Shown piece after piece: positions 1 through 60,505 of a stretch of 60,505 nucleotides of DNA. Source of the DNA: Myxococcales bacterium. Its GTDB lineage: Bacteria > Myxococcota_A > Polyangia > GCA-2747355. The notes beneath the pieces were generated by a model, which did not search any database, was not told where the DNA came from, and was given only the letters and a program-made list of their open reading frames with translations. The number at the start of each line of letters is the position of its first letter. The first letter of the stretch is position 1. Made by a program: the position numbers and the translations under genes. Where the stretch lies: assembly GCA_020431405.1 (NCBI GenBank), contig JAGQIK010000452.1, positions 1-60,505 of the forward strand, written 5' to 3'.

Positions 1-560
1 AGGGCTCGAAGGTCTTCCGCGGCGATCTGCTCGTCATCCCCATCGAGGACTCGATCCTCTACGTCGAGCCGATCTACCTCGAGGCGACGCAGGCGCAGCT
101 GCCCGAGCTCAAGAAGGTCATCGTCTCCTTCGCCAACCGCCTCGAGATGCGCAACGACCTGACCACCGCGCTCAAGGCGGTCTTCGGCGTGTCCACCGCG
201 GCCACGCCGCCGAAGAAGGGTCCCACGTCCAAGCCCACCGGCCCCGCGACGGCGCCAGGCAGCGCCGGCGAGCTGGCCAAGCAGGCGCTGTCGGCCTATC
301 GCGCCGCCCAGGGCAAGCTCAAGGCGGGTGACTGGGCCGGCTACGGCGCCGAGCAAGACAAGCTGCGCGAAGCGCTCGAGCAGCTCGGCAAGGCGCTCGC
401 GCCGGCGTTGGCGCCCAAGAAAAAGGGCCCAGATAAGAAGGGCCCCGAAAAGAAGGCGCCCGCCAAGAAGGCGCCCGCCAAGGCGCCCGCCAAAAAGGCC
501 ACACCGGCCAAGGCCGCCGCCCCAGCCAAGGCCAAGGCCAAGCCTGCGCCCGCCAACTAG
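1..560 (+). CDS. UPF0182 family membrane protein, C-terminal part
   Basis: The frame is open from the left edge (first full codon at base 3) to TAG at 558-560, giving 185 residues. The first ~60 residues contain LLVIPIEDSILYVEPIYLEA, which resembles the conserved C-terminal block of UPF0182/COG1615 proteins. These are large (~900 aa) multi-pass membrane proteins of unknown function, so most of the gene lies outside the window. The last ~45 residues are a low-complexity Lys/Ala/Pro tail (KKAPAKKAPAKAPAKK and similar) that I do not associate with the family and that would be strongly basic. An internal ATG at 147 is not the true start, because the conserved block lies upstream of it. Confidence is good for the family and low for the tail's role. 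Confidence 0.85.
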   Translation, partial: GSKVFRGDLLVIPIEDSILYVEPIYLEATQAQLPELKKVIVSFANRLEMRNDLTTALKAVFGVSTAATPPKKGPTSKPTGPATAPGSAGELAKQALSAYRAAQGKLKAGDWAGYGAEQDKLREALEQLGKALAPALAPKKKGPDKKGPEKKAPAKKAPAKAPAKKATPAKAAAPAKAKAKPAPAN

Positions 561-578
561 CAGCCACGCCAGGACGTC

Positions 579-1061
579 TTGCCCTCCACCCTCGCGGCCG
601 TATTCCTCGCTGGCGCCTCGAAGCTCGTCCTGGTGCTTCACGCGCTATGCGCCATCGCGCTCGTCGGCAGCGTGACCCACAACGCCGTGCTCGCCGTAAT
701 GCACATGCGGCGCCGCTACACGCGGCTCGCGCTGGCGCGCACCTACGTGCGCATCATCGCGGTGCTCTTTCCGCTGACCTTGCTCGTCGGCGCGTTGGCC
801 TATCCGAGCTACCGCGTGCACGTGCGCCCGTGGCTCGATGCCAACGTCTCGCTGATGAGCGCGCTCTTCGAGGTCAAGGAGCACTGGATCGGCCTCGGCT
901 TTGGCGCGCTGATCGCCTACGTCCCGCTCGCGCTGCGCGTCGATCCACGCAAGCCCGGCAGCGAGGTGCGTCTCGTGCAGCTGCTCGCGCTGGCCATCGC
1001 CGCCGCGGTGTGGATGGCGCTGCTCAGCGGGCTGGTCGCCGTCGCGCATCGATCGATCTGA
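579..1061 (+). CDS. Small integral membrane protein, 4 predicted TM helices
   Basis: A 160-residue protein with four hydrophobic segments near residues 10-32, 55-75, 105-122 and 134-155, so it probably spans the inner membrane four times. The start is TTG at 579, with AGGA at 571-574 as a weak ribosome binding site; no ATG lies near the N-terminus. Histidines sit in and just after the first helix (LHALCAIALVGSVTHN), a pattern sometimes seen in heme- or metal-associated membrane proteins, but this is not diagnostic. The next gene begins 1 nt after its TGA, so the two are probably translated together. I do not recognise the family. Confidence 0.7.
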   Translation: MPSTLAAVFLAGASKLVLVLHALCAIALVGSVTHNAVLAVMHMRRRYTRLALARTYVRIIAVLFPLTLLVGALAYPSYRVHVRPWLDANVSLMSALFEVKEHWIGLGFGALIAYVPLALRVDPRKPGSEVRLVQLLALAIAAAVWMALLSGLVAVAHRSI

Positions 1062-1062
1062 G

Positions 1063-1443
1063 ATGGAAGAGCCGAAGAAGCAAGACGCCCTCGAGCGCGA
1101 TATCGCCTGGCAGCACCCACGGGCGGTGCAGCTGCTGCTCGGCCTGATCGCCTTCTGCTCGACGTATCTCGGCATGCAGCTGTCGAAGTCGCCGCTGCTC
1201 TACTACCTGCCCAAGACGCGCCAGTGGACACTATCGGTGCAGGCCGGCGAGGTCGCCATGAGCTACTACGGCCTGCTCGTCGCGGCGCTGGCCGGCTTCT
1301 TGTGCGGCTACGCCCTCGGCTGGCTGCCGCCCATACGCCGCATCCTCTCGCGCCCGACCTATCGGCGCGGCCTCGTGCTGATCGCCTTCCTCTCCGTCGT
1401 CGGCGCCATGGGCGCCGTGCTGGTGGCCGAGCTGCTCGCGTGA
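1063..1443 (+). CDS. Small membrane protein, 3 predicted TM helices
   Basis: A 126-residue protein with a polar, acidic/basic N-terminus (MEEPKKQDALERD) and three hydrophobic segments at about residues 23-42, 68-90 and 103-125. The ATG lies one base after the upstream TGA, so translation is probably coupled to the preceding membrane protein and the two may form a complex. The family is not recognised; no catalytic motif is visible. Confidence 0.7.
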   Translation: MEEPKKQDALERDIAWQHPRAVQLLLGLIAFCSTYLGMQLSKSPLLYYLPKTRQWTLSVQAGEVAMSYYGLLVAALAGFLCGYALGWLPPIRRILSRPTYRRGLVLIAFLSVVGAMGAVLVAELLA

Positions 1444-1494
1444 ACGCGCGCCGCGTGACCTACCGTTCACGTGACGCGGCGTTGGCGACGGCTG

Positions 1495-1522
1495 TTCACA
1501 CCGCCCGCTAGCAGCCTAGAAT
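1495..1522 (+). promoter_or_regulatory. Sigma-70-like promoter for the secreted protein at 1585
   Basis: TTCACA at 1495-1500 matches the -35 consensus at 5 of 6 positions. TAGAAT at 1517-1522 matches the -10 consensus at 5 of 6. The spacer is 16 bp. It lies in the 141-nt gap before a gene with a strong AAGGAGG ribosome binding site at 1574-1580. Confidence 0.55.
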
Positions 1523-1584
1523 CATAGGCACGCGACGCCTGGCTCGCGCTGTGCTCTAGCCAGCAGCACAACCAAGGAGGGCCT

Positions 1585-2376
1585 ATGACAACACGGGTCT
1601 GTAAGTCAGTGGGTGCGCTGGCGGTGGTCGCGCTGGTCGTCGGTGCGCTGTGCTCGAGCGCGCAGGCGCAGTGTCCGCGCTTCTACAATCCCAAGCGCAC
1701 CGACGGTCTGCGCTATCTGATCAAGGCCGAAGGAGGCATCGGCCTCATCGCCGGCAAGGACGGTCGCGCCACGCTCGGCATGGACGGCATCGCGGCCGGC
1801 ACGCTGCACTTCGACGCGCGCCTGGTGGCTGGTCCGTTTACAGCGGGGCTGTCCGGCTACGGCGCCTTCGCGGCGAGCAACCTGATCGTCGCGGACGTGC
1901 ACCTCGGCTTCAGCACCAAGTCCACCGGCTATTCGGGCTATCGCCGCGTGCTGTCGCGCAACACGGTGGCGAGCTACGCGCGCTGGCGGCTGGTCCACAC
2001 GCGCTACTGCCAAGAGCGGCAGGGCACCGCGCGCCACCACCAGATCACCGTCGGTCCGCGTTTTGTCTTCAGCGCCCAGGGCAAGGGTATCGGCGGGCAG
2101 CTGACGTACCGCTTCGTCAGGCTCTATACGCGCAGCAGCATGCTCTTTCACATCGATGCCACGGCGGCCTACGCGCGGCTCGATGCTTTTTCGGGCAACG
2201 CGCCGTCGCTGCCGGCGCCCGGCAGTGACGCACCCTCGATCTCGCGCAATGCCTTCGGCGGCGGCCTCAAGGCAGGCTACGCCATCGGCATCTTCAGCGC
2301 CTCGCTCGGCGTGGAGTACTTCGCCAAAGCGTGGCTCGTGACGAGCTCGCTCGGCCTGACCTTCTGGGGCGCATGA
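1585..2376 (+). CDS. Secreted protein, probable outer-membrane or periplasmic beta-rich protein
   Basis: A 263-residue protein starting at ATG 1585 behind AAGGAGG (1574-1580). Residues 1-29 form a clear Sec signal peptide: basic start (TTRVCKS), hydrophobic core, and cleavage near SAQA. The mature part is Gly/aromatic-rich with alternating hydrophobic patterns suggestive of beta strands, as in porin-like barrels. It does not end in the aromatic residue typical of BAM substrates, so a barrel is only one possibility. No enzyme motif is seen and the family is not recognised. A good promoter precedes it, suggesting a single-gene unit. Confidence 0.75.
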   Translation: MTTRVCKSVGALAVVALVVGALCSSAQAQCPRFYNPKRTDGLRYLIKAEGGIGLIAGKDGRATLGMDGIAAGTLHFDARLVAGPFTAGLSGYGAFAASNLIVADVHLGFSTKSTGYSGYRRVLSRNTVASYARWRLVHTRYCQERQGTARHHQITVGPRFVFSAQGKGIGGQLTYRFVRLYTRSSMLFHIDATAAYARLDAFSGNAPSLPAPGSDAPSISRNAFGGGLKAGYAIGIFSASLGVEYFAKAWLVTSSLGLTFWGA

Positions 2377-2401
2377 CGCCGCTTCGCTTCGCTAACGCCG
2401 C

Positions 2402-3148
2402 CTAGCTGCCCGAACGCGTGCGCTGCGGTCCCGTCGTCAACGCGACCATGCCCGCGTGGTCGGTGATGAGGAAGCCCTTGCGCTGCGTCTCGAGCAGCCC
2501 TTCCTTCTCCATGCGGCGCATGATGCGGATCGTTGTCTCGACGGTGGTGCCGCACATGTCGGCGAGATCCTGGCGCGCCAGCGGCACGGGGATGAAGATC
2601 TGATCGCCTTCTCGTCGCTCGCCTACGGCTTCGGAAAGGCGCAGCATCAGCGACGCGATACGGCGATCGACCTGACCGCTGGCGACCTCGTCGACGCGCG
2701 CGCAGATCACCATGCCCTTGGCGGACGCTTCGCCGAGAAACGCTCGCGTCGCCGAGGGGCTGCGTTCGAGCACCGACAGCAGGTCAGGGCGGCGGATCAC
2801 CGCCACGCGCGACGACTCCATCGCGACCGCGTTGCAGCAGTAGGGCGCGAAGGCGCAGACGGCGTTGGAGCACAGCAGCCGTCCCCGAGTGCCGATGTCG
2901 ACGATGGTCTCCTTGCCTTCGCCGCTGCGCTTGACCAGCTTGAGCCGGCCCGAGACGACGAAGCTGAACTCGCCGGTGTTTTGCTGATCGGCCCACAGCT
3001 CGGCGCCCTTCTCGAGCGCCTTGATGTGGCCTTTGGAGATCAGCTCGGCGCGGTCGCCTTCGTCGAGCGCCGCCAGGAACGGGATCTTTTCAGCGTCATC
3101 GGGCGTCATGCCTTCAGGTTCGCATGCATTCATGACATTCGTCATCAT
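2402..3148 (-). CDS. Crp/Fnr-family transcription regulator with Cys-rich sensor domain
   Basis: A 248-residue cAMP-receptor/Fnr-type regulator. Residues ~20-130 form the cyclic-nucleotide-binding-like beta roll (FSFVVSGRLKLVKR), followed by a dimer helix and a winged HTH at ~188-228. The recognition helix reads TTVETTIRIMRRM: E204 and R208 match Fnr E209 and R213, and Val replaces Crp Arg180, so Fnr-like DNA specificity is expected. The sensor region holds C93, C98, C104 and C105, with further Cys at 9, 149 and 199, unlike cAMP-binding Crp. Fe-S, metal or redox sensing is possible but unproven. AGGAGGC at 3157-3163 is the ribosome binding site. As the last gene of the benzoyl-CoA operon it is the likely oxygen/redox regulator, comparable in role to AadR of Rhodopseudomonas palustris. 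Confidence 0.88.
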   Translation of the reverse strand: MMTNVMNACEPEGMTPDDAEKIPFLAALDEGDRAELISKGHIKALEKGAELWADQQNTGEFSFVVSGRLKLVKRSGEGKETIVDIGTRGRLLCSNAVCAFAPYCCNAVAMESSRVAVIRRPDLLSVLERSPSATRAFLGEASAKGMVICARVDEVASGQVDRRIASLMLRLSEAVGERREGDQIFIPVPLARQDLADMCGTTVETTIRIMRRMEKEGLLETQRKGFLITDHAGMVALTTGPQRTRSGS

Positions 3149-3160
3149 CCTCGTTGCCTC

Positions 3161-3664
3161 CTATCCCTCTGCCGACCCGACCGAGTGCTCGATCACGGAC
3201 TCGATGGGCGCCTCCAGCACGAGCCGCGGGACAGGTGTAAACCCCCGCGAACCGAAGAATCCAAGCAGCTGCTGCTCGTCCCAGGCCACCTCGGTGCGCA
3301 GCCGCTCGATGTGCAGTCCGCGCAGGTTCTTGGCCAGCTGTAAGAGCAGCGCCCGGGCCACGCCGCGCCCCGAAAACTCGGGGTCCACCAGCACGGTGTC
3401 GAGTACGGCCACCGGCTCGGGCACGCCAAACTCGCCGTACTGCAGGCTGCCGAGCAGCGCGCCGACGAGCATGCCGTCGATCTCCGCTGCCAACGAGATC
3501 TGCACGTCGCTTTCGGCGATGGCGCGCGTCACGCGGCGCTCGTACCACATCGCGCGCCGCCGACCTGTTATCTGCTCGTCGATGGCGACGAGCCGCCCCT
3601 CGTCTTTTGCGACTAGCTTGCGAACTGTGAGCTCGCGCTCGCCGCCGTCATGCCGCTGCGCCAT
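3161..3664 (-). CDS. GNAT-family N-acetyltransferase
   Basis: A 167-residue protein with the GNAT acetyl-CoA-binding motif A, VDPEFSGRGVARALLLQL (about residues 93-110), preceded by the beta-4 strand VAVLDTVLV and followed by the F/GFxxxGF-like FFGSRGFTPV near the end. It would transfer acetyl from acetyl-CoA to an amine; the substrate is unknown. The ATG at 3664 lies inside bcrD, giving a 52-nt overlap, and the stop overlaps the ribosome binding site of the Crp/Fnr gene, so it is embedded in the operon. In R. palustris the GNAT BadL acetylates aminobenzoates and other GNATs inactivate acyl-CoA ligases during benzoate growth; a similar regulatory role here is inference. Confidence 0.88.
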   Translation of the reverse strand: MAQRHDGGERELTVRKLVAKDEGRLVAIDEQITGRRRAMWYERRVTRAIAESDVQISLAAEIDGMLVGALLGSLQYGEFGVPEPVAVLDTVLVDPEFSGRGVARALLLQLAKNLRGLHIERLRTEVAWDEQQLLGFFGSRGFTPVPRLVLEAPIESVIEHSVGSAEG

Positions 3665-4530
3665 GCTGGTGCTCCTAAATCGAGTCTGGTGTAACGGAAC
3701 GCGCCCCAGATCGCCGCGCCGATGGCGCCAGCGAAGATCGAATCGGGGTGTGCCTTGATCTCGAGCGGCTTCGCCTCGCGCGCGCGCCGCGGTCGCTTCG
3801 CGCCGCCAGCCGCGCCTGGCAGGTCTGCGTCGAGCGCGTCTTGCAGCGCCGCGCGCAGGCCGCTGTCCTGCGCCAGACCGCCCGTGACGAGCGCCACGCC
3901 TTCAGCGCCCACCGAGCGCAGCAGTCGCGCGAAGCGAAACGCCATGCTCTCGTGGATGCCGCGCAGGATGTCGGCGGTGCTGATGCCGCGCGAGACCATG
4001 TTGATCACGTCGGTCTCGGCGAGCACGGCGCAGATCGAGCTGACCTTCTCCGGCGCCGCGGCCGAGCGCGACAGCTCGCCGACCTCGGCGGCCGAGACGC
4101 CGAGATAGCGCGCGATGTTCTCGAGGAACTGCCCCGACCCCGAGGCGCACTGGCTTGTCATCTTGTAGCTGAGCACCTTGCCGCGCTCGTCCATCAGCAC
4201 GGCGCGGCTGTGCAGCGCGCCCACGTCGAGCACCGCGCGCGCCTCGGGCGCGAGAAACAGCCCGCCCCGCGCGTGGGTCGTCATGCCGTAGAAGTGCCCG
4301 GTGGCAAACGGCACCTCTTCGCCTTCGCCGGTGGTGCCGATGTAGTCGATGGTCTCGACGCCGGCCGCGGCCACGGTCGCGTCGAAGGTCTCTTCGATCA
4401 CCGCCGGCACGTGGCGGCGGCGAATGCGCGCCGAGACCTTGCTCAACAGCTGCTCGCTGCCCTCTTCGCAGCGCATCAGCACGACCTTGACGGCGCCGCT
4501 GCCGACGTCGATCCCCGCGGTGACCGTCAT
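3613..4530 (-). CDS. bcrD: Benzoyl-CoA reductase subunit D (ATP-dependent, BcrD/BadG type)
   Basis: A 305-residue ASKHA-fold ATPase subunit of class I benzoyl-CoA reductase. The N-terminus has the phosphate-binding loop AGIDVGSGAVK. CASGSGQFLENIARYLGV and the SSICAVLAETDVIN block carry the cysteines expected to bridge the intersubunit [4Fe-4S] cluster, and VTGGLAQDSG is the adenosine motif. With BcrA it couples ATP hydrolysis to electron transfer into BcrBC. The ATG at 4530 forms an ATGA overlap with the bcrA stop, so the pair is translationally coupled. Its length is in the usual range for BcrD, and a C-terminal extension after ~280 is Ala/Ser-rich. Confidence 0.95.
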   Translation of the reverse strand: MTVTAGIDVGSGAVKVVLMRCEEGSEQLLSKVSARIRRRHVPAVIEETFDATVAAAGVETIDYIGTTGEGEEVPFATGHFYGMTTHARGGLFLAPEARAVLDVGALHSRAVLMDERGKVLSYKMTSQCASGSGQFLENIARYLGVSAAEVGELSRSAAAPEKVSSICAVLAETDVINMVSRGISTADILRGIHESMAFRFARLLRSVGAEGVALVTGGLAQDSGLRAALQDALDADLPGAAGGAKRPRRAREAKPLEIKAHPDSIFAGAIGAAIWGAFRYTRLDLGAPAWRSGMTAASASSQFAS

Positions 4531-5882
4531 CGCTGCACCTCCGCTTCGCCTGCTTGTTGTCCTGGCTCCGCCGGCGCCGCCGCGGCGCGCGCCGTGACGT
4601 CGCGATGCGCGAAAAGCGCCGCGCCGAGCGCACCGGTGTAGATGCTGTCGGGCGAGATGTTGAGCGTGCGCTCGCCGTAGTTTTCGCGCACGAGCTGCCG
4701 CAGCGCGCGCACGGCGGCAGGGTTGCGCGCCACGCCGCCGGTGAAGGTGAACTGCTCTTCCACGCCGCCCGAGCGCGCGAGCAGGCTCATGGCGCGCAGG
4801 ATGATCGCGCGGTGCAGCCCGGCGAGGATGTCCTCGCGGCGCTCGCCGAGCGAGAGGCGCTCGCGCAGCTCGGCGCCGGCGAAGACCGTGCAGGTGGAGT
4901 TGATCTTGATGCGGCGCGATGACTTCTCGGCGAGCGGCCCCAGCTCGTGCACGCCGATGTTCATCTCGTCGGCGATGTAGCCCAGGTAGCGCCCGCAGCC
5001 GGCGGCGCAGCGGTCGTTCATCTGGAAGCTGGTGACGATGCCCTGCGCGTCGACCTGGATCGCCTTGGTGTCCTGTCCGCCGATGTCGAGCACGGTGCGC
5101 GTCGCCGGAAACATCGCGTGCGCGCCGAGGCCGTGGCACAGGATCTCGGAGCGGATCTGCTCTTTGGGGAAGGGCAGACGCGCGCGGCCATAGCCGGTGC
5201 CCACCGTGCAGACCTCGTCGATCGTGACGCTCACCGCGCGCTCGATGCCGTCGCGCACCGCGGCGGGCGAGCCGATGCGCTCGAGCGCGCTGCCGATGTG
5301 ATCGCGGAAGCCGAGCTCCAGCGGCTCGTTTTCCACGCGGATGATGCACTTGTCGTAGAGGCCAGCTAGCAGGTCGAAGCTGGCGCCGATGGGATCGCCG
5401 ATCTCCTCGGCGAAGCGCATGTAGGCCGAGCCGGCGGCGTCGCGAAAGAAGTCCGAGCGGTCGCCGGCGCGCTCGTCGGGCGCGTCGAACCAGGCCTGCT
5501 CCTCGTCCTCGATGCGCGAGACGATCAGCGTCACGGCGTCGTGCGCGGGGCGGCGCAGCGCGCTGGCCACGGCGCGATCGATCTCGTCGTCGATCAGCGC
5601 GTGCAGCCGCGCCAGCTGCGCCAGCGTCTGGCTGAGCCGAAACGCCTTGAGCAGCTGGTCGAGCACGTCGCGTCCGGCGCTGCGCTCGACCTCCTTGCGT
5701 AGCAGCCCAAAGCGCGCGCTGATGCGCGCCTCCTCGCGCGCCACCGCCGCCGCGAGGTCGTAGTTGCTGCGCGAGTTGGTGATGCCGCGCCCGATGATGT
5801 GGCCCTCGCTATCGAGGATCACGGCCTTCGTCGTCGTCGATCCGAGATCGATGCCGACGCTGCAGCGTACGCTCTCGCTCAT
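4527..5882 (-). CDS. bcrA: Benzoyl-CoA reductase subunit A (ATP-dependent, BcrA/BadF type)
   Basis: A 451-residue ASKHA ATPase. SVGIDLGSTTTKAVI near the N-terminus is the phosphate-1 loop and VLDIGGQDTKAIQV is phosphate-2. CAAGCGRYLGYIADEMNIG and NSTCTVFAGAE hold the cluster-ligand cysteines, and FTGGVARNPAAV is the adenosine motif. It is longer than BcrD because of the insert (residues ~50-210) typical of BcrA/BadF. It hydrolyses ATP to drive electrons from reduced ferredoxin towards the BcrBC active site, in the cytoplasm. It overlaps bcrB by ATGA (5879-5882) and bcrD by ATGA (4527-4530). The ~25-residue C-terminal tail is Ala/Glu/Gln-rich and probably dispensable. Confidence 0.95.
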   Translation of the reverse strand: MSESVRCSVGIDLGSTTTKAVILDSEGHIIGRGITNSRSNYDLAAAVAREEARISARFGLLRKEVERSAGRDVLDQLLKAFRLSQTLAQLARLHALIDDEIDRAVASALRRPAHDAVTLIVSRIEDEEQAWFDAPDERAGDRSDFFRDAAGSAYMRFAEEIGDPIGASFDLLAGLYDKCIIRVENEPLELGFRDHIGSALERIGSPAAVRDGIERAVSVTIDEVCTVGTGYGRARLPFPKEQIRSEILCHGLGAHAMFPATRTVLDIGGQDTKAIQVDAQGIVTSFQMNDRCAAGCGRYLGYIADEMNIGVHELGPLAEKSSRRIKINSTCTVFAGAELRERLSLGERREDILAGLHRAIILRAMSLLARSGGVEEQFTFTGGVARNPAAVRALRQLVRENYGERTLNISPDSIYTGALGAALFAHRDVTARAAAAPAEPGQQAGEAEVQR

Positions 5883-7231
5883 GGCCGCGCCTCCGCGCCC
5901 TGGCTTCCGCCGCCGCCGCCGCCGCCGCCTGCGCGTTCGGCGCGCCGCGCGTCGACCATCTGCAGGTAGCTCTCGAGGCGATTCTTGATGTTGGCCGCCG
6001 AGAAATAGCGCGGGTCGACGAGGTCACTCTCGATGAACGCGCCCGGGATGCCGGTGCGCTTTTCCACCTCGCGCAGCATCAGCAGCTGCCCCGCCGAAAA
6101 CGAGTTGCACGACTTGACCGAGTTGATGAGGAAGCCGTCGGCCGAGTACTGCTCGATGTAGTCGACTAGCATGTCGATGCGCGACGGCATGTTGAGGTTC
6201 GTGTAACAGCCGCCGCAGTAGTCGGCCATCGTGCCGAGCGGGTCGTCGGGATCGTGGCGGAAGCCGAAGTCGTAGACGCCGCCGACCTTGGTGTATGTCG
6301 AGGCGACCACCACCGCGTTCCAGTCGCTGAACATGCTCCAGAACTGCCGGAAGTGGGTCCAGTTGGGCGGCCCCTCGACCACCAGCCGATAGTCCTGCTT
6401 GTCGAGCGGGCCGTCGGGCGTGATCGGTCCCTTGCCCGCCGCCGCGCGCGCTTCGACCTCTTGGCGCAGCGCCTCGTAGTAGGCGACGCCCTCCTCGGTG
6501 CCGCGAAAGGCGCTGAAGATGGGTCCGATGTAGTAGACGCCGCCGAAGTACGCGTCGATGGGGGAGGGCTTCTTCTTCGCCGACTGCAGCACGGCGACGA
6601 GGTCGTCCTCGGCCTTGGCCGCCAGCGCCAGCCGCCGCTTGAGCTCGGCCTCGATGGTGTCGTCGTACTTCTTGCCGGTGACCTTCTCCAGCGCGGGGAT
6701 GACCTGGCCGCGCAGCTGCTGCGCGATGTAGTCGCGATGCTCGGCGCTGAGCTTGCCGTCGCCCTGGTAGGGCACCTGCAGAAAGACCGTCGGGCAGTCG
6801 TACTCTTCGCGCAGAAGCTCGAACCACTTCATGAACGTGTAGCAGCCGGTGTACGACAGCAGCAGCAGGTCAGGCTTGGGCAGCCGCGTGCCGGTGGGCC
6901 CGATGTTTCCCGACTTGAGCATGCCGATGTCGCACTTGACGTAGGTACAGACGTCTTCGGAGTGCCCGAGGCGCTCGGCCTCCGAGATGAAGTCGCGGCT
7001 GCGCCCGCGCATGCCCGACTGCAGCGCGTTGATCTCGGGCAGCACCGGCAGCGCGCCGAAAGCGCGGATCAGCTCGGTGAGGTTTCCCGGCACGAAGGTG
7101 TAGACCACCGGCTCGCCCGTCTCGGGCGCGCGCTCGAGCCGCTCGTAGTGCTCGGCGATCATCTGCTTCTGCAGCACCATCGAGCGGTCTTTGGCCGCCT
7201 CGTGCTTTTCGCCCTTGCTCGCCTGGCTCAT
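5879..7231 (-). CDS. bcrB: Benzoyl-CoA reductase subunit B (BcrB/BadE type)
   Basis: A 450-residue subunit of the HgdA/HgdB-like 2-hydroxyacyl-CoA dehydratase family, which with BcrC forms the benzoyl-CoA-binding, [4Fe-4S]-carrying reductase module. Likely cluster or active-site cysteines occur in DVCTYVKCDIG, SYTGCYTFMKWFELL, MADYCGGCYTNLNMPS and NSVKSCNSFSAG. The start is ATG at 7231, sharing one base with the bcrC stop (TGATG); a GTG at 7234 is an alternative. The C-terminus carries nine consecutive Gly residues encoded partly by a (CCG)7 run on the plus strand at 5907-5927, a local low-complexity tail outside the fold. Length fits the family (~440). Confidence 0.95.
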   Translation of the reverse strand: MSQASKGEKHEAAKDRSMVLQKQMIAEHYERLERAPETGEPVVYTFVPGNLTELIRAFGALPVLPEINALQSGMRGRSRDFISEAERLGHSEDVCTYVKCDIGMLKSGNIGPTGTRLPKPDLLLLSYTGCYTFMKWFELLREEYDCPTVFLQVPYQGDGKLSAEHRDYIAQQLRGQVIPALEKVTGKKYDDTIEAELKRRLALAAKAEDDLVAVLQSAKKKPSPIDAYFGGVYYIGPIFSAFRGTEEGVAYYEALRQEVEARAAAGKGPITPDGPLDKQDYRLVVEGPPNWTHFRQFWSMFSDWNAVVVASTYTKVGGVYDFGFRHDPDDPLGTMADYCGGCYTNLNMPSRIDMLVDYIEQYSADGFLINSVKSCNSFSAGQLLMLREVEKRTGIPGAFIESDLVDPRYFSAANIKNRLESYLQMVDARRAERAGGGGGGGGSQGAEARP

Positions 7232-8445
7232 CACTGTCCTCCCCAGAGCTTGATCGCGTCGGCGAAGGTGCCCGCCTGCTCGCGGAACTGCTGGAACTGG
7301 GCGCTGTTCTCGGCGTACTTGAAGGCGATGCAGGGGATGCCGTGCGCCTCGGCGCCCGCCTTGAGCATCGGCCGGTCGAGCAGCGCCGGATCACAGAAGC
7401 TCGGCGCCGCGAAGACCACGCCGTCAGCGCCCGCCGCCTCCGCACGCCGTTTGAGCAGCGTGCGCTTGCCGTCGACATCGCCTTCGTAGATCACCGACGT
7501 CTCGCGCGCGCGCTCGACGAAGGCGCGCGCCAGCGCGGCCACCGGATCGCCCTCGGTCTCGACCTCGCCGACGAGCAGCCGGTTTCCTACCAGCAGGTCG
7601 TCGTCGACGATGTAGCAGCCCGCGCGCTCGATCGTCTTGAGCAGCCCCAGCGGCGGCTGCTCGCAGAACGCGCCGGTGACCACCACGCGGACGCGGTCGC
7701 GCACGCGGTCGGGCGTGGCGCGCGCCGCCTCGAGATAGGCGCGCGTCTTTTCGATGAACAGCTCGGGCGGCACTACCTCGCCCGCCCGCAGCAGCAGGTA
7801 GAGCTCCTCGGTGGGCACCGTCCAGGGCATCTCGCGCCGCAGGTTGTAGAGCTCGTTGATCACGCGCCGCACGTCGTTGTAGCGCGCGATGGAGGCGCGC
7901 AGGGCGTCGTCGCTGACCGGCCCGGCGAGGCCGGCGACGCGGCCAAGGTCGCGCATCAGCACGCGCAGCTCGCCCTCCCAGAAGCGCTGCGCGATGGCGC
8001 GATCGTCAGACTGCGGCAGGTCGACGTAGCGCACGTAGACCTCGGGGTGCAGCACCTGCCACATGCCCGAGAGGTTGCGGATCACGTCGCACGTCGAGGG
8101 GAACAGCACGCCCGAAAGAAAGTCGAGTCGCCCGGACTGCCCGAGCTCGATTACCGAGCGCGGCAGATGGCAGATGTACGACTGGTAGAACGCGTCGCCG
8201 CGGATGATCTCGAGCTGATCGCCGCCGCCGAGGATGCCCACCGGCAGCATGCCGGCGGCGTCGATGATCTCGCGCGGCGCGTAGACCGGCAGGTGGCCGA
8301 TGGCCTTGGCCTGAAACTCCTCGCACCAGCGGCGCGCGTGGCCGAAGGAGAGGTCCTCGTAGCGCTCGCGCGCCCAGCCGACGATACGCTCGCGCGCCTG
8401 CTGCGCCTGCTGCGCCTGCTCTGTCTGGCCTGTCTGCTCGGTCAT
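7231..8445 (-). CDS. bcrC: Benzoyl-CoA reductase subunit C (BcrC/BadD type)
   Basis: A 404-residue partner of BcrB, also of the HgdB-like dehydratase/reductase fold. Candidate cluster ligands are the cysteines in SYICHLPRSVIELG, FPSTCDVIRNLSGMW and VTGAFCEQPPLG. The long upstream extension of the open frame is not coding. ATG 8445 overlaps the dch stop as ATGA and starts the conserved RIVGWARERYEDLSF region after a short Gln/Thr-rich leader (TEQTGQTEQAQQAQQAR) that looks like local repeat expansion. BcrB and BcrC together bind benzoyl-CoA and reduce the ring by two electrons. The gene order C-B-A-D matches the Thauera-type cluster. Confidence 0.95.
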   Translation of the reverse strand: MTEQTGQTEQAQQAQQARERIVGWARERYEDLSFGHARRWCEEFQAKAIGHLPVYAPREIIDAAGMLPVGILGGGDQLEIIRGDAFYQSYICHLPRSVIELGQSGRLDFLSGVLFPSTCDVIRNLSGMWQVLHPEVYVRYVDLPQSDDRAIAQRFWEGELRVLMRDLGRVAGLAGPVSDDALRASIARYNDVRRVINELYNLRREMPWTVPTEELYLLLRAGEVVPPELFIEKTRAYLEAARATPDRVRDRVRVVVTGAFCEQPPLGLLKTIERAGCYIVDDDLLVGNRLLVGEVETEGDPVAALARAFVERARETSVIYEGDVDGKRTLLKRRAEAAGADGVVFAAPSFCDPALLDRPMLKAGAEAHGIPCIAFKYAENSAQFQQFREQAGTFADAIKLWGGQ

Positions 8446-9230
8446 ACCCCTCTCCAGACCGGCTCGCGCCGCTCGAGGAAGGCGTTGAGCCCCTCGACGG
8501 GGTCCTCGTGGCGCATCAGCTCGTCCAGATACAGCCGCTCGAGCCGCGGCAGATCGCGCTCCAGACGATCCGCCATCGGCAGCCGCGCCGCGCGCCAGGC
8601 GTAGCGCAGGCCCACCGATGATCTCGGCGCCAGCTGCGTCTCGAAATAGCCCGCGAGCGCCGCCTCGGCGTTGTCGTCGCAGCTCTCGACGAGGCCGAGC
8701 TCGAAGGCCTCGCTCGCCGTGAGCGACTCGCCGCCGAGGACGAGCTCCGTCGCCCGCGAGCCGCATACGCGCCACGGCAGAAGCAGCGCGCCCATCGGCG
8801 GAAAGACCCCGAGCTTGATCTCGGGCACGCCGAAGCGAGCCGACGGCTCGGCGAACACGCGGCCACAGAACAGCGCCAGCTCGAGGCCGCCGCCGAGGCA
8901 CTGCCCGCGCACGACGGCGGCGGTGGGAACGGCCAGCGCCTCGAGCTCGCGAAACATCGCGTGAAAGTCGTTGAGCATCTGCCCGACCTTGCCGGGCAGG
9001 TGCTCTTCGACCGACGCGCCGAACGAGAAGTGTTTGCCGGCGCCCTCGAAGACGATCAGCTTGAGCTTGTCGCGCGCCTCGTCTTGCAGCCAGGCGAGCT
9101 CGCCGCGCAGGGCGCTCACCATCGGCGCGTCGAGCACGTTGGCCTTGGGGCGCGAGAGCGTGAGGCGCACCAGCGCGCCGTCACGCTCGACGCTGCGCAG
9201 CACGGGGCGATCGTCGCGGGCAGCTTCCAC
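8442..9230 (-). CDS. dch: Cyclohexa-1,5-diene-1-carbonyl-CoA hydratase
   Basis: A 262-residue crotonase-fold enzyme. VEEHLPGKVGQML near residue 75 and the oxyanion-hole region VVRGQCLGGGLELALFCG are typical of Dch in benzoyl-CoA clusters. It hydrates the cyclic diene made by benzoyl-CoA reductase to 6-hydroxycyclohex-1-ene-1-carbonyl-CoA. The start is GTG at 9230, two bases after the oah stop, with AGGAG inside the end of oah about 7 nt upstream; no nearer ATG fits. The stop overlaps the bcrC ATG. Family length is ~257, so this is full length. Confidence 0.93.
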   Translation of the reverse strand: MEAARDDRPVLRSVERDGALVRLTLSRPKANVLDAPMVSALRGELAWLQDEARDKLKLIVFEGAGKHFSFGASVEEHLPGKVGQMLNDFHAMFRELEALAVPTAAVVRGQCLGGGLELALFCGRVFAEPSARFGVPEIKLGVFPPMGALLLPWRVCGSRATELVLGGESLTASEAFELGLVESCDDNAEAALAGYFETQLAPRSSVGLRYAWRAARLPMADRLERDLPRLERLYLDELMRHEDPVEGLNAFLERREPVWRGV

Positions 9231-9232
9231 GA

Positions 9233-10321
9233 TCAGCTCCTGTTCTTCGGGTGCACCGCCTGGATCAGCTCCTCGCTCCACGGTTCGCCGCGCGCCAGGC
9301 GCTGTCGCAGCGCGACGAAGTCGACTTCGCGCGACGCCTTGTTGCCCTCGTTGAAGGCGCGGAAGCCCGCGTTGGCCTCGGTCATCATGTTGAGGCCGAG
9401 CCACTGGCGGTTGGTCTCGCGGTTGCGGTCCCAGTGCTCGAGCTTGTGCTTGCGCAGCGACTCGATGGTTTTGCTCAGGCAGTTGGGCATCGTCAGCATC
9501 AGCCGCGTGCAGAAGCTCTCCACCGCCTCGTCGAGCAGCGTCAGATCGACCTCGCCCTTCTTGAGCAGCGCCTTGGCCGCGTCCTTGTCGGCGCCCGTCT
9601 TGGGCTCGCCGTGGCGCAGGCGGCCGTAGTTGTCGGTGGAGCCGTCGGTATAGACGAGCGGATTGGGCACGAACTTGCCGTCGACCTTGAGCGCCGGGAC
9701 GATGTCGGTGAGCAGCCCCAGACGCATCGCCTTGTGCGCGCTCCACGGCTCGCAGACGGTGCAGGAGTACATCGCCTCCTCGACGCCGACAAACAGCGGC
9801 AGGAAGTCGGTGCTGCCGCCATCGGGTGCGCTGCCGTGTTTCGGGCCGGCCTGGCCGAAGCGCGCCATGTCCTGCGCGATCGAAAAGTCGCAGGCCATGC
9901 CGATCTCCTGGCCGCCGCCGATGCGCATGCCGTTGACGCGGCAGACCACCGGCTTGTCGCAGTGCAGGATCGCCGTGACCATGTCGTTGAACAGGCGCAT
10001 GTACTGGCGGTACTCGCCGGGGCGCCCGGCGTAGTACTCGGCGTACTCCTTGGTGTTGCCGCCCGTGCAGAAGGCGCGGTCGCCGGCGCCGGTGAAGACG
10101 ACCGCGACGGCTTCGCGATCGTTGGAGGCGCGGCGGAAGCCGAGGATCACCTCCTTGACCGCGCCGGTGGTGTAGCTGTTGAGCTGCTGCGGGTTGTTGA
10201 TCGTGATCCAGACGTTGTAGAGGCCTTCGACCGGCTTGCCGTCGGGGCCGAGCGCAGGCTTGCGCTCGTAGCGGATCTCCGAGAAGTCAGCAGACGTCAG
10301 GTTGTGGTCCTTCCATTCCAT
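9233..10321 (-). CDS. oah: 6-Oxocyclohex-1-ene-1-carbonyl-CoA hydrolase (ring opening)
   Basis: A 362-residue crotonase-superfamily enzyme (also named BamA), longer than ordinary crotonases because of a C-terminal extension. NPQQLNSYTTGAVKEVILGF, GDRAFCTGGNTKEYAEYYAG and VNGMRIGGGQEIGMACDFS are regions I associate with this family, and KHGSAPDGGSTDFLPLFVG is a characteristic active-site block. It adds two waters and cleaves the ring to give 3-hydroxypimeloyl-CoA. GAGGAGC about 7 nt upstream of ATG 10321 is the ribosome binding site. bamA/oah is widely used as a functional marker for anaerobic aromatic degradation. Confidence 0.96.
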   Translation of the reverse strand: MEWKDHNLTSADFSEIRYERKPALGPDGKPVEGLYNVWITINNPQQLNSYTTGAVKEVILGFRRASNDREAVAVVFTGAGDRAFCTGGNTKEYAEYYAGRPGEYRQYMRLFNDMVTAILHCDKPVVCRVNGMRIGGGQEIGMACDFSIAQDMARFGQAGPKHGSAPDGGSTDFLPLFVGVEEAMYSCTVCEPWSAHKAMRLGLLTDIVPALKVDGKFVPNPLVYTDGSTDNYGRLRHGEPKTGADKDAAKALLKKGEVDLTLLDEAVESFCTRLMLTMPNCLSKTIESLRKHKLEHWDRNRETNRQWLGLNMMTEANAGFRAFNEGNKASREVDFVALRQRLARGEPWSEELIQAVHPKNRS

Positions 10322-10343
10322 CTCGATGCTCCTCTCGCGCGGC

Positions 10344-11159
10344 TTAGGGGATCTGATGCCCGCCGCTGACGTTGATCGTCTGTCCTGTCACCCAGTCCGA
10401 AAGCGCGCTGGCAAAAAACAGCGCAACCCGCGCGACGTGCTCGGGCTGCGCCGGCTCGCCAAAGGGCAGCCGCGCGATGAACGCGTCGCGCTGCGCGCGC
10501 GGGATACCAAGCCCGTCGTCGCGCAGCTCCTTTTCCTGCGTCATGCGCGTGTCGGTAAAGCCTGGGGCGACGGCGTTGACGTTGATGCGAAAGCGCGCCC
10601 ACTCGCGCGCGAGCGAGCGCGTCAGCCCGACGTTGCCGAGCTTGGCCGCGCAGTAGTTGATCTGCCCGACGTTGCCGTTGATCGCGGCCGTCGAGAAGAA
10701 GTTGACGATCTTGCGGTGGTAGGCGACGTGCCCGCTGGCGTCGAGCTCGGCCTTGGCCACGTCGCGCATCAGCGGCACCGTCGCGCGGCAGCAGTTGAAG
10801 GTGCCGGTCAAGTTGACGTCGATGACCTGACGCCAGTCGTCGTCGCTCATCTTGTGCGTCATCGCGTCGCGCGTGACGCCGGCGTTGTTGACGAGCACGT
10901 CGAGCTTGCCGTAGCGCGCCTTGGCCTGCGCCATCAGCGCGCGCGCCGTGTCGGCGTCGGCGACCGACCCGATGTGAAGCACGGCCGCCGCGTCGTCGCC
11001 GCCGGCGCGCTCGTGACAAAGCGCCACCGTCTCGGCGCCGGCCTGCTCGTCGAGCTCGTTGACCACCACGCGCGCGCCGTTTTCGACGAAGGCGAGCGCG
11101 ATGGCGCGGCCGATGCCGCGTCCAGCGCCGGTGACGACGGCGACCCGATCGGCGAGCAT
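10344..11159 (-). CDS. SDR-family oxidoreductase (FabG/3-hydroxyacyl-CoA dehydrogenase-like)
   Basis: A 271-residue classical short-chain dehydrogenase/reductase. TGAGRGIG (about residues 11-18) binds NAD(P), NNAG is present, and INYCAAKLG supplies the YxxxK pair with the Ser in NFFSTAA. A ~15-residue insert (DVAKAELDASGHVAYHRK) separates the NAD-domain strand from the catalytic Ser. The ATG shares a base with the had stop (TGATG), so it is coupled to had. It could oxidise 3-hydroxypimeloyl-CoA, the ring-opening product, giving the operon the first beta-oxidation step. That substrate is inference from position; FabG-type acyl reductase activity is the alternative. Confidence 0.88.
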   Translation of the reverse strand: MLADRVAVVTGAGRGIGRAIALAFVENGARVVVNELDEQAGAETVALCHERAGGDDAAAVLHIGSVADADTARALMAQAKARYGKLDVLVNNAGVTRDAMTHKMSDDDWRQVIDVNLTGTFNCCRATVPLMRDVAKAELDASGHVAYHRKIVNFFSTAAINGNVGQINYCAAKLGNVGLTRSLAREWARFRINVNAVAPGFTDTRMTQEKELRDDGLGIPRAQRDAFIARLPFGEPAQPEHVARVALFFASALSDWVTGQTINVSGGHQIP

Positions 11160-12223
11160 CACGGCGTCAGCACCGGGCGCGCGGTCAGCTCGTGGCGGCG
11201 CGCCGCCGCGATGACGTCGTTGATCTCGGCCAGCGGATAGCGCTTGCTGAAGTCGCGCACGGCGATCTTCTTTTGCAGCACCAGCTCGAGCGCCGCCGGG
11301 TAGAGCTCGGGCAGACAGCCCCAGTTGCCGAAGATCGTCGCGTCGAAGGCCATCAGGTTGCCGAGACGCACCGAGACCTTGTCCATGGTGAAGCCGACGA
11401 AGGCCACCGTGCCGGCGAAGGTCAACAGCGAGTAGGCCGCCTGCTGACCGGCCGCGGTGCCCGACATCTCGAACACGCGCCAGCGATGCCGCGGCAGCGA
11501 GAGCTTCTTGGCCGCGGCGCGCACGGCCTCGCGCACGCCGCGCTCGTCGAGGCCGCTGGCGTCCACCGTCGCGGCGGCGCCGTAGTCGGCGATGCGCGCG
11601 AGCTTCTGCGCGTCCACATCTACGGCGATGACCTGCGCCCCGCGGGCGGCCGCGATCTGCACGCCGTAGCTGCCGATGCCGCCCACGCCGATGACGACGA
11701 CCACGTCGCCTTCGCTCACGCGCGCGCGCTCCATCGCCTGGTAGGGCGTGGTCACCGCGTCGGCGATGATGCCCAGCTCCCACAGCTCGAAGTCGCCGAG
11801 GTCTGACACTTCGCAGAGGTGACGCGCCGGCAGCACGACGTGACTGGCGAAGCCGCCGTCGATGTCGTTGCCGGGCATGATCTGTCCGCGGCAAGCGGTG
11901 CCGTTGCCGCCTCGGCATAGCTCGCACTCGCCGCAAGGCAGGACCGCGGGCACGACCACTTGCTTGCCGATCCAGCTGCTCGCGCCATCCCCAGCAGCGA
12001 CCACCGTGCCGCTGATCTCGTGACCGAGCGTCAGCGGCGGTGCTTGCTTGGTCTTGACCCCGCCGTAGAGAAAGCTGAGGTCGGTATGACAGAGGCCGCA
12101 GCCGGCGACCTCGAGCAGCACCTGCCCTGCGCCGAGCCCAGGCGCTTTCAGCTGCTGCTGCACGAGCGGCTGCTCGGGGCCTTGCATGCGCCAGGCAATG
12201 ATCTCGCGCGGAGACTCGGACAT
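11159..12223 (-). CDS. had: 6-Hydroxycyclohex-1-ene-1-carbonyl-CoA dehydrogenase
   Basis: A 354-residue zinc-dependent medium-chain dehydrogenase. Catalytic-zinc motifs are CGLCHTD and GHEISG, structural-zinc cysteines lie in PCGECELCRGGNGTAC, and the Rossmann loop is VVIGVGGIGSYGVQ. The C-terminal blocks FVGFTMDKVSVRLGNLMAFD and IFGNWGCLPELYP are the parts I associate with Had rather than generic alcohol dehydrogenases. It oxidises the 6-hydroxy group to a 6-oxo group with NAD+, between Dch and Oah. It is the first gene of the operon; the leader has AAGGGGTGAGG just before ATG 12223. Confidence 0.92.
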   Translation of the reverse strand: MSESPREIIAWRMQGPEQPLVQQQLKAPGLGAGQVLLEVAGCGLCHTDLSFLYGGVKTKQAPPLTLGHEISGTVVAAGDGASSWIGKQVVVPAVLPCGECELCRGGNGTACRGQIMPGNDIDGGFASHVVLPARHLCEVSDLGDFELWELGIIADAVTTPYQAMERARVSEGDVVVVIGVGGIGSYGVQIAAARGAQVIAVDVDAQKLARIADYGAAATVDASGLDERGVREAVRAAAKKLSLPRHRWRVFEMSGTAAGQQAAYSLLTFAGTVAFVGFTMDKVSVRLGNLMAFDATIFGNWGCLPELYPAALELVLQKKIAVRDFSKRYPLAEINDVIAAARRHELTARPVLTP

Positions 12224-12293
12224 GGCCTCACCCCTTCGGTCCGGTTTTTTCTTACCTTCGACAGTGGTTAGCGTGGGCGCGGCGGGCTCGTTA

Positions 12294-12305
12294 TGACGCT
12301 TGTCA
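12294..12305. promoter_or_regulatory. Candidate Crp/Fnr operator upstream of had
   Basis: TGAC-GCTT-GTCA is a perfect dyad with a 4-bp spacer, the geometry of Fnr boxes (TTGAT-N4-ATCAA), and it keeps the TGA/TCA core. It starts 71 nt upstream of the had ATG in the 290-nt gap before the minus-strand operon. A GCTAAC element on the minus strand at 12267-12272 lies 30 bp from the box centre, close to a class II activator layout. The Cys-rich Crp/Fnr regulator at the end of the same operon is the obvious candidate ligand. The rest of the gap (12306-12513) shows nothing I can assign. Confidence 0.5.
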
Positions 12306-12513
12306 GGGGGCGTCCCTTTTTTGTGTGGAGTGGGTGCGTTAGCCTACGCGCGACGCTGCGACCGATGGGCGCCGCGAGGGACCGGGAATAGCCGAGGGAT
12401 TTCCAGATGGTGCACCCATCGTCGACGTCGGGGCAGACGCAGCTAGCCAGCAAGACCTCGGGCGGTCCCGACCTGCTGCTGCTGTCTCTGTCGCGCTAGA
12501 CGCGCCAGACGCG

Positions 12514-13419
12514 CTAGACGTTGCGGCGCTTGCGGCCGAGCAGCAGCACGCCGAGCAGCAGCAGCACCGCCGCGAGCCCCACGCCGCGCGGAAAGCGCGA
12601 CACGTCGTCGGTTAGCCCGAGCGCGAGCGAGCAGCCGCCGCTGTCGGTGAAGTCGACCGGCGCGCAGCTGCCAGGGTCGTTGGCGGCGGGGTAGGTCTCG
12701 CAGATGCCGAGAATGTCGTCGTCCTCGGGGGTGCGCTTCTTGGTCTCGCCCAGATTGGCGAAGTTGTACATGGTCGACTCGCGGATCGCCGCCGAGACCG
12801 CGGGCGTGTTGCAGCGCGGGATCGTCGCGCCGGTGTGGTCTTTGGGTACGGGCGAGCGCGTGCCGTCGTCGCAGGGATGGTCGAGGCCGAGCACGTGGCC
12901 GAGCTCGTGGGTCAGCGTGTTCTCGACGTCGGTGAGCGATTTCGACGCGATAGTACCGAAGGTGAAGATCTGCCCGTTGAGCTCGACGTCGGCGTCGAGG
13001 ATGCGCCCGTCCTGCGCGCTGTCCTTGTTGTCGACAAAAAACACGGTGGTGATGCCGGCGGCTACGTCTTCATGCGGCCAGTTGCTCTCCACGAAGACGA
13101 TCGCGTTTTCGTTGGGGCCCTCGCGGTCGAAGCCGATCGTCGCGCTGGCCGCGGGCGCCTCGAGCTGGAAGCGTATGTACGAGCACGAGGCGATGACTTT
13201 GTGCCAGTCCTCGACGGACTTCTGGATCGCCGTGAACTCGCTGCCGTCGCTGACGTCGGCGCTGCCGGCGCTGTTGGCGCGCAGGACGACGCAGTTGGAG
13301 CGCATCCAGCGCAGGCGTGTGCCGCTCTCGTTGGTGGTGGCGGGCACGTACGCGAACGCGGACGACGTGCCAGCGCTGACGAGCAGCACCGCGAGCGCGA
13401 CCTGTATGTGAAGGCGCAT
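12514..13419 (-). CDS. Secreted matrixin-like zinc metalloprotease with MYXO-CTERM-like anchor
   Basis: A 301-residue protein with a Sec signal peptide at 1-23 (cleavage near SAFA). The catalytic site is THELGHVLGLDH, the HExxHxxGxxH motif of metzincins, followed by the Met-turn ESTMYNF, as in matrixins (family M10). The C-terminus has a Cys in DSGGCSLALG, a ~19-residue hydrophobic helix and a GRKRRNV end, which fits a MYXO-CTERM-type sorting and anchoring tail. It probably acts at the cell surface on unknown substrates. Its ATG is 8 nt after the stop of the secreted protein upstream, suggesting a two-gene unit. Confidence 0.87.
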   Translation of the reverse strand: MRLHIQVALAVLLVSAGTSSAFAYVPATTNESGTRLRWMRSNCVVLRANSAGSADVSDGSEFTAIQKSVEDWHKVIASCSYIRFQLEAPAASATIGFDREGPNENAIVFVESNWPHEDVAAGITTVFFVDNKDSAQDGRILDADVELNGQIFTFGTIASKSLTDVENTLTHELGHVLGLDHPCDDGTRSPVPKDHTGATIPRCNTPAVSAAIRESTMYNFANLGETKKRTPEDDDILGICETYPAANDPGSCAPVDFTDSGGCSLALGLTDDVSRFPRGVGLAAVLLLLGVLLLGRKRRNV

Positions 13420-13427
13420 GCGTGGGC

Positions 13428-14051
13428 TCAGTTCGCTTGCTGCGCGCGCCGCAGGATCGCTCCGCGGCGAACCGTGCAAGTAGCGGCGTTTGCGCGACAG
13501 GTGGCGAGCGTGGCCTTGATCGAGCTGACGAAGCGGTCGAGATCGATGCGCTGTGGAAGCGGCGAGGCCTGCGGCGTGAGGCCGCTCGGCGAGCGCTTGA
13601 CCAACGCGAGGTCGCGCGCCGAGTGCGTCAGCAGCGTGCGGCCGTCGATCTGTGCCGCGCGGTAGACGCCCTGCGACATGCCGACGACATAACGCGTGCC
13701 GCGGCGCATCTCGGTGAAGAGCAGCACGCGCTCGCCCCGGCGCAGCATGGCGACGCCGCTGACGCGCATGCCGATGCCGTTGACCGTGCCGCCGAGGCGC
13801 GTGACGACGACCGTCTCGCCGACCTTGGTGCCGTTGACGTCGCGTTCGACGCGCAGCGTGGCGTCGGTCACGATGCGGTTGCCGCGCCAGCGCGCCGCGG
13901 TCTTGACGACCTTGCCGACGAAGATGCGGTCCGCGCGCCCGACGAGATGCTTGAGCTCGAGCGCCAGCATCACCGTCGCGTCGGCAGGCGCAGAAGCGAT
14001 AAGTAAGGTGGATAGAGTCGCTGCGCCGATCAGGCGCGATAGGCGCATCAT
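13428..14051 (-). CDS. Secreted protein of unknown function upstream of the matrixin-like protease
   Basis: A 207-residue protein with a signal peptide (LSRLIGAATLSTLLIASAPADA). The mature N-terminal part (LELKHLVGRADRIFVGKVVK) is followed by a beta-rich stretch, with two Cys near the C-terminus (ATCRANAATCTV). ATG 14051 is the first of two consecutive Met codons; a TTG at 14060 is possible but less likely. It sits 8 nt before the protease gene, so a role as chaperone, inhibitor or partner of the protease is plausible but unproven. The family is not recognised. Confidence 0.72.
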   Translation of the reverse strand: MMRLSRLIGAATLSTLLIASAPADATVMLALELKHLVGRADRIFVGKVVKTAARWRGNRIVTDATLRVERDVNGTKVGETVVVTRLGGTVNGIGMRVSGVAMLRRGERVLLFTEMRRGTRYVVGMSQGVYRAAQIDGRTLLTHSARDLALVKRSPSGLTPQASPLPQRIDLDRFVSSIKATLATCRANAATCTVRRGAILRRAQQAN

Positions 14052-14138
14052 GTTGCACAAAGTCTAGCTTTGCGCTGGTGGGGGGTCAACGCGCGGCGGC
14101 GATAGACCGCGGCAGTGTGACTGTGCTAACAGCGCGGC

Positions 14139-15605
14139 ATGACCGACGTTCGCGTTCGTATCGCTCCTTCGCCGACCGGTGATCCGCACGTCGGCACCGG
14201 CTATGTCGCGCTGTTCAACTACGCCTACGCGCGCCGCCACGGCGGCAAGTTCCTGCTGCGCATCGAGGACACCGATCAGCAGCGCTCCTCGCGCGAGTCA
14301 GAAGAGGCGATCATGCGCAGCTTGCGCTGGCTCGGCCTCGACTGGGACGAGGGCCCTGACGTGGGCGGGCCGCACGGCCCCTATCGCCAGTCCGAGCGCG
14401 CGCAGATCTATCGCGAGCACGCCAAGATGCTCGTCGACAAGGGCGCCGCCTATCGCTGCTTCTGCACGCCGGAGCGCCTCGCCGAGCTGCGCACGCACCA
14501 GCGCGAAAACAAGCTCGCCTACGGTTACGACGGCCACTGCCGCGGGCTCGAGGCCAGCGGCGAGGCCGACAAGCGCGCCGCTGCCGGCGAGGCGCACGTG
14601 GTGCGGCTGCTGATGCCCGACGAGGGCGAGACGGTGCTCGACGACCAGCTGCGCGGCGAGGTGCGGCTGCCCAACTCCGAGGTCGACGATCAGGTCCTGC
14701 TCAAGAGCGACGGCCTGCCTACCTATCACCTCGCCAACGTGGTCGACGACCACCTGATGAAGATCTCGCACGTGATCCGCGCCGAGGAGTGGATCTCGTC
14801 GGCGCCCAAGCACCTGCGCCTCTACGAGGCTTTCGGCTGGCAGGCACCGCGCTTCGTGCATCTGCCGCTGCTGCGCAACGCCGACAAGAACCGCTCCAAG
14901 ATCTCGAAGCGCAAAAACCCCGTCTCGCTCGAGTACTACCGCGACATCGGCATCCTGCCGCACGCGATGGTCAACTTCCTGGCGCTGCTCGGCTGGTCGT
15001 TCGGCGACGACATCGAGAAGTTCACCCTCGAGCAGATGGTCGAGCGCTTCGACCTGGTGAAGGGCAGCGTCAACCTCACGGGCCCCGTCTTCGACCTCGA
15101 GAAGCTCGCCTGGCTCAACGGCAAGTACCTGCAAGAGCTCGACGACGAGCAGCTCGCCGACGCGTTTGTCGCGTGGCGCGTCAATCGCGACTTCTTGGTC
15201 AAGCTGGCGCCGCTTTTCCGCGAGCGCATCCGCAAGCTCGACGAGCTGATGCCGCAGGCGACGTACTTCTTCTGCGGTGACATCGACTACACGCAGATCG
15301 AGGCGCCGCTGCTGCCGAAGAACCGCACGCCCAAAGAGACGCGCGAGCTGCTGGGCAAGCTCGTCGACAAGCTCGACACGCTGCGCAGCTTCGAGGTCGA
15401 GCCGCTCGAGGAGCTCTTCCGCGAGTTCTGCGAGGAGAGCGGCTGGAAGACGCGTGACGTGTTCATGCTGACGCGACTGATCGTCACTGGGCGCAAGGCG
15501 TCGCCGCCGCTGTTCGACACGATCAAGCTCGTCGGCCGCGACCGCGTGCGGCGTCGCTTTCGTCTCGCCATCGAGCATCTCAAGACGGTCAAGGCGCCGA
15601 GCTAG
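14139..15605 (+). CDS. gltX: Glutamyl-tRNA synthetase
   Basis: A 488-residue class I aminoacyl-tRNA synthetase. [19 protein letters not shown] contains the HIGH-type motif (HVGT, ~residues 17-20), and KISKRKNP near residue 253 is the KMSKS-type loop. A zinc site like that of the E. coli enzyme is kept (CFC at ~107 with YDGHC downstream). It charges tRNA-Glu in the cytoplasm. ATG 14139 gives the canonical N-terminus [14 protein letters not shown]. It is divergent from the secreted protein and protease pair and is followed 14 nt later by a LysR gene. Confidence 0.95.
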
Positions 15606-15619
15606 GACGGCGACCGACC

Positions 15620-16519
15620 ATGAGCCAGTTGCCGTCGCTCGATTCGCTCAACTGCTTCGCCGAGGCGGCGCGCCTGCTCAACTTCCGCGCCGCGGCGCGC
15701 GCGGTGGGGCTTACGCCGGCGGCGCTCGGCCAGCGCATTCGGCAGCTCGAGGACCAGATCGGCGAGCGGCTCTTTCACCGTACGACGCGCAGCGTGGTGC
15801 TCACCGAGGCCGGCTTGGCGCTGGTTCCCTACGCCGCGCGGGCGCTCGGCTCGGCGCGCGACTGCCTGCGCGCCGGGCGCGGCGAGGTCGGCCCGGCGCC
15901 GATGGAGCTCGTCATCGGCACGCGCCACGAGCTCGGCATGTCGTGGCTGGTGCCGATGCTGCCGGCGCTGCGGGCGGCGCAGCCGGGTCTGACCGTGCAC
16001 CTCTACTTCGGCTCGGGCACCGACCTGTCGCTGCGCGTGCGCACGGTGGAGATCGACTGCGCGGTGAGCTCTACGCGCATCACCGATCCCAAGCTCGACG
16101 CCGTGCGGCTGCACGAGGAGGAGTACGTCTTCGTCGGCGCGCCGGCGCTGCTCAAGCGGCTGCCGCTGGCCAAGGCCGAGCAGGCGCGCGAGCACGTGCT
16201 GTGCGACATAAACGAGGCGCTGCCGCTGTTTCGCTACTGGCGCGACGCCAAGGGCGGCATCGACAGCATGCAGTTCTCGGCTATCGCGCGGCTTGGCACC
16301 ATCGACGCGATCCGCCATCGCGTGCTCGCAGGCGAAGGGGTGGCGGTGCTGCCGGCCTACTTCGTCGGGCCCGATCTAAAGGCCAAACGCCTCGCGCGCA
16401 TCATGCCCAAGGTGCGGCTGCTGACCGACTACTTCCGGCTGGTCTTCCGCGCCGACGACCCGCGCCGAAGCGTTTACGAGACGTTGGCGGCGACCATGAA
16501 CGAGCATCCGCTGCAGTAG
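15620..16519 (+). CDS. LysR-family transcriptional regulator
   Basis: A 299-residue LTTR. Residues 1-65 carry the N-terminal HTH: SLDSLNCFAEAARLLNFRAA, then GLTPAALGQRIRQLEDQIGE and LFHRTTRSVVLTEAG. Residues ~92-295 form the periplasmic-binding-protein-like effector domain. It starts 14 nt after gltX, so it may be read through from gltX. No divergently transcribed partner is adjacent, so its target is not suggested by position. Confidence 0.92.
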   Translation: MSQLPSLDSLNCFAEAARLLNFRAAARAVGLTPAALGQRIRQLEDQIGERLFHRTTRSVVLTEAGLALVPYAARALGSARDCLRAGRGEVGPAPMELVIGTRHELGMSWLVPMLPALRAAQPGLTVHLYFGSGTDLSLRVRTVEIDCAVSSTRITDPKLDAVRLHEEEYVFVGAPALLKRLPLAKAEQAREHVLCDINEALPLFRYWRDAKGGIDSMQFSAIARLGTIDAIRHRVLAGEGVAVLPAYFVGPDLKAKRLARIMPKVRLLTDYFRLVFRADDPRRSVYETLAATMNEHPLQ

Positions 16520-16570
16520 CGGCCTTCCTAATTGCTCGTTATTTCAGTCACATACGCCCGAGTGCCTCAT

Positions 16571-16603
16571 ATTACAGCGAATTACAATGTGGTGACAATG
16601 TGG
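16571..16603. promoter_or_regulatory. Helical-phase direct repeats upstream of the glycosyltransferase gene
   Basis: ACAATGTGG occurs at 16584-16592 and again at 16595-16603, an exact 9-bp direct repeat with 11-bp period. ATTACA also repeats at 16571 and 16581. Direct repeats one helical turn apart are the hallmark of OmpR/PhoB-type response regulator sites. A TATACC element at 16619-16624 could be the -10. The 160-nt gap is locally AT-richer than the coding DNA around it. Confidence 0.45.
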
Positions 16604-16638
16604 GTCCGGCGGTCGCGGTATACCCGGCAAGATGTCAT

Positions 16639-16662
16639 CTCTCCGCGTGGTTAGACGGAGAG
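16639..16662 (+). promoter_or_regulatory. Stem-loop in the 5' leader of the glycosyltransferase gene
   Basis: CTCTCCG (16639-16645) and CGGAGAG (16656-16662) are perfect inverted repeats with a 10-nt loop. They end 4 nt before the AGAGG ribosome binding site (16666-16670) of the gene starting at 16680. Such a hairpin could set mRNA stability or translation; no known riboswitch is recognised. Confidence 0.45.
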
Positions 16663-16679
16663 GCTAGAGGTGAACTGAC

Positions 16680-18158
<1,479 letters not shown>

Positions 18159-18196
18159 CGCGAGATAGCCGCGCGCGGCCGGTGTACCATCTCGCG

Positions 18197-19945
18197 GTGA
18201 CCGCGCGTTCGCTCGTCCTGCTGCTGCCGTTGTTCGCGTCGGCGTGTTTCGTCGACCGCATCTACGACGACATCCCGCTCGAGCGCGTGTGGGGCCGCGC
18301 GCAGTCGCCGTCCTTTGCGGCCTGCGTCTTCGCCACCCCGCAGATCTACGACGCGATCTCGGAGCCGACGATGCTGGTCGCCGCGGGGGACGGCGTGGTG
18401 TTGGCGCTCGATCCGCTCAGCGGCGCCGAGCTGTGGCGCGTTTCGATGCCGGCGCCCGACGGCGAAGCGCCGATGATCGTCGCGTCGCCGGTGCGCGTGG
18501 CGGAGCGGCTGGTGGTCGCCTATCACACCGTCGGCGCCGGCGAGGCGCGCACGCTCGACACCGAGCCGCTGCGTCACCGCGTAGCCGTGGTCGATCTAGC
18601 CAACCGCAGGCTCGACCCGGCCTTCGCGCCGCTCGAGATCGCTATCGACAAGCCCGTCAGCGGCGGCGAGACGGTCAGCTTCGCGCCCGCGCGGCAGCTC
18701 GCGCGCGGCCAGTTGGTGTCGCTTCCGCCGCGCCGCGGGTCCGCGGCCTCGCTCGGCACGGCTTACGTGTCCTACGGATCGCACGCGCGCACACAGCCGT
18801 GGCACGGCTGGCTGCTCGAGCTCGACCTCGACGCCTGGCTCGCCTCGGGCACCGCCAGCGCGATCAGCGGCGTGTTGCTCACGACCCCCGAGGCCGACTG
18901 CGACGCCGTGGGCGCCGACGCCAACACCCGCTGTGGCGGCGGCTTTGACGGCGGCGCGGGCCCGCTGGTGCTGCCCGGCAGCGACGACGGCCGCGGCGAC
19001 GACGCGCGCCTGCTGGTCGCCGTCAGCAACGGCGAGCTCGACCTCGCGCGCTCGCGCTACGCAAACGCGCTGCTGCGCCTGCGCCGCGGCGTCGAGCTCT
19101 CCTACGCCTGCGAGCCGAGCCTCTGCGCCGGCTCGGAAGCGACCGATCCGAAGGAGCGCTGCCTCGAGTCCTGCATCGACGTGCACCTGCCGCGGCTCTT
19201 GCCTGGGCAATCGCCGCCGCGGCCACCGTCGGTGGACTGCACCGGCCTGTCGCTGCTGGCGTGCCTTGGCCGGCTCGACCTCGCGCCCGCCGTCACGCCC
19301 GTGGCCATCGAGGCGCGCGGTCGCCAGGCGATCGTGTGGCCCACGCCCGATGGGCACGTCTCGCTGCTCGGCACCGACAAGCTAGGCACGCTCTACGATC
19401 GCGCCCGCGTCGCCGACGACTGCGGCGCCAGCGGCGACGCCTGCAGCGATGTCAGCGCCGGCACCATCGCTGCCCAGCCAGCGCTTTCGACCCTCGAAGG
19501 CTGGCCGCTGGTGGTGGTCTCGACCTTCATGCCCGACAAGACACACGCCGCCGGCCTCAGCGCGCTGGTGGTGGTCGAGCGCGACGACGGCAGCCTTGGC
19601 TTCACCACGCTGTGGCGCTCGGCCGACGTCGAGGCCTCGCTCCTCGCCGCGGCGGGCAGCACCACCGCGCCGCTGCGCTTTCGCCAACGCCCCACGCGCG
19701 CGGTCATCGGCACCGCCCGCGACGCCAGCGTCGCCTGGATCGTCGACATCGGCGCCGCCGAGTCCGGCCGCGGCAACCTCCTCGCTATGCGCCTGCGCGA
19801 CGGCCGCATCGTCGTCGAGCAGCCGCTAGGGCAGGGCGCTGGCGTGGCGAGCGCCGCGCCGCTGGTGCAGGACGAGACGGTGACGGTGAGCAGCTGCGTC
19901 GACGGCAAGGGCCACCTCGAGCGCTACCGCGTCACACTGCCCTAG
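18197..19945 (+). CDS. Lipoprotein with PQQ-like beta-propeller repeats
   Basis: A 582-residue predicted lipoprotein. GTG 18197 opens a signal peptide with lipobox FASAC, so lipidation is at the Cys near residue 15. Early repeats such as VLALDPLSGAELWRVSMP, and later blade-like segments, resemble PQQ/YVTN-type beta-propellers. Three Cys-rich inserts (e.g. SYACEPSLCAGSEA) suggest disulfides. It starts 38 nt after the glycosyltransferase. The upstream open extension in this frame is the shadow of that gene and is not coding. Function is unknown; an outer-membrane scaffold or sensor is possible. Confidence 0.82.
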   Translation: MTARSLVLLLPLFASACFVDRIYDDIPLERVWGRAQSPSFAACVFATPQIYDAISEPTMLVAAGDGVVLALDPLSGAELWRVSMPAPDGEAPMIVASPVRVAERLVVAYHTVGAGEARTLDTEPLRHRVAVVDLANRRLDPAFAPLEIAIDKPVSGGETVSFAPARQLARGQLVSLPPRRGSAASLGTAYVSYGSHARTQPWHGWLLELDLDAWLASGTASAISGVLLTTPEADCDAVGADANTRCGGGFDGGAGPLVLPGSDDGRGDDARLLVAVSNGELDLARSRYANALLRLRRGVELSYACEPSLCAGSEATDPKERCLESCIDVHLPRLLPGQSPPRPPSVDCTGLSLLACLGRLDLAPAVTPVAIEARGRQAIVWPTPDGHVSLLGTDKLGTLYDRARVADDCGASGDACSDVSAGTIAAQPALSTLEGWPLVVVSTFMPDKTHAAGLSALVVVERDDGSLGFTTLWRSADVEASLLAAAGSTTAPLRFRQRPTRAVIGTARDASVAWIVDIGAAESGRGNLLAMRLRDGRIVVEQPLGQGAGVASAAPLVQDETVTVSSCVDGKGHLERYRVTLP

Positions 19946-19980
19946 CGCACGTACTGCCTACCCACCAACGCAGCAGCCCG

Positions 19981-20787
19981 CTACGCCTCCGCCCGCTGCG
20001 TGGCGCGCATTACGCGCTCGTAGACGCTCGGCAAAAGCCGCGAGAGCCAGTAGGACGCCACGCCCACCGGTGAGAGCACGAGCTGGCGGCGACGTTCGAC
20101 GACGGCGCGCAGCACGGCGCGGGCGACGTCGTCGGGCTCGAGGAGCTTGCCGACGGCGCTCTCTTTGTGGGCGACCGTGTGCGTGCCGGCGCCGTCGAGG
20201 GCGTGTTTGTCGATGGCGGTGCGGGTGAAGCTGGGGCAGACGAGGAGCACGCTGGCGCCGCTTTGGTGAAGCTCGGCGCGCAAGCTGTCGAAGAAGCCGT
20301 GCAGCGCGTGTTTGCTGGCGGCGTAGCCGCTGCGCCCGAGCAGCGGCGCGAAGCCGGCGACGCTCGAGATGGCGACGATGACGCCGCGTCGCGCGACGAT
20401 GCTGTCCAACGCCGCCGCGGTGCAGCGCACGGCGCCGTGGAAGTTGATGTCCATCACGCGCTCGATGACCTGCAGGTCGGTGCGCGCGAAGGGGCTGCGG
20501 TGGGCCACGCCGGCGTTGTTGATCAGCACGTCGACGCCGCCCCAGCGCCGCTTGACCGTCTCGATGGCGTTGACGCAGTCGTCCGCGTCGCGCACGTCGC
20601 AGCGCAGCGCCATGGCGCGCTGGCCTCGCGCTTCCAGCTGCATGGCCAGCTGGTCGGCGCCGGTGAGGTCGACGTCGAGCAGCGCCACGCGCGCGCCGGC
20701 AGCGGCGAACGTCTCGGCCAGCGCCCGGCCGATGCCGCTCGCCGCGCCGGTGATGACCACGCTCTTGCCCGCCATCGCGCTAGGCAT
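19981..20787 (-). CDS. SDR-family oxidoreductase
   Basis: A 268-residue classical SDR. VVITGAASGIGRALAETF is the nucleotide-binding motif, NNAG is present, and ISSVAGFAPLLGRSGYAASK supplies catalytic Ser, Tyr and Lys. The ATG at 20787 has AGGAG about 7 nt upstream and overlaps the epimerase stop by 8 nt; an ATG at 20775 is the alternative. The C-terminal ~40 residues are hydrophobic/basic (LSPVGVASYWLSRLLPSVYER), suggesting membrane association. It is the third gene of the ThDP enzyme/epimerase/SDR operon; the substrate is unknown. Confidence 0.88.
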   Translation of the reverse strand: MPSAMAGKSVVITGAASGIGRALAETFAAAGARVALLDVDLTGADQLAMQLEARGQRAMALRCDVRDADDCVNAIETVKRRWGGVDVLINNAGVAHRSPFARTDLQVIERVMDINFHGAVRCTAAALDSIVARRGVIVAISSVAGFAPLLGRSGYAASKHALHGFFDSLRAELHQSGASVLLVCPSFTRTAIDKHALDGAGTHTVAHKESAVGKLLEPDDVARAVLRAVVERRRQLVLSPVGVASYWLSRLLPSVYERVMRATQRAEA

Positions 20788-21769
20788 GCGTTTGCTCCTG
20801 GCGGCCGGCACAGTAGATCTCGAACGCCTCGCGGCTGCTCGCCGGAAACACGCCGAGCTGACGCAGCCGCGAGGCGTCGAGCACCGGCCGGTACTGCAGA
20901 AAGCGAACCTGCTCGGGGCCGAGGCGCGTCAGACCGAGCCGTGCGAGCGCGCTCAGCGCCCCGCGCACGACGGAAGCCGGCAGCGCCACGTAGCGCTTAC
21001 CCAGCCGCTCTGCGATCTCGCGCAGCGTCATCACGCCTTCGCCGCTGACGTTGAACACGCCGCTGTGATCGCCATGCACGCCAGCCAGCAAGCACGCCAC
21101 CACGTCGCGGTCCCAGACGAAGCAGAACGGCGTAGCCGCCTCGCGCAGGCCGAGCACCACGGGGCGCTCGAAGATCGCGGTGATCTGGTTTTTCACCGAC
21201 GGCCCGAGGATCGTGCCTGGTCGCAGCACGAGCTGCTCGAGCTCGGGGTGCTCGCGACGGTACTCGAGCAGCAGCTCCTCGACGAGGCGCTTGTGGCGCG
21301 AGTAGGCGAACTCGTCGTTGCCACGAAGTGGGCAGTCCTCGTCGAGCAGGGCGCGGCTGTCGGCGTGGTAGCCATAGGCCGCGCCACTGCTGGTGACGAT
21401 CACCTTGCGCACGCCGCCGGCCACGCAGGCTTCGAGCACGTTGCGCGTGCCCTCGACGTCGATGGCGTAGGCCACCTCGTCGCTCATGCCCGGCGGCGGC
21501 GTGACCACGGCGGCGAGGTGCACGATGGTGTCGATCTCGTAGGTCTCGACGATGCGGCCCAGCGCTTCGCCGTCGCGGATGTCGAGCTTCTCGAACGCGA
21601 TGGCCTCCGGTAGCTCGCCAGCCGCCTCGCGCACGTCGCTGGCCACGATGCGCCCGAAGCCGCGCGGGTCGCGGCACAGCTCGTCGCACAAGAGCTTGCC
21701 CAGGTAGCCGGCGGCGCCGGTGATCAGCACCGAACGCCGCGTGGTGTTGCTCGTGGTGGTGCTGGTCAT
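20780..21769 (-). CDS. NAD-dependent epimerase/dehydratase family protein
   Basis: A 329-residue extended SDR. VLITGAAGYLGKLLCDEL is the GxxGxxG NAD site, and VTSSGAAYGY with YSRHK supplies catalytic Ser and YxxxK. It starts 4 nt after the stop of the ThDP enzyme and ends within the start of the next SDR, so all three are one transcription unit. Many extended SDRs of this shape act on nucleotide sugars or 3-hydroxyacyl/sterol substrates. Without sugar genes nearby, a lipid or acyloin substrate is as likely. Confidence 0.88.
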   Translation of the reverse strand: MTSTTTSNTTRRSVLITGAAGYLGKLLCDELCRDPRGFGRIVASDVREAAGELPEAIAFEKLDIRDGEALGRIVETYEIDTIVHLAAVVTPPPGMSDEVAYAIDVEGTRNVLEACVAGGVRKVIVTSSGAAYGYHADSRALLDEDCPLRGNDEFAYSRHKRLVEELLLEYRREHPELEQLVLRPGTILGPSVKNQITAIFERPVVLGLREAATPFCFVWDRDVVACLLAGVHGDHSGVFNVSGEGVMTLREIAERLGKRYVALPASVVRGALSALARLGLTRLGPEQVRFLQYRPVLDASRLRQLGVFPASSREAFEIYCAGRQEQTHA

Positions 21770-21773
21770 GGCG

Positions 21774-23555
21774 CTAGCCCTTCGGCTCGGCGTGCATGTC
21801 TTTGAACGCCTTCAGCGCGGGGGCCCACATGTGTTTGACCGGGTCGACGTCGACGTGGATCACGGCGCAGCGCCCGCTCTGCTTGGCGCGCTCGATGGCG
21901 CCGGCGAGGCCCGCCGGATCGCTGACCCGCTCGCCGTAGGCGCCCATGGCGCGCGCCAGGTCGTCGAAGCGCGTCTCGCTGAGGTCGGCGTTGATCGTCT
22001 CGTCGGGGCCGAGCGACTTGAGCGCCAGCGTCTTGAGCGGCTTGAGCGCGAACTGCTGGTTCATCTTGACCATGCCCCACTGCTTGTCGCAGAGCACGAG
22101 GTAGATCACCGGCAGCTTGTTGCGCACGGCGGTTTCGATCTCCTGCTGGTGCATGCCCATCGCACCATCGCCGATGATGCAGTAGACGCGGCGGCCCGGG
22201 TGCGCCACCTGCGCGCCGAGCGCCTGGGAGACGCCGGCGCCGAGCATGCCCATCTTGGCCGTGGCGAGCACCGTGTTGCTGCTGCGCACCTCGTGAAAGA
22301 AGTTGGCCCACACGGCGGTGTTGCCGCCGTCCATCACGCAGATGTCGTCGTCGCCAAAGAGCTGGCGACAGGTGTTGGGCACGTGCGCCGAGCTCATCGG
22401 GATGCGCGAGTCGAGGTGCTTTTCGTCGAGCTTCTTGCGCTGCTCGTCGCGCTCGGCGCGAAGCTCGGCGATGAAGGCGCGACGCTCGCGAAGCTGTGCC
22501 GGCGGCGGCGGCGCGGCGAGCTCGTCGATCAGCGCGCGCAGGAACGTCTTGGCGTCGGCCTGGATAGCGAGGTCCACGGGGCGCGTGTTGCCCATCGACT
22601 CGATATCGATATCGACCTGCACTGCGCGCTGCTTGTCGGGACGGGCCCAGTAGGGCGCCTTGCCCCACCAGTCGGTCTCGCCCATCCGCGAGCCGACGAT
22701 CAGCACCGCGTCGGCGCTGGTGCGCGCCTTCTTGACCACGTCGAGATACTGCATCGGCACGATCTCGTCGCGTCGCTCGTCGACGACCGCGCGTGCCCCC
22801 CAGCTGGTGGTGATCGGCGCAGCGAGCAGCGTGGCGAGCTTCGAAAGCTCTTCGCCGGCGCCCGCGTGCAGCACGCCGCTGCCGGCGTGGATCATCGGCT
22901 TTTTCGCCTGCGTCAGGATGCGCGCGGCGGCCCGCACCTGCGCGGGGGAGGCGCAGAGCCGCTCGGTGCTGCGGTAGCTCTCCACCGGCCGGCTCCAGCT
23001 TGCGTCGACCTCGTGCTTGCCGTTGATGATGCTCTCGGGGATGTCGACGTGCACCACGCCGGGGCGGCCCGTGTGCGCGATGCGCAGCGCGCGGCGCATG
23101 ATCTCGGCGAGGCGGCCGATGCTCGGCACCGCGCAGCTCCACTTGGTCATCGGCGCGGTGACCGCCACCTGGTCGAAGCACTGGAACGTGCCGAGCCGGT
23201 CGGGATAGGCGATGCCTTCGCGGCGCGAGCTGGTGATCAGCAGCACGCGGTTGCCCTCGGCGTTCTCCACGGCCACGCCGGGCAGCACGTTGGCCACACC
23301 GGGTCCGTTGCTCGCCATGCACACGCCGAGCTTGCCGCTCAGCCGCGCGTACGCGCCGGCCATGTGCGCCGCGCTGGTCTCGTGGCGCGGAGAGACGAGC
23401 TGGATGCCGTTGGGCTCGAAGTTGCTGTAGAGGCCGAAGTAAGTGCCGTCGATGATGCCGAAGACCTTGGTCACGCCCTCGGCGGCGAGGATTTCCGCGA
23501 CGAGGCCGCCGCCGGTGATCGTTTTGCTCTGTCCGAGAATCGCTGCGATGCCCAT
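21774..23555 (-). CDS. ThDP-dependent acetolactate synthase-like enzyme
   Basis: A 593-residue three-domain thiamine-diphosphate enzyme. The N-terminal domain has the catalytic Glu in SPRHETSAAHMAGAYARL, the central domain is at ~205-340, and the C-terminal ThDP site reads GDGAMGMHQQEIETAVRN with Mg2+/diphosphate ligands. It resembles IlvB, oxalyl-CoA decarboxylase and 2-hydroxyacyl-CoA lyase; no small IlvN subunit is nearby, so branched-chain amino-acid synthesis is unlikely. ATG 23555 is chosen over the upstream TTG at 23573 because it precedes the conserved region and has GGAG about 10 nt before it. It is first of a three-gene operon behind a TetR-type operator, so an acyloin or C-C lyase pathway is possible. 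Confidence 0.87.
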   Translation of the reverse strand: MGIAAILGQSKTITGGGLVAEILAAEGVTKVFGIIDGTYFGLYSNFEPNGIQLVSPRHETSAAHMAGAYARLSGKLGVCMASNGPGVANVLPGVAVENAEGNRVLLITSSRREGIAYPDRLGTFQCFDQVAVTAPMTKWSCAVPSIGRLAEIMRRALRIAHTGRPGVVHVDIPESIINGKHEVDASWSRPVESYRSTERLCASPAQVRAAARILTQAKKPMIHAGSGVLHAGAGEELSKLATLLAAPITTSWGARAVVDERRDEIVPMQYLDVVKKARTSADAVLIVGSRMGETDWWGKAPYWARPDKQRAVQVDIDIESMGNTRPVDLAIQADAKTFLRALIDELAAPPPPAQLRERRAFIAELRAERDEQRKKLDEKHLDSRIPMSSAHVPNTCRQLFGDDDICVMDGGNTAVWANFFHEVRSSNTVLATAKMGMLGAGVSQALGAQVAHPGRRVYCIIGDGAMGMHQQEIETAVRNKLPVIYLVLCDKQWGMVKMNQQFALKPLKTLALKSLGPDETINADLSETRFDDLARAMGAYGERVSDPAGLAGAIERAKQSGRCAVIHVDVDPVKHMWAPALKAFKDMHAEPKG

Positions 23556-23588
23556 GTCGATGTCGCTCCACAAAGGTTGGTGTACGAG

Positions 23589-23630
23589 GTTGTAGCAGCT
23601 TTAACCGATCGGTCAAACCGTTCGGTTAAA
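23589..23630 (-). promoter_or_regulatory. Promoter with tandem TetR-type operators
   Basis: On the minus strand, TTGACC (23611-23616) and TACAAC (23589-23594) with a 16-bp spacer form a sigma-70-like promoter for the ThDP operon. Overlapping the -35 are two ACCGNNCGGT palindromes: ACCGATCGGT at 23604-23613 and ACCGTTCGGT at 23617-23626, 13 bp centre to centre. They lie within a larger TTTAACCGA/TCGGTTAAA inverted repeat (23600-23630). This is the classic operator shape of TetR-family repressors; no tetR gene is in the window. It could also affect the divergent DUF1015 gene. Confidence 0.6.
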
Positions 23631-23693
23631 ATAATTGTAGTGCGTCGAGATCACGAGTTGAACCGGGGCGAGGCTCGGTCTAGGGTCCGGCCT

Positions 23694-24920
23694 ATGGCCG
23701 ATATCCAGCCCTTCGCCGCCATCCGTCCCGCGCCGGCGCACGCTGCGGCGGTCAGCTCGCCGCCCTACGACGTGCTCGACCGCGACGAGGTTATCGCGCG
23801 CGTTGCCGCCAGCCCGGAGAGCTTCCTGCGCGTGATCCGACCCGACGCCGAGCTGCCCGACGGCACGCCGGCGAGCGATCCGCGCTTCACGCAGGTCGCG
23901 CGCGACAACCTCGCCGCCCTCGAGCGCGACGGCGCGATGCAGCGTGACGCCGCGCCGTGCTTCTATATCTACGAGCTGTCGCTCGGCGGTCACACGCAGG
24001 TCGGTGTCGTCGCCGGCGCGTCGTGCCGCGAGTACGACCAGGGGCTGATCAAGCGCCACGAGCACACGCGCGAAAAGGAGCTCGACGGGCGCACGCGCCA
24101 TATCGAAGGCGTCGGCGCGCAGACTGGCCCGGTGATGCTGACCTATCGCAAGCAGGCCGCCATCGACGCACTCGTTAACGAGCGGCGCGCGGCGGATCCC
24201 GTCTACGACTTCGTCGCCGACGACGCCGTGCGCCACCGGCTGTGGGTCGTCGGCGACGCCGAGGGCATCGCTGCGCTGCGCGAGCGCTTCGCACGCGACG
24301 TCAGCGCGCTCTACATCGCAGACGGCCACCACCGCAGCGCTGCCAGCCATGCCGTGTGGAAGCGTCACCAGCGCGAAGGCGAGACCACGCCCTACGATCA
24401 CTACCTCGTCGTGCTGATCCCCGACGACCAGGTGCAGATCCTCGCCTACAACCGGCTGGTCAACGACCTCGGCGACCTCGACGCCGACGCGCTGCTCGCC
24501 GCCGCCGGCGAGCGCGGCTTCGACGTGGTCGAGGCGAATCAGCCCCAGCCGGGCGCTCGCGGGCGCATCGGGATCTACTGCGGCGGCCGCTGGCGCCACC
24601 TCGTCGCGCGCGACGTGGATCCGTCCGACGACACGATCTTCGACGCGCAGCTGCTGCAGGAGCGGCTGCTCGCGCCGCTGCTCGGCATCGTCGACGTCAA
24701 GACCGACCCGCGCATCGATTTCATCGGCGGCATCCGCGGCGCTGCCGAGCTCGAGCGCCGCGCCGACGCGACCTCGGGCGTTGCCTTCTTCATGCACCCG
24801 GTCTCCGTCGCGCAGCTCATCGCCGTGTCCGACGACGGCGGCGTGCTGCCGCCCAAGTCGACATGGTTCGAGCCGAAGCTGCGCTCCGGCCTCTTCGTGC
24901 GTCCCCTCACGTCGCGATAG
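23694..24920 (+). CDS. DUF1015 family protein
   Basis: A 408-residue protein. MADIQPFAAIRPAPAHAAAV, SSPPYDVLDRDE and LIKRHEHTREKELDGRTRHI match the conserved blocks of DUF1015 (COG4198), as does ALYIADGHHRSAA. The function of the family is unknown. ATG 23694 is the first Met and starts the conserved block; the longer upstream frame is non-coding. It is divergent from the ThDP operon with 138 nt between starts and may share its regulation. Confidence 0.88.
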   Translation: MADIQPFAAIRPAPAHAAAVSSPPYDVLDRDEVIARVAASPESFLRVIRPDAELPDGTPASDPRFTQVARDNLAALERDGAMQRDAAPCFYIYELSLGGHTQVGVVAGASCREYDQGLIKRHEHTREKELDGRTRHIEGVGAQTGPVMLTYRKQAAIDALVNERRAADPVYDFVADDAVRHRLWVVGDAEGIAALRERFARDVSALYIADGHHRSAASHAVWKRHQREGETTPYDHYLVVLIPDDQVQILAYNRLVNDLGDLDADALLAAAGERGFDVVEANQPQPGARGRIGIYCGGRWRHLVARDVDPSDDTIFDAQLLQERLLAPLLGIVDVKTDPRIDFIGGIRGAAELERRADATSGVAFFMHPVSVAQLIAVSDDGGVLPPKSTWFEPKLRSGLFVRPLTSR

Positions 24921-25143
24921 AGCTGACCGACTCGCGCTGCCGCGGGGATCTCGCGCGCACGGCGCGACCACCTGCTGACCACTGCGCCTTCCAACTATCG
25001 GAGCGAACGGCGACGCCTTCTGCCAGGGGGCGAGCGTGCGCGCTCGCCGAAAAACGCAGTCATTTTCAGATCCCTACCGGGCGCAGTGCCTGGTTCGTGG
25101 CTTGCAACCCGTCCGGATACCAACCCGCGAAGGACCAGCCGCC

Positions 25144-26808
25144 ATGAGCACCACACTCAAGAGCCACTCGCTGAGAGCCCGAACCCGCGCTCTGCTGATC
25201 GCGATCCTGCTGGCCTTCGTCAGCTCGAGCGCGTTGGCCGCACCACGCGCGGTCAAAGGCGGTGGGCTGGATGCCAAGGCGAGGACCTTCGCGCGCCAGA
25301 TCAGCCGCGCGCTCAAGGCCCAGAAGTGGCGCGGCGTGAAGATCTACTACCACGCTGACCTCGACGGCGTGCTCACGGCCAAGGCCATGGAGCACTTCCT
25401 GCGCGGTCAGGGCGTCAAGAAGTTCGACTACGAGCACATCCAATACGGCAGCCGCGAGTACGCCATCTCCAAGCCCAAAGACGGCTACATGCCGGTGCTG
25501 GTGGACTTCGCCCACGGCAAGCCGTGGATGGCCGTACACACCGACCATCACTCGTCGCAGGTTGGCTTCAGCAAAAAGACCGCGCGCGCCTACGTCAAGT
25601 CGCCGAGCAATGGCAGCTTCATCGCGGCGCTCACCAAGGGCCTGCTCAACGAGCACGAGGTCTCGGTGTGCGACATGGTCGACGGCGCGCAGTACGCGCA
25701 GCGCGGCTACTGTGCCGCCGATACGCGCCAGACGCAGCTCAACCTCGCCGCCCACAAGGGTGATCGCAAGAAGACCGAGCACCTCGGCCACGTCGTCAAC
25801 TCCAAGCTGCTCGCGATGCGCAACAAGCGCGCGGGCAAAGGCGCGGCCAAGGGCAGCATGCTCAACGAAGTGCTCGCCTCGATGGAGAGCCCGTCGCTGT
25901 CGTCGCTCAACAAGGCCATCGACTCCGCCGTCGATCGCTACCGCGACAACTCGCGCTGGAGCGTTCGTACCCCGCAGGAGCTACACGAGTTCAAATCGAG
26001 CTACGTCGACGCGCTGCGCGCCAAGGTCGTGCCGGCCGGCGTAGAGCGCGTGGTGCAGCTGCGTACCGGCGAGTCGATGCTGCTCGGCAACGTTATCGTG
26101 CAGCACGGCGCGCCGATGCCGGCCGTCACGCTGGGCGGCTACAACCGCTACGCGCCGTTCGAGGTGCACCCCAAGGCGCAGTATCACTGCATCTCCTGGA
26201 ACGTCGGTCTCGTGCAGGTCTCGAAGAACCCGTTCCAGAAGGGGCACAACCCGTATGACCTGGGCAAGCTGATGCTCGGCCCCAGCGGCGTGATCGGAAA
26301 GTGGAAGAAAGAGCTGCGCAACGTCCGCATCACGCTGTCGCGCATGAAGGGCGTGGCCGAGGTCGAGGTCAGCGACGAGGCGCGCAAGGCGGCTAGGAAG
26401 GGCGGCAACAGCGAGCTCGCCGGCGCGGTCGGCTACACCTGGGAAGACTTCCGCTCGCTCTACAAGCAGGGCCAGGTGCGCGGCATCGACTTCAACGACA
26501 AGGCCAAGGTCGCTCGCATCGAGGCGATCATGAAGAAGCAGTTCAACCAGCTGACGCTGGGCGAGATGCGCGAGCTGGGACGCATCAGCGTGAGCGGCTG
26601 GGACGTCATCCATGCCAACTCGGGCGGCCACCGCGACATCACCAACATCTCTGGCCTCAACTTCCTGCCCAAGTCGTTCCGCGGCGGCTACACCGTCTTC
26701 ATGAAGGAAGTGCAGCAGGAAGCGGCGCGCGTGATGATGGACAAGAAGCTCGACAAGCCGACCCGCAGCCGCGCCAGCAACGAGACGACCCCGCCCTCCT
26801 CGAACTAG
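25144..26808 (+). CDS. Exported DHH-family phosphoesterase-like protein
   Basis: A 554-residue protein with a Sec signal peptide (RTRALLIAILLAFVSSSALA, cleavage near residue 33). The mature part has DHH-superfamily metal motifs: H70-A-D72-L-D74-G75 (compare the RecJ DxDGxxS motif), D121 in VDFAHG, the D134-H135-H136 triad in VHTDHHSSQV, and D177/D180. It also has a DHHA1-like GGH (494-496) in ANSGGHRDITN. Known DHH enzymes (RecJ, NrnA, GdpP) hydrolyse DNA, nano-RNA or cyclic dinucleotides in the cytoplasm or as membrane proteins; an exported one is unexpected. The lead is ATG 25144 with AAGGA upstream. Function is inferred from motifs only. The 223-nt region 24921-25143 before it shows nothing notable. 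Confidence 0.75.
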   Translation: MSTTLKSHSLRARTRALLIAILLAFVSSSALAAPRAVKGGGLDAKARTFARQISRALKAQKWRGVKIYYHADLDGVLTAKAMEHFLRGQGVKKFDYEHIQYGSREYAISKPKDGYMPVLVDFAHGKPWMAVHTDHHSSQVGFSKKTARAYVKSPSNGSFIAALTKGLLNEHEVSVCDMVDGAQYAQRGYCAADTRQTQLNLAAHKGDRKKTEHLGHVVNSKLLAMRNKRAGKGAAKGSMLNEVLASMESPSLSSLNKAIDSAVDRYRDNSRWSVRTPQELHEFKSSYVDALRAKVVPAGVERVVQLRTGESMLLGNVIVQHGAPMPAVTLGGYNRYAPFEVHPKAQYHCISWNVGLVQVSKNPFQKGHNPYDLGKLMLGPSGVIGKWKKELRNVRITLSRMKGVAEVEVSDEARKAARKGGNSELAGAVGYTWEDFRSLYKQGQVRGIDFNDKAKVARIEAIMKKQFNQLTLGEMRELGRISVSGWDVIHANSGGHRDITNISGLNFLPKSFRGGYTVFMKEVQQEAARVMMDKKLDKPTRSRASNETTPPSSN

Positions 26809-26829
26809 GCTGCGCGTCATTCAGCCTAG
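26805..26829. terminator. Hairpin between convergent genes
   Basis: CTAGGCTG (26805-26812) and CAGCCTAG (26822-26829) form a perfect 8-bp stem with a 9-nt loop. The left arm contains the TAG stop of the DHH protein gene. It lies between convergent ends of that gene and the ammonium transporter, the place for a bidirectional terminator, but neither side has a T-run. Confidence 0.4.
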
Positions 26830-26854
26830 GCGCGACACACTGCCGCGACGACAG

Positions 26855-28156
26855 CTAGAAGTTGCCGATGTCGTATCCGCGCTCGCCATGAAGTGACTGG
26901 TCCATACCCGCGATCTCGTCCTCTTCCGGCATGCGCATGCCGAGCACCTTGTCGATCAAGAACACCAGCAGCAGCGTCACGAGCGCCGAGGCGATGATGG
27001 CGATGCCCACACCTTTGGCCTGATACCAAAGCTGCGTGGCGATACCGTGCTTGGGTACCTCGCGCATGAAGAAGGTCAGGCCGAGCGCACCGACGATGCC
27101 GGCGACGCCGTGGATTCCGAAGGCGTCGAGCGAGTCGTCGTAGCCGAGCTTGTTTTTGATCTGGATCGCGAGGTAGCAAACGGGCGAGGCGATGAGGCCC
27201 ATCACGATGGCGCCGATGGGTTTGACCACGCCCGCGGCGGGTGTGATCACGACCAGCCCCGCGAGGATGCCCGAGACGATGCCGAGGGCGGTGTATTTGC
27301 GGTGGATGACGCGCTCGATGATCATCCAGCCAAGCCCGCCGGCCGCCGCGGCGATCTGAGTCATGGTCAGCGCCTGCGCGGTGGCGAGGCCGCTGCTGAC
27401 CTGCGAGCCGGCGTTGAAGCCGAACCAGCCAACCCACAAAAGGCCCGCGCCGGTCATCGTCATGACCATGTTGTTGGGGCGCTCGGCGCGCGGATGGCCG
27501 CGGCGGGCGCCGAGGTAGATCGCCGCCACGAGCCCGGCCACGCCGGCGGAGATGTGGATCACCGTGCCGCCGGCGAGATCGATGGCTTCACCGGTGAGCA
27601 TGCCGCCGCCCCAGATCATGTGCGCCAGCGGGCAGTAGACGAGCAGGCTCCAGGCAGCGATGAAGACCAGGTAGGGGCCGAAGCGCACGCGTTCGGCGAA
27701 GGCGCCGGCGATCAGCGCAGGCGTGATGATGGCGAACTTGCCTTGGAACATGGCGAAGACGTACTCGGGGATGCGCCGCGTGTTGTCGAGAATCGCCGTC
27801 CACGCGTTGTCCATCCCCGAGAGGCCGAGCTTCGAGACGTCCCAGCCGATGACGCCGCCCTGCGTGCTGCCAAAGCACAGGGCGTAGCCGATCAGCGGCC
27901 ACAGCACGCCGATGACGGACATCGCCGCGAAGCTGTGCATCATCGTGCCGAGCACGTTCTTGGAGCGCACGAGGCCTCCGTAGAACATGGCTAGCCCGGG
28001 GATCATCAGCAGCACGAGGGCGGTGGAGGTCAGCATCCAGGCCGTCGCGCCCGGGTCCTCGGGCAGAGACATCACGTCGGTCTTGGATGCGGCGAAGGCG
28101 AGGGCGGGGCAGAGCAGCGTGCTCGCCGCCGCGGCGAGCGCAAGCTTGGTACGCAT
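26855..28156 (-). CDS. amtB: Ammonium transporter
   Basis: A 433-residue Amt/MEP/Rh-family channel with a signal-like N-terminus and about 11 TM helices. The twin pore histidines are in LAHMIWGGGML and AFGIHGVAGIVG; DLAGGTVIHISAGVAG carries the conserved Asp, and MIPGLAMFYGGLVRSKN is the family signature. It conducts ammonium across the inner membrane, normally under GlnK control. ATG 28156 is preferred over a TTG at 28165. No glnK is adjacent and no sigma-54 site is evident in the 119-nt upstream gap. Confidence 0.95.
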   Translation of the reverse strand: MRTKLALAAAASTLLCPALAFAASKTDVMSLPEDPGATAWMLTSTALVLLMIPGLAMFYGGLVRSKNVLGTMMHSFAAMSVIGVLWPLIGYALCFGSTQGGVIGWDVSKLGLSGMDNAWTAILDNTRRIPEYVFAMFQGKFAIITPALIAGAFAERVRFGPYLVFIAAWSLLVYCPLAHMIWGGGMLTGEAIDLAGGTVIHISAGVAGLVAAIYLGARRGHPRAERPNNMVMTMTGAGLLWVGWFGFNAGSQVSSGLATAQALTMTQIAAAAGGLGWMIIERVIHRKYTALGIVSGILAGLVVITPAAGVVKPIGAIVMGLIASPVCYLAIQIKNKLGYDDSLDAFGIHGVAGIVGALGLTFFMREVPKHGIATQLWYQAKGVGIAIIASALVTLLLVFLIDKVLGMRMPEEDEIAGMDQSLHGERGYDIGNF

Positions 28157-28275
28157 GGGCCACAACCTTCATCGCTTTTGGGCGTGGACTCAAGAGGGTT
28201 TCGACACGCCGCGTCAAGATGTCACAGCGGGCGTGGGCGTTGACGCGATTTGCAACGCCAGCGGACAATGGATGG

Positions 28276-28674
28276 ATGCTGGAAGTAATCGTCGTCAACG
28301 ACCCGATGATCGGACCCGTTACGCACTCGATCATCTACGTCAGCGATCCCGAGTCGCCCGGCTCCTTCATCAAGATCGACTTCTCGCCCTCGTCAGAGCA
28401 GACAAACGCGCGGCGCGTCGCGCAGGAGATGGTCTCGATGCTGGCCTGGCCGGTGCGCGGTAAGGGCAACCTCGAGCGCGGCTTCCGGCGTCCCTACTCC
28501 AACATCACGCAGGAGATCAGCGTCAGCGAGAGCGTCGTGCGCGATTTCCTGCAGCGCGTCGATTCGGAGAACCACCGCGCACGCTGGAACTGGTACCAGG
28601 CCTACACCAACAACTGCCAGGACCACACGCGCATCATGCTCGGGCACCTCGAGGCTGCGATCGCGGCAGGGTAG
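28276..28674 (+). CDS. Hypothetical protein with NNCQDH motif
   Basis: A 132-residue protein starting at ATG 28276 (MLEVIVVNDPM). The central part alternates charged and hydrophobic residues, and near the C-terminus YTNNCQDHTRIMLG resembles the Asn-Cys-x-x-His context in small papain-like or LRAT/NlpC-like proteins. That is only a local resemblance. No signal peptide is visible. It is divergent from amtB and ends 88 nt from the 3' end of the tmRNA gene. Function is unknown. Confidence 0.5.
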   Translation: MLEVIVVNDPMIGPVTHSIIYVSDPESPGSFIKIDFSPSSEQTNARRVAQEMVSMLAWPVRGKGNLERGFRRPYSNITQEISVSESVVRDFLQRVDSENHRARWNWYQAYTNNCQDHTRIMLGHLEAAIAAG

Positions 28675-28716
28675 GTAGCGGCGGGCGAGGTAGCGGCGGG
28701 CTAGGGTAGCGGCGCC
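28673..28716. repeat. Short GC-rich tandem repeat beside tmRNA
   Basis: AGGTAGCGGCGGGC occurs at 28673-28686 and 28688-28701, followed by a diverged third copy, giving a 15-bp period. It overlaps the stop of the small gene and lies downstream of the tmRNA 3' end. Confidence 0.5.
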
Positions 28717-28762
28717 CTGACTCTCGGCGGCTCTACCGTCGCGGCGTTGACCGTCGCGACGA

Positions 28763-29121
28763 TGGAGGCGCCGAGAATCGAACTCGGGTCCGGAAGCGCT
28801 CCACGAAGGCGTCTACAAGCTTATCCGGTGATTTGGTTTTAGCGGTTCACAGTGCCCACCGGCAGGCCCCGCGCGCCGCGAGTCAGCCAAAAAATCTCGC
28901 GATCGGGTCAGCTGACAACCCCTCACGCACAGCCCGTTCGATGGCGCCCTATCCAGCCGTCACGGGCGGGAGAACCGGTAGGACGCTGGCCTAGTTAGGC
29001 GGCCAGGGCAACCGCGTTGTCGTTCGCAGTTACAAGTTTGCCCGTCTTTTTAAGGAGGAGACGAACATCCCCCGCTTGCAGCCTTCGCTTCGTTCACCCC
29101 CGTCGAAGCCATGTCGCCCCC
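28763..29121 (-). ncRNA. ssrA: Transfer-messenger RNA (tmRNA)
   Basis: A 359-nt minus-strand RNA. The 5' end GGGGGCGACATGGCTTCGAC pairs as a 7-bp acceptor stem with the 3' CGCCTCC, including a G3-U pair, the alanine identity element. The T-arm is CCGAG-TTCGATT-CTCGG. The discriminator A is at 28763 and CCA is not encoded after it. Between them is a reading frame ending in ALAA and TAA. It rescues stalled ribosomes with SmpB, tagging the nascent protein for proteolysis; smpB is not in the window. Length is typical of bacterial tmRNA. Confidence 0.95.
28995..29027 (-). other. tmRNA tag-peptide reading frame
   Basis: Resume codon GCG (29025-29027) followed by codons for NDNAVALAA and TAA (28995-28997), giving the tag ANDNAVALAA. 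It fits the usual AND...ALAA pattern recognised by ClpXP and SspB-type adaptors. The bases GTAACT precede the resume codon. Confidence 0.9.
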
Positions 29122-29170
29122 AGGTTGCCGCCGCGAGCACTTGTCCGCGGCGAGCTGGAAACCATCGCTG

Positions 29171-29199
29171 AAGATGGGCTGCGCGCGCGCAAGTGTCAA
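29171..29199 (-). promoter_or_regulatory. Probable tmRNA promoter
   Basis: On the minus strand, TTGACA (29194-29199) is a perfect -35. CATCTT (29171-29176), a weak -10, follows after 17 bp. It lies about 50 nt upstream of the mature 5' end at 29121, leaving room for a processed leader. Confidence 0.45.
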
Positions 29200-29222
29200 G
29201 CTCGGCCGCCGACGCGTTGGCT

Positions 29223-30017
29223 CTAGCGTCGAAAGGCGATCGACAGGCGCGCGTGATTGCCGTCGCTGTGGCAGTAGTCTTCGACCGCGACCTCGCCGCT
29301 GTCGTTGGGTGGAGGGCGGTAGATGAACAGTTGCAGGTGCGCGTTTTGTGCCACGCCCTTGGCGCCGTCGACGATCTCCTGCACCACCGCGCTCAGGTCG
29401 GGTGCGGTCTGCCAGCCGCTGGAGGGCCAGACGAGCGGGCCGTCGCCCTCGACGCCCCACGGTTGCGATGCCGTGGTCAGCGTGCGGCCGCCGGGCTTTT
29501 GGGGCGAGTCGGCGAGCGACGTCACGCGCGCTGCGTCGCTGGCGCGCTCGCCGAAGATGCTCAGGGTGTGCGCCTGCGGCTGCCACATCCACCCGGCGCG
29601 GGCGTAGAGCTCGAGCTTCGCCGAGACGATCGTCGCGCCGTCTGGGATCGCGCGCGGCAGCGCGAAGCGAAAGAACGAGATCGTCGTGCCGTCGCCCGGG
29701 CCCACGTTGGGGCTGTAGCCGCCCATGTACGTCCAGCAGTTGCGCTCGCCCTGCGGTGCGTAGCCGTTGGTGCCGAAGCTGCCCGAGCCGTCGAGCTCGC
29801 CGTCGTCGAGGTCCGACTGCACGGCCATGTTGAGCACCACCGTGGGCGCGAGCAGGTCATCGCCGCCGCTCTCGAAAGCGGCATCGAGCGCCACCGGCGC
29901 GTCGAAGTCGAGGCGCGGCTGGTCGCTCGCGGCGTCGCCCGCGTCGTCGTCGGGGGCAACGAAACCGACGCGCAGGCAGCTCGCCAGCGGCAGCAGCGCG
30001 AGCAGCACCCAGACCAT
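29223..30017 (-). CDS. Lipoprotein with DNRLRE-like beta domain
   Basis: A 264-residue lipoprotein: hydrophobic leader with lipobox PLASC, then an Asp/Ala-rich linker (APDDDAGDAASDQPRLDFDA). A beta-sandwich-like domain follows (FFRFALPRAIPDGATIVSAK, LELYARA, SAVVQEIVDGAKG), resembling the DNRLRE/disaggregatase-related domain of extracellular proteins. ATG 30017 is chosen; GTG 30026 is an alternative. It is the last gene before the tmRNA promoter region and is preceded 52 nt upstream by the stop of the HEAT/LRR gene. Likely a surface or carbohydrate-associated protein; exact role unknown. Confidence 0.75.
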   Translation of the reverse strand: MVWVLLALLPLASCLRVGFVAPDDDAGDAASDQPRLDFDAPVALDAAFESGGDDLLAPTVVLNMAVQSDLDDGELDGSGSFGTNGYAPQGERNCWTYMGGYSPNVGPGDGTTISFFRFALPRAIPDGATIVSAKLELYARAGWMWQPQAHTLSIFGERASDAARVTSLADSPQKPGGRTLTTASQPWGVEGDGPLVWPSSGWQTAPDLSAVVQEIVDGAKGVAQNAHLQLFIYRPPPNDSGEVAVEDYCHSDGNHARLSIAFRR

Positions 30018-30069
30018 CCGTCCCACGAGATCCGATTATACGAGCGCGCGGGGCGGGCGGCGAGGTGCT

Positions 30070-32751
30070 CTAGCGCTCGCGGCCATCACCAGCTCCGCCG
30101 GCGAGATGCTGGCGCGCAGCGCGGCGCAGCGCGGGGTCGGCGCTCTGTTTCAGCTCGCGCACGTCGTCGGCGGTGGCGAGCGCTCGCGCGCGCTGCGGAT
30201 TGCCGTAGACGAGGTTGAACGCGGCAAGCCGCTGCGAGGCCGGTGCGGCGACGAGCGCCAGCGCGTGCAGCATGCGCGTCAGGCGCTCGGTGGCGTAGCT
30301 CTTGGGCAGCTTGCAGTCGTAGGTCGAGATGTGTCGCAGCGTCTCGATGCCGAAGAGCTGCTCGGGCAGCGTCGCGAGGCTGAGGCAGCTCGAGACACCG
30401 AGCTGGCGCAGCTTGGTCAGGCGCGAAATATCCGGCGGTATCTCGCGCAGCTTGTTGGCGTAGATCGTCAGCAGCTCGAGCTCGGCGAGCTCGCTGAAGA
30501 TCGCCGGGTCGAGCCGCTTCAGGTCGTGATCGTAGAGGATCAGCCAGCGCGTGGTGTGTGGCTTGAGCAGCGCCTCCTCGAGGCTGCGCTGCGGCTGCGC
30601 GAAGGTAACGTGATCGAGCGTCGGCGGCCGCGTGGCTGTGGCCGGCAAGTTGAAAACACCTTCGCTGAACACGACGAGCTCGCGCAGAAAGCGCGCGTCA
30701 GGCGCTTCGAGGAGGCGCGGCGTGATGCGCGCGGAGTGGCCGAAGATGCGGGCGGTGCGGATGAAACCGTTCGCCCAAACGAGCTCGATCTCCTCGGGCG
30801 CGACCCCACCGAGGTGCTCGCGCTCGATCCGCTCGCTGTGCTCGGCGAGGGCGCGCGCGAGCTCGACCTGCAGCTGACGGTCCTGGGGCGCGCGCCGTGC
30901 TCGCTCGCAGAGCACGATCAGGTCGCCGCGTGGATCCTCGCGCTCGAGCAGGTGGTCGGCGTAGACGAGATAGGGCTCTGGCGAGTCGGGGTCGGCGTCG
31001 ATGGCGGCCTGCAGCGCGTCATCGACGCCGCCCGCGCCCTCGCCGAGCGACGCGCTGAAGCGCCCGAGCTGCCGGTCGAGCAGCTCGGCGGCGAGCGCCC
31101 CGCGTGCGCTGGACTGCGCCAGAAAACCGTCCCGCGTGGCGCGCAGCCAGTCGCAGAGCCTGCGCGCGAAGACCTGCGGTGCGGCGTCCACATCGAGCCG
31201 CTCGAGCGCGAGCGCCAGCGGCAGGTAGAACGTGTCGAGGAAGCTGTCGCGTGGCTCGAACCAATGCTCCACTAGGTGATCGCAGAGCGCAGCGCCGTGC
31301 TGCTCGACGTTGCTCGCGAAGTCGCCGACCAGCAGCGCGAGCCGCGCCTGCACTTGCTGGCGGCTGTTCTTCTCGCGCGCCAGCAGCGCTTCGGCTTGCT
31401 GCTGCATGTCGGCGCCGGCGAGGGCGAATGCCAGCAGGCGGTGCCGCTCGCGCGCAGACGACAGGTCGCCGCCTGCCGGCGCGCTGCCGAGGCTGGCCAG
31501 ACCACACAGCGCCAGCGCGTCGCTGGGGTGCGCCGCGATCCGCTCGCGCAGCGCCGGGCGTGCCGCTTCGCCGCCGAGCAGCAGCAGCGCCACGATGTAG
31601 TCTTCACGAAAGTAGATGCCGTTGTCGGCGCTGCAGACGGCGGCGAGCTGAGGCACGACCGCCTCGGCGCCGACGCGCGCCAGCGCGGACGTCACGTCGC
31701 GCCGGATCACGCCCAGCGGCTGCGACTGCTGGTGCGCCTCCCCGCTCGCGTCGATGCGCCGCGAGAGCAGCTCGAAGATCGCGATCAGCGCGTCGGTCTC
31801 GTCGCGCGTCGCCAGCTGGCAAGCCGCCGACAAGACCTCGTGAGGGACGTAGCCGCCTTCGCCGAGATCTTCGAGCGTGGCGGCGAGACGGGCGACGGCC
31901 ATCGCGCTCGCTTCGCGCGCGCCCATACGCACCAGCGCGGCCAGCGCGCTCGACGCGACGCTATCGTGGCCGTAGCCCCACTCGCCGCACTGGTGATAGG
32001 CGTCGGCGTCGTCGGCGAAGGCTTGGTCGTCGGCGAGGCGAATCAGCGCTGGGATCGCCTCGCGCACGCGCAGCGTGCCGCAGTACTCGGCCGCCGCGTT
32101 GCGCGTGGTGGCCGAGGGGCTGTCGAGCTTGGGCAGCACGTGCACCGCCACGTCTGCGACGTTTCGCTCGCCGAGCAGGCCGATCACGCGCGCGCCGGCC
32201 TGCTCGTGCTCGACCAACGCCCGCGCCACGCGCAGCACGAACGGCTCGTCGACCTCAGCCGCGTCGAGCGCCACCAGCGCGTGCTCGCGCACGATGACCG
32301 GCGCCTCCGACGCGGCGATTCGTCGCAGCTCGTCCCAGACCCTCTCGAGCCCCTGGCGCACGCGCGCCGCCTCGGCGCGTGACGTCTCGCAGCCGAGGGA
32401 GAAGAACTGCGTGGCGAAGATCGGAAAGAAGCGCGTCGCCGCACAGGCCACCGCCGCGGCGCTGTCAGCCAGCAGAGCGTGCAGCGGCTCGAAGCATCGC
32501 TCGTAGAGCCCCGCGACGACGTCGCGATACCAGTGCCACTGCTCGCGCGTGATCCAGTAGTCGCACTCGTTGCGTACCGCGGCGGCGCTGCAGGGAACGG
32601 CGTGCGCCAGCCCAGCGCCGCGCGCGCGCTCGGCGGCGTCAGGCGACGCGAGCAGCGCTTCGATCTCGGAGACGACCTGCGGCGCCGCCACCGAGCCGAG
32701 AGACTCGTGGATGAAGCCGCCTTCGTCGTCGTAGGCCGAGAGCATGCTCAT
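30070..32751 (-). CDS. HEAT-repeat/TIGR02996/LRR multidomain protein
   Basis: An 893-residue protein without a signal peptide. Residues ~50-520 are HEAT-like helical repeats (for instance TRNAAAEYCGTLRVREAIPA and SSALAALVRMGAREAS). Near residue 575-625, AAIDADPDSPEPYLVYADHL with EDPRGDLI is the TIGR02996 domain of myxobacteria and planctomycetes, whose function is not known. Residues ~690-830 are leucine-rich repeats (LAELELLTIYANKLREIPPD, LTKLRQLGVSS). It is probably a protein-protein interaction scaffold in the cytoplasm; partners are unknown. ATG 32751 is the first Met. Confidence 0.82.
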   Translation of the reverse strand: MSMLSAYDDEGGFIHESLGSVAAPQVVSEIEALLASPDAAERARGAGLAHAVPCSAAAVRNECDYWITREQWHWYRDVVAGLYERCFEPLHALLADSAAAVACAATRFFPIFATQFFSLGCETSRAEAARVRQGLERVWDELRRIAASEAPVIVREHALVALDAAEVDEPFVLRVARALVEHEQAGARVIGLLGERNVADVAVHVLPKLDSPSATTRNAAAEYCGTLRVREAIPALIRLADDQAFADDADAYHQCGEWGYGHDSVASSALAALVRMGAREASAMAVARLAATLEDLGEGGYVPHEVLSAACQLATRDETDALIAIFELLSRRIDASGEAHQQSQPLGVIRRDVTSALARVGAEAVVPQLAAVCSADNGIYFREDYIVALLLLGGEAARPALRERIAAHPSDALALCGLASLGSAPAGGDLSSARERHRLLAFALAGADMQQQAEALLAREKNSRQQVQARLALLVGDFASNVEQHGAALCDHLVEHWFEPRDSFLDTFYLPLALALERLDVDAAPQVFARRLCDWLRATRDGFLAQSSARGALAAELLDRQLGRFSASLGEGAGGVDDALQAAIDADPDSPEPYLVYADHLLEREDPRGDLIVLCERARRAPQDRQLQVELARALAEHSERIEREHLGGVAPEEIELVWANGFIRTARIFGHSARITPRLLEAPDARFLRELVVFSEGVFNLPATATRPPTLDHVTFAQPQRSLEEALLKPHTTRWLILYDHDLKRLDPAIFSELAELELLTIYANKLREIPPDISRLTKLRQLGVSSCLSLATLPEQLFGIETLRHISTYDCKLPKSYATERLTRMLHALALVAAPASQRLAAFNLVYGNPQRARALATADDVRELKQSADPALRRAARQHLAGGAGDGRER

Positions 32752-32788
32752 CGCTGACGCGTGCCCCGGCCGGGGTAGGGTGCGAGCG

Positions 32789-34195
32789 CTACGGCGTCTT
32801 GCAGCGCGCCGCGATGCAGGCGGCGAACTCGCTCGAGCAGTACTGCTGGAAGCAGGCCAGAAGCTGCGGTCCGGGCGGGCCGCTGCCGATGCACTTGGTG
32901 ATGTTGCGGATGATGCACTGCGTGGCCTGGTCGACGAAGAACTGCACGTCAGCGCAGCCCTGCGCCGAGCAGTTGGCCAGGCAGGTCAGGCTGAACGGGT
33001 TGATGCAACCGAGGCTGCAGGTCAGCACCTCGAGGCAGCCCTTGGGCTTGCACTGGCCGCAGTCTTTGGGGCAGTTGATGCAGGTCTCGTAGGGGCCTTC
33101 GCACTTGTTGTTGCCGCACACCGAGCAGGTGCCGCAGTCGTAGGGACACGAGGCGCAGGTCTCGCCGCCGGCGCACTTGCCATCGCCGCAGCCCGGGCAC
33201 TTGCCGCAGTCCTTCTCGCAGGTGAAGCAGGTTTCGGTGGCGGGGTCGCACTTCTTGTCGCCGCAGGTCTTGCAGGCGCCGCAGTCCGGCGCGCAGTTGA
33301 GGCAGTCCTCGTTGCCGTTGCAGAAGCCGTCGCCGCACGTCTTGCAGACGCCGCAGTCCTGCGGGCAGCTCTGGCAGGTCTCGCCGGCGTTGCACTGGCC
33401 GTCGGGGCAGGTCTGACAGAGGCCGCAGTCGATGGGGCAGCTCGAGCAGCTCTCGTTGCCTTGACACTTGCCGTCGCCGCAGGTGGCGCAGGGGCCGCAG
33501 TCTTGCGGGCAGCTGCTGCAGCTCTCGCCGGGGTCGCACTTCTTGTCGCCGCAGGTCTGACACTTGCCGCAGTCCTGCGGGCAGCTCTGGCAGCTCTCGT
33601 TGGGATCGCAGCGGCCGTTGCCGCAGGTCGGACAGTTGCCGCAGTCCTGCGGGCAGGAGAAGCAGCTCTCGGAGTTGTCGCACTTGCCGTTGCCGCAGGT
33701 CTGGCAGGGCCCGCAGTCGATGGGGCACGTCGAGCAGGTCTCGGTGCGCGGATCACAGCGTCCGTCGCCACAGCTGGGGCAGGCGCCGCAGTCGCTCGGA
33801 CACGAGAAGCAGCTCTCGTCGGGCGAGCAGTTGCCGTCGCCGCAGCCCTTGCAGAGCCCGCAGTCGTCGGGGCACGACGAGCAGGTCTCGTTGTTGTCGC
33901 AGCGCCCGTTAGGGCAGCTCTGACACTTGCCGCAGTCTTCGGGGCAGCTGTTGCAGCTCTCCGAGCCGCTGCACTGGCCGTCGCCACACGGCTTGCATTG
34001 CCCGCAGTCCGACGGGCAGGACTGGCAGCTCTCGCCCGGCGAGCAGACGTTGTCGCCGCAGCGGCTGTTGAAGTCGAAGATCGGACCGTCGGTTTGGACG
34101 TTCTGATTGCCGCCCACGGGGCCGCGGCCGCAGCCGGCGACGATGAAGGCGAGGGCGGCCGTGAGAAGCAGGCCGACAGTAAGGCGATGGCGCAT
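32789..34195 (-). CDS. Lipoprotein with 14 Cys-rich tandem repeats
   Basis: A 468-residue lipoprotein. ATG 34195 has GGAGG 7 nt upstream; lipobox IVAGC places lipidation near residue 22. Residues 45-382 are 14 tandem ~24-residue units of the form CGDGxCxxxESCxSCPxDCGxC, each with 6 Cys (84 in all), expected to form a rod of disulfide-bonded or metal-binding modules. A C-terminal domain (383-468) has ten more Cys. The repeats are strongly Asp/Glu and Gly rich, consistent with an extended surface stalk. I know this repeat type from myxobacterial surface proteins but know no function. Confidence 0.85.
   Translation of the reverse strand: MRHRLTVGLLLTAALAFIVAGCGRGPVGGNQNVQTDGPIFDFNSRCGDNVCSPGESCQSCPSDCGQCKPCGDGQCSGSESCNSCPEDCGKCQSCPNGRCDNNETCSSCPDDCGLCKGCGDGNCSPDESCFSCPSDCGACPSCGDGRCDPRTETCSTCPIDCGPCQTCGNGKCDNSESCFSCPQDCGNCPTCGNGRCDPNESCQSCPQDCGKCQTCGDKKCDPGESCSSCPQDCGPCATCGDGKCQGNESCSSCPIDCGLCQTCPDGQCNAGETCQSCPQDCGVCKTCGDGFCNGNEDCLNCAPDCGACKTCGDKKCDPATETCFTCEKDCGKCPGCGDGKCAGGETCASCPYDCGTCSVCGNNKCEGPYETCINCPKDCGQCKPKGCLEVLTCSLGCINPFSLTCLANCSAQGCADVQFFVDQATQCIIRNITKCIGSGPPGPQLLACFQQYCSSEFAACIAARCKTP
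33050..34063 (-). repeat. 14 tandem ~72-bp repeats encoding Cys-rich modules
   Basis: The coding repeats of the lipoprotein vary from 69 to 75 bp (23-25 codons). Cys and CP/DCG positions are invariant while the intervening codons differ, so the array is old and selected, not a recent slippage product. Confidence 0.85.
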
Positions 34196-34282
34196 GCCGA
34201 GACCTCCAAAGTGCATGCACTGGCAGCGCGGTCCGCGACGAGCGCGGCGACGAGCGGCCGTCAATTCAGGCTAAGCTGCGTG

Positions 34283-34311
34283 ATTATACAGCATAGCCGA
34301 GTCGCTAGCGA
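34283..34311 (-). promoter_or_regulatory. Sigma-70-like promoter for the Cys-repeat lipoprotein
   Basis: On the minus strand, TATAAT (34283-34288) is a perfect -10. The -35 position 17 bp upstream reads TCGCTA (34306-34311), a weak match that overlaps the palindrome TCGCTAGCGA (34302-34311). The start codon is at 34195. Another palindrome, AGGCCGCGGCCT, lies at 34324-34335 upstream. Confidence 0.5.
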
Positions 34312-34432
34312 TGAGCCTATGCAAGGCCGCGGCCTGTCAGGGCCGCCAGTGATCTCGGGTGCTTGAGCGGCGGCGCAGGGGACGGTGTGCCCCGTTGCTG
34401 GGAACCAGCGCGCCCATCGCTGTTGACGGTCG

Positions 34433-36238
34433 TCAAGGGCGCTCGTCGCTGCCGATGTCGGGCGAGCTCTGTCGCTGGTCGCCGTCGATGTCGGTGCCGA
34501 CGTTTGGCAGCGGCGTGCCCTGGTCGGCGCAGGCCGAGTTGCCGCTCGCCAGGTGCAGGTCGTAAGGCGAGGTGAGGCGCACCAGCATCGCGCTGCCGCT
34601 GACGTCGGTGGCGTCGCCGTGCGTGCCGGCGCTGGCGCCGTCGTAGCAGTTGTGGTGCGCGTCGATGGGGCCGAAGGTGGCGCCTGCCAGTGACGCGCCT
34701 TGTCCAACGATGATGTTGTTGACCACCTGCAGCGGCGTCGTGCCGCTGAAGCTGGCGCCAAACACCGTCTGCGTGGTCGCCACCGTGTTGTAGGCGAAGT
34801 AAAGGGCGCCCGAGAGCGTCGCGCCGGTGTAGAAGTCGAGCGCCGCGGCTGTGCCGCTGAGGACGAACTGGTTGTTGACGATGGTCAGGCCTTGCACGGC
34901 GCCGCTGCGGATGTTGATCGCGTCGAGGTTGACGTCGAAGAAGCGGTTGCCCTCGATGGTGAGGTTGCTGCGCGTGTCGTTGCGCAGCGAGATCACGCCT
35001 TGCGTGGTGTGCGTGCTGCCCACCTGCAGCCGCTCGAAGAGGCACTCGCGGATGGTGATGTCGCCGACGCTGTTGGTGATCTGCATGTAGACGCCGCCCA
35101 TGTAGCTCGAGACCCAGGCGGTGGGCGCGTAGTCGTGCACGTGCAGGCGGCGCAGCACGATGCGCTGCTGGCCGCCGCCGCCTTCGAACAGCACCGGCGC
35201 CGAGTAGGGAGCCGTGAGCCGATTGGCGGCGACCGAGCCGTCGATCTCGAAGCCGTCGAGGGTCAGGTCGTGGGCGCCGGTGTCGATGCGGATCACGTAG
35301 GTGCTCTGCGCGCCGACCAATCGCACCGTGGCGCCGGCGTCGACGCGGAACGTGATCGGCCGCGCCGCGCTGGCCGAGCTGACGCTCGGGAACGCGAAGC
35401 CGCTCTCGTTGTAGGTGCCGGCGAGCACGTTGAAGATCGTCGCCGCGCTGACGCCGCAGGCTCTCAGCGCGCTGATCGCGCCGGCGAAGCTCTGATAGGT
35501 GCGCGTACCGCCGCCGTTCTGATCGATAGTGTAGGTGCCGCTCAGCGGCGTGCACGGGGCTGTGTCGATGCTGCTGTCGCGTGTCGTGTCGGGACCGAGC
35601 GTGTCGCGCGTGCTGTCGCTCGGCGCATCTCGCGTGCTGTCGGACGGCGGCCCGTCGGCGTCGCTGTCGCGCGTGGCGTCGCGCGCCCCGTCGACGGTGG
35701 CGTCGTCGAAGCCGAGCTCGGAACCCGCGTCGGGGCCGTTGCCGCAGCCGTGCTGCAGCGGATCGGGCTCGTCGCAGCGATCGATGGCGTCGGGTACGCC
35801 GTCGCCGTCGCGGTCCGGCAGGCGGCCGCCCTGCAGCACCAGGCTCGTCGAGACCTGCGCGCCCGGGCGCAGCGTCACCACGTTCCAGCCCTCGCCGATC
35901 ACGTCGGCGAAGGCGCGGCTCTCGCTCGCGGTGGCGTGAATACGCAGCTCGCCCGCTGACTGCGCCGGGTAGAGCACCAGGCTGCCCGGCAGCTCGGCTT
36001 TGCCCTGCTCGGGGGCGCGCTGCCGAAAGACGACGCGCCCCGTCTCGTTGTAGATCGAGAGGAACAGCGTCTGAACGCGGTCGGTCAGCGCGCGCTCGCC
36101 GTCGACGTAGAGCAGCACGGTCGTCGGCTGCGATTTGCAGCCCGCCGCCGCGCAGCAGAGAGCGAACAGCGCGCAGCAAGCCGCCGCACGTCGCGGCCAG
36201 GTCCTCGGCCGTGTCGCCCCCCGCCCCACGGCCTTCAT
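34433..36238 (-). CDS. Lipoprotein with right-handed beta-helix domain
   Basis: A 601-residue protein. The N-terminal signal peptide has a lipobox-like AAAGC. Residues ~40-140 form a beta-rich domain, DRDGDGVPDAIDRC is a calcium-binding thrombospondin-type-3-like motif, and ~170-225 is an Asp/Ser/Thr/Arg-rich linker. From ~235 on, repeated Asn/Val/Ile turns (e.g. NLTIEGNRFFDVNLDAINIR, GLTIVNNQFVLSG) indicate a parallel beta-helix as in pectate lyase-like or phage-tailspike proteins. It may bind or process a polysaccharide at the cell surface. The ATG is 14 nt after the sdhB stop. No catalytic residues are recognised. Confidence 0.8.
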   Translation of the reverse strand: MKAVGRGATRPRTWPRRAAACCALFALCCAAAGCKSQPTTVLLYVDGERALTDRVQTLFLSIYNETGRVVFRQRAPEQGKAELPGSLVLYPAQSAGELRIHATASESRAFADVIGEGWNVVTLRPGAQVSTSLVLQGGRLPDRDGDGVPDAIDRCDEPDPLQHGCGNGPDAGSELGFDDATVDGARDATRDSDADGPPSDSTRDAPSDSTRDTLGPDTTRDSSIDTAPCTPLSGTYTIDQNGGGTRTYQSFAGAISALRACGVSAATIFNVLAGTYNESGFAFPSVSSASAARPITFRVDAGATVRLVGAQSTYVIRIDTGAHDLTLDGFEIDGSVAANRLTAPYSAPVLFEGGGGQQRIVLRRLHVHDYAPTAWVSSYMGGVYMQITNSVGDITIRECLFERLQVGSTHTTQGVISLRNDTRSNLTIEGNRFFDVNLDAINIRSGAVQGLTIVNNQFVLSGTAAALDFYTGATLSGALYFAYNTVATTQTVFGASFSGTTPLQVVNNIIVGQGASLAGATFGPIDAHHNCYDGASAGTHGDATDVSGSAMLVRLTSPYDLHLASGNSACADQGTPLPNVGTDIDGDQRQSSPDIGSDERP

Positions 36239-36252
36239 GCTACCGCTAGTGT

Positions 36253-37023
36253 TCAGTCTCTGCGAACGGAAGCGCGCAGCAGGTCGCGGTTGAGCTGCGT
36301 GATGAACTGCACCGAGATCTCTTTGGGGCAGACGGCCTCGCACTCCTTGTGGTTGGTGCAGTAGCCGAAGCCCTCCTTCTCCATCTGCGCGACCATCTTC
36401 TTGACGCGCGTGAAGCGTTCGGGCTGCCCTTGCGGCAGCAGCGCCAGCTGCGCGACCTTGGCCGAGGTGAAGAGCATCGCCGAGGCGTTGGGGCAGGCCG
36501 CCACGCAGGCACCGCAGCCGATGCAGGCCGCCGCGTCCATCGACAGCTCCGCCTCGTTCTTGCCGATGGGGATCGCGTTGCCGTCGGGCGCGCTGCCGGT
36601 GTGCACCGAAACGTAGCCGCCGGCCTGGATGATGCGGTCGAACGCGGTGCGGTCGACGATCAGGTCTTTGAGCACGGGGAACGCGTCGGCGCGCCACGGC
36701 TCGATCCACAGCTCGTGCTCGCCGTGCTCGAAGGTGCGCATGTGCAGCTGACAGCAGGTGGTGCCGGCCTGCGGGCCGTGCGCCTCGCCGTTGACCACCA
36801 CGCCGCACATGCCGCAGATGCCCTCGCGGCAGTCGTGGTCGAAGGCGACCGGGCCGTCGGGGTGCTTCTCGGTGATCAGCTTTTCGTTGAGCACGTCGAG
36901 CATCTCGAGAAACGACATGTCGCCGCTCACGCCGTCGAGCTCGTACTGTTTCATCTCGCCGCGGGCGCCGCGCTGCTTCTGTCGCCAGATGTGCAGGGTC
37001 AGCTTGAAGGTGCTTGCGCTCAT
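36253..37023 (-). CDS. sdhB: Succinate dehydrogenase/fumarate reductase iron-sulfur subunit
   Basis: A 256-residue Fe-S subunit. [10 protein letters not shown] with a distal Cys binds [2Fe-2S]; [14 protein letters not shown] binds [4Fe-4S]; the pair [18 protein letters not shown] with the preceding cysteine binds [3Fe-4S]. It relays electrons between FAD in SdhA and the quinone/heme side in SdhC. It starts 12 nt downstream of the sdhA stop. Gene order C-A-B and subunit lengths match the three-subunit (B. subtilis/Geobacter-like) complexes. Confidence 0.95.
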
Positions 37024-37035
37024 GGGGCTATCTCT

Positions 37036-38978
<1,943 letters not shown>

Positions 38979-38982
<4 letters not shown>

Positions 38983-39665
38983 GAGCAGATTCCTGCGCTG
39001 GGCACGATGCCCGCGAGCACGGCGACGGGGATCGAGCAGTTGCCGACGAGCACGAGCGCGGCGAAGCCCTTGGCACCCAGCTGAAAGCGTTCATCCCAGC
39101 GTGGGCTGTTGACACCGAGCGTCTGAAAGACGCTCCACACGCCGTGGTAGAGGTGCAGGAACAGAAAGACCTGGGCGACGAGGTAGATCGCCGTGATCCA
39201 CCAGATCTTGAAGGCGTGAACGACGTTGCAGTAGACGTCGCCGAAGACGAACTGCGGCAGCGTCGCCTTCACGCCCCAGGTCAGCTGTGCGAGGTGGTAG
39301 ACGATGAAGGCCACCAGCACGATGCCGCCGTAGCGCATGCTCTTGGACGCGACGGTGGCGGCGCGCGTGTTGCTCTTGCGGTAGCCCTCGGTGCGTGCCG
39401 AGCGTGCGGTGCCGTAGAGGCTCAGGGCGCTGAAGACGTGGGCGAGCACGGCGAAGAGCAGCACGATGCGCGAGCCCCACAAGAGCGCCGGCGTGTCGTG
39501 CAGGAATTTGCCGTAGTCGTTGATCTTCTGGGGGCCGGCGTAGATCTGCAAGTTGCCGATCATGTGCACGAAGATCCAGCCGAACATGACGGTCCCAGAG
39601 ACCGCCATGATGGCCTTCTTGCCCACCATGCTTTGGGTGAATCGGAAGGTGTCGGTAGTCGCCAT
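38979..39665 (-). CDS. sdhC: Succinate dehydrogenase cytochrome b558 membrane subunit
   Basis: A 228-residue, five-helix membrane subunit of the cytochrome b558 (B. subtilis SdhC/ Geobacter FrdC) type. Candidate heme ligands are His in [29 protein letters not shown] and [25 protein letters not shown] is in the last helix. It anchors SdhAB to the inner membrane and carries two hemes b and the menaquinone site. It is the first gene of a sdhCAB operon. Confidence 0.93.
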
Positions 39666-39729
39666 CGCAGGCCTTCTTGTGTTGGCTCTGTCGTAAGCAC
39701 GACGCGCTGCGGCGTAGCGTTACAGGGCG

Positions 39730-39758
39730 TATATAACAAACCGCGCGCTAACTTACAG
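39730..39758 (-). promoter_or_regulatory. Candidate sdhCAB promoter
   Basis: On the minus strand TATATA (39730-39735) with CTGTAA (39753-39758) 17 bp upstream resembles a sigma-70 promoter, weak at -35. It lies 65 nt upstream of the sdhC ATG in the 118-nt gap shared with the divergent vWA gene. TATATA is its own complement and could serve the other strand as well. Confidence 0.35.
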
Positions 39759-39783
39759 CTAGGACTTGCGCTACCTTACGGGC

Positions 39784-42204
39784 GTGGCAGCGCCCAGTCC
39801 TCAGACCTTCGAGGATGTCAAGCTCGTCCTGCTCTCGCCCTGGAGCACGGCCGCGCTGGCGCTGTGCGTGGCGGCCGCCGTGACGGCGCTGGCGCTGTCG
39901 GCGTGGAGCTATCGGCGCCATCGCTGGCCAGGTCGCCTCGCGCTGACGGTGCTGCGCGCGCTGGCGCTCTCGGCGGTGCTCGCGCTGGTGCTGCAGCCGG
40001 CGCTGCAGCTGCGCTCGGTGACGCGGCTGCCCAATCACATCGCGGTGGTCATCGATCGATCACTGTCGATGTCGATCCGCGAGAGCGGCGGCAGCGAGAG
40101 CCGCCTCGATCGCGCGCGCGCGGTGCTGACGCGATCGCGGCCGCGCGTGGCGAGCTGGCGCGAGACACGCGTGGTCGACTTCTTCGCGTTCGGTGCGCAG
40201 CTCTCGCCGTTGGGCGAGGCGGCGATCGATGGCGGCACGCCGAGCGCGCGTGCGGGCTCGGCGGCGGAGCCGAAGGCGAAGCGGGGCACGGCGGCGGAGC
40301 CGAAGGCGAAGCGGGGTACGGACACGTTGAGCGCCGACGAAGGGGCGACCCGGATACGGGCCGCGTTGGCGGCGTTGAGGCGACGCTTCAGGGGCAATGA
40401 CCTGGCGGGCGTGGTGCTGCTGTCGGACGGGCGCGACAACGGGCGCTTTGGCAGCGGGCAGCTGTCGCTGCCGTCGCGCAAGTTCCTCGACAAGTTCGGC
40501 GCGCCGATCCACACGGTGTTTGTGGGGCGCTCGTTGGTGCGCGACGTGGCCGTCACCACGGTCTTCGCCGACGACTTCGCCTTCGTGCGCAACGCCGTCA
40601 AGGTCGAGGCCGACGTGTCGATAAGCGGCATCGACAAGCCGCGCGTGCCGGTGATGCTGATCCGCGGCGAGGAGATCATCGCGCGACAGGTCATCGAGGT
40701 GAAGCCGGGCAAGCGCGAGTACCGCGTGCGCTTCGAGTTCGTGCCGCAGCGCGTGGGTAAGTTTGTCTTCACCGTGGCGGCGCCCGTCTACGAAGGCGAG
40801 GCGCTGACGCACAACAACCGGCGCTCGTTTCTGGTCAACGTGATCCGCGATCGCATCCGCGTGCTGCAGATCTGCGGCCGCCCCTCGTGGGACCAGCGCT
40901 TCTTGCGGCGCCTGCTCAAGCGCGATCCCAACGTTGATCTGATCTCGTTCTTCATCCTGCGCACGCCGACGTCGCTGGCGCTGGTGCCCCCCAGCGAGCT
41001 GTCGTTGATCCCGTTTCCCACCGAGGAGCTCTTCCAGAAGGAGCTCGGCAGCTTCGATCTGGTGATCCTGCAGAACTTCAACTACGCGCCGTATGGCATC
41101 GGCATCTACCTGCCGCACCTGCGCCGCTATGTCGAGCGTGGCGGCGGGCTGGCGATGGTGGGCGGCGATCTGAGCTTCACCAGCGGCGGCTACTTCGGCA
41201 CGCCGATTTCGCGCGTGCTGCCGCTGCGGCTGTTGCCGCCGTCGGCCAACCGCGATCGCCTCACGTCGTCAGCGAAGTTTCGCCCCAAGCTGACGCGTCG
41301 CGGCCGCGACCACCCGATCCTGCAGATCGGCGCCACGCGCGCCGAGACGGTGCAGCTGCTGAAGTCGCTGCCGTCGCTGGCCGGCGTCAACCGCGTGGCG
41401 GGTCTCGCGCGCGGCGCGACGCTGCTGGCGGCGCACCCGCAGCTGCGCACGGCCAGTGGGCGGCCGATGCCGGTGCTCGCCACGCGCGAGGTCGGCAAAG
41501 GGCGCACGCTGGCGCTGACGACGGACTCGTCGTGGCACTGGGCGTTCAAGGCGGTGGGCCGCGGGGCGACGCGTCGCGCCTACGATCGTTTCTGGCATGG
41601 CGCGATCCGTTGGCTGATCCGCGACCCGGAGCTCAAGTACGTGCGCATCATCGTCGGGCGCTCGCGCGTGCGGCGCGGCGCCAAACAGCGCGTGGTGATC
41701 CGCGTCTATCGCCCCGACTACAGCCCCGCCAAGGACGTCAAGGTCTCCTACGAGATCGCGCCGCCGGCGAGCACGAAGGCGCGACGCAAGGGCAGCAGCA
41801 AGGCCGACGTGGCGGTGGCGCGCACGGCGCGCACCAATGACGCGGGCGAGGTGCGGCTCGAGCTGACGCCACACGCCGTCGGCGCCTGGCGCGTCAAAGC
41901 GAGCGCCGTCGTCGGCGGTCGCGAGGCGAGCGAGACGGAGCTTTTTCTTGTCGAGCCCGCTGGCCCCGAGCTGCGCGACGCCAACGCCAGCGACACGCTG
42001 CTGCGCCAGATCTCGCTCGCCACCAAGGGGCGTTACCTCGGGCGTGCCGAGGCGCTGCCCGAGCTGTCGTTTCGCCCGCCGCGCGTGCTGCAGGTCAACT
42101 GGCGGCGCGACATCGAGCTGTGGAGCCGCTGGTGGTGGCTGGTGGGCGCTTTGCTGCTGCTAGGGCTCGAGTGGCTGCTGCGGCGCAAGCTGGGGCATAT
42201 CTAG
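39784..42204 (+). CDS. Membrane vWA-domain protein (BatA/glutamine-amidotransferase-like)
   Basis: An ~806-residue protein. Two or three TM helices lie in the first 75 residues, followed by a vWA-like domain with AVVIDRSLSMSI (MIDAS DxSxS) and VLLSDGRDNG. Residues ~350-560 form a class I glutamine-amidotransferase-like domain with VLQICGRPSWDQRFLRRL. C-terminal beta domains (VRRGAKQRVVIRVYRPDYSP, GEVRLELTPHAVGAWRVKAS) and a final TM helix follow. This architecture occurs beside MoxR/DUF58/DUF4159 genes. GTG 39784 is the likeliest start; TTG 39766 is possible. A 30-bp exact duplication sits in the vWA domain. Confidence 0.8.
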   Translation: MAAPSPQTFEDVKLVLLSPWSTAALALCVAAAVTALALSAWSYRRHRWPGRLALTVLRALALSAVLALVLQPALQLRSVTRLPNHIAVVIDRSLSMSIRESGGSESRLDRARAVLTRSRPRVASWRETRVVDFFAFGAQLSPLGEAAIDGGTPSARAGSAAEPKAKRGTAAEPKAKRGTDTLSADEGATRIRAALAALRRRFRGNDLAGVVLLSDGRDNGRFGSGQLSLPSRKFLDKFGAPIHTVFVGRSLVRDVAVTTVFADDFAFVRNAVKVEADVSISGIDKPRVPVMLIRGEEIIARQVIEVKPGKREYRVRFEFVPQRVGKFVFTVAAPVYEGEALTHNNRRSFLVNVIRDRIRVLQICGRPSWDQRFLRRLLKRDPNVDLISFFILRTPTSLALVPPSELSLIPFPTEELFQKELGSFDLVILQNFNYAPYGIGIYLPHLRRYVERGGGLAMVGGDLSFTSGGYFGTPISRVLPLRLLPPSANRDRLTSSAKFRPKLTRRGRDHPILQIGATRAETVQLLKSLPSLAGVNRVAGLARGATLLAAHPQLRTASGRPMPVLATREVGKGRTLALTTDSSWHWAFKAVGRGATRRAYDRFWHGAIRWLIRDPELKYVRIIVGRSRVRRGAKQRVVIRVYRPDYSPAKDVKVSYEIAPPASTKARRKGSSKADVAVARTARTNDAGEVRLELTPHAVGAWRVKASAVVGGREASETELFLVEPAGPELRDANASDTLLRQISLATKGRYLGRAEALPELSFRPPRVLQVNWRRDIELWSRWWWLVGALLLLGLEWLLRRKLGHI
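40261..40320 (+). repeat. 30-bp tandem duplication inside the vWA gene
   Basis: The 30-bp unit (40261-40290) recurs at 40291-40320 with one mismatch, encoding two copies of AAEPKAKRGT. It adds a flexible Lys/Arg-rich loop to the vWA domain and keeps the frame. It looks recent. Confidence 0.85.
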
Positions 42205-42211
42205 CTTTCAG

Positions 42212-42901
42212 CTAGTAGCGCACTTGCAGCCCGCCGCCGAAGTCGACGAGGAAGCTCAGCCAGCGCGAGAAGCCGAAGATCAGCCCTGCCTGCGCGTAGA
42301 GACCGACGTAGCGCAGCAGGTCGAACTGGATGCCGAGCGCCGAGCGGATGCCGACGTCGAAGCTCTTGATGTTCGAGTTGGTGCGCTGGGTCTGGTTCTC
42401 GAAGACGACCTGCGCGGTGAGGAAGAACTTCAGCAGGCCTTCGGGGTCGGTGTAGTACTTGATGCCCGGCGCGATGAGAAAGCCGTTGCTGTCGGTGAAG
42501 TCGGGCGAGCCGAGGGGCAGGCGGATGTCGACGAGCACCTCGAGCGAGTCGCTCACGCCGAACGACGGCGAGAGCTCGATCCAGAACGGATACAGCGAGC
42601 CGCAGACGCTCTTGTTGTTGCCGTCGCTGTCCTTCTGGCCGCAGTCCTGCTCGTCGTAGGGCGCCACCACGCGGTAGCCCGAGCCGGCGCGGAAGCCAAA
42701 GCCGAACTGGTACTTGTGGCTCAGCGACGACTTGGCCGTCGGCTTTTGCGCGTCCTTGCTCGGCTCGGCCTTCTTGGCCGGCTCCTCGGCGGGCTTGCTC
42801 GGCTCGTCGCCAGCGGCGCGCGCCACGCCGGCGCTGCCGAGCGCGAGCACAGCCGCTGCGAGCAGCGCGAGCGAGCGATGACGGTGCGTGATAGCCTTCA
42901 T
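42212..42901 (-). CDS. Probable outer-membrane beta-barrel protein
   Basis: A 229-residue protein with a signal peptide (RSLALLAAAVLALGSAGVARA). A Lys/Glu/Pro-rich linker (~residues 30-62) is followed by about eight amphipathic strands and an aromatic C-terminus (GGGLQVRY), the pattern of BAM-inserted barrels. It converges on the vWA gene with a 7-nt gap and is divergent from the DUF4159 gene with only 11 nt between start codons, so promoters must overlap coding DNA. Function is unknown. Confidence 0.72.
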   Translation of the reverse strand: MKAITHRHRSLALLAAAVLALGSAGVARAAGDEPSKPAEEPAKKAEPSKDAQKPTAKSSLSHKYQFGFGFRAGSGYRVVAPYDEQDCGQKDSDGNNKSVCGSLYPFWIELSPSFGVSDSLEVLVDIRLPLGSPDFTDSNGFLIAPGIKYYTDPEGLLKFFLTAQVVFENQTQRTNSNIKSFDVGIRSALGIQFDLLRYVGLYAQAGLIFGFSRWLSFLVDFGGGLQVRY

Positions 42902-42912
42902 GCAGGCAGAAT

Positions 42913-43716
42913 ATGATCGGTCGAAGTCAGGGTAAAGCTCGCGAGTCGCTCTCGCGCCGCGCGTTCTTCGGCGCGCTGGCAGGCGGCGCCGCGCTGCTGG
43001 CCGGCGGCGCCACGGCGAGCGCGTTCGGCCCGAGCTCCAAGGTGCGCCTCTGCCAGCTCAAGTACGGCGGCGGCAACCCCGTGCCGCGCGCGACGGCGCT
43101 CAAGCGGCTCGCCTGGGAGATCGAAAAGCGCACCAGCATCGACGTCGCGCTCGAGCCAGCGCTGATCGACGTCAGCGACAAGGCGCTCTTTTCACACCCG
43201 CTGCTGTATCTCAGCGGCGATCGCGCCTTCCCGCCGCTGCCCAGCAAGGACATCGAGCGGCTGCGCCGGCACCTCGTCTTCGGCGGCCTGCTCGTCATCG
43301 ACAGCGCCGAGTCACGGCTCGGCGGCGGCTTCGACCGCAGCGTGCGGCGGCTCGTGGGGCGACTGTTCGGCGACAAGCAGCTCACCAAGGTCAAGCCGTC
43401 GCACACGCTGTTCAAGTCGTTCTACCTGCTCAAGACGCCCGTCGGCCGCGTCGCGACGGTGCCCTATCTCGAGACGGTGCAGCGCGACGGACGCGCCGTG
43501 GTGGTCTACAGCCACAACGACCTTGGTGGCGCCTGGGCGCGCGACAACTTCGGCCAGTGGGAGCACGGCGTGCATCCCGGCGGCGCGCGCCAGCGCGAGC
43601 TCGCGTTTCGCTGGGGCGTCAACCTCGTGATGTATGCGCTGTGCGTCGACTACAAGGCCGACCAGGTGCACATCCCATTCATCCTCAAGCGCCGTCGCTG
43701 GCAGGTGCGCCCGTAG
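42913..43716 (+). CDS. Tat-exported DUF4159-domain protein
   Basis: A 267-residue protein with a twin-arginine signal (SRRAFFG followed by a hydrophobic run to ~38). After it comes a DUF4159-like domain: CQLKYGGGNPVPRATALKRL, HPLLYLSGDRAFPPL, RLRRHLVFGGLLVIDSAE and YSHNDLGGAWARDNFGQWE. DUF4159 proteins are usually encoded with vWA/BatA proteins such as the one at 39784; here the pair is split by a reversed barrel gene. The start at 42913 has only a weak ribosome binding site. Function is unknown. Confidence 0.8.
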   Translation: MIGRSQGKARESLSRRAFFGALAGGAALLAGGATASAFGPSSKVRLCQLKYGGGNPVPRATALKRLAWEIEKRTSIDVALEPALIDVSDKALFSHPLLYLSGDRAFPPLPSKDIERLRRHLVFGGLLVIDSAESRLGGGFDRSVRRLVGRLFGDKQLTKVKPSHTLFKSFYLLKTPVGRVATVPYLETVQRDGRAVVVYSHNDLGGAWARDNFGQWEHGVHPGGARQRELAFRWGVNLVMYALCVDYKADQVHIPFILKRRRWQVRP

Positions 43717-43748
43717 CTGCGCCGCCTGGCGCCCTAGTGATTGATCGC

Positions 43749-45089
43749 CTAGTACTTGATCGCCGCGCGCATGGTGAACATCGTCGTCTGGTCGGTGGCG
43801 CCGCCGGCGAGGTTGCAGCCCAAGCCCAGTCGGACGCAGTCGCCATCGAAGCTCATCACGATGCGGCGATAGTCGAAGGCGGCGGCGAGCTCGAAGTAGT
43901 ACAGGCGCGTGAAGAGCGAGGCGCCAACGTCGAGCCCGTAACCCGACGCGTTGCCCCAGCCGCTGCGGTCCTCGGCCTCGATGTCGCCTGACGACGTGAT
44001 GCCGAGCAGCGCGAAGCGTCCCTCCACGCCCATGCCAAAGGCGCGCGAGCTGTAGAACGGAAAGCGCAGGTCCAGCGGCGTCACCTTGATGTAGGTGTGG
44101 CCGACGTTGGGCAGCACGTTGCTCCCGCCGAAGGGCTGCTCGGCGAAGCGCATGCGCTGATAGCCAACGTCGAGCGAGAACGTTAGCTGCGCGCTGCTGG
44201 CGCGGCGCAGGAAGTTGAGCCGATAGCGCAGGCCGACCTCGGCGTTGTCGTGCACCAAGCTGACCGGCGCGGGGTCCAGCGGAGAGAGGGCATGGGCGCC
44301 GATGCTGGAGCGATAGGCGACGTGCAGCCCGAACTCGGCGAGCCGGCTCTTGGAGTAGGCGACGAAGGGATAGAGGGCGACGTCAAAGCCGAGCGAAGGC
44401 GTCGCGCCGGACTCGTATTGGATCCCCGCGATCGGCCCGACGAGGTCGTTGAAGGAGAAGCTGCGCGAGATGATCTGCGTGAGGAACGCCACGTCGAAGA
44501 TGGTGCGATAGCGCGCGCCTGGCGCGCTGGACTGGCCAGCTTTGAGCAGCGCGTCGGCGTCGACGGCGTTGCGCGCGCGCGCGTTGTCGAGCAGCGCGTC
44601 GGCGTCGACCCGTTTGCCGTCCCTGTCGTCATCGACCACGACCACCGTGACGAGCGGCGACGGCTTGCCGTCGAGCGACGGCCGCAGCGCGCTGCGCCAG
44701 ACGTGCTCGGTGGCGCTGACTAGGTCTTTTTGCCCGCAGCCGGTGTTTACCGTGGCGCGATGCTCGCGCCCCTTGGGCCGGCGCGCCGAGACGGTGAGCT
44801 GACAGTTGCCGGCGATGCTGCCCGGCGCGACGACGATGTGCTTGATCAGCCCGTCGTCAGCGGGCGTCGCCGGGGCCGCCACGCAGCCCGGCTCGTCGCA
44901 GGTGCCGCTCCGAGGTGCCGCGCCGAGCGCCCGCACCAGCGCGGCGCGCGCCGCGTTTCCGAGCATCACACCTGGCTTGACGGTCAACGTGGCAGGCGCC
45001 GCCGCGGCGGTCGAGCTGGCGATGACGAGCGACAGACCCAGAGCACGGCTCAGCGTGCGCGCAGGCAGCAGCACCTTGGCGACCTCCAT
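43749..45089 (-). CDS. Secreted protein with C-terminal beta-barrel-like domain
   Basis: A 446-residue protein. After a signal peptide (LSLVIASSTAAAAPA) come ~150 residues with paired Cys (CDEPGC, NCQ, GCG). A charged segment repeats DADALL (KRVDADALLDNARARNAVDA), and the C-terminal ~240 residues have alternating strands ending with MRAAIKY, an outer-membrane barrel signal. It could be a surface receptor or adhesin; no motif identifies ligand or function. Confidence 0.72.
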   Translation of the reverse strand: MEVAKVLLPARTLSRALGLSLVIASSTAAAAPATLTVKPGVMLGNAARAALVRALGAAPRSGTCDEPGCVAAPATPADDGLIKHIVVAPGSIAGNCQLTVSARRPKGREHRATVNTGCGQKDLVSATEHVWRSALRPSLDGKPSPLVTVVVVDDDRDGKRVDADALLDNARARNAVDADALLKAGQSSAPGARYRTIFDVAFLTQIISRSFSFNDLVGPIAGIQYESGATPSLGFDVALYPFVAYSKSRLAEFGLHVAYRSSIGAHALSPLDPAPVSLVHDNAEVGLRYRLNFLRRASSAQLTFSLDVGYQRMRFAEQPFGGSNVLPNVGHTYIKVTPLDLRFPFYSSRAFGMGVEGRFALLGITSSGDIEAEDRSGWGNASGYGLDVGASLFTRLYYFELAAAFDYRRIVMSFDGDCVRLGLGCNLAGGATDQTTMFTMRAAIKY

Positions 45090-45149
45090 CTTCCCAGCGG
45101 CGGGATCATGATGATCGCCGTCACGGCAGAGGTCTAGGGGACTATCCGA

Positions 45150-46583
45150 CTAGTCGCAGGTGCCCTGGACTCTGTCGTCAAAGCTTTCGGTCACTTGCGG
45201 CAAGAAATAGCCGTCTCCGCCGGGGCCAGGGCTGGCGTACATCGAGAGGCTGACCGTGAAGCTCGTCGGCGCCGGCTGGCCATCGCCGGGGAAGCCGTCC
45301 TCGACGGTGAAGGTGAAGGGCGTCGGCTTGAAGGTGTTGGACACGATCAGCCAGCGCTTGCGCTCGTTGCTCGCCGACTTGTCGAACGAGAAGCCGAGCG
45401 CGTTTGTCGCCGGCGGCGAGGTGGGATCGTTGGAGAGCGCGTCGCCGCCCGAGGTGAGCGTCCACTCGAGGTAGTCCTGGTTGGTCTGGAAGGCCGCGAC
45501 GGGGTTCATGTTGATGTCGAGGGCGTAGGCCTTCAGCTCGAGCTTGCCGCCGTCGGGGATCGAGCTCGAGAGGCGGTCTATGCGGCTCGTCTGCGCGGAG
45601 CTGTGCAGCGGACCGGTCCAGAGGATCTTGTAGACCGCCATGATCTTGGTGCGCGCGTCCCACTGCCCGTTGGCGGGATCCCACTTGCCGTCGCCGTTGG
45701 CGTCGATGAACGGCTCGCCGACATCCCACTGGTCGTTGTCGTTGGCGTCGACGAACGGCTCGGCGGCGTCTTCGAAGGGCTCGCCCACGTCGTACTTGCC
45801 GTTGCCGTTGGTGTCGCTGAAGGCCTCCTCGCCGTCCACCACGGCGATGATGGTGACCAGGCCATCGCGCGGGTTGCGCGTGCGGCCGTTGGAGTCGGCG
45901 TAGCTCGGCTCGCCGACGCTGTTGTCGGGATCGACGTCGTCGGGCGCCGAGGAGCCGCCTTTTGGCGAGTAGATGAAGACCAGCTTGCCCGAGGAGGTGT
46001 CGCTCGACGGCGTGATCTGGCCCGCCTCGGTGCGAAACTCCGGGTTGAGCGCTACGGCCGGGATGCTGGTGCCGTTGCGGGTCTGGGCGTTGAGCTCGCA
46101 GGTGACGTTGATGTCGGGCACCGGCTCGCGCAGCGCGCCGATGTTGACCGCGTCGCAGGTCATACGGAACGTGCCGTCGACGGGCAGCTGGTTGCCCGTC
46201 GGCGGGCCGAAGGTGATGCTCACGCTGGCGCTGGCGCTCAGCCCGCTGGTCGTGTCGTAGAAGTCGGCGGTGACGGTGGCGGTGACCTGCTTGTCGCTGC
46301 TGTAGAGGCGGACCTTCGCGGTGCCGCTGCCGTCGGCGGCGGCGCTGGTGCTGGTCAACGACTCGTTGGCGGCGAAGCTGCCCTCGGTCGTGGTGAAGTT
46401 GATCGTCGTGCCTTGCGGCACGGGGTCGCCGCTCAGCACCGCGCGCGCGGTGATGGTGGCGAAGTCGATGCCGCCAGCGGTGATGTTGGTCTTGTCGGCG
46501 CCGATGGAGATCGAGGTGTCGCCACAGGCGGGAAGCACCGCGAGCGCGAGCGCCGCGCAGCACAGGCCGATACGCTTACTCAT
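45150..46583 (-). CDS. Lipoprotein with bacterial Ig-like domain and calcium-binding repeats
   Basis: A 477-residue lipoprotein, lipobox VLPAC. The N-terminal part (~20-130: ITAGGIDFATITARAVL, NFTTTEGSFAANESLTSTS) looks like a Big-1/invasin-type Ig domain. In the centre, three tandem Asp-rich motifs (DTNGNGKYDVGEPF, DANDNDQWDVGEPF, DANGDGKWDPANG) match dockerin/EF-hand calcium loops. The C-terminal half is again Ig-like. Probably a Ca2+-stabilised surface rod or adhesin. ATG 46583 is preferred over GTG 46592. Confidence 0.8.
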   Translation of the reverse strand: MSKRIGLCCAALALAVLPACGDTSISIGADKTNITAGGIDFATITARAVLSGDPVPQGTTINFTTTEGSFAANESLTSTSAAADGSGTAKVRLYSSDKQVTATVTADFYDTTSGLSASASVSITFGPPTGNQLPVDGTFRMTCDAVNIGALREPVPDINVTCELNAQTRNGTSIPAVALNPEFRTEAGQITPSSDTSSGKLVFIYSPKGGSSAPDDVDPDNSVGEPSYADSNGRTRNPRDGLVTIIAVVDGEEAFSDTNGNGKYDVGEPFEDAAEPFVDANDNDQWDVGEPFIDANGDGKWDPANGQWDARTKIMAVYKILWTGPLHSSAQTSRIDRLSSSIPDGGKLELKAYALDINMNPVAAFQTNQDYLEWTLTSGGDALSNDPTSPPATNALGFSFDKSASNERKRWLIVSNTFKPTPFTFTVEDGFPGDGQPAPTSFTVSLSMYASPGPGGDGYFLPQVTESFDDRVQGTCD

Positions 46584-46629
46584 GCCGTTCACTCTATAGC
46601 TGTATGAAAACTGTCGCTTAGCTTAGCGG

Positions 46630-46986
46630 CTACTGGCCCACGACGCCACGTTGGCCGCGATCGCGCCGATCCGTGGCGCAGATCTGCAGCAGATCGCGGC
46701 GCAGCTTGGTTGCCGAGGGATGACGCATCTTCTCCAGCGCGCTGAAGAAGACACGCTCCGCCGCGCGGCAGTCGCCGCCGATCTCGAGCCCGCGCAAACG
46801 GCGCTCGCGGATTTGCGACAGCGCCCGGCGCGCCATCAGCAGCTTCACGCGGAGCTGCGGGTCGGGTGCGACGTGCGCCGACTCGGGCTCGGGGCAGCCG
46901 GCCAGCACGACGGCGAGCAACAGCACGCCCGCGAGCGGCGGCACGCCCGCCGCGATCAGTCGATGATGCGCGCGCCCGGTGTCCAC
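46630..46986 (-). CDS. Small lipoprotein
   Basis: A 118-residue protein with lipobox VVLAGC near residue 31. The mature part is short, basic and helical (ALSQIRERRLRGLEIGGDCRAA). It overlaps the end of the FHA gene by 31 nt if GTG 46986 is used; GTG 46944 would remove the overlap but shorten the signal peptide. Function is unknown. Confidence 0.6.
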   Translation of the reverse strand: MDTGRAHHRLIAAGVPPLAGVLLLAVVLAGCPEPESAHVAPDPQLRVKLLMARRALSQIRERRLRGLEIGGDCRAAERVFFSALEKMRHPSATKLRRDLLQICATDRRDRGQRGVVGQ

Positions 46987-48047
46987 GTCAGGTAGGCCAG
47001 GTCTTCGCCGAGCATCAGCTCCACACCCGGCTCGAGCTCGGCGATGCGGATCTCGCGCCGCGGCTCGCGCTGCCAGGTGCCGTTGGTGCTCGCCGTGTCG
47101 ACGGCGTAGAGCTTGTCCTCCACCGAGATGATCAGCAGATGCACGCGCGAGATGTTCTCGTCGGTGAGCACCGAGGCGCCGTCGGCGTCGCAGCGGTCGT
47201 AGCGACCGAGCAGCACGCCGCGCGCCGCGGCGGCTTCGCCGATCTGTAGGTCCTGGGTGCGGCCGTCGCCGGTGCGGATGGTCAGCGAGCCGAGCGGGCG
47301 ATCACCCTCGGCGAGCAGCGCGCGCGCCGGACCGTTCATGGTCTGCACCATGGTGGGGCGCTTGTTGGGCTCGTCGTAGCCGATGTTGCCAGCCGGGCCC
47401 GGACGACGTCCGCGGCGGCGCTGCCAGCGGTCCGGCTCGGCGTCGGCCTCTTCGAGATAGACGCGCTCGGGGATGCACTGCCAGCCGGACGCGGCGTCGT
47501 CGGGCCAGCCGATGACGTCGCCGGTGATCAGGCAGAACAGCGCGTAGCGGCCGCAGCGCACGAAGATCGGGCCTTCGGCGACGAGCGCCTCGAGGCGGCG
47601 GTCGTTCTCGTCGAAGTACGACAGGGGCGTGCGCAGGTCGAGCAGGCGGAAGCGCAGGTCGCTCGAGATGTGGTCGGTGTGCGGATGGGTGATCAGCGCC
47701 AGGTGGCGCAGCGAGAGGTTGGGGTCCTGGTCGAGGTAGAGGTCCGTCATGCTGTGACGGCCGATGATCGCGGCGTTGGCGCGATCGGGCTTCGACGCGA
47801 CGCAGACGCTGCCCGCCACGCGCTTGGACTCCGTGTCGACCGCGACCACGCAGACGCCGGGGCGGGCGAAGCTGCTGGCGGTCTTGCGGATCGCGACGTA
47901 GTTGGCGGCGAACAGCTCTTCGAAGCTGGCGCGCGCGAGCAGCGGTCCGAGGCCGCCGTCGAGCACCACGGTGGCGTTGTTGTCGGCTTGCTCGCGCCGC
48001 TGACCGCCTTCGAGGCGCACCACACGTGTCTTCAGGTCGATGGCCAT
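46956..48047 (-). CDS. Protein with two FHA domains
   Basis: A 363-residue protein without a signal peptide. The second domain is a canonical FHA: LLGRYDRCDADG, ENISRVHLLII and DTASTNGTWQRE, with Arg, Ser and Asn/Gly at phosphothreonine-binding positions (residues ~275-350). An earlier segment IIGRHSMTDLYLDQ with NLSLRHLALI is a degenerate FHA (~90-190). FHA domains bind phosphothreonine in Ser/Thr-kinase signalling, typical of myxobacteria; no kinase is in the window. A short H-x-H-x-D-H sequence within FHA1 mimics a metallo-beta-lactamase motif (see findings). ATG 48047 is preferred. Confidence 0.8.
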   Translation of the reverse strand: MAIDLKTRVVRLEGGQRREQADNNATVVLDGGLGPLLARASFEELFAANYVAIRKTASSFARPGVCVVAVDTESKRVAGSVCVASKPDRANAAIIGRHSMTDLYLDQDPNLSLRHLALITHPHTDHISSDLRFRLLDLRTPLSYFDENDRRLEALVAEGPIFVRCGRYALFCLITGDVIGWPDDAASGWQCIPERVYLEEADAEPDRWQRRRGRRPGPAGNIGYDEPNKRPTMVQTMNGPARALLAEGDRPLGSLTIRTGDGRTQDLQIGEAAAARGVLLGRYDRCDADGASVLTDENISRVHLLIISVEDKLYAVDTASTNGTWQREPRREIRIAELEPGVELMLGEDLAYLTWTPGARIID

Positions 48048-48126
48048 TCGCACTGTCGATAATGCCACGCGCGAGCCTCGCGATCATCGACTTGATAGAA
48101 CGCGCTGCGATAGGCTAGACGCGGTG

Positions 48127-48957
48127 ATGCGATGTAGGTTGGCGAGCAGGCTGGCAGCTCTGGGCCTCGCGGTGCTGGTTTGGGGCGCCGCGGGCTCTGC
48201 CGCGCGCGCCGACGCGGGCTTCGCGGCCCGGCTGCGCCGGCTCTCGGAACGCATCGAGCGGGAGCCGCTGCGCGTGGATCTCTTCGTGGCGCGAGCTCGG
48301 CTGCTCTTGCGGGCCCGACAGCCGCAGCTGGCACGCCACGACATCGACCGAGCGGCACGCTTTGCCGCGCGCTCGTTTGCCGTTCGCCGGGTGCGGGTCG
48401 ACCTGGCGCTCGCGCTCGGCCGCCGTCGCGCGGCGCTGCGGCTGCTCGACGCGCTGGTCGCCGAGGATGGACGTGCGGCGCTGTGGCTTGCACGGGCGCG
48501 GCTGCGGCTGCGACTGGCGCAGCTGCGCGGGGCGGCGCGCGACTTCGAGCGCGCGCTCGAGCAGGGGGCCGGGCGGCCCGACGATGTGCTCGGCTACGCG
48601 CGGCTGCTGCAGCGCCTCGGCCGGCGCTCGGCGGCTGCGTCTGCGTTGCGCCGCGGGCTCGCGTGGTATGGCGGAGCCGTCGCGCTGCGGCTGGCGCTGA
48701 TCGAGGTCGAGCGCGCGCGCGGCCACACCGACTGCGCGCTGGCCTTGGTCGACGCGGTGATGGCGAGCGCGCCGGTCAAGACGCAGTGGCTGCTGCGGCG
48801 TGCCGAGCTGCTCGCGTCGGCAGGGCGTCTCGCCGAGGCGCGACGGGATCGCGCGCGGGCGCTTGCCGCGGCACGAGCGCAGCTTTCGCGCCGGCCGTCA
48901 GCGCTGTCGCGAAAACTCTACGCGCGCGCGTTGCGCGCCACGCGAGGTGAACGATGA
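48127..48957 (+). CDS. Secreted/anchored TPR-like protein
   Basis: A 276-residue protein with signal peptide or N-terminal anchor (LASRLAALGLAVLVWGAAGSA). The rest is Arg/Ala/Leu-rich antiparallel helices with ~34-residue periodicity (e.g. LARARLRLRLAQLRGAARDF, LLQRLGRRSAAASALRRGLA), resembling TPR/SEL1 repeats. It ends with ATGA, overlapping the start of the phosphatase gene, so the two are translationally coupled. It may be a chaperone-like or scaffolding partner of the secreted phosphatase. The start is ATG 48127. Confidence 0.7.
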   Translation: MRCRLASRLAALGLAVLVWGAAGSAARADAGFAARLRRLSERIEREPLRVDLFVARARLLLRARQPQLARHDIDRAARFAARSFAVRRVRVDLALALGRRRAALRLLDALVAEDGRAALWLARARLRLRLAQLRGAARDFERALEQGAGRPDDVLGYARLLQRLGRRSAAASALRRGLAWYGGAVALRLALIEVERARGHTDCALALVDAVMASAPVKTQWLLRRAELLASAGRLAEARRDRARALAAARAQLSRRPSALSRKLYARALRATRGER

Positions 48958-51287
48958 AGTGTCGCGTCTTGGTGCAGCTGCTGCTGGCCTGCGCGTTTGT
49001 CGCAGCGCCGCGCGGCGCACACGCGCAGACGGTCGTGCGCGGCCCCTACCTGCAGATCGGCACGCCGACCTCGATGACGATCGTCTGGCGCACCGACGTG
49101 GCCAGCGAGGGCCGCGTCCGCTACGGCGAGAGCCTCGCCGCCATGAGCGGCAGCGCAGACGACAGCGCGGTCGCCGTGCAGCACGAGGTGCGTATCACGG
49201 GGCTCAAGCCCGGCACGCGCTACTTCTACAGCGTCGGCACCAAGAGCCAGGCGCTCGCTGGCGGCGACGCGGCGCACGCGTTTCGCACCTCGCCAACGCT
49301 CGGCACGCGCGGGCCGTATCGGCTGTGGATCGTCGGCGACTCGGGCACCGGCGGCTCGCAGCAGGCGGCGGTGCGCGACGCGATGCTGGCGCATGTCGGT
49401 CAAAGCCGCCCCGACCTGTTTCTGCACATGGGCGACATGGCCTACAACGACGGCAAGGACGCCGAGTTTCAAGTCGGCTTCTTCAACATGTACCAGTCGA
49501 TCCTGCGCGACACCGTGTGCTGGCCGACGATGGGCAACCACGAGGGCCACAGCGCCAGCTCGAGCACGCAGAGCGGGCCTTACTACGACGCCTACGTGCT
49601 GCCCAAGGCGGCCGAGGCGGGCGGCCTCGCCTCCGGCACCGAGGCCTACTACTCGTTCGACTACGCCAACGCCCACTTCGTCGTGCTCGACTCGCATGAC
49701 TCGCCGCGCTCGCCGACGGGCGCGATGCTGACTTGGCTCAAGTCCGACCTGGCGGCCACCAGCCAACCGTGGGTCATCGCCTACTGGCACCATCCGCCGT
49801 ATACCAAGGGCAGCCACGACTCGGACACCGAGGGGCAGCTCAGGGACATGCGCGAAAACGCGCTGCCGATCCTCGAGGCGGCCGGCGTCGACCTGGTGCT
49901 GGGCGGCCACTCGCACATCTACGAGCGCTCGTACCTGGTGCAAGGCGCCTACGCGACGCCGACGGTGGCGGGCAACCACATCATCGACAACGGCAGTGGC
50001 GCGCTGGACAGCAGCGGCGGCCCGTACACCAAGTCCGGTGGCGCGGGCGCCGTCTACATCGTGGCCGGCCACGGCGGCACCGGCGTCAGCCGCAAAGGCA
50101 CCCATCCGCTGATGTTCGTCACCGAGGCGATCAACGGCTCGACGCTGGTCGATATCGAGGGCAACGTGCTGCGCGGGCGCAACGTGCGTTTCGATGGCAC
50201 GGTCAGCGACCGCTTCACGCTCGTCAAAGGCGACGCGCTGGTGCTCAGCGCGCCCGACGGCGGCGAGAGCTACACGCCGGGTGACCCGATCAGCGTCAAA
50301 TGGGTCACCGTCGGCGCGGCGGTGGCCAAGGTCGATGTGGAGCTCTCCACCGACGACGGCAAGACGTGGACGACAGTGCTGTCCGGCATCACCAACAGCG
50401 GCAGCGCCACCTTCAACGCACCGGCGGTGGACACCCAGCAGGCGCGCGTGCGCGTGCGCGACAGCGCGCAGCCGAGCAAGGTCGACGGCTCCGACGGCGC
50501 CTTCACGATCACCTCGTCGGCGCCGCGCGACGTGATCACCTTCGGCGACACGTGGCTTTACTTCGACGAAGGGCGCGACCCTGGTGCGAGCTGGATGGAC
50601 AGCGGCTTCGACGACAAGAGCTGGCCGAGCGGCGCAGGTCAGCTCGGCTACGGCGACAACGACGAAGCGACCAAGCTCTTCGACGCCTCGCCCAATCGCC
50701 CCAGCGTCTACTTCCGCAAGCACATCACCGTCGACCGCGCCGTGGCGGCAGCGGCGTTGCGCGTGCTTCACGACGACGGCGTGGCGATCTGGATCAACGG
50801 CCAGCGCGTGTTCGACCGCTACATCCAGGGCACCGACTACGCCTCGTTCGCCACGCAGACCTCCAACGACAACGAGATCTCGAGCGCCACGCTCGACCTC
50901 ACGTCACAAAACCCGTTTGTCGTCGGAGACAACGTCATCGCCGTGATGGTCAAGCAGGCGAGCGCGACCTCGAGTGACCTGTCGTTCGACCTGCAGCTCA
51001 CGCTGACGCTGGCGCCCAACACCACGCAGCCCGATGGCGGCGTCGCCGACGCGAACCCGAGCGTCAGCGACGGGAGCGCTACCGACGCAGGCGCCAGCGA
51101 CGGCGCGGCAGCCAGCAGCGACGGCACACCCAAAGCCGACGACTCCGGTTGCTCGTGCAGCACGCCCACCACGCCCAGCTCGGCGCTATGGCTCGCCCTG
51201 CTCGCCGTGCTCGCTCTGGCGTGGCGCCGCCGCCGAAACCGAGGCCCGAGGCCGGAGGCCCGAGGCCCGAGGCCCGAGCGCGGCTAG
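48954..51287 (+). CDS. Secreted purple-acid-phosphatase-like metallophosphoesterase with MYXO-CTERM-like tail
   Basis: A 777-residue protein. Signal peptide at 1-24 (ending AHA), an N-terminal Fn3-like domain (QTVVRGPYLQIGTPTSMTIV), then a metallophosphoesterase with VGDSGTG, GDMAYND, GNHEG, YWHHPPY and GGHSHIYERS ligand motifs, all seven metal-binding positions present. A beta-sandwich and a C-terminal galactose-binding-like region follow. The end has Cys-Ser-Cys, a hydrophobic helix (LALLAVLALAW) and RRRRNR, a MYXO-CTERM-like tail. The last 16 residues (GPRPEARGPRPERG) extend beyond the usual tail and arise from a heptanucleotide repeat. It overlaps the TPR gene by ATGA. Confidence 0.9.
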   Translation: MKCRVLVQLLLACAFVAAPRGAHAQTVVRGPYLQIGTPTSMTIVWRTDVASEGRVRYGESLAAMSGSADDSAVAVQHEVRITGLKPGTRYFYSVGTKSQALAGGDAAHAFRTSPTLGTRGPYRLWIVGDSGTGGSQQAAVRDAMLAHVGQSRPDLFLHMGDMAYNDGKDAEFQVGFFNMYQSILRDTVCWPTMGNHEGHSASSSTQSGPYYDAYVLPKAAEAGGLASGTEAYYSFDYANAHFVVLDSHDSPRSPTGAMLTWLKSDLAATSQPWVIAYWHHPPYTKGSHDSDTEGQLRDMRENALPILEAAGVDLVLGGHSHIYERSYLVQGAYATPTVAGNHIIDNGSGALDSSGGPYTKSGGAGAVYIVAGHGGTGVSRKGTHPLMFVTEAINGSTLVDIEGNVLRGRNVRFDGTVSDRFTLVKGDALVLSAPDGGESYTPGDPISVKWVTVGAAVAKVDVELSTDDGKTWTTVLSGITNSGSATFNAPAVDTQQARVRVRDSAQPSKVDGSDGAFTITSSAPRDVITFGDTWLYFDEGRDPGASWMDSGFDDKSWPSGAGQLGYGDNDEATKLFDASPNRPSVYFRKHITVDRAVAAAALRVLHDDGVAIWINGQRVFDRYIQGTDYASFATQTSNDNEISSATLDLTSQNPFVVGDNVIAVMVKQASATSSDLSFDLQLTLTLAPNTTQPDGGVADANPSVSDGSATDAGASDGAAASSDGTPKADDSGCSCSTPTTPSSALWLALLAVLALAWRRRRNRGPRPEARGPRPERG
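51241..51275. repeat. Heptanucleotide tandem repeat at the phosphatase 3' end
   Basis: Five copies of AGGCCCG (the second is AGGCCGG) lie in the final codons of the phosphatase gene. A unit of 7 is not a multiple of 3, so a gain or loss of one copy would shift the reading frame and change the C-terminal tail and stop. Confidence 0.85.
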
Positions 51288-52195
51288 CGCGGCTCTCCGA
51301 AGAACCGCAGCACGGACTTGGCGAAGCGGTCGGGCTTCTCCGTCATCGGCGAGTGACCGCAGTACGGGATCACGTCGAGCGTAGAGCCGCGGATGTCCTT
51401 GTGCAGGCGGGGCGCGAGCTTTGTCGGGATCAGCTTGTCGTCCTGGCCCCAGATGATGTGCGTGGGCAGGTTGACGTTGATGATGTCGTCGTAGAGCCAG
51501 CCGACGTTGGCGGTGGCTTGCATGGCGCGGTGGATCGCGGCGCGGCCGCCGGGCATGTCGAGGTGCGCCAGAAAGCGGTCGACCTCTTCCTCGCTGCAGC
51601 GTGCCTTGTTGAAGTAGACATCGTTGCGCATGAAGTCGCGCAGGGTGGTGCGGTTGTAGGCGAAACGCACCACGAAGCGGCCGAGCAGCGGCGTGACGCC
51701 GATCTGGCCCTTGAGCGGCATCACGAATGGATAGCTGATGGGATCGACGAGCACCAACCGGTCGACCACTTGACGATGGCGGCTCGCCACGACGATGCTG
51801 ACGGCGCCGCCCATCGACTGGCCGACCAGCATCACGCGCCCGAGCCCGAGCGTCTCGCAAAAGCCTGCCAGCACCTCCGCCATGTCGGGCAGCTCCATCG
51901 AGAAGCCGTCGCGCTTGTCGGAGTAGCCGTGGCCCGGTAGGTCGATGGCGTAGACGCGGTAGCGCGAGTCGAAGGCCGGCCGCACCTGCTCCCACTCTTG
52001 CGTCGAGGCGAGCAGGCCGTGCACCAACAGCAGCGGTGGCGCGCCCTCCGGACCGGAGACGCGGTAGTGCAGCCGCTCGCCGCGCACGGTGGCGAACTCT
52101 CCCGGCGGCGGCGGGAGCACGTAGCCCGCTCCGCGGCGAAAGACATCGAGTAGTCGAGGCGGGCGCCAGCGCGCGAGCGCGGACGTGATGCTCAT
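51284..52195 (-). CDS. Alpha/beta-hydrolase fold protein
   Basis: A 303-residue alpha/beta hydrolase. LLLVHGLLAST is the oxyanion HG motif, VGQSMGGAVS has the nucleophile Ser, WGQDDKLIP holds the acid, and YCGHSPMTEKP the catalytic His. The substrate is unknown; such enzymes cleave esters, lactones or C-C bonds. It is last in a four-gene unit (enoyl reductase-like, fumC, amidase, hydrolase), 9 nt after the amidase stop. Its stop shares a CTAG with the convergent phosphatase gene (51284-51287). Confidence 0.9.
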   Translation of the reverse strand: MSITSALARWRPPRLLDVFRRGAGYVLPPPPGEFATVRGERLHYRVSGPEGAPPLLLVHGLLASTQEWEQVRPAFDSRYRVYAIDLPGHGYSDKRDGFSMELPDMAEVLAGFCETLGLGRVMLVGQSMGGAVSIVVASRHRQVVDRLVLVDPISYPFVMPLKGQIGVTPLLGRFVVRFAYNRTTLRDFMRNDVYFNKARCSEEEVDRFLAHLDMPGGRAAIHRAMQATANVGWLYDDIINVNLPTHIIWGQDDKLIPTKLAPRLHKDIRGSTLDVIPYCGHSPMTEKPDRFAKSVLRFFGEPR

Positions 52196-52204
52196 CGAGA
52201 TCTC

Positions 52205-53737
52205 CTAAAGCGGCGGCGCAACCCAGCCTCCCAAGCTCTGCTCGAGCGCCAGCGCAGCGGCGATGCTCGCGTCCTCGCGTCCATGTGCGGCGATGACTTG
52301 CACGCCGAGAGGCACGCCGCGGTCGTCGAGGCCGAGCGGCACGGCTGTGGCCGGAAGCTCCATCACGTTGAAGAGAGCAGTGTAGGCGAAGTCGAACGGG
52401 AAAAGCAGCGGTACGTGGTGTCGCGGCGCGTTGCGCGGGTGCGTCGGCGCGATGACGAGCGCCTCGCCGTCGAGCAGCGCGTAGAGCGCCTCGCGCAGCG
52501 TCTGGCCGAGCCGAAAGAGGCGCGCGGTGAAGTCGCTGGCGCCGCTGCCCGCCTTCTCGATCAGTGCCAGCAGGATCGCTGGCGCCGTGTGCCGGCTGCG
52601 CCCGAAAGGCAGGCGCAACAGCTCGAGCAGCAGGTTGGGCGGCACCACGCTGCCGTCGGCGCGCTGGCCCATCTGCTGGTGAAAGCTCAGCACGTCGGGG
52701 CGGTCGCGTTGCGCTTCGCCGAGCATGCCGAGCCAGATCAGCGGGGCGCGTCGCGAGAGGCGCGTCACCTCGCGCGGCATCGGCTCGACGATGGCGCCGT
52801 GGTCGGCGAGGGCGCTGGCCGCTCGCTCGAGCGCCATGCGCATGCGTTTGGTCGGCCCGCTGGTCATCTGGCCGACGTGGTCGAGCACGTAGACGCGCCG
52901 GCCGCGCAGCTCGACGCGCTCGGGATCGCCGAGCGGTGGCAGCGCGAGCTCGTCGTCGGCGCTGCCGTCGCCGGCGGCGATGCGCAGCAGGGGCATCAGA
53001 TCGCGTGCCGTGCGGGCGATGGGGCCGGCGCAGCAGTAGCGCTCGACGTCGCCGAAGGTGCCGGGGTAGTGCGAGTCGAGCGTCACGCGCCCGCCGGTGG
53101 GCTTGCAGCCGAAGACGCCGCAGAAGAAGGCCGGCATGCGGATCGAGCCGCCGATGTCGGTGCCGATGCCGAAGGGCGACGCCCCGGCGGCGATGATCGC
53201 CGCCTCGCCGCCGCTCGATCCGCCGACGATGCGATCGAGATCATAGGGGTTGTTGGTGGTGCCGTAGATGCGGTTGCTGGTCTCCATCCACATCGCCAGC
53301 TCGGGTACGTTGGTGGTGCCGAGCGGGATGGCGCCGGCGGCGCGCGTGCGCTGCACGGTGACTGCATCGCGCGCGGCGCGGTGCTCGCGCCGGTTGTAGG
53401 AGCCACCCGAGTGCACGAAGCCCTCGAGCGCGAAGGTCTCCTTGACGGTGCAGGGCACGCCGAGCAGCGGCGGGACAGCCCCTTCGGCGACGCGCCCCCC
53501 CGCCCCGCCGGCGGCCGCGGCGAGGCGCTGTTCGGCCTCGCGCGCCTCGCGCCGCGCCGCCTCGAAGCGCAGCCCCACTACCGCGTTGAGCTGCGGGTTG
53601 ACCTGCTCGATGCGCTCTATATGCGCTTCGACGAGCTCTACCGGTGACAGCTCGCGGCTGCGCAGCAGCGCGGCCTGCTCGAGCGCGCCGCGCCCGAGCA
53701 GCTCGCCGCCTGCGCTCGCGCTGCTGCTACTCGACAC
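52205..53737 (-). CDS. Amidase-signature family hydrolase
   Basis: A 510-residue amidase-signature protein with the Ser-cisSer-Lys triad: PCTVKETFALEG (Lys), VGGSSGGEAAII (Ser), and FGIGTDIGGSIRMPAFFCG (nucleophile loop). The C-terminal half is typical of bacterial amidases/FAAH-like enzymes. It hydrolyses amide bonds of an unknown substrate; without gatB/gatC nearby it is unlikely to be GatA. The start at 53737 overlaps the fumC stop by 11 nt. Six Ser codons in the first eight make the exact start uncertain. Confidence 0.9.
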   Translation of the reverse strand: MSSSSSASAGGELLGRGALEQAALLRSRELSPVELVEAHIERIEQVNPQLNAVVGLRFEAARREAREAEQRLAAAAGGAGGRVAEGAVPPLLGVPCTVKETFALEGFVHSGGSYNRREHRAARDAVTVQRTRAAGAIPLGTTNVPELAMWMETSNRIYGTTNNPYDLDRIVGGSSGGEAAIIAAGASPFGIGTDIGGSIRMPAFFCGVFGCKPTGGRVTLDSHYPGTFGDVERYCCAGPIARTARDLMPLLRIAAGDGSADDELALPPLGDPERVELRGRRVYVLDHVGQMTSGPTKRMRMALERAASALADHGAIVEPMPREVTRLSRRAPLIWLGMLGEAQRDRPDVLSFHQQMGQRADGSVVPPNLLLELLRLPFGRSRHTAPAILLALIEKAGSGASDFTARLFRLGQTLREALYALLDGEALVIAPTHPRNAPRHHVPLLFPFDFAYTALFNVMELPATAVPLGLDDRGVPLGVQVIAAHGREDASIAAALALEQSLGGWVAPPL

Positions 53738-55115
53738 CGGGCTCGGTTTGCCGGCGCAGATCGAGCACCTGCTCGAGCTTGTCCGCTGGCAGCACCTTCT
53801 GCTCGAAGGCCAGCTCGCGCACCGTCTTACCGGTCTTGTAGGACTGCTTGGCCAGCGCGGCGGCCGCGTCGTAGCCGATGTGCGGCGCCAGGCTCGTCGC
53901 CAGCGAGAGCGACTGCTCGTTCATCGCGGCGATGCGCTCGTGGTTGGCCTCGAGGCCGTCGACCAGCTTGTCAGCGAACATGCGTGCGGCGTTGGCGAGC
54001 AGGCTGACCTGCTCGAGCAGGTTGCGCGCGATCAGCGGCAGCATCACGTTGAGCTCGAAGTTGCCGTACAAGCCGCCGAGGGTGATCGCCGTGTCGTTGG
54101 CGATGACCTGCGCGCAGACCATGATCATCGACTCGGCGATGACCGGGTTGACCTTGCCCGGCATGATGCTCGAGCCCGGTTGCACCGGCGGGATCTTGAT
54201 CTCGCCGAGACCCAGGCGCGGGCCCGAGCCGAGGAAGCGCACGTCGTTGGCGATCTTGAGCAGCGCCGCCGCCGTCGTCTTGAGACAGCCGCTCAACTGC
54301 ACGGCCGAGTCCTGTGCGCCCTGCGCCTCGAAGTGATTGTCGGCCTCGCGGAAGCTGTGGCCGGTTAGCTCGGAGAGCAGCGTTGCCATGCGCGCGCCGA
54401 ACTCGGGGTGCGTGTTGATGCCGGTGCCCACCGCGGTGCCGCCCTGCGCGAGTTCCTCGAGGTGCCAGAGGCAGTTTTCGATGTGGCGCCGGCTGTGCGC
54501 CACCTGCGAGGCGTAGCCCGAGAGCTCCTGACCGAGGCGCACCGGCGTGGCGTCCTGCAGGTGCGTGCGGCCGATCTTGACGATCTCGTCGAAGGCTTTG
54601 GCCTTGGCCGAGATCGCGCCCTCGAGGTGCTCGAGCGCGGGCAGCAGCTGCTCGCGCACCAGGCACACCGCGGCGACGTGGATCGCCGTGGGGAAGACGT
54701 CGTTGGAGGACTGGCCGAAGTTGACGTGGTCGTTGGGGTGCACCAGCTTGCTGCCCAGCTCGCCGCCGAGGATCTGGATCGCCCGGTTGGAGATGACCTC
54801 GTTGGCGTTCATGTTGCTGCTGGTGCCGGAGCCGGTCTGGAAGACGTCCACCGGGAAATGCGCATCGTGCTCGCCCGCGATGACCTCTTCGGCGGCCTTG
54901 CCGATGGCGTCGGTGAGCTTCTTGTCGACGTTGCCGAGGTCGGTGTTGACCCGGGCGGCGGCAAGCTTGATCAGGCCCATGGCGCGGATCATGTGCCGCC
55001 CCAGGCCCTGGCCGGAGACCGGGAAGTTGGCCACCGCGCGCGCGGTTTGCGCGCCGTAGAGCGCGTCCGCGGGGACCTTGAACTCGCCCATGGAGTCTTT
55101 CTCGATGCGATGCAT
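53727..55115 (-). CDS. fumC: Class II fumarate hydratase
   Basis: A 462-residue fumarase/aspartase-superfamily enzyme. GSSIMPGKVNPVIAES is the superfamily signature; TGSGTSSNMNANEVISNRA and GRTHLQDATPVRLGQE fit the class II fumarase active site. It interconverts fumarate and malate in the citric acid cycle. AGGAG 7 nt before ATG 55115 is the ribosome binding site. It is second in the operon behind the enoyl-reductase-like gene and ahead of an amidase, an unusual neighbourhood for a TCA-cycle gene. Confidence 0.95.
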   Translation of the reverse strand: MHRIEKDSMGEFKVPADALYGAQTARAVANFPVSGQGLGRHMIRAMGLIKLAAARVNTDLGNVDKKLTDAIGKAAEEVIAGEHDAHFPVDVFQTGSGTSSNMNANEVISNRAIQILGGELGSKLVHPNDHVNFGQSSNDVFPTAIHVAAVCLVREQLLPALEHLEGAISAKAKAFDEIVKIGRTHLQDATPVRLGQELSGYASQVAHSRRHIENCLWHLEELAQGGTAVGTGINTHPEFGARMATLLSELTGHSFREADNHFEAQGAQDSAVQLSGCLKTTAAALLKIANDVRFLGSGPRLGLGEIKIPPVQPGSSIMPGKVNPVIAESMIMVCAQVIANDTAITLGGLYGNFELNVMLPLIARNLLEQVSLLANAARMFADKLVDGLEANHERIAAMNEQSLSLATSLAPHIGYDAAAALAKQSYKTGKTVRELAFEQKVLPADKLEQVLDLRRQTEPGVE

Positions 55116-55133
55116 GATGCGTCTCCTGTGGTG

Positions 55134-55925
55134 TTAGCCGGCGATGGTCTCGGCGCCGTCGACGAGGATGGTGTTGCCGCTGATCCAGTCGGCCTCGGGG
55201 CGTGACAGCAAGGTGATCGCCTTGGCCACGTCCTCGGGCGTGGTCAGCCGCCCGCGCGGATGGCGCGCCTTGGCGGCTTCCATCATCTGCTCGTTGCCTG
55301 GGATCTTGCGCAGCGCCGGCGTGTCGGTGACGCCGGCGAGGATCGCGTTGGCGGTGATGCCGAGCGAACCGAGCTCGACCGCGAGCTGACGGCAGTGCGA
55401 CTCGAGCGCCGACTTGGCGGCGCTGACGGCGCCGTAGGACTTCCAGATCACACGCGAGCCGGCGCTGGTCATGGCGAAGACGCGGCCGCCAGCCTTCATC
55501 AGCTTCTTGCTGACGAGGTCCTGCGCCCAGTAGACGAGGCTGTTGGCCATCACGTCGAGCGTCATGTCCATCGCCATCTTGCTGATGCGGTCGTTGGGCT
55601 CGTCGGCGACGAGCGGTTTGAGTGTGCCGAAGGCGATGCTGTGCATCAGCACGCGCACTTCGGCGTCGCTGCCCGCCAGCTTGTCGGCGATGGCGGCGAC
55701 GATCTCGGCGCGCTTCTCTTCCTTGGCGGCGTTGGCGTTGAAGAACACGGCCTCGCCGCCAGCCTTCTCGATGTCGGCCTTGATCTCGTCGACGTGGGCC
55801 TGCGCCGAGCGGCGGTCGAGGTGCACGCCGAAGATGTTCCAGCCGTCGCGGGCCATCGCGCGGGCGGTGGCCTCGCCGAAGCCGCTGGAGGCGCCGAGGA
55901 TAAGTGCCCAATGTCGTTGGGTCAT
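55134..55925 (-). CDS. Enoyl-ACP reductase-like SDR (FabI/FabL type)
   Basis: A 263-residue SDR with the divergent FabI-type active site: GASSGFGEATARAMARDGWN binds NAD(P), MHSIAFGTLKPL corresponds to the FabI HSI segment, and YGAVSAAK supplies Tyr-x6-Lys rather than YxxxK. It probably reduces 2-enoyl thioesters, perhaps as a second fatty-acid reductase; the length is right. ATG 55925 has GGGAG about 8 nt upstream; the longer upstream frame is rejected. It leads the fumC operon and faces the divergent lipoprotein gene across an AT-rich gap. Confidence 0.85.
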   Translation of the reverse strand: MTQRHWALILGASSGFGEATARAMARDGWNIFGVHLDRRSAQAHVDEIKADIEKAGGEAVFFNANAAKEEKRAEIVAAIADKLAGSDAEVRVLMHSIAFGTLKPLVADEPNDRISKMAMDMTLDVMANSLVYWAQDLVSKKLMKAGGRVFAMTSAGSRVIWKSYGAVSAAKSALESHCRQLAVELGSLGITANAILAGVTDTPALRKIPGNEQMMEAAKARHPRGRLTTPEDVAKAITLLSRPEADWISGNTILVDGAETIAG

Positions 55926-55992
55926 TTGTGCAGTCTCCCTGTTTTCACCGGCGGCACCGTAGCAGTGCCGCGATCGCAGGGTCAACGGCTGG

Positions 55993-56040
55993 GATTGTTA
56001 ATCACATCGATATAAAGCGATAAAAATAACATCGATTGTG
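55993..56040. promoter_or_regulatory. AT-rich dyads between enoyl-reductase-like and lipoprotein genes
   Basis: GATT-GTT-AATC (55993-56003) is a palindrome, and CACATCGAT (56003-56011) with ATCGATTGTG (56031-56040) is an imperfect inverted repeat around an AT-rich stretch. This is the most AT-rich intergenic segment near divergent starts (55925 and 56085), suggesting a regulator-binding or promoter region. Confidence 0.4.
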
Positions 56041-56084
56041 TTTCTAGTGGCGCGCGGCCACCATCAGCTCAGGAGGCACCGCTT

Positions 56085-56708
56085 ATGAAACGCAGCATCG
56101 CCATCTTCACCGCACTGCTCCTCGCCGCCTGCGGCGGTCGCGCCGCCGATCCCAGCGACCCCATCGCGCCGACGACCCCGACGACGCCGTCGAACCCCAC
56201 GACGCCGACCACGCCGACGACGCCGACCACGCCCAAGAACCCGCCGCTGGCCATCGCACCGAGCACGCCGGCTACCGCCACGCCGGTCCTGCCCGCGCAG
56301 CCGGCGCTCGCCGAGCGTTGCGACGGCCATCGCGACATCGATCTCATCGCCAGCTGGACCGGCCTTTCGGCCTACCAGGGCAAGCGCGCTATCTTCTTCA
56401 CGACGCACAGCCTCGCCAAGAGCATCGGCTTCGTGCGCGTCGGCGCGCGCATCACCGGCGACTCGGCCAGCGTCAGCTGCCAGAACGCGCTCGTCGAGGA
56501 CGTCAACTACCCAGGCCTCGGCGTGTTCGTCGACCTCAACGGCAACGGCCGCTGCGACGCGGGCGAGCCGGTGGGACACACGCAGTTCTACGCCTGGATC
56601 AACAACGACAAGATGCTCTTCGAGCACGTCGGCAGCGGCGTCTCGCCGACCGCCGGCAGCGTGCACACCGTCGCCACGCTGTGCGCGCTCGCCAACGGCA
56701 CGCCCTAG
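56085..56708 (+). CDS. Lipoprotein with Thr-Pro repeat linker
   Basis: A 207-residue lipoprotein, lipobox LLAAC at about residue 16. AGGAGGC at 56071-56077 is the ribosome binding site. Residues ~29-52 are a low-complexity TPTTP linker encoded by ACGACGCCG-like 9-bp repeats. The C-terminal ~130 residues have two Cys and a DLNGNGRCDAGEP calcium-loop-like motif. Probably a surface lipoprotein with an extended stalk; no family recognised. Confidence 0.75.
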   Translation: MKRSIAIFTALLLAACGGRAADPSDPIAPTTPTTPSNPTTPTTPTTPTTPKNPPLAIAPSTPATATPVLPAQPALAERCDGHRDIDLIASWTGLSAYQGKRAIFFTTHSLAKSIGFVRVGARITGDSASVSCQNALVEDVNYPGLGVFVDLNGNGRCDAGEPVGHTQFYAWINNDKMLFEHVGSGVSPTAGSVHTVATLCALANGTP

Positions 56709-56720
56709 CGCGCGGCTAGC

Positions 56721-57632
56721 TCACGGCGTTTCGATGCACAGCGCCGTGGCGATGACCTCGCTGGTGGGCTGTCCCTCGCAGCGCCAGCCCCAGTTTTTCG
56801 CCGTCTGGTCGTAGGCCGGCAGGCTGCCGCGCAGGTAGGTGCCAGCGAGCGCCTCGCAGCCGCCGCCGACAAGTCGTTGGCGCTTCGCGCAGGCAGCGGT
56901 CGCAGTGCCGGTGCCCTTCACGCCGATCGTCGGCGAGATCTTTCCCGCAGCGTCGCCGCCGACGCACACGGCGCGTGCCGTGGCCGTCCCGTTTTCGCAG
57001 GTCACCTCGAAGCGGTTGCTCGGTAGGTTGACCTTGGCGACGAAGATCCGCGAACCGCCGCAGTCGGCGCCGCCACCGACGAGCGTCTTGCCGATGCCGC
57101 AGGTCGAATTCGCCTGGCTCGCCGCCACGGTCATCGATGGCGCGAGCGTCACAGTGACCCCGTACATACAAACGGCGGCCGACTTATCGACCATGCTAAG
57201 GCAGCTTCCCGACCAGCTGCTGGCCACCGCGCTTGTCTGCGCGCTGAGTTGGAGATAGCCGCCACACGAAACGCCGCCGCTCACGGCCACCTCGTTGGCG
57301 GAGCAGACCACCGCAGCAGACGCCGATCCGTTCGGCCCTTCCTCCACATGTGTGATCGCCTGGGCGATCCACGAATCAACGTTGCTCACGTCGACGAGGA
57401 TGTCGGGGGTAGAGATGTCAAACAACACGTCGGGCGGCGCGTCGCCGGGCGCGTCGGCAGCCGCGTCACCTTCCGCGCCGTCGACCGCACCGACGTCGGC
57501 AGCACCGTCTGGCGCGCGCAGATCGCCGCGTGCGTCGGCACCGCCGTCGCCGGTCGGTGCGTCGGCGTTGTGGCGGCAGCCGGCAGCGCTGGCGACGGTC
57601 AGCAGCAGCAGCGGCGCGAGCAGCAGTCGCAT
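56721..57632 (-). CDS. Lipoprotein with Cys/Gly-rich repeats
   Basis: A 303-residue lipoprotein, lipobox ASAAGC. After an Asp/Ala-rich linker (AADVGAVDGAEGDAAADAPG) come about three repeats of ~70 residues with V(S/G)GGxxC(G) motifs (VAVSGGVSCGGYLQL, LVGGGADCGGSRIF, LVGGGCEALAGTYL), each with several cysteines. It is third in the ferredoxin/cyclase/lipoprotein unit, beginning one base after the cyclase stop with AGGAG before it. A surface protein that may depend on cyclase signalling; function unknown. Confidence 0.75.
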   Translation of the reverse strand: MRLLLAPLLLLTVASAAGCRHNADAPTGDGGADARGDLRAPDGAADVGAVDGAEGDAAADAPGDAPPDVLFDISTPDILVDVSNVDSWIAQAITHVEEGPNGSASAAVVCSANEVAVSGGVSCGGYLQLSAQTSAVASSWSGSCLSMVDKSAAVCMYGVTVTLAPSMTVAASQANSTCGIGKTLVGGGADCGGSRIFVAKVNLPSNRFEVTCENGTATARAVCVGGDAAGKISPTIGVKGTGTATAACAKRQRLVGGGCEALAGTYLRGSLPAYDQTAKNWGWRCEGQPTSEVIATALCIETP

Positions 57633-57633
57633 C

Positions 57634-59490
57634 TCAGTCTCCTCGCACGGCCACGCGCGCCGCCTCGAGCGTGCCGTCAACGCCCTTCAGCTCGGCGGCG
57701 AAGGTCTCGACGATCCGCGCGCCCTCGAGCCAGCCGCGCTGCTCGGCGCGCTCGGCGAGCTCGCGCGTGACGATGACCTCGCCGCTCTTGGCCTTGCCTT
57801 GCAGCCGCGCCGCGACGTTGACGGTCTGACCGAAGTAGTCGAGCAGCCCGTTGGCGCGCACTGCGTAGCAGGGGCCGGCGTGCACGCCGAGCTTGAGTCC
57901 GACGTGCTCGCCGTGGCGCTGCTCGCCGCAGAACGCGGGAAAGTCGCGCAGCATCGCCAGCGCCGCGCCGAGCGCGCGCCGCTCGTCGGGAAAGCCGGCC
58001 ATCACCGCGTCGCCGATGGTCTTGACGATGCTGCCTTCGTTGGCCTCGATGGCCGCGCTGAGCAGCTCGAAGTGGTCCTGCACGAGCGCGTAGGCCGCCG
58101 CGTCGCCGACCTCGCTGTAGAGCGCCGTCGACCCGGTGAGATCGGAGAACAGCAGCGCGACCTCGCTGATCTTGAGCCCGATGCCGGGGCGCAGCACCTC
58201 GCTGGAGAATTGTCTGCGAAAGCGCGGGCGCAGGCTCACCAGGTGCGCGGTGGCGGCGAGGCTCGCCCACTCGAGGCGCTCGAGCTTGACGTGGCGGTCT
58301 TCGGCGCAGTCGTTGACGATCGTCACGACGGCGCCGGGCCGCGCCTCGACGCGCGCCGGCGCGAGCTCGTCGTCGCTGGCGGTCAGCTCGACGCGCGCTT
58401 CGCCGCCGTCATCGGTGGTCTCGAGCGTCGCGCTGGCGCCGCCGCGCACGAACACGCGGTAGCGGCCCGGCTCGCGCGGCGCCTCGAGCTCGACGCGCGC
58501 GCCGGCCGGAACGATGTTCTGCGTCAGCACGTGCGGCGTGCGCGCCGGTCCGCCCACGCAGTAGGGCCGAAACTCGTAGGCGCGGATGGCGAGGCGCGGC
58601 GCGAAGGTCGCCTCGACGGTGCGGTCGAGGTCGAGCTCGAAGCTCAGGTCGCATAGCTGGCAGTGCTGGTGCTCCTCGATCTCGCCGAGCGTGCTGCTGC
58701 GCGTCGACGAGGTGCGGCAGCTCGGGCAGATGATGTCCCAGCCCATCTCGAGCAGGCCGCTGATCACGCCGGCGAGACACAGGTCGAGCACCTGGTTGCG
58801 GTCGGCCTGCCAGCGGTCGGCCAGCTCGAACGGCCTGATGCGCGCTACCTCGTCGTCGGGCGCGCGCTCGATGGTCTCGACGAGCAGGTCGACGAGCGCG
58901 TCGTCGGCGTCGGGCACGGCCTCGGCGAGCGCGCGCCGTCCGCGCTGCAGCGCCGCGTGGTCCACCGAGGCGCCCGGCAGCATCTGGCGCCACACCTCGC
59001 GCTGCGCGCCGTCTTCGTCAGCGCGCGCGGCGAGCAGCCGGTCCACCGAGGCCACGACCTCGCTGAAGCGCCGCACGTTGAGCCACGCGACGAGGCTGAC
59101 CACCGGCTTGAGCAGCCGCGACGCCGCCTCGAGCTGCAGCCCGAACGTCACGCGCGTGCCCTTGTCGCTGCGCGGCTCGAGCTTCCAGCTGGCGTCCATG
59201 CGGTCGATGACGCCCTCGCGATAGACGCGCGTCACGGCGAAGCGCTCGGGGCGCTGCCACTCGTAGGGGAACTCCTCGTAGCTCAGCGCGAAACCGCTGA
59301 TGCGGGTGCGCATCAGATAGCGCGCCGCGCCGGAGTCGTGCTTCTGCACCTCGAGCGGGCCGAAGCCGAGCGCCTGGTTGAGCCGGTCGGTGTCCGACAG
59401 CGCGTCCCACAGGCGCTCGCGCTCGCTGGCGCACTCGATGCTGCGCGACAGCGCGACGGTGCGCGCCGTCGGCGCTCTATCCTGGCTCAT
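57634..59490 (-). CDS. Class III adenylyl cyclase with N-terminal SRPBCC domain
   Basis: A 618-residue multidomain protein without a signal peptide. Residues ~10-155 resemble an SRPBCC/START-like ligand-binding domain. Residues ~160-300 are helical with CPSCRTSS and HCQLC, a possible zinc ribbon, and 300-415 form beta domains. Residues ~430-610 are a class III cyclase: LLFSDLTGSTALY and KTIGDAVMAGF supply metal-binding Asp, DYFGQTVNVAARLQG has the transition-state Asn and Arg, and the Lys/Asp pair predicts ATP use. It probably makes cAMP in response to a hydrophobic ligand or redox cue; the [2Fe-2S] gene overlaps its start by 14 nt. DUF5939-type cyclases in other bacteria look similar. Confidence 0.87.
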   Translation of the reverse strand: MSQDRAPTARTVALSRSIECASERERLWDALSDTDRLNQALGFGPLEVQKHDSGAARYLMRTRISGFALSYEEFPYEWQRPERFAVTRVYREGVIDRMDASWKLEPRSDKGTRVTFGLQLEAASRLLKPVVSLVAWLNVRRFSEVVASVDRLLAARADEDGAQREVWRQMLPGASVDHAALQRGRRALAEAVPDADDALVDLLVETIERAPDDEVARIRPFELADRWQADRNQVLDLCLAGVISGLLEMGWDIICPSCRTSSTRSSTLGEIEEHQHCQLCDLSFELDLDRTVEATFAPRLAIRAYEFRPYCVGGPARTPHVLTQNIVPAGARVELEAPREPGRYRVFVRGGASATLETTDDGGEARVELTASDDELAPARVEARPGAVVTIVNDCAEDRHVKLERLEWASLAATAHLVSLRPRFRRQFSSEVLRPGIGLKISEVALLFSDLTGSTALYSEVGDAAAYALVQDHFELLSAAIEANEGSIVKTIGDAVMAGFPDERRALGAALAMLRDFPAFCGEQRHGEHVGLKLGVHAGPCYAVRANGLLDYFGQTVNVAARLQGKAKSGEVIVTRELAERAEQRGWLEGARIVETFAAELKGVDGTLEAARVAVRGD

Positions 59491-59998
59491 CGCGGTCTTT
59501 TCGCCAGGAGCGTAGGTGCCAGCGGATGATCTTGGGGATCTCCGCCGTGACGACGCTGTTTTCGTAGCGCAGCTCCGGCGTGGGCATGCCGATCATCAGC
59601 CTCACGAGCGCGCGCTCGTCACGCTGGCCGCCGTGGTGGCGCTCGACGAGCAGGTTGGGGCCGAGAAAGCACTTGCCGTAGCAGCTCTGCTCGGCGAGCC
59701 CGACAAGCCCCTCGAGCCCTTTTTCGCGCACGTGGTCGGCGATGGCCTGCTCGATCTCGCCAGCGCGCTTGCCGCAGGTGTGGCCGCGGCAGACCCGCAG
59801 CACGATGCCTTCCGCGACGGGCGGCAGCGTGGCCTGCGGGCCGAGCTGGGCGACGCGCGGACGCCGTGGCGGAGGCGGGCTCCGCGGAGGGGGACTGCGC
59901 GGAGGAGAACTGCCCGTCTCGGCCACCGGCTCGGCGAGCTCGAGCGCGAGCTGCTGCTTTTTCGGGCCGCTGGGCATCGGACCCGAAGATTGTATCAT
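59477..59998 (-). CDS. Thioredoxin-like [2Fe-2S] ferredoxin
   Basis: A 173-residue protein: Pro-rich linker (SSPPRSPPPRSPPPPRRPR) followed by a NuoE-like [2Fe-2S] fold with VCRGHTC (C-x4-C) and SCYGKC (C-x3-C). Length and motif spacing fit thioredoxin-like ferredoxins. The start is uncertain between ATG 59998 and ATG 59977. It overlaps the cyclase by 14 nt, so the two are translated together. A redox input to the cyclase is inferred, not shown. Confidence 0.8.
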   Translation of the reverse strand: MIQSSGPMPSGPKKQQLALELAEPVAETGSSPPRSPPPRSPPPPRRPRVAQLGPQATLPPVAEGIVLRVCRGHTCGKRAGEIEQAIADHVREKGLEGLVGLAEQSCYGKCFLGPNLLVERHHGGQRDERALVRLMIGMPTPELRYENSVVTAEIPKIIRWHLRSWRKDRDEPG

Positions 59999-60158
59999 GA
60001 CAACAAGGCACGTCCCGTCCGGCGTGGCGTGGCGTCTCGCGACATTCTGTCGCGCGAGGGCGCTGGGCATCGACGCCGAACGCGCTGACATATCGCGGTC
60101 ACGGGGGCGTAGCCGAGCGAAGGATCGAGGCACGTCGGTTGCTACAGCAGCGGGGCAG

Positions 60159-60505
60159 ATGAACAAGATTCGTGCAGCGCTAGCCGCGCTGCGAGCGCGT
60201 GGCGCCTTCGACCTGCTTTGGATCGCCGGCTTTGCCGTTTGCCTGACGCTGCTGTTGATGCGGCCGAGCGTCTCGGCGGTGACGGGCAAAGGTGTCGCGC
60301 TCGAGCTCGCCACCGGGGCGCAGCGGCGGGCGCTCTACAGCGGCGACACCCGGGTAGCGACGATCGTCGAGCGTGTCGCCCGCGACGGTGAGAGCTGGCG
60401 CGTGACGCAGACGCTGCAGCTCCCCGGCGAAGACACACCCATGGGTCACATCAAGCTGCAGCTGTTCAAGGACCTCTCGCTCAAGCGCGTCGACATCGAC
60501 GCCGA
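60159..60505 (+). CDS. N-terminus of a membrane-anchored protein (truncated)
   Basis: The frame from ATG 60159 is open to the window edge (115 codons plus two bases). Residues ~19-34 are a TM helix (LLWIAGFAVCLTLLLM), followed by a periplasmic beta-rich segment (LYSGDTRVATIVERVARDGE). The complete gene lies to the right. It is divergent from the ferredoxin gene across 160 nt in which I see no clear site. Function unknown. Confidence 0.65.
   Translation, partial: MNKIRAALAALRARGAFDLLWIAGFAVCLTLLLMRPSVSAVTGKGVALELATGAQRRALYSGDTRVATIVERVARDGESWRVTQTLQLPGEDTPMGHIKLQLFKDLSLKRVDIDA

Follow-up and report, generated by a model that had tools for sequence, protein, structure and literature searches.

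To our knowledge, the DHH enzymes characterized so far are intracellular enzymes of repair, RNA turnover and second-messenger metabolism. A secreted soluble DHH enzyme, or one packaged in a virion, was not found described in searches of an open-access paper library. The window analysed here, a stretch of 60,505 nucleotides from a Myxococcales bacterium, encodes a DHH-family protein with a predicted signal peptide (25144-26808) that is neither NrnA, GdpP nor a canonical RecJ.

The nearest fold relatives of the window protein are RecJ, the archaeal RecJ proteins (GAN and RecJ2) and RecJ-Cdc45, which provide its best Foldseek matches (6lrd, 5f56, 5x4h and 7bhi) and have in common with it the DHH motifs and a second domain bearing GGH. 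The resemblance is in fold only: the window protein is matched by no RecJ model of Pfam or NCBIfam, has helical insertions of its own and is predicted to be exported. NrnA and DhhP (nanoRNase, pApA hydrolase) carry the same catalytic DHH and GGH motifs but are intracellular, match the fold more weakly (E 1e-3) and measure about 320 aa (8iu7), whereas the window protein has a signal peptide, a mature length of 522 aa and no NCBIfam match. This bears out the remark in the preliminary description that a length of 554 is unlike NrnA. The c-di-AMP phosphodiesterase GdpP (YybT) has a catalytic module of DHH-DHHA1 type like that of the window protein (5xsi, E 1e-4); unlike GdpP, the window protein lacks PAS and GGDEF, has no transmembrane region besides the signal and is predicted to lie on the opposite side of the membrane.

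Likeness of other kinds is found in three further sets of proteins. CdnP, SntA and EecP are extracellular cyclic-dinucleotide phosphodiesterases, exported as is predicted for the window protein, but they are built on metallophosphoesterase-nucleotidase domains instead of DHH (PMC13229355). Two BFVD proteins, A0A6J5L671 and A0A8D9FS97, have the same architecture as the window protein (TM 0.70-0.71, E about 1e-30, 27-28% identity) but are phage-encoded and uncharacterized. The internal head proteins of T4 (IPI-III and Alt) resemble the phage members of the DHH family in a short leader that ends in [ILV]-x-E (motif from PMC9026906); the proteins themselves are unrelated, packaging of the DHH proteins is our inference, and the bacterial member has no such leader. 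Taking these comparisons with the results below, we give a probability of about 0.55 to the reading that the window protein is a phage-derived, Sec-exported phosphodiesterase of DHH-DHHA1 type, which is packaged in virions in the phages, has a Sec signal in place of the phage leader, and would cut extracytoplasmic nucleic acid.

Start site and signal peptide

The open reading frame, its length and the positions of its motifs are as given in the preliminary description (Table 1). Translation probably begins at the ATG at 25144, since codon-position composition places the beginning of coding there: the signal codons have a GC3 of 0.88 and the core one of 0.93, compared with 0.58 for the 36-codon extension upstream. 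The alternative GTG start at 25036 (590 aa) was rejected on this low value. The next candidates downstream, a TTG at codon 31 and a GTG at codon 65, have no evident ribosome-binding site, and a start at codon 65 would delete a helix conserved in the family, which makes a cytoplasmic start downstream unlikely.

The predicted signal peptide, MSTTLKSHSLRARTRALLIAILLAFVSSSALA^AP with the cut expected after ALA-32, has a positive n-region, a hydrophobic stretch and an AXA site; sequence, model and hydrophobicity revealed neither a lipobox nor a further transmembrane segment. Its hydrophobic peak reaches 2.44 over 14 residues, compared with about 1.7-2.8 in the other signal-bearing proteins of the window, and the peak never exceeds 1.64 in the phage and CPR members of the family. 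The second bacterial homologue, G003, which comes from the same order and is 40% identical, carries a signal peptide built in the same way but from different residues. Matches of NCBIfam toxin B subunit models covered residues 15-40 only, within the signal peptide, at less than one tenth of the cut-off score, and were set aside as chance.

The protein might nevertheless not be freely exported, if its N-terminal helix were an uncleaved anchor or if translation began further downstream, and the enzyme would then be cytoplasmic or held at the membrane. We regard this as very unlikely in view of the ALA^AP site, the GC3 and ribosome-binding site at the ATG, a hydrophobic peak like that of the other exported proteins in the window, and the signal of the same anatomy in the 40%-identity homologue; moreover, an anchor with its N-terminus inside would still place the domain outside. 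The Sec signal that the preliminary description had called convincing therefore stands on sequence, hydrophobic peak, cleavage site, GC3 and ribosome-binding site, and the start, which might have lain downstream of the signal, lies upstream of it.

Table 1 Features of the exported DHH-family gene and its surroundings, in window coordinates.
Feature	Position	Strand	Basis or remark
DHH-family protein, exported (predicted)	25144..26808	+	554 aa, stop included in coordinates
Upstream in-frame extension from GTG, probably untranslated	25036..25143	+	GC3 0.58, below its own GC1 of 0.72
AAGGA, likely ribosome-binding site	25127..25131	+	sequence; just 5' of ATG
Sec signal peptide, residues 1-32, predicted cleavage ALA^AP	25144..25239	+	sequence, hydrophobicity, GC3
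DHH motif I, HADLDG, residues 70-75	25351..25368	+	H70, D72, D74, G75 invariant
DHH motif II, VDFAHG, residues 120-125	25501..25518	+	D121 and F122 invariant
DHH motif III, residues 134-136	25543..25551	+	invariant
DHH motif IV, D180	25681..25683	+	invariant
Helical insertion, about residues 191-305, between DHH and DHHA1-like parts	25714..26058	+	AF2 model
R335-Y336, family-specific invariant residues, DHHA1-like part	26146..26151	+	44-sequence comparison
Second helical insertion, about residues 373-480, before GGH	26260..26583	+	AF2 model
DHHA1-type GGH, residues 494-496	26623..26631	+	invariant

Fold and conserved residues

The AlphaFold (AF2) model of the protein (pLDDT 84, pTM 0.83) shows a DHH domain, a helical insertion and a DHHA1-like domain into which a second helical insertion is set before the GGH. 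Foldseek matches in the PDB at E<1e-3 were headed by RecJ (4e-6), followed by archaeal RecJ and then by RecJ-Cdc45, GdpP and others of the superfamily, with a few labelled merely 'DNA replication protein' or 'uncharacterized'. Compared over the whole chain with known DHH structures, the model has low TM-scores (0.2-0.4), which its large insertions would lead one to expect, but which make the assignment to a subfamily less firm. The modelled fold is that of the DHH superfamily (RecJ, archaeal RecJ/Cdc45, GdpP), so the absence of a DHH fold, which would have spoken against the earlier assignment, was not what AlphaFold and Foldseek returned.

The DHH core (HADLDG, VDFAHG, DHH) and the DHHA1-like GGH named in the preliminary description were located at the positions given in Table 1, and both the metal ligands and the GGH proved invariant in 44 sequences. 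In total 22 columns are invariant in this comparison, among them every metal ligand (H70, D72, D74, D121, D134-H-H and D180), and the DHH motifs are therefore not a product of chance. N362-P363 is a further invariant pair specific to the family. An exported soluble DHH phosphoesterase, as first proposed, is thus supported by the predicted signal peptide, the modelled DHH fold and the lack of a lipobox or further transmembrane segment, and the model adds two helical insertions.

Sequence models recognize the family unevenly. The window protein has no recognized match to PF01368 or other Pfam models, nor to NCBIfam, and a PF09124 match (E 0.14) was dismissed as chance. PF01368 is matched by 37 of the 44 homologues at E<=0.01, and P0005, a remote member from the 735-kb phage, passes its cut-off (29.2 vs 28.1 bits). 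The DHHA1 domain model PF02272 matches a single family sequence (1/44), though the GGH is invariant. Searches of PDB sequences gave nothing relevant, and no solved relative was found by sequence. The homologue at L003:5956-7944 (LR745206) carries a winged-helix-like insert between the DHH and DHHA1-like parts (PF14947, E 3e-5, just under the cut-off).

Distribution of the family

The DHH subfamily is mostly viral and is carried mainly by T4-like and huge phages. With the single sequence as query, the scan of viral sequences was empty and the only matches outside cells were three huge phages of 634-735 kb; a 4-row alignment found at least 85 IMG/VR loci. Within the host's class, the source genome and G003 alone encode the family out of 318 genomes, and a match in G254 (E 1e-3, 68 residues) was too weak and short to count. 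No match was found in the plasmids searched. The GTDB contig set, scanned with two peptide patterns only, added three loci. One of them, L006 (CASEYV010000001.1, labelled uncultured bacterium), was rejected as a third bacterial case because gp23 and an S77 prohead protease lie on the same contig, which marks it as a phage contig binned with a genome; the other two (L007 and L008, from Falkowbacteria) encode remote DHH proteins of ordinary length, about 325 aa.

The viral records examined, 15 in number and some of them fragments, are of T4 type: gp23 was above the cut-off in 10, and the S77 protease was likewise matched at E<=1e-3 in 10, with 4 above the cut-off. In the weaker protease cases, the match sits a few kilobases from the gp23 gene.

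Synteny is conserved in the huge-phage clade, where a conserved gene of about 465 aa stands a short way upstream of the DHH gene, often separated from it by one small gene (L003:4074-5498, L004:4026-5465, L058:4147-5541, L080:4412-5785, L088:4063-5457). The product of this gene begins M(R/K)KYS(D/E)KF and has a GFEFEFY motif.

Leaders of the phage proteins

In T4, capsid targeting propeptides of 10-19 residues direct internal proteins to the head, and gp21 cleaves after L/I-x-E (PMC9026906). When the phage representatives with a defined Met start were examined, with V allowed at the first place of the motif, all 27 had an [ILV]xE[SGTEA] site ahead of the first helix, which is conserved; in similar N-terminal windows, such a site occurs in about 12-23% of the remaining ORFs of those contigs. 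The leaders vary in length and sequence and the site is retained. Sites of this kind are also present in the capsid proteins of these phages (LNE-GG, INE-NA and INE-AT) and in the protease, there close to its start. Neither bacterial copy has an [ILV]xE before the DHH core; a signal peptide stands in its place, and no phage copy of the family has a signal peptide.

Leaders resembling that of the DHH protein also occur on unrelated neighbour genes, with 11 comparisons at p<=0.01 across 15 contigs, in some contigs only. Genes bearing T4-like leaders come after the DHH gene in the phage clade closest to the bacterial pair (L014, L017 and L013). Runs of neighbouring phage genes, each with a short N-terminal leader of a similar kind that ends in [LIV]xE, lie at L018:8211-13290, L082:8076-11020 and L014:2336-4021, with MKDLIRHILKEE, MKIIISEAQYKQLTEE and MKFFEKIMIDEYNEWLNEA as examples. 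Judged by their leaders, these runs suggest a large cargo of internal head proteins.

From these sequence features, the phage DHH enzyme is probably head cargo, delivered with the genome. The leaders might instead have no part in packaging, the [ILV]xE being simply a piece of a conserved N-terminus and the enzyme an intracellular nuclease during infection. The variable kind of the leaders and the restriction of significant neighbour likeness to some contigs agree with this alternative, and the motif could persist by common descent, all phage members deriving from one ancestor. We nevertheless think it unlikely, if the most serious of the alternatives raised here, given that the site is kept in 27/27 while leader length and sequence vary and that gp23, S77-protease matches and capsid proteins bearing sites of this kind occur in those phages too.

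Origin of the bacterial gene

In the tree, the window protein and G003 are sisters (100/100), and the pair groups with six T4-like phage sequences (99/99). An AU test did not reject a tree in which all phage sequences are monophyletic (p=0.08), so transfer from phage to bacterium falls short of proof, and we dropped it as an established fact. Acquisition of the gene by the bacterial lineage from a T4-like phage is most likely, mainly on the distribution of the family. The reverse history, in which an originally bacterial gene passed to phages and was lost nearly everywhere in the bacterial lineage, would accommodate both the AU result and the wide divergence of the bacterial pair (40% identity), yet it appears improbable, with 2/318 genomes of the class set against at least 85 diverse viral loci and the bacterial pair placed with one phage clade at 99/99.

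Both bacterial copies lie among ordinary, cellular-looking genes, with no recognizable prophage, phage remnant, operon or functional link. A DUF1015 gene (PF06245, E 8e-86) lies on the same strand at 23643-24920, 223 bases before the DHH start, with no evident operon.

Function

The mature window protein is strongly basic (pI 9.9, net charge +32), and phage members of the near clade carry +16 to +25; a polyanion substrate fits this charge. Together with the intact metal site, the GGH-bearing second domain and the RecJ-like fold, the charge favours phosphodiester hydrolysis of single-stranded nucleic acid or oligonucleotides.

A signalling nucleotide (a cyclic di- or oligonucleotide, or pApA) could take the place of nucleic acid as the substrate, in which case the injected phage enzyme would erase a defence signal and the exported bacterial copy would remove cyclic nucleotides from outside the cell. 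In favour of this, Foldseek places GdpP and NrnA among the fold relatives, a role against cyclic-nucleotide defence has been proposed for the DHH phosphodiesterases of some jumbo phages (PMC7824862), and there are exported phosphodiesterases of another fold that act on cyclic dinucleotides (PMC13229355). In Foldseek, however, GdpP and NrnA come below RecJ and archaeal RecJ, a protein so basic rather suggests a polymer, and such cyclic nucleotides act inside cells, which leaves the exported copy without an obvious target. On balance we consider a signalling nucleotide a rather unlikely substrate.

According to the reading we prefer, a capsid-targeting-like leader that includes a prohead-protease site would bring the phage form into the head, from which it would enter the host along with the genome. 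The bacterial lineage would have taken the gene from a T4-like phage, its packaging leader being swapped for a signal peptide. The bacterial product would then pass through Sec and act in the periplasm or beyond as a Mn/Mg-dependent phosphodiesterase of DHH-DHHA1 type, cleaving single-stranded nucleic acid or short oligonucleotides at their phosphodiester bonds, with extracytoplasmic nucleic acid as its target in the bacterium. There it could serve to scavenge nucleic acid; once injected by a phage, the enzyme could attack the nucleic acid of the host or the cyclic-nucleotide signals of its defence.

The relatives raise the interest of the locus: they make up an uncharacterized and mostly viral DHH subfamily whose members bear what seem to be interchangeable delivery tags. 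We put forward tentatively, at somewhat less than even odds, that this is a subfamily of delivered enzymes, packed in the heads of T4-like and huge phages and injected, one of which a bacterium captured, exchanging its leader for a Sec signal. If so, these would be the first DHH nucleases or phosphodiesterases described as virion-packaged, and the first described as exported and soluble. This would give phages a further means of bringing in a nuclease or phosphodiesterase just as infection begins, and would be a case in which a cell put an enzyme from phage cargo to new use by a change of delivery tag.
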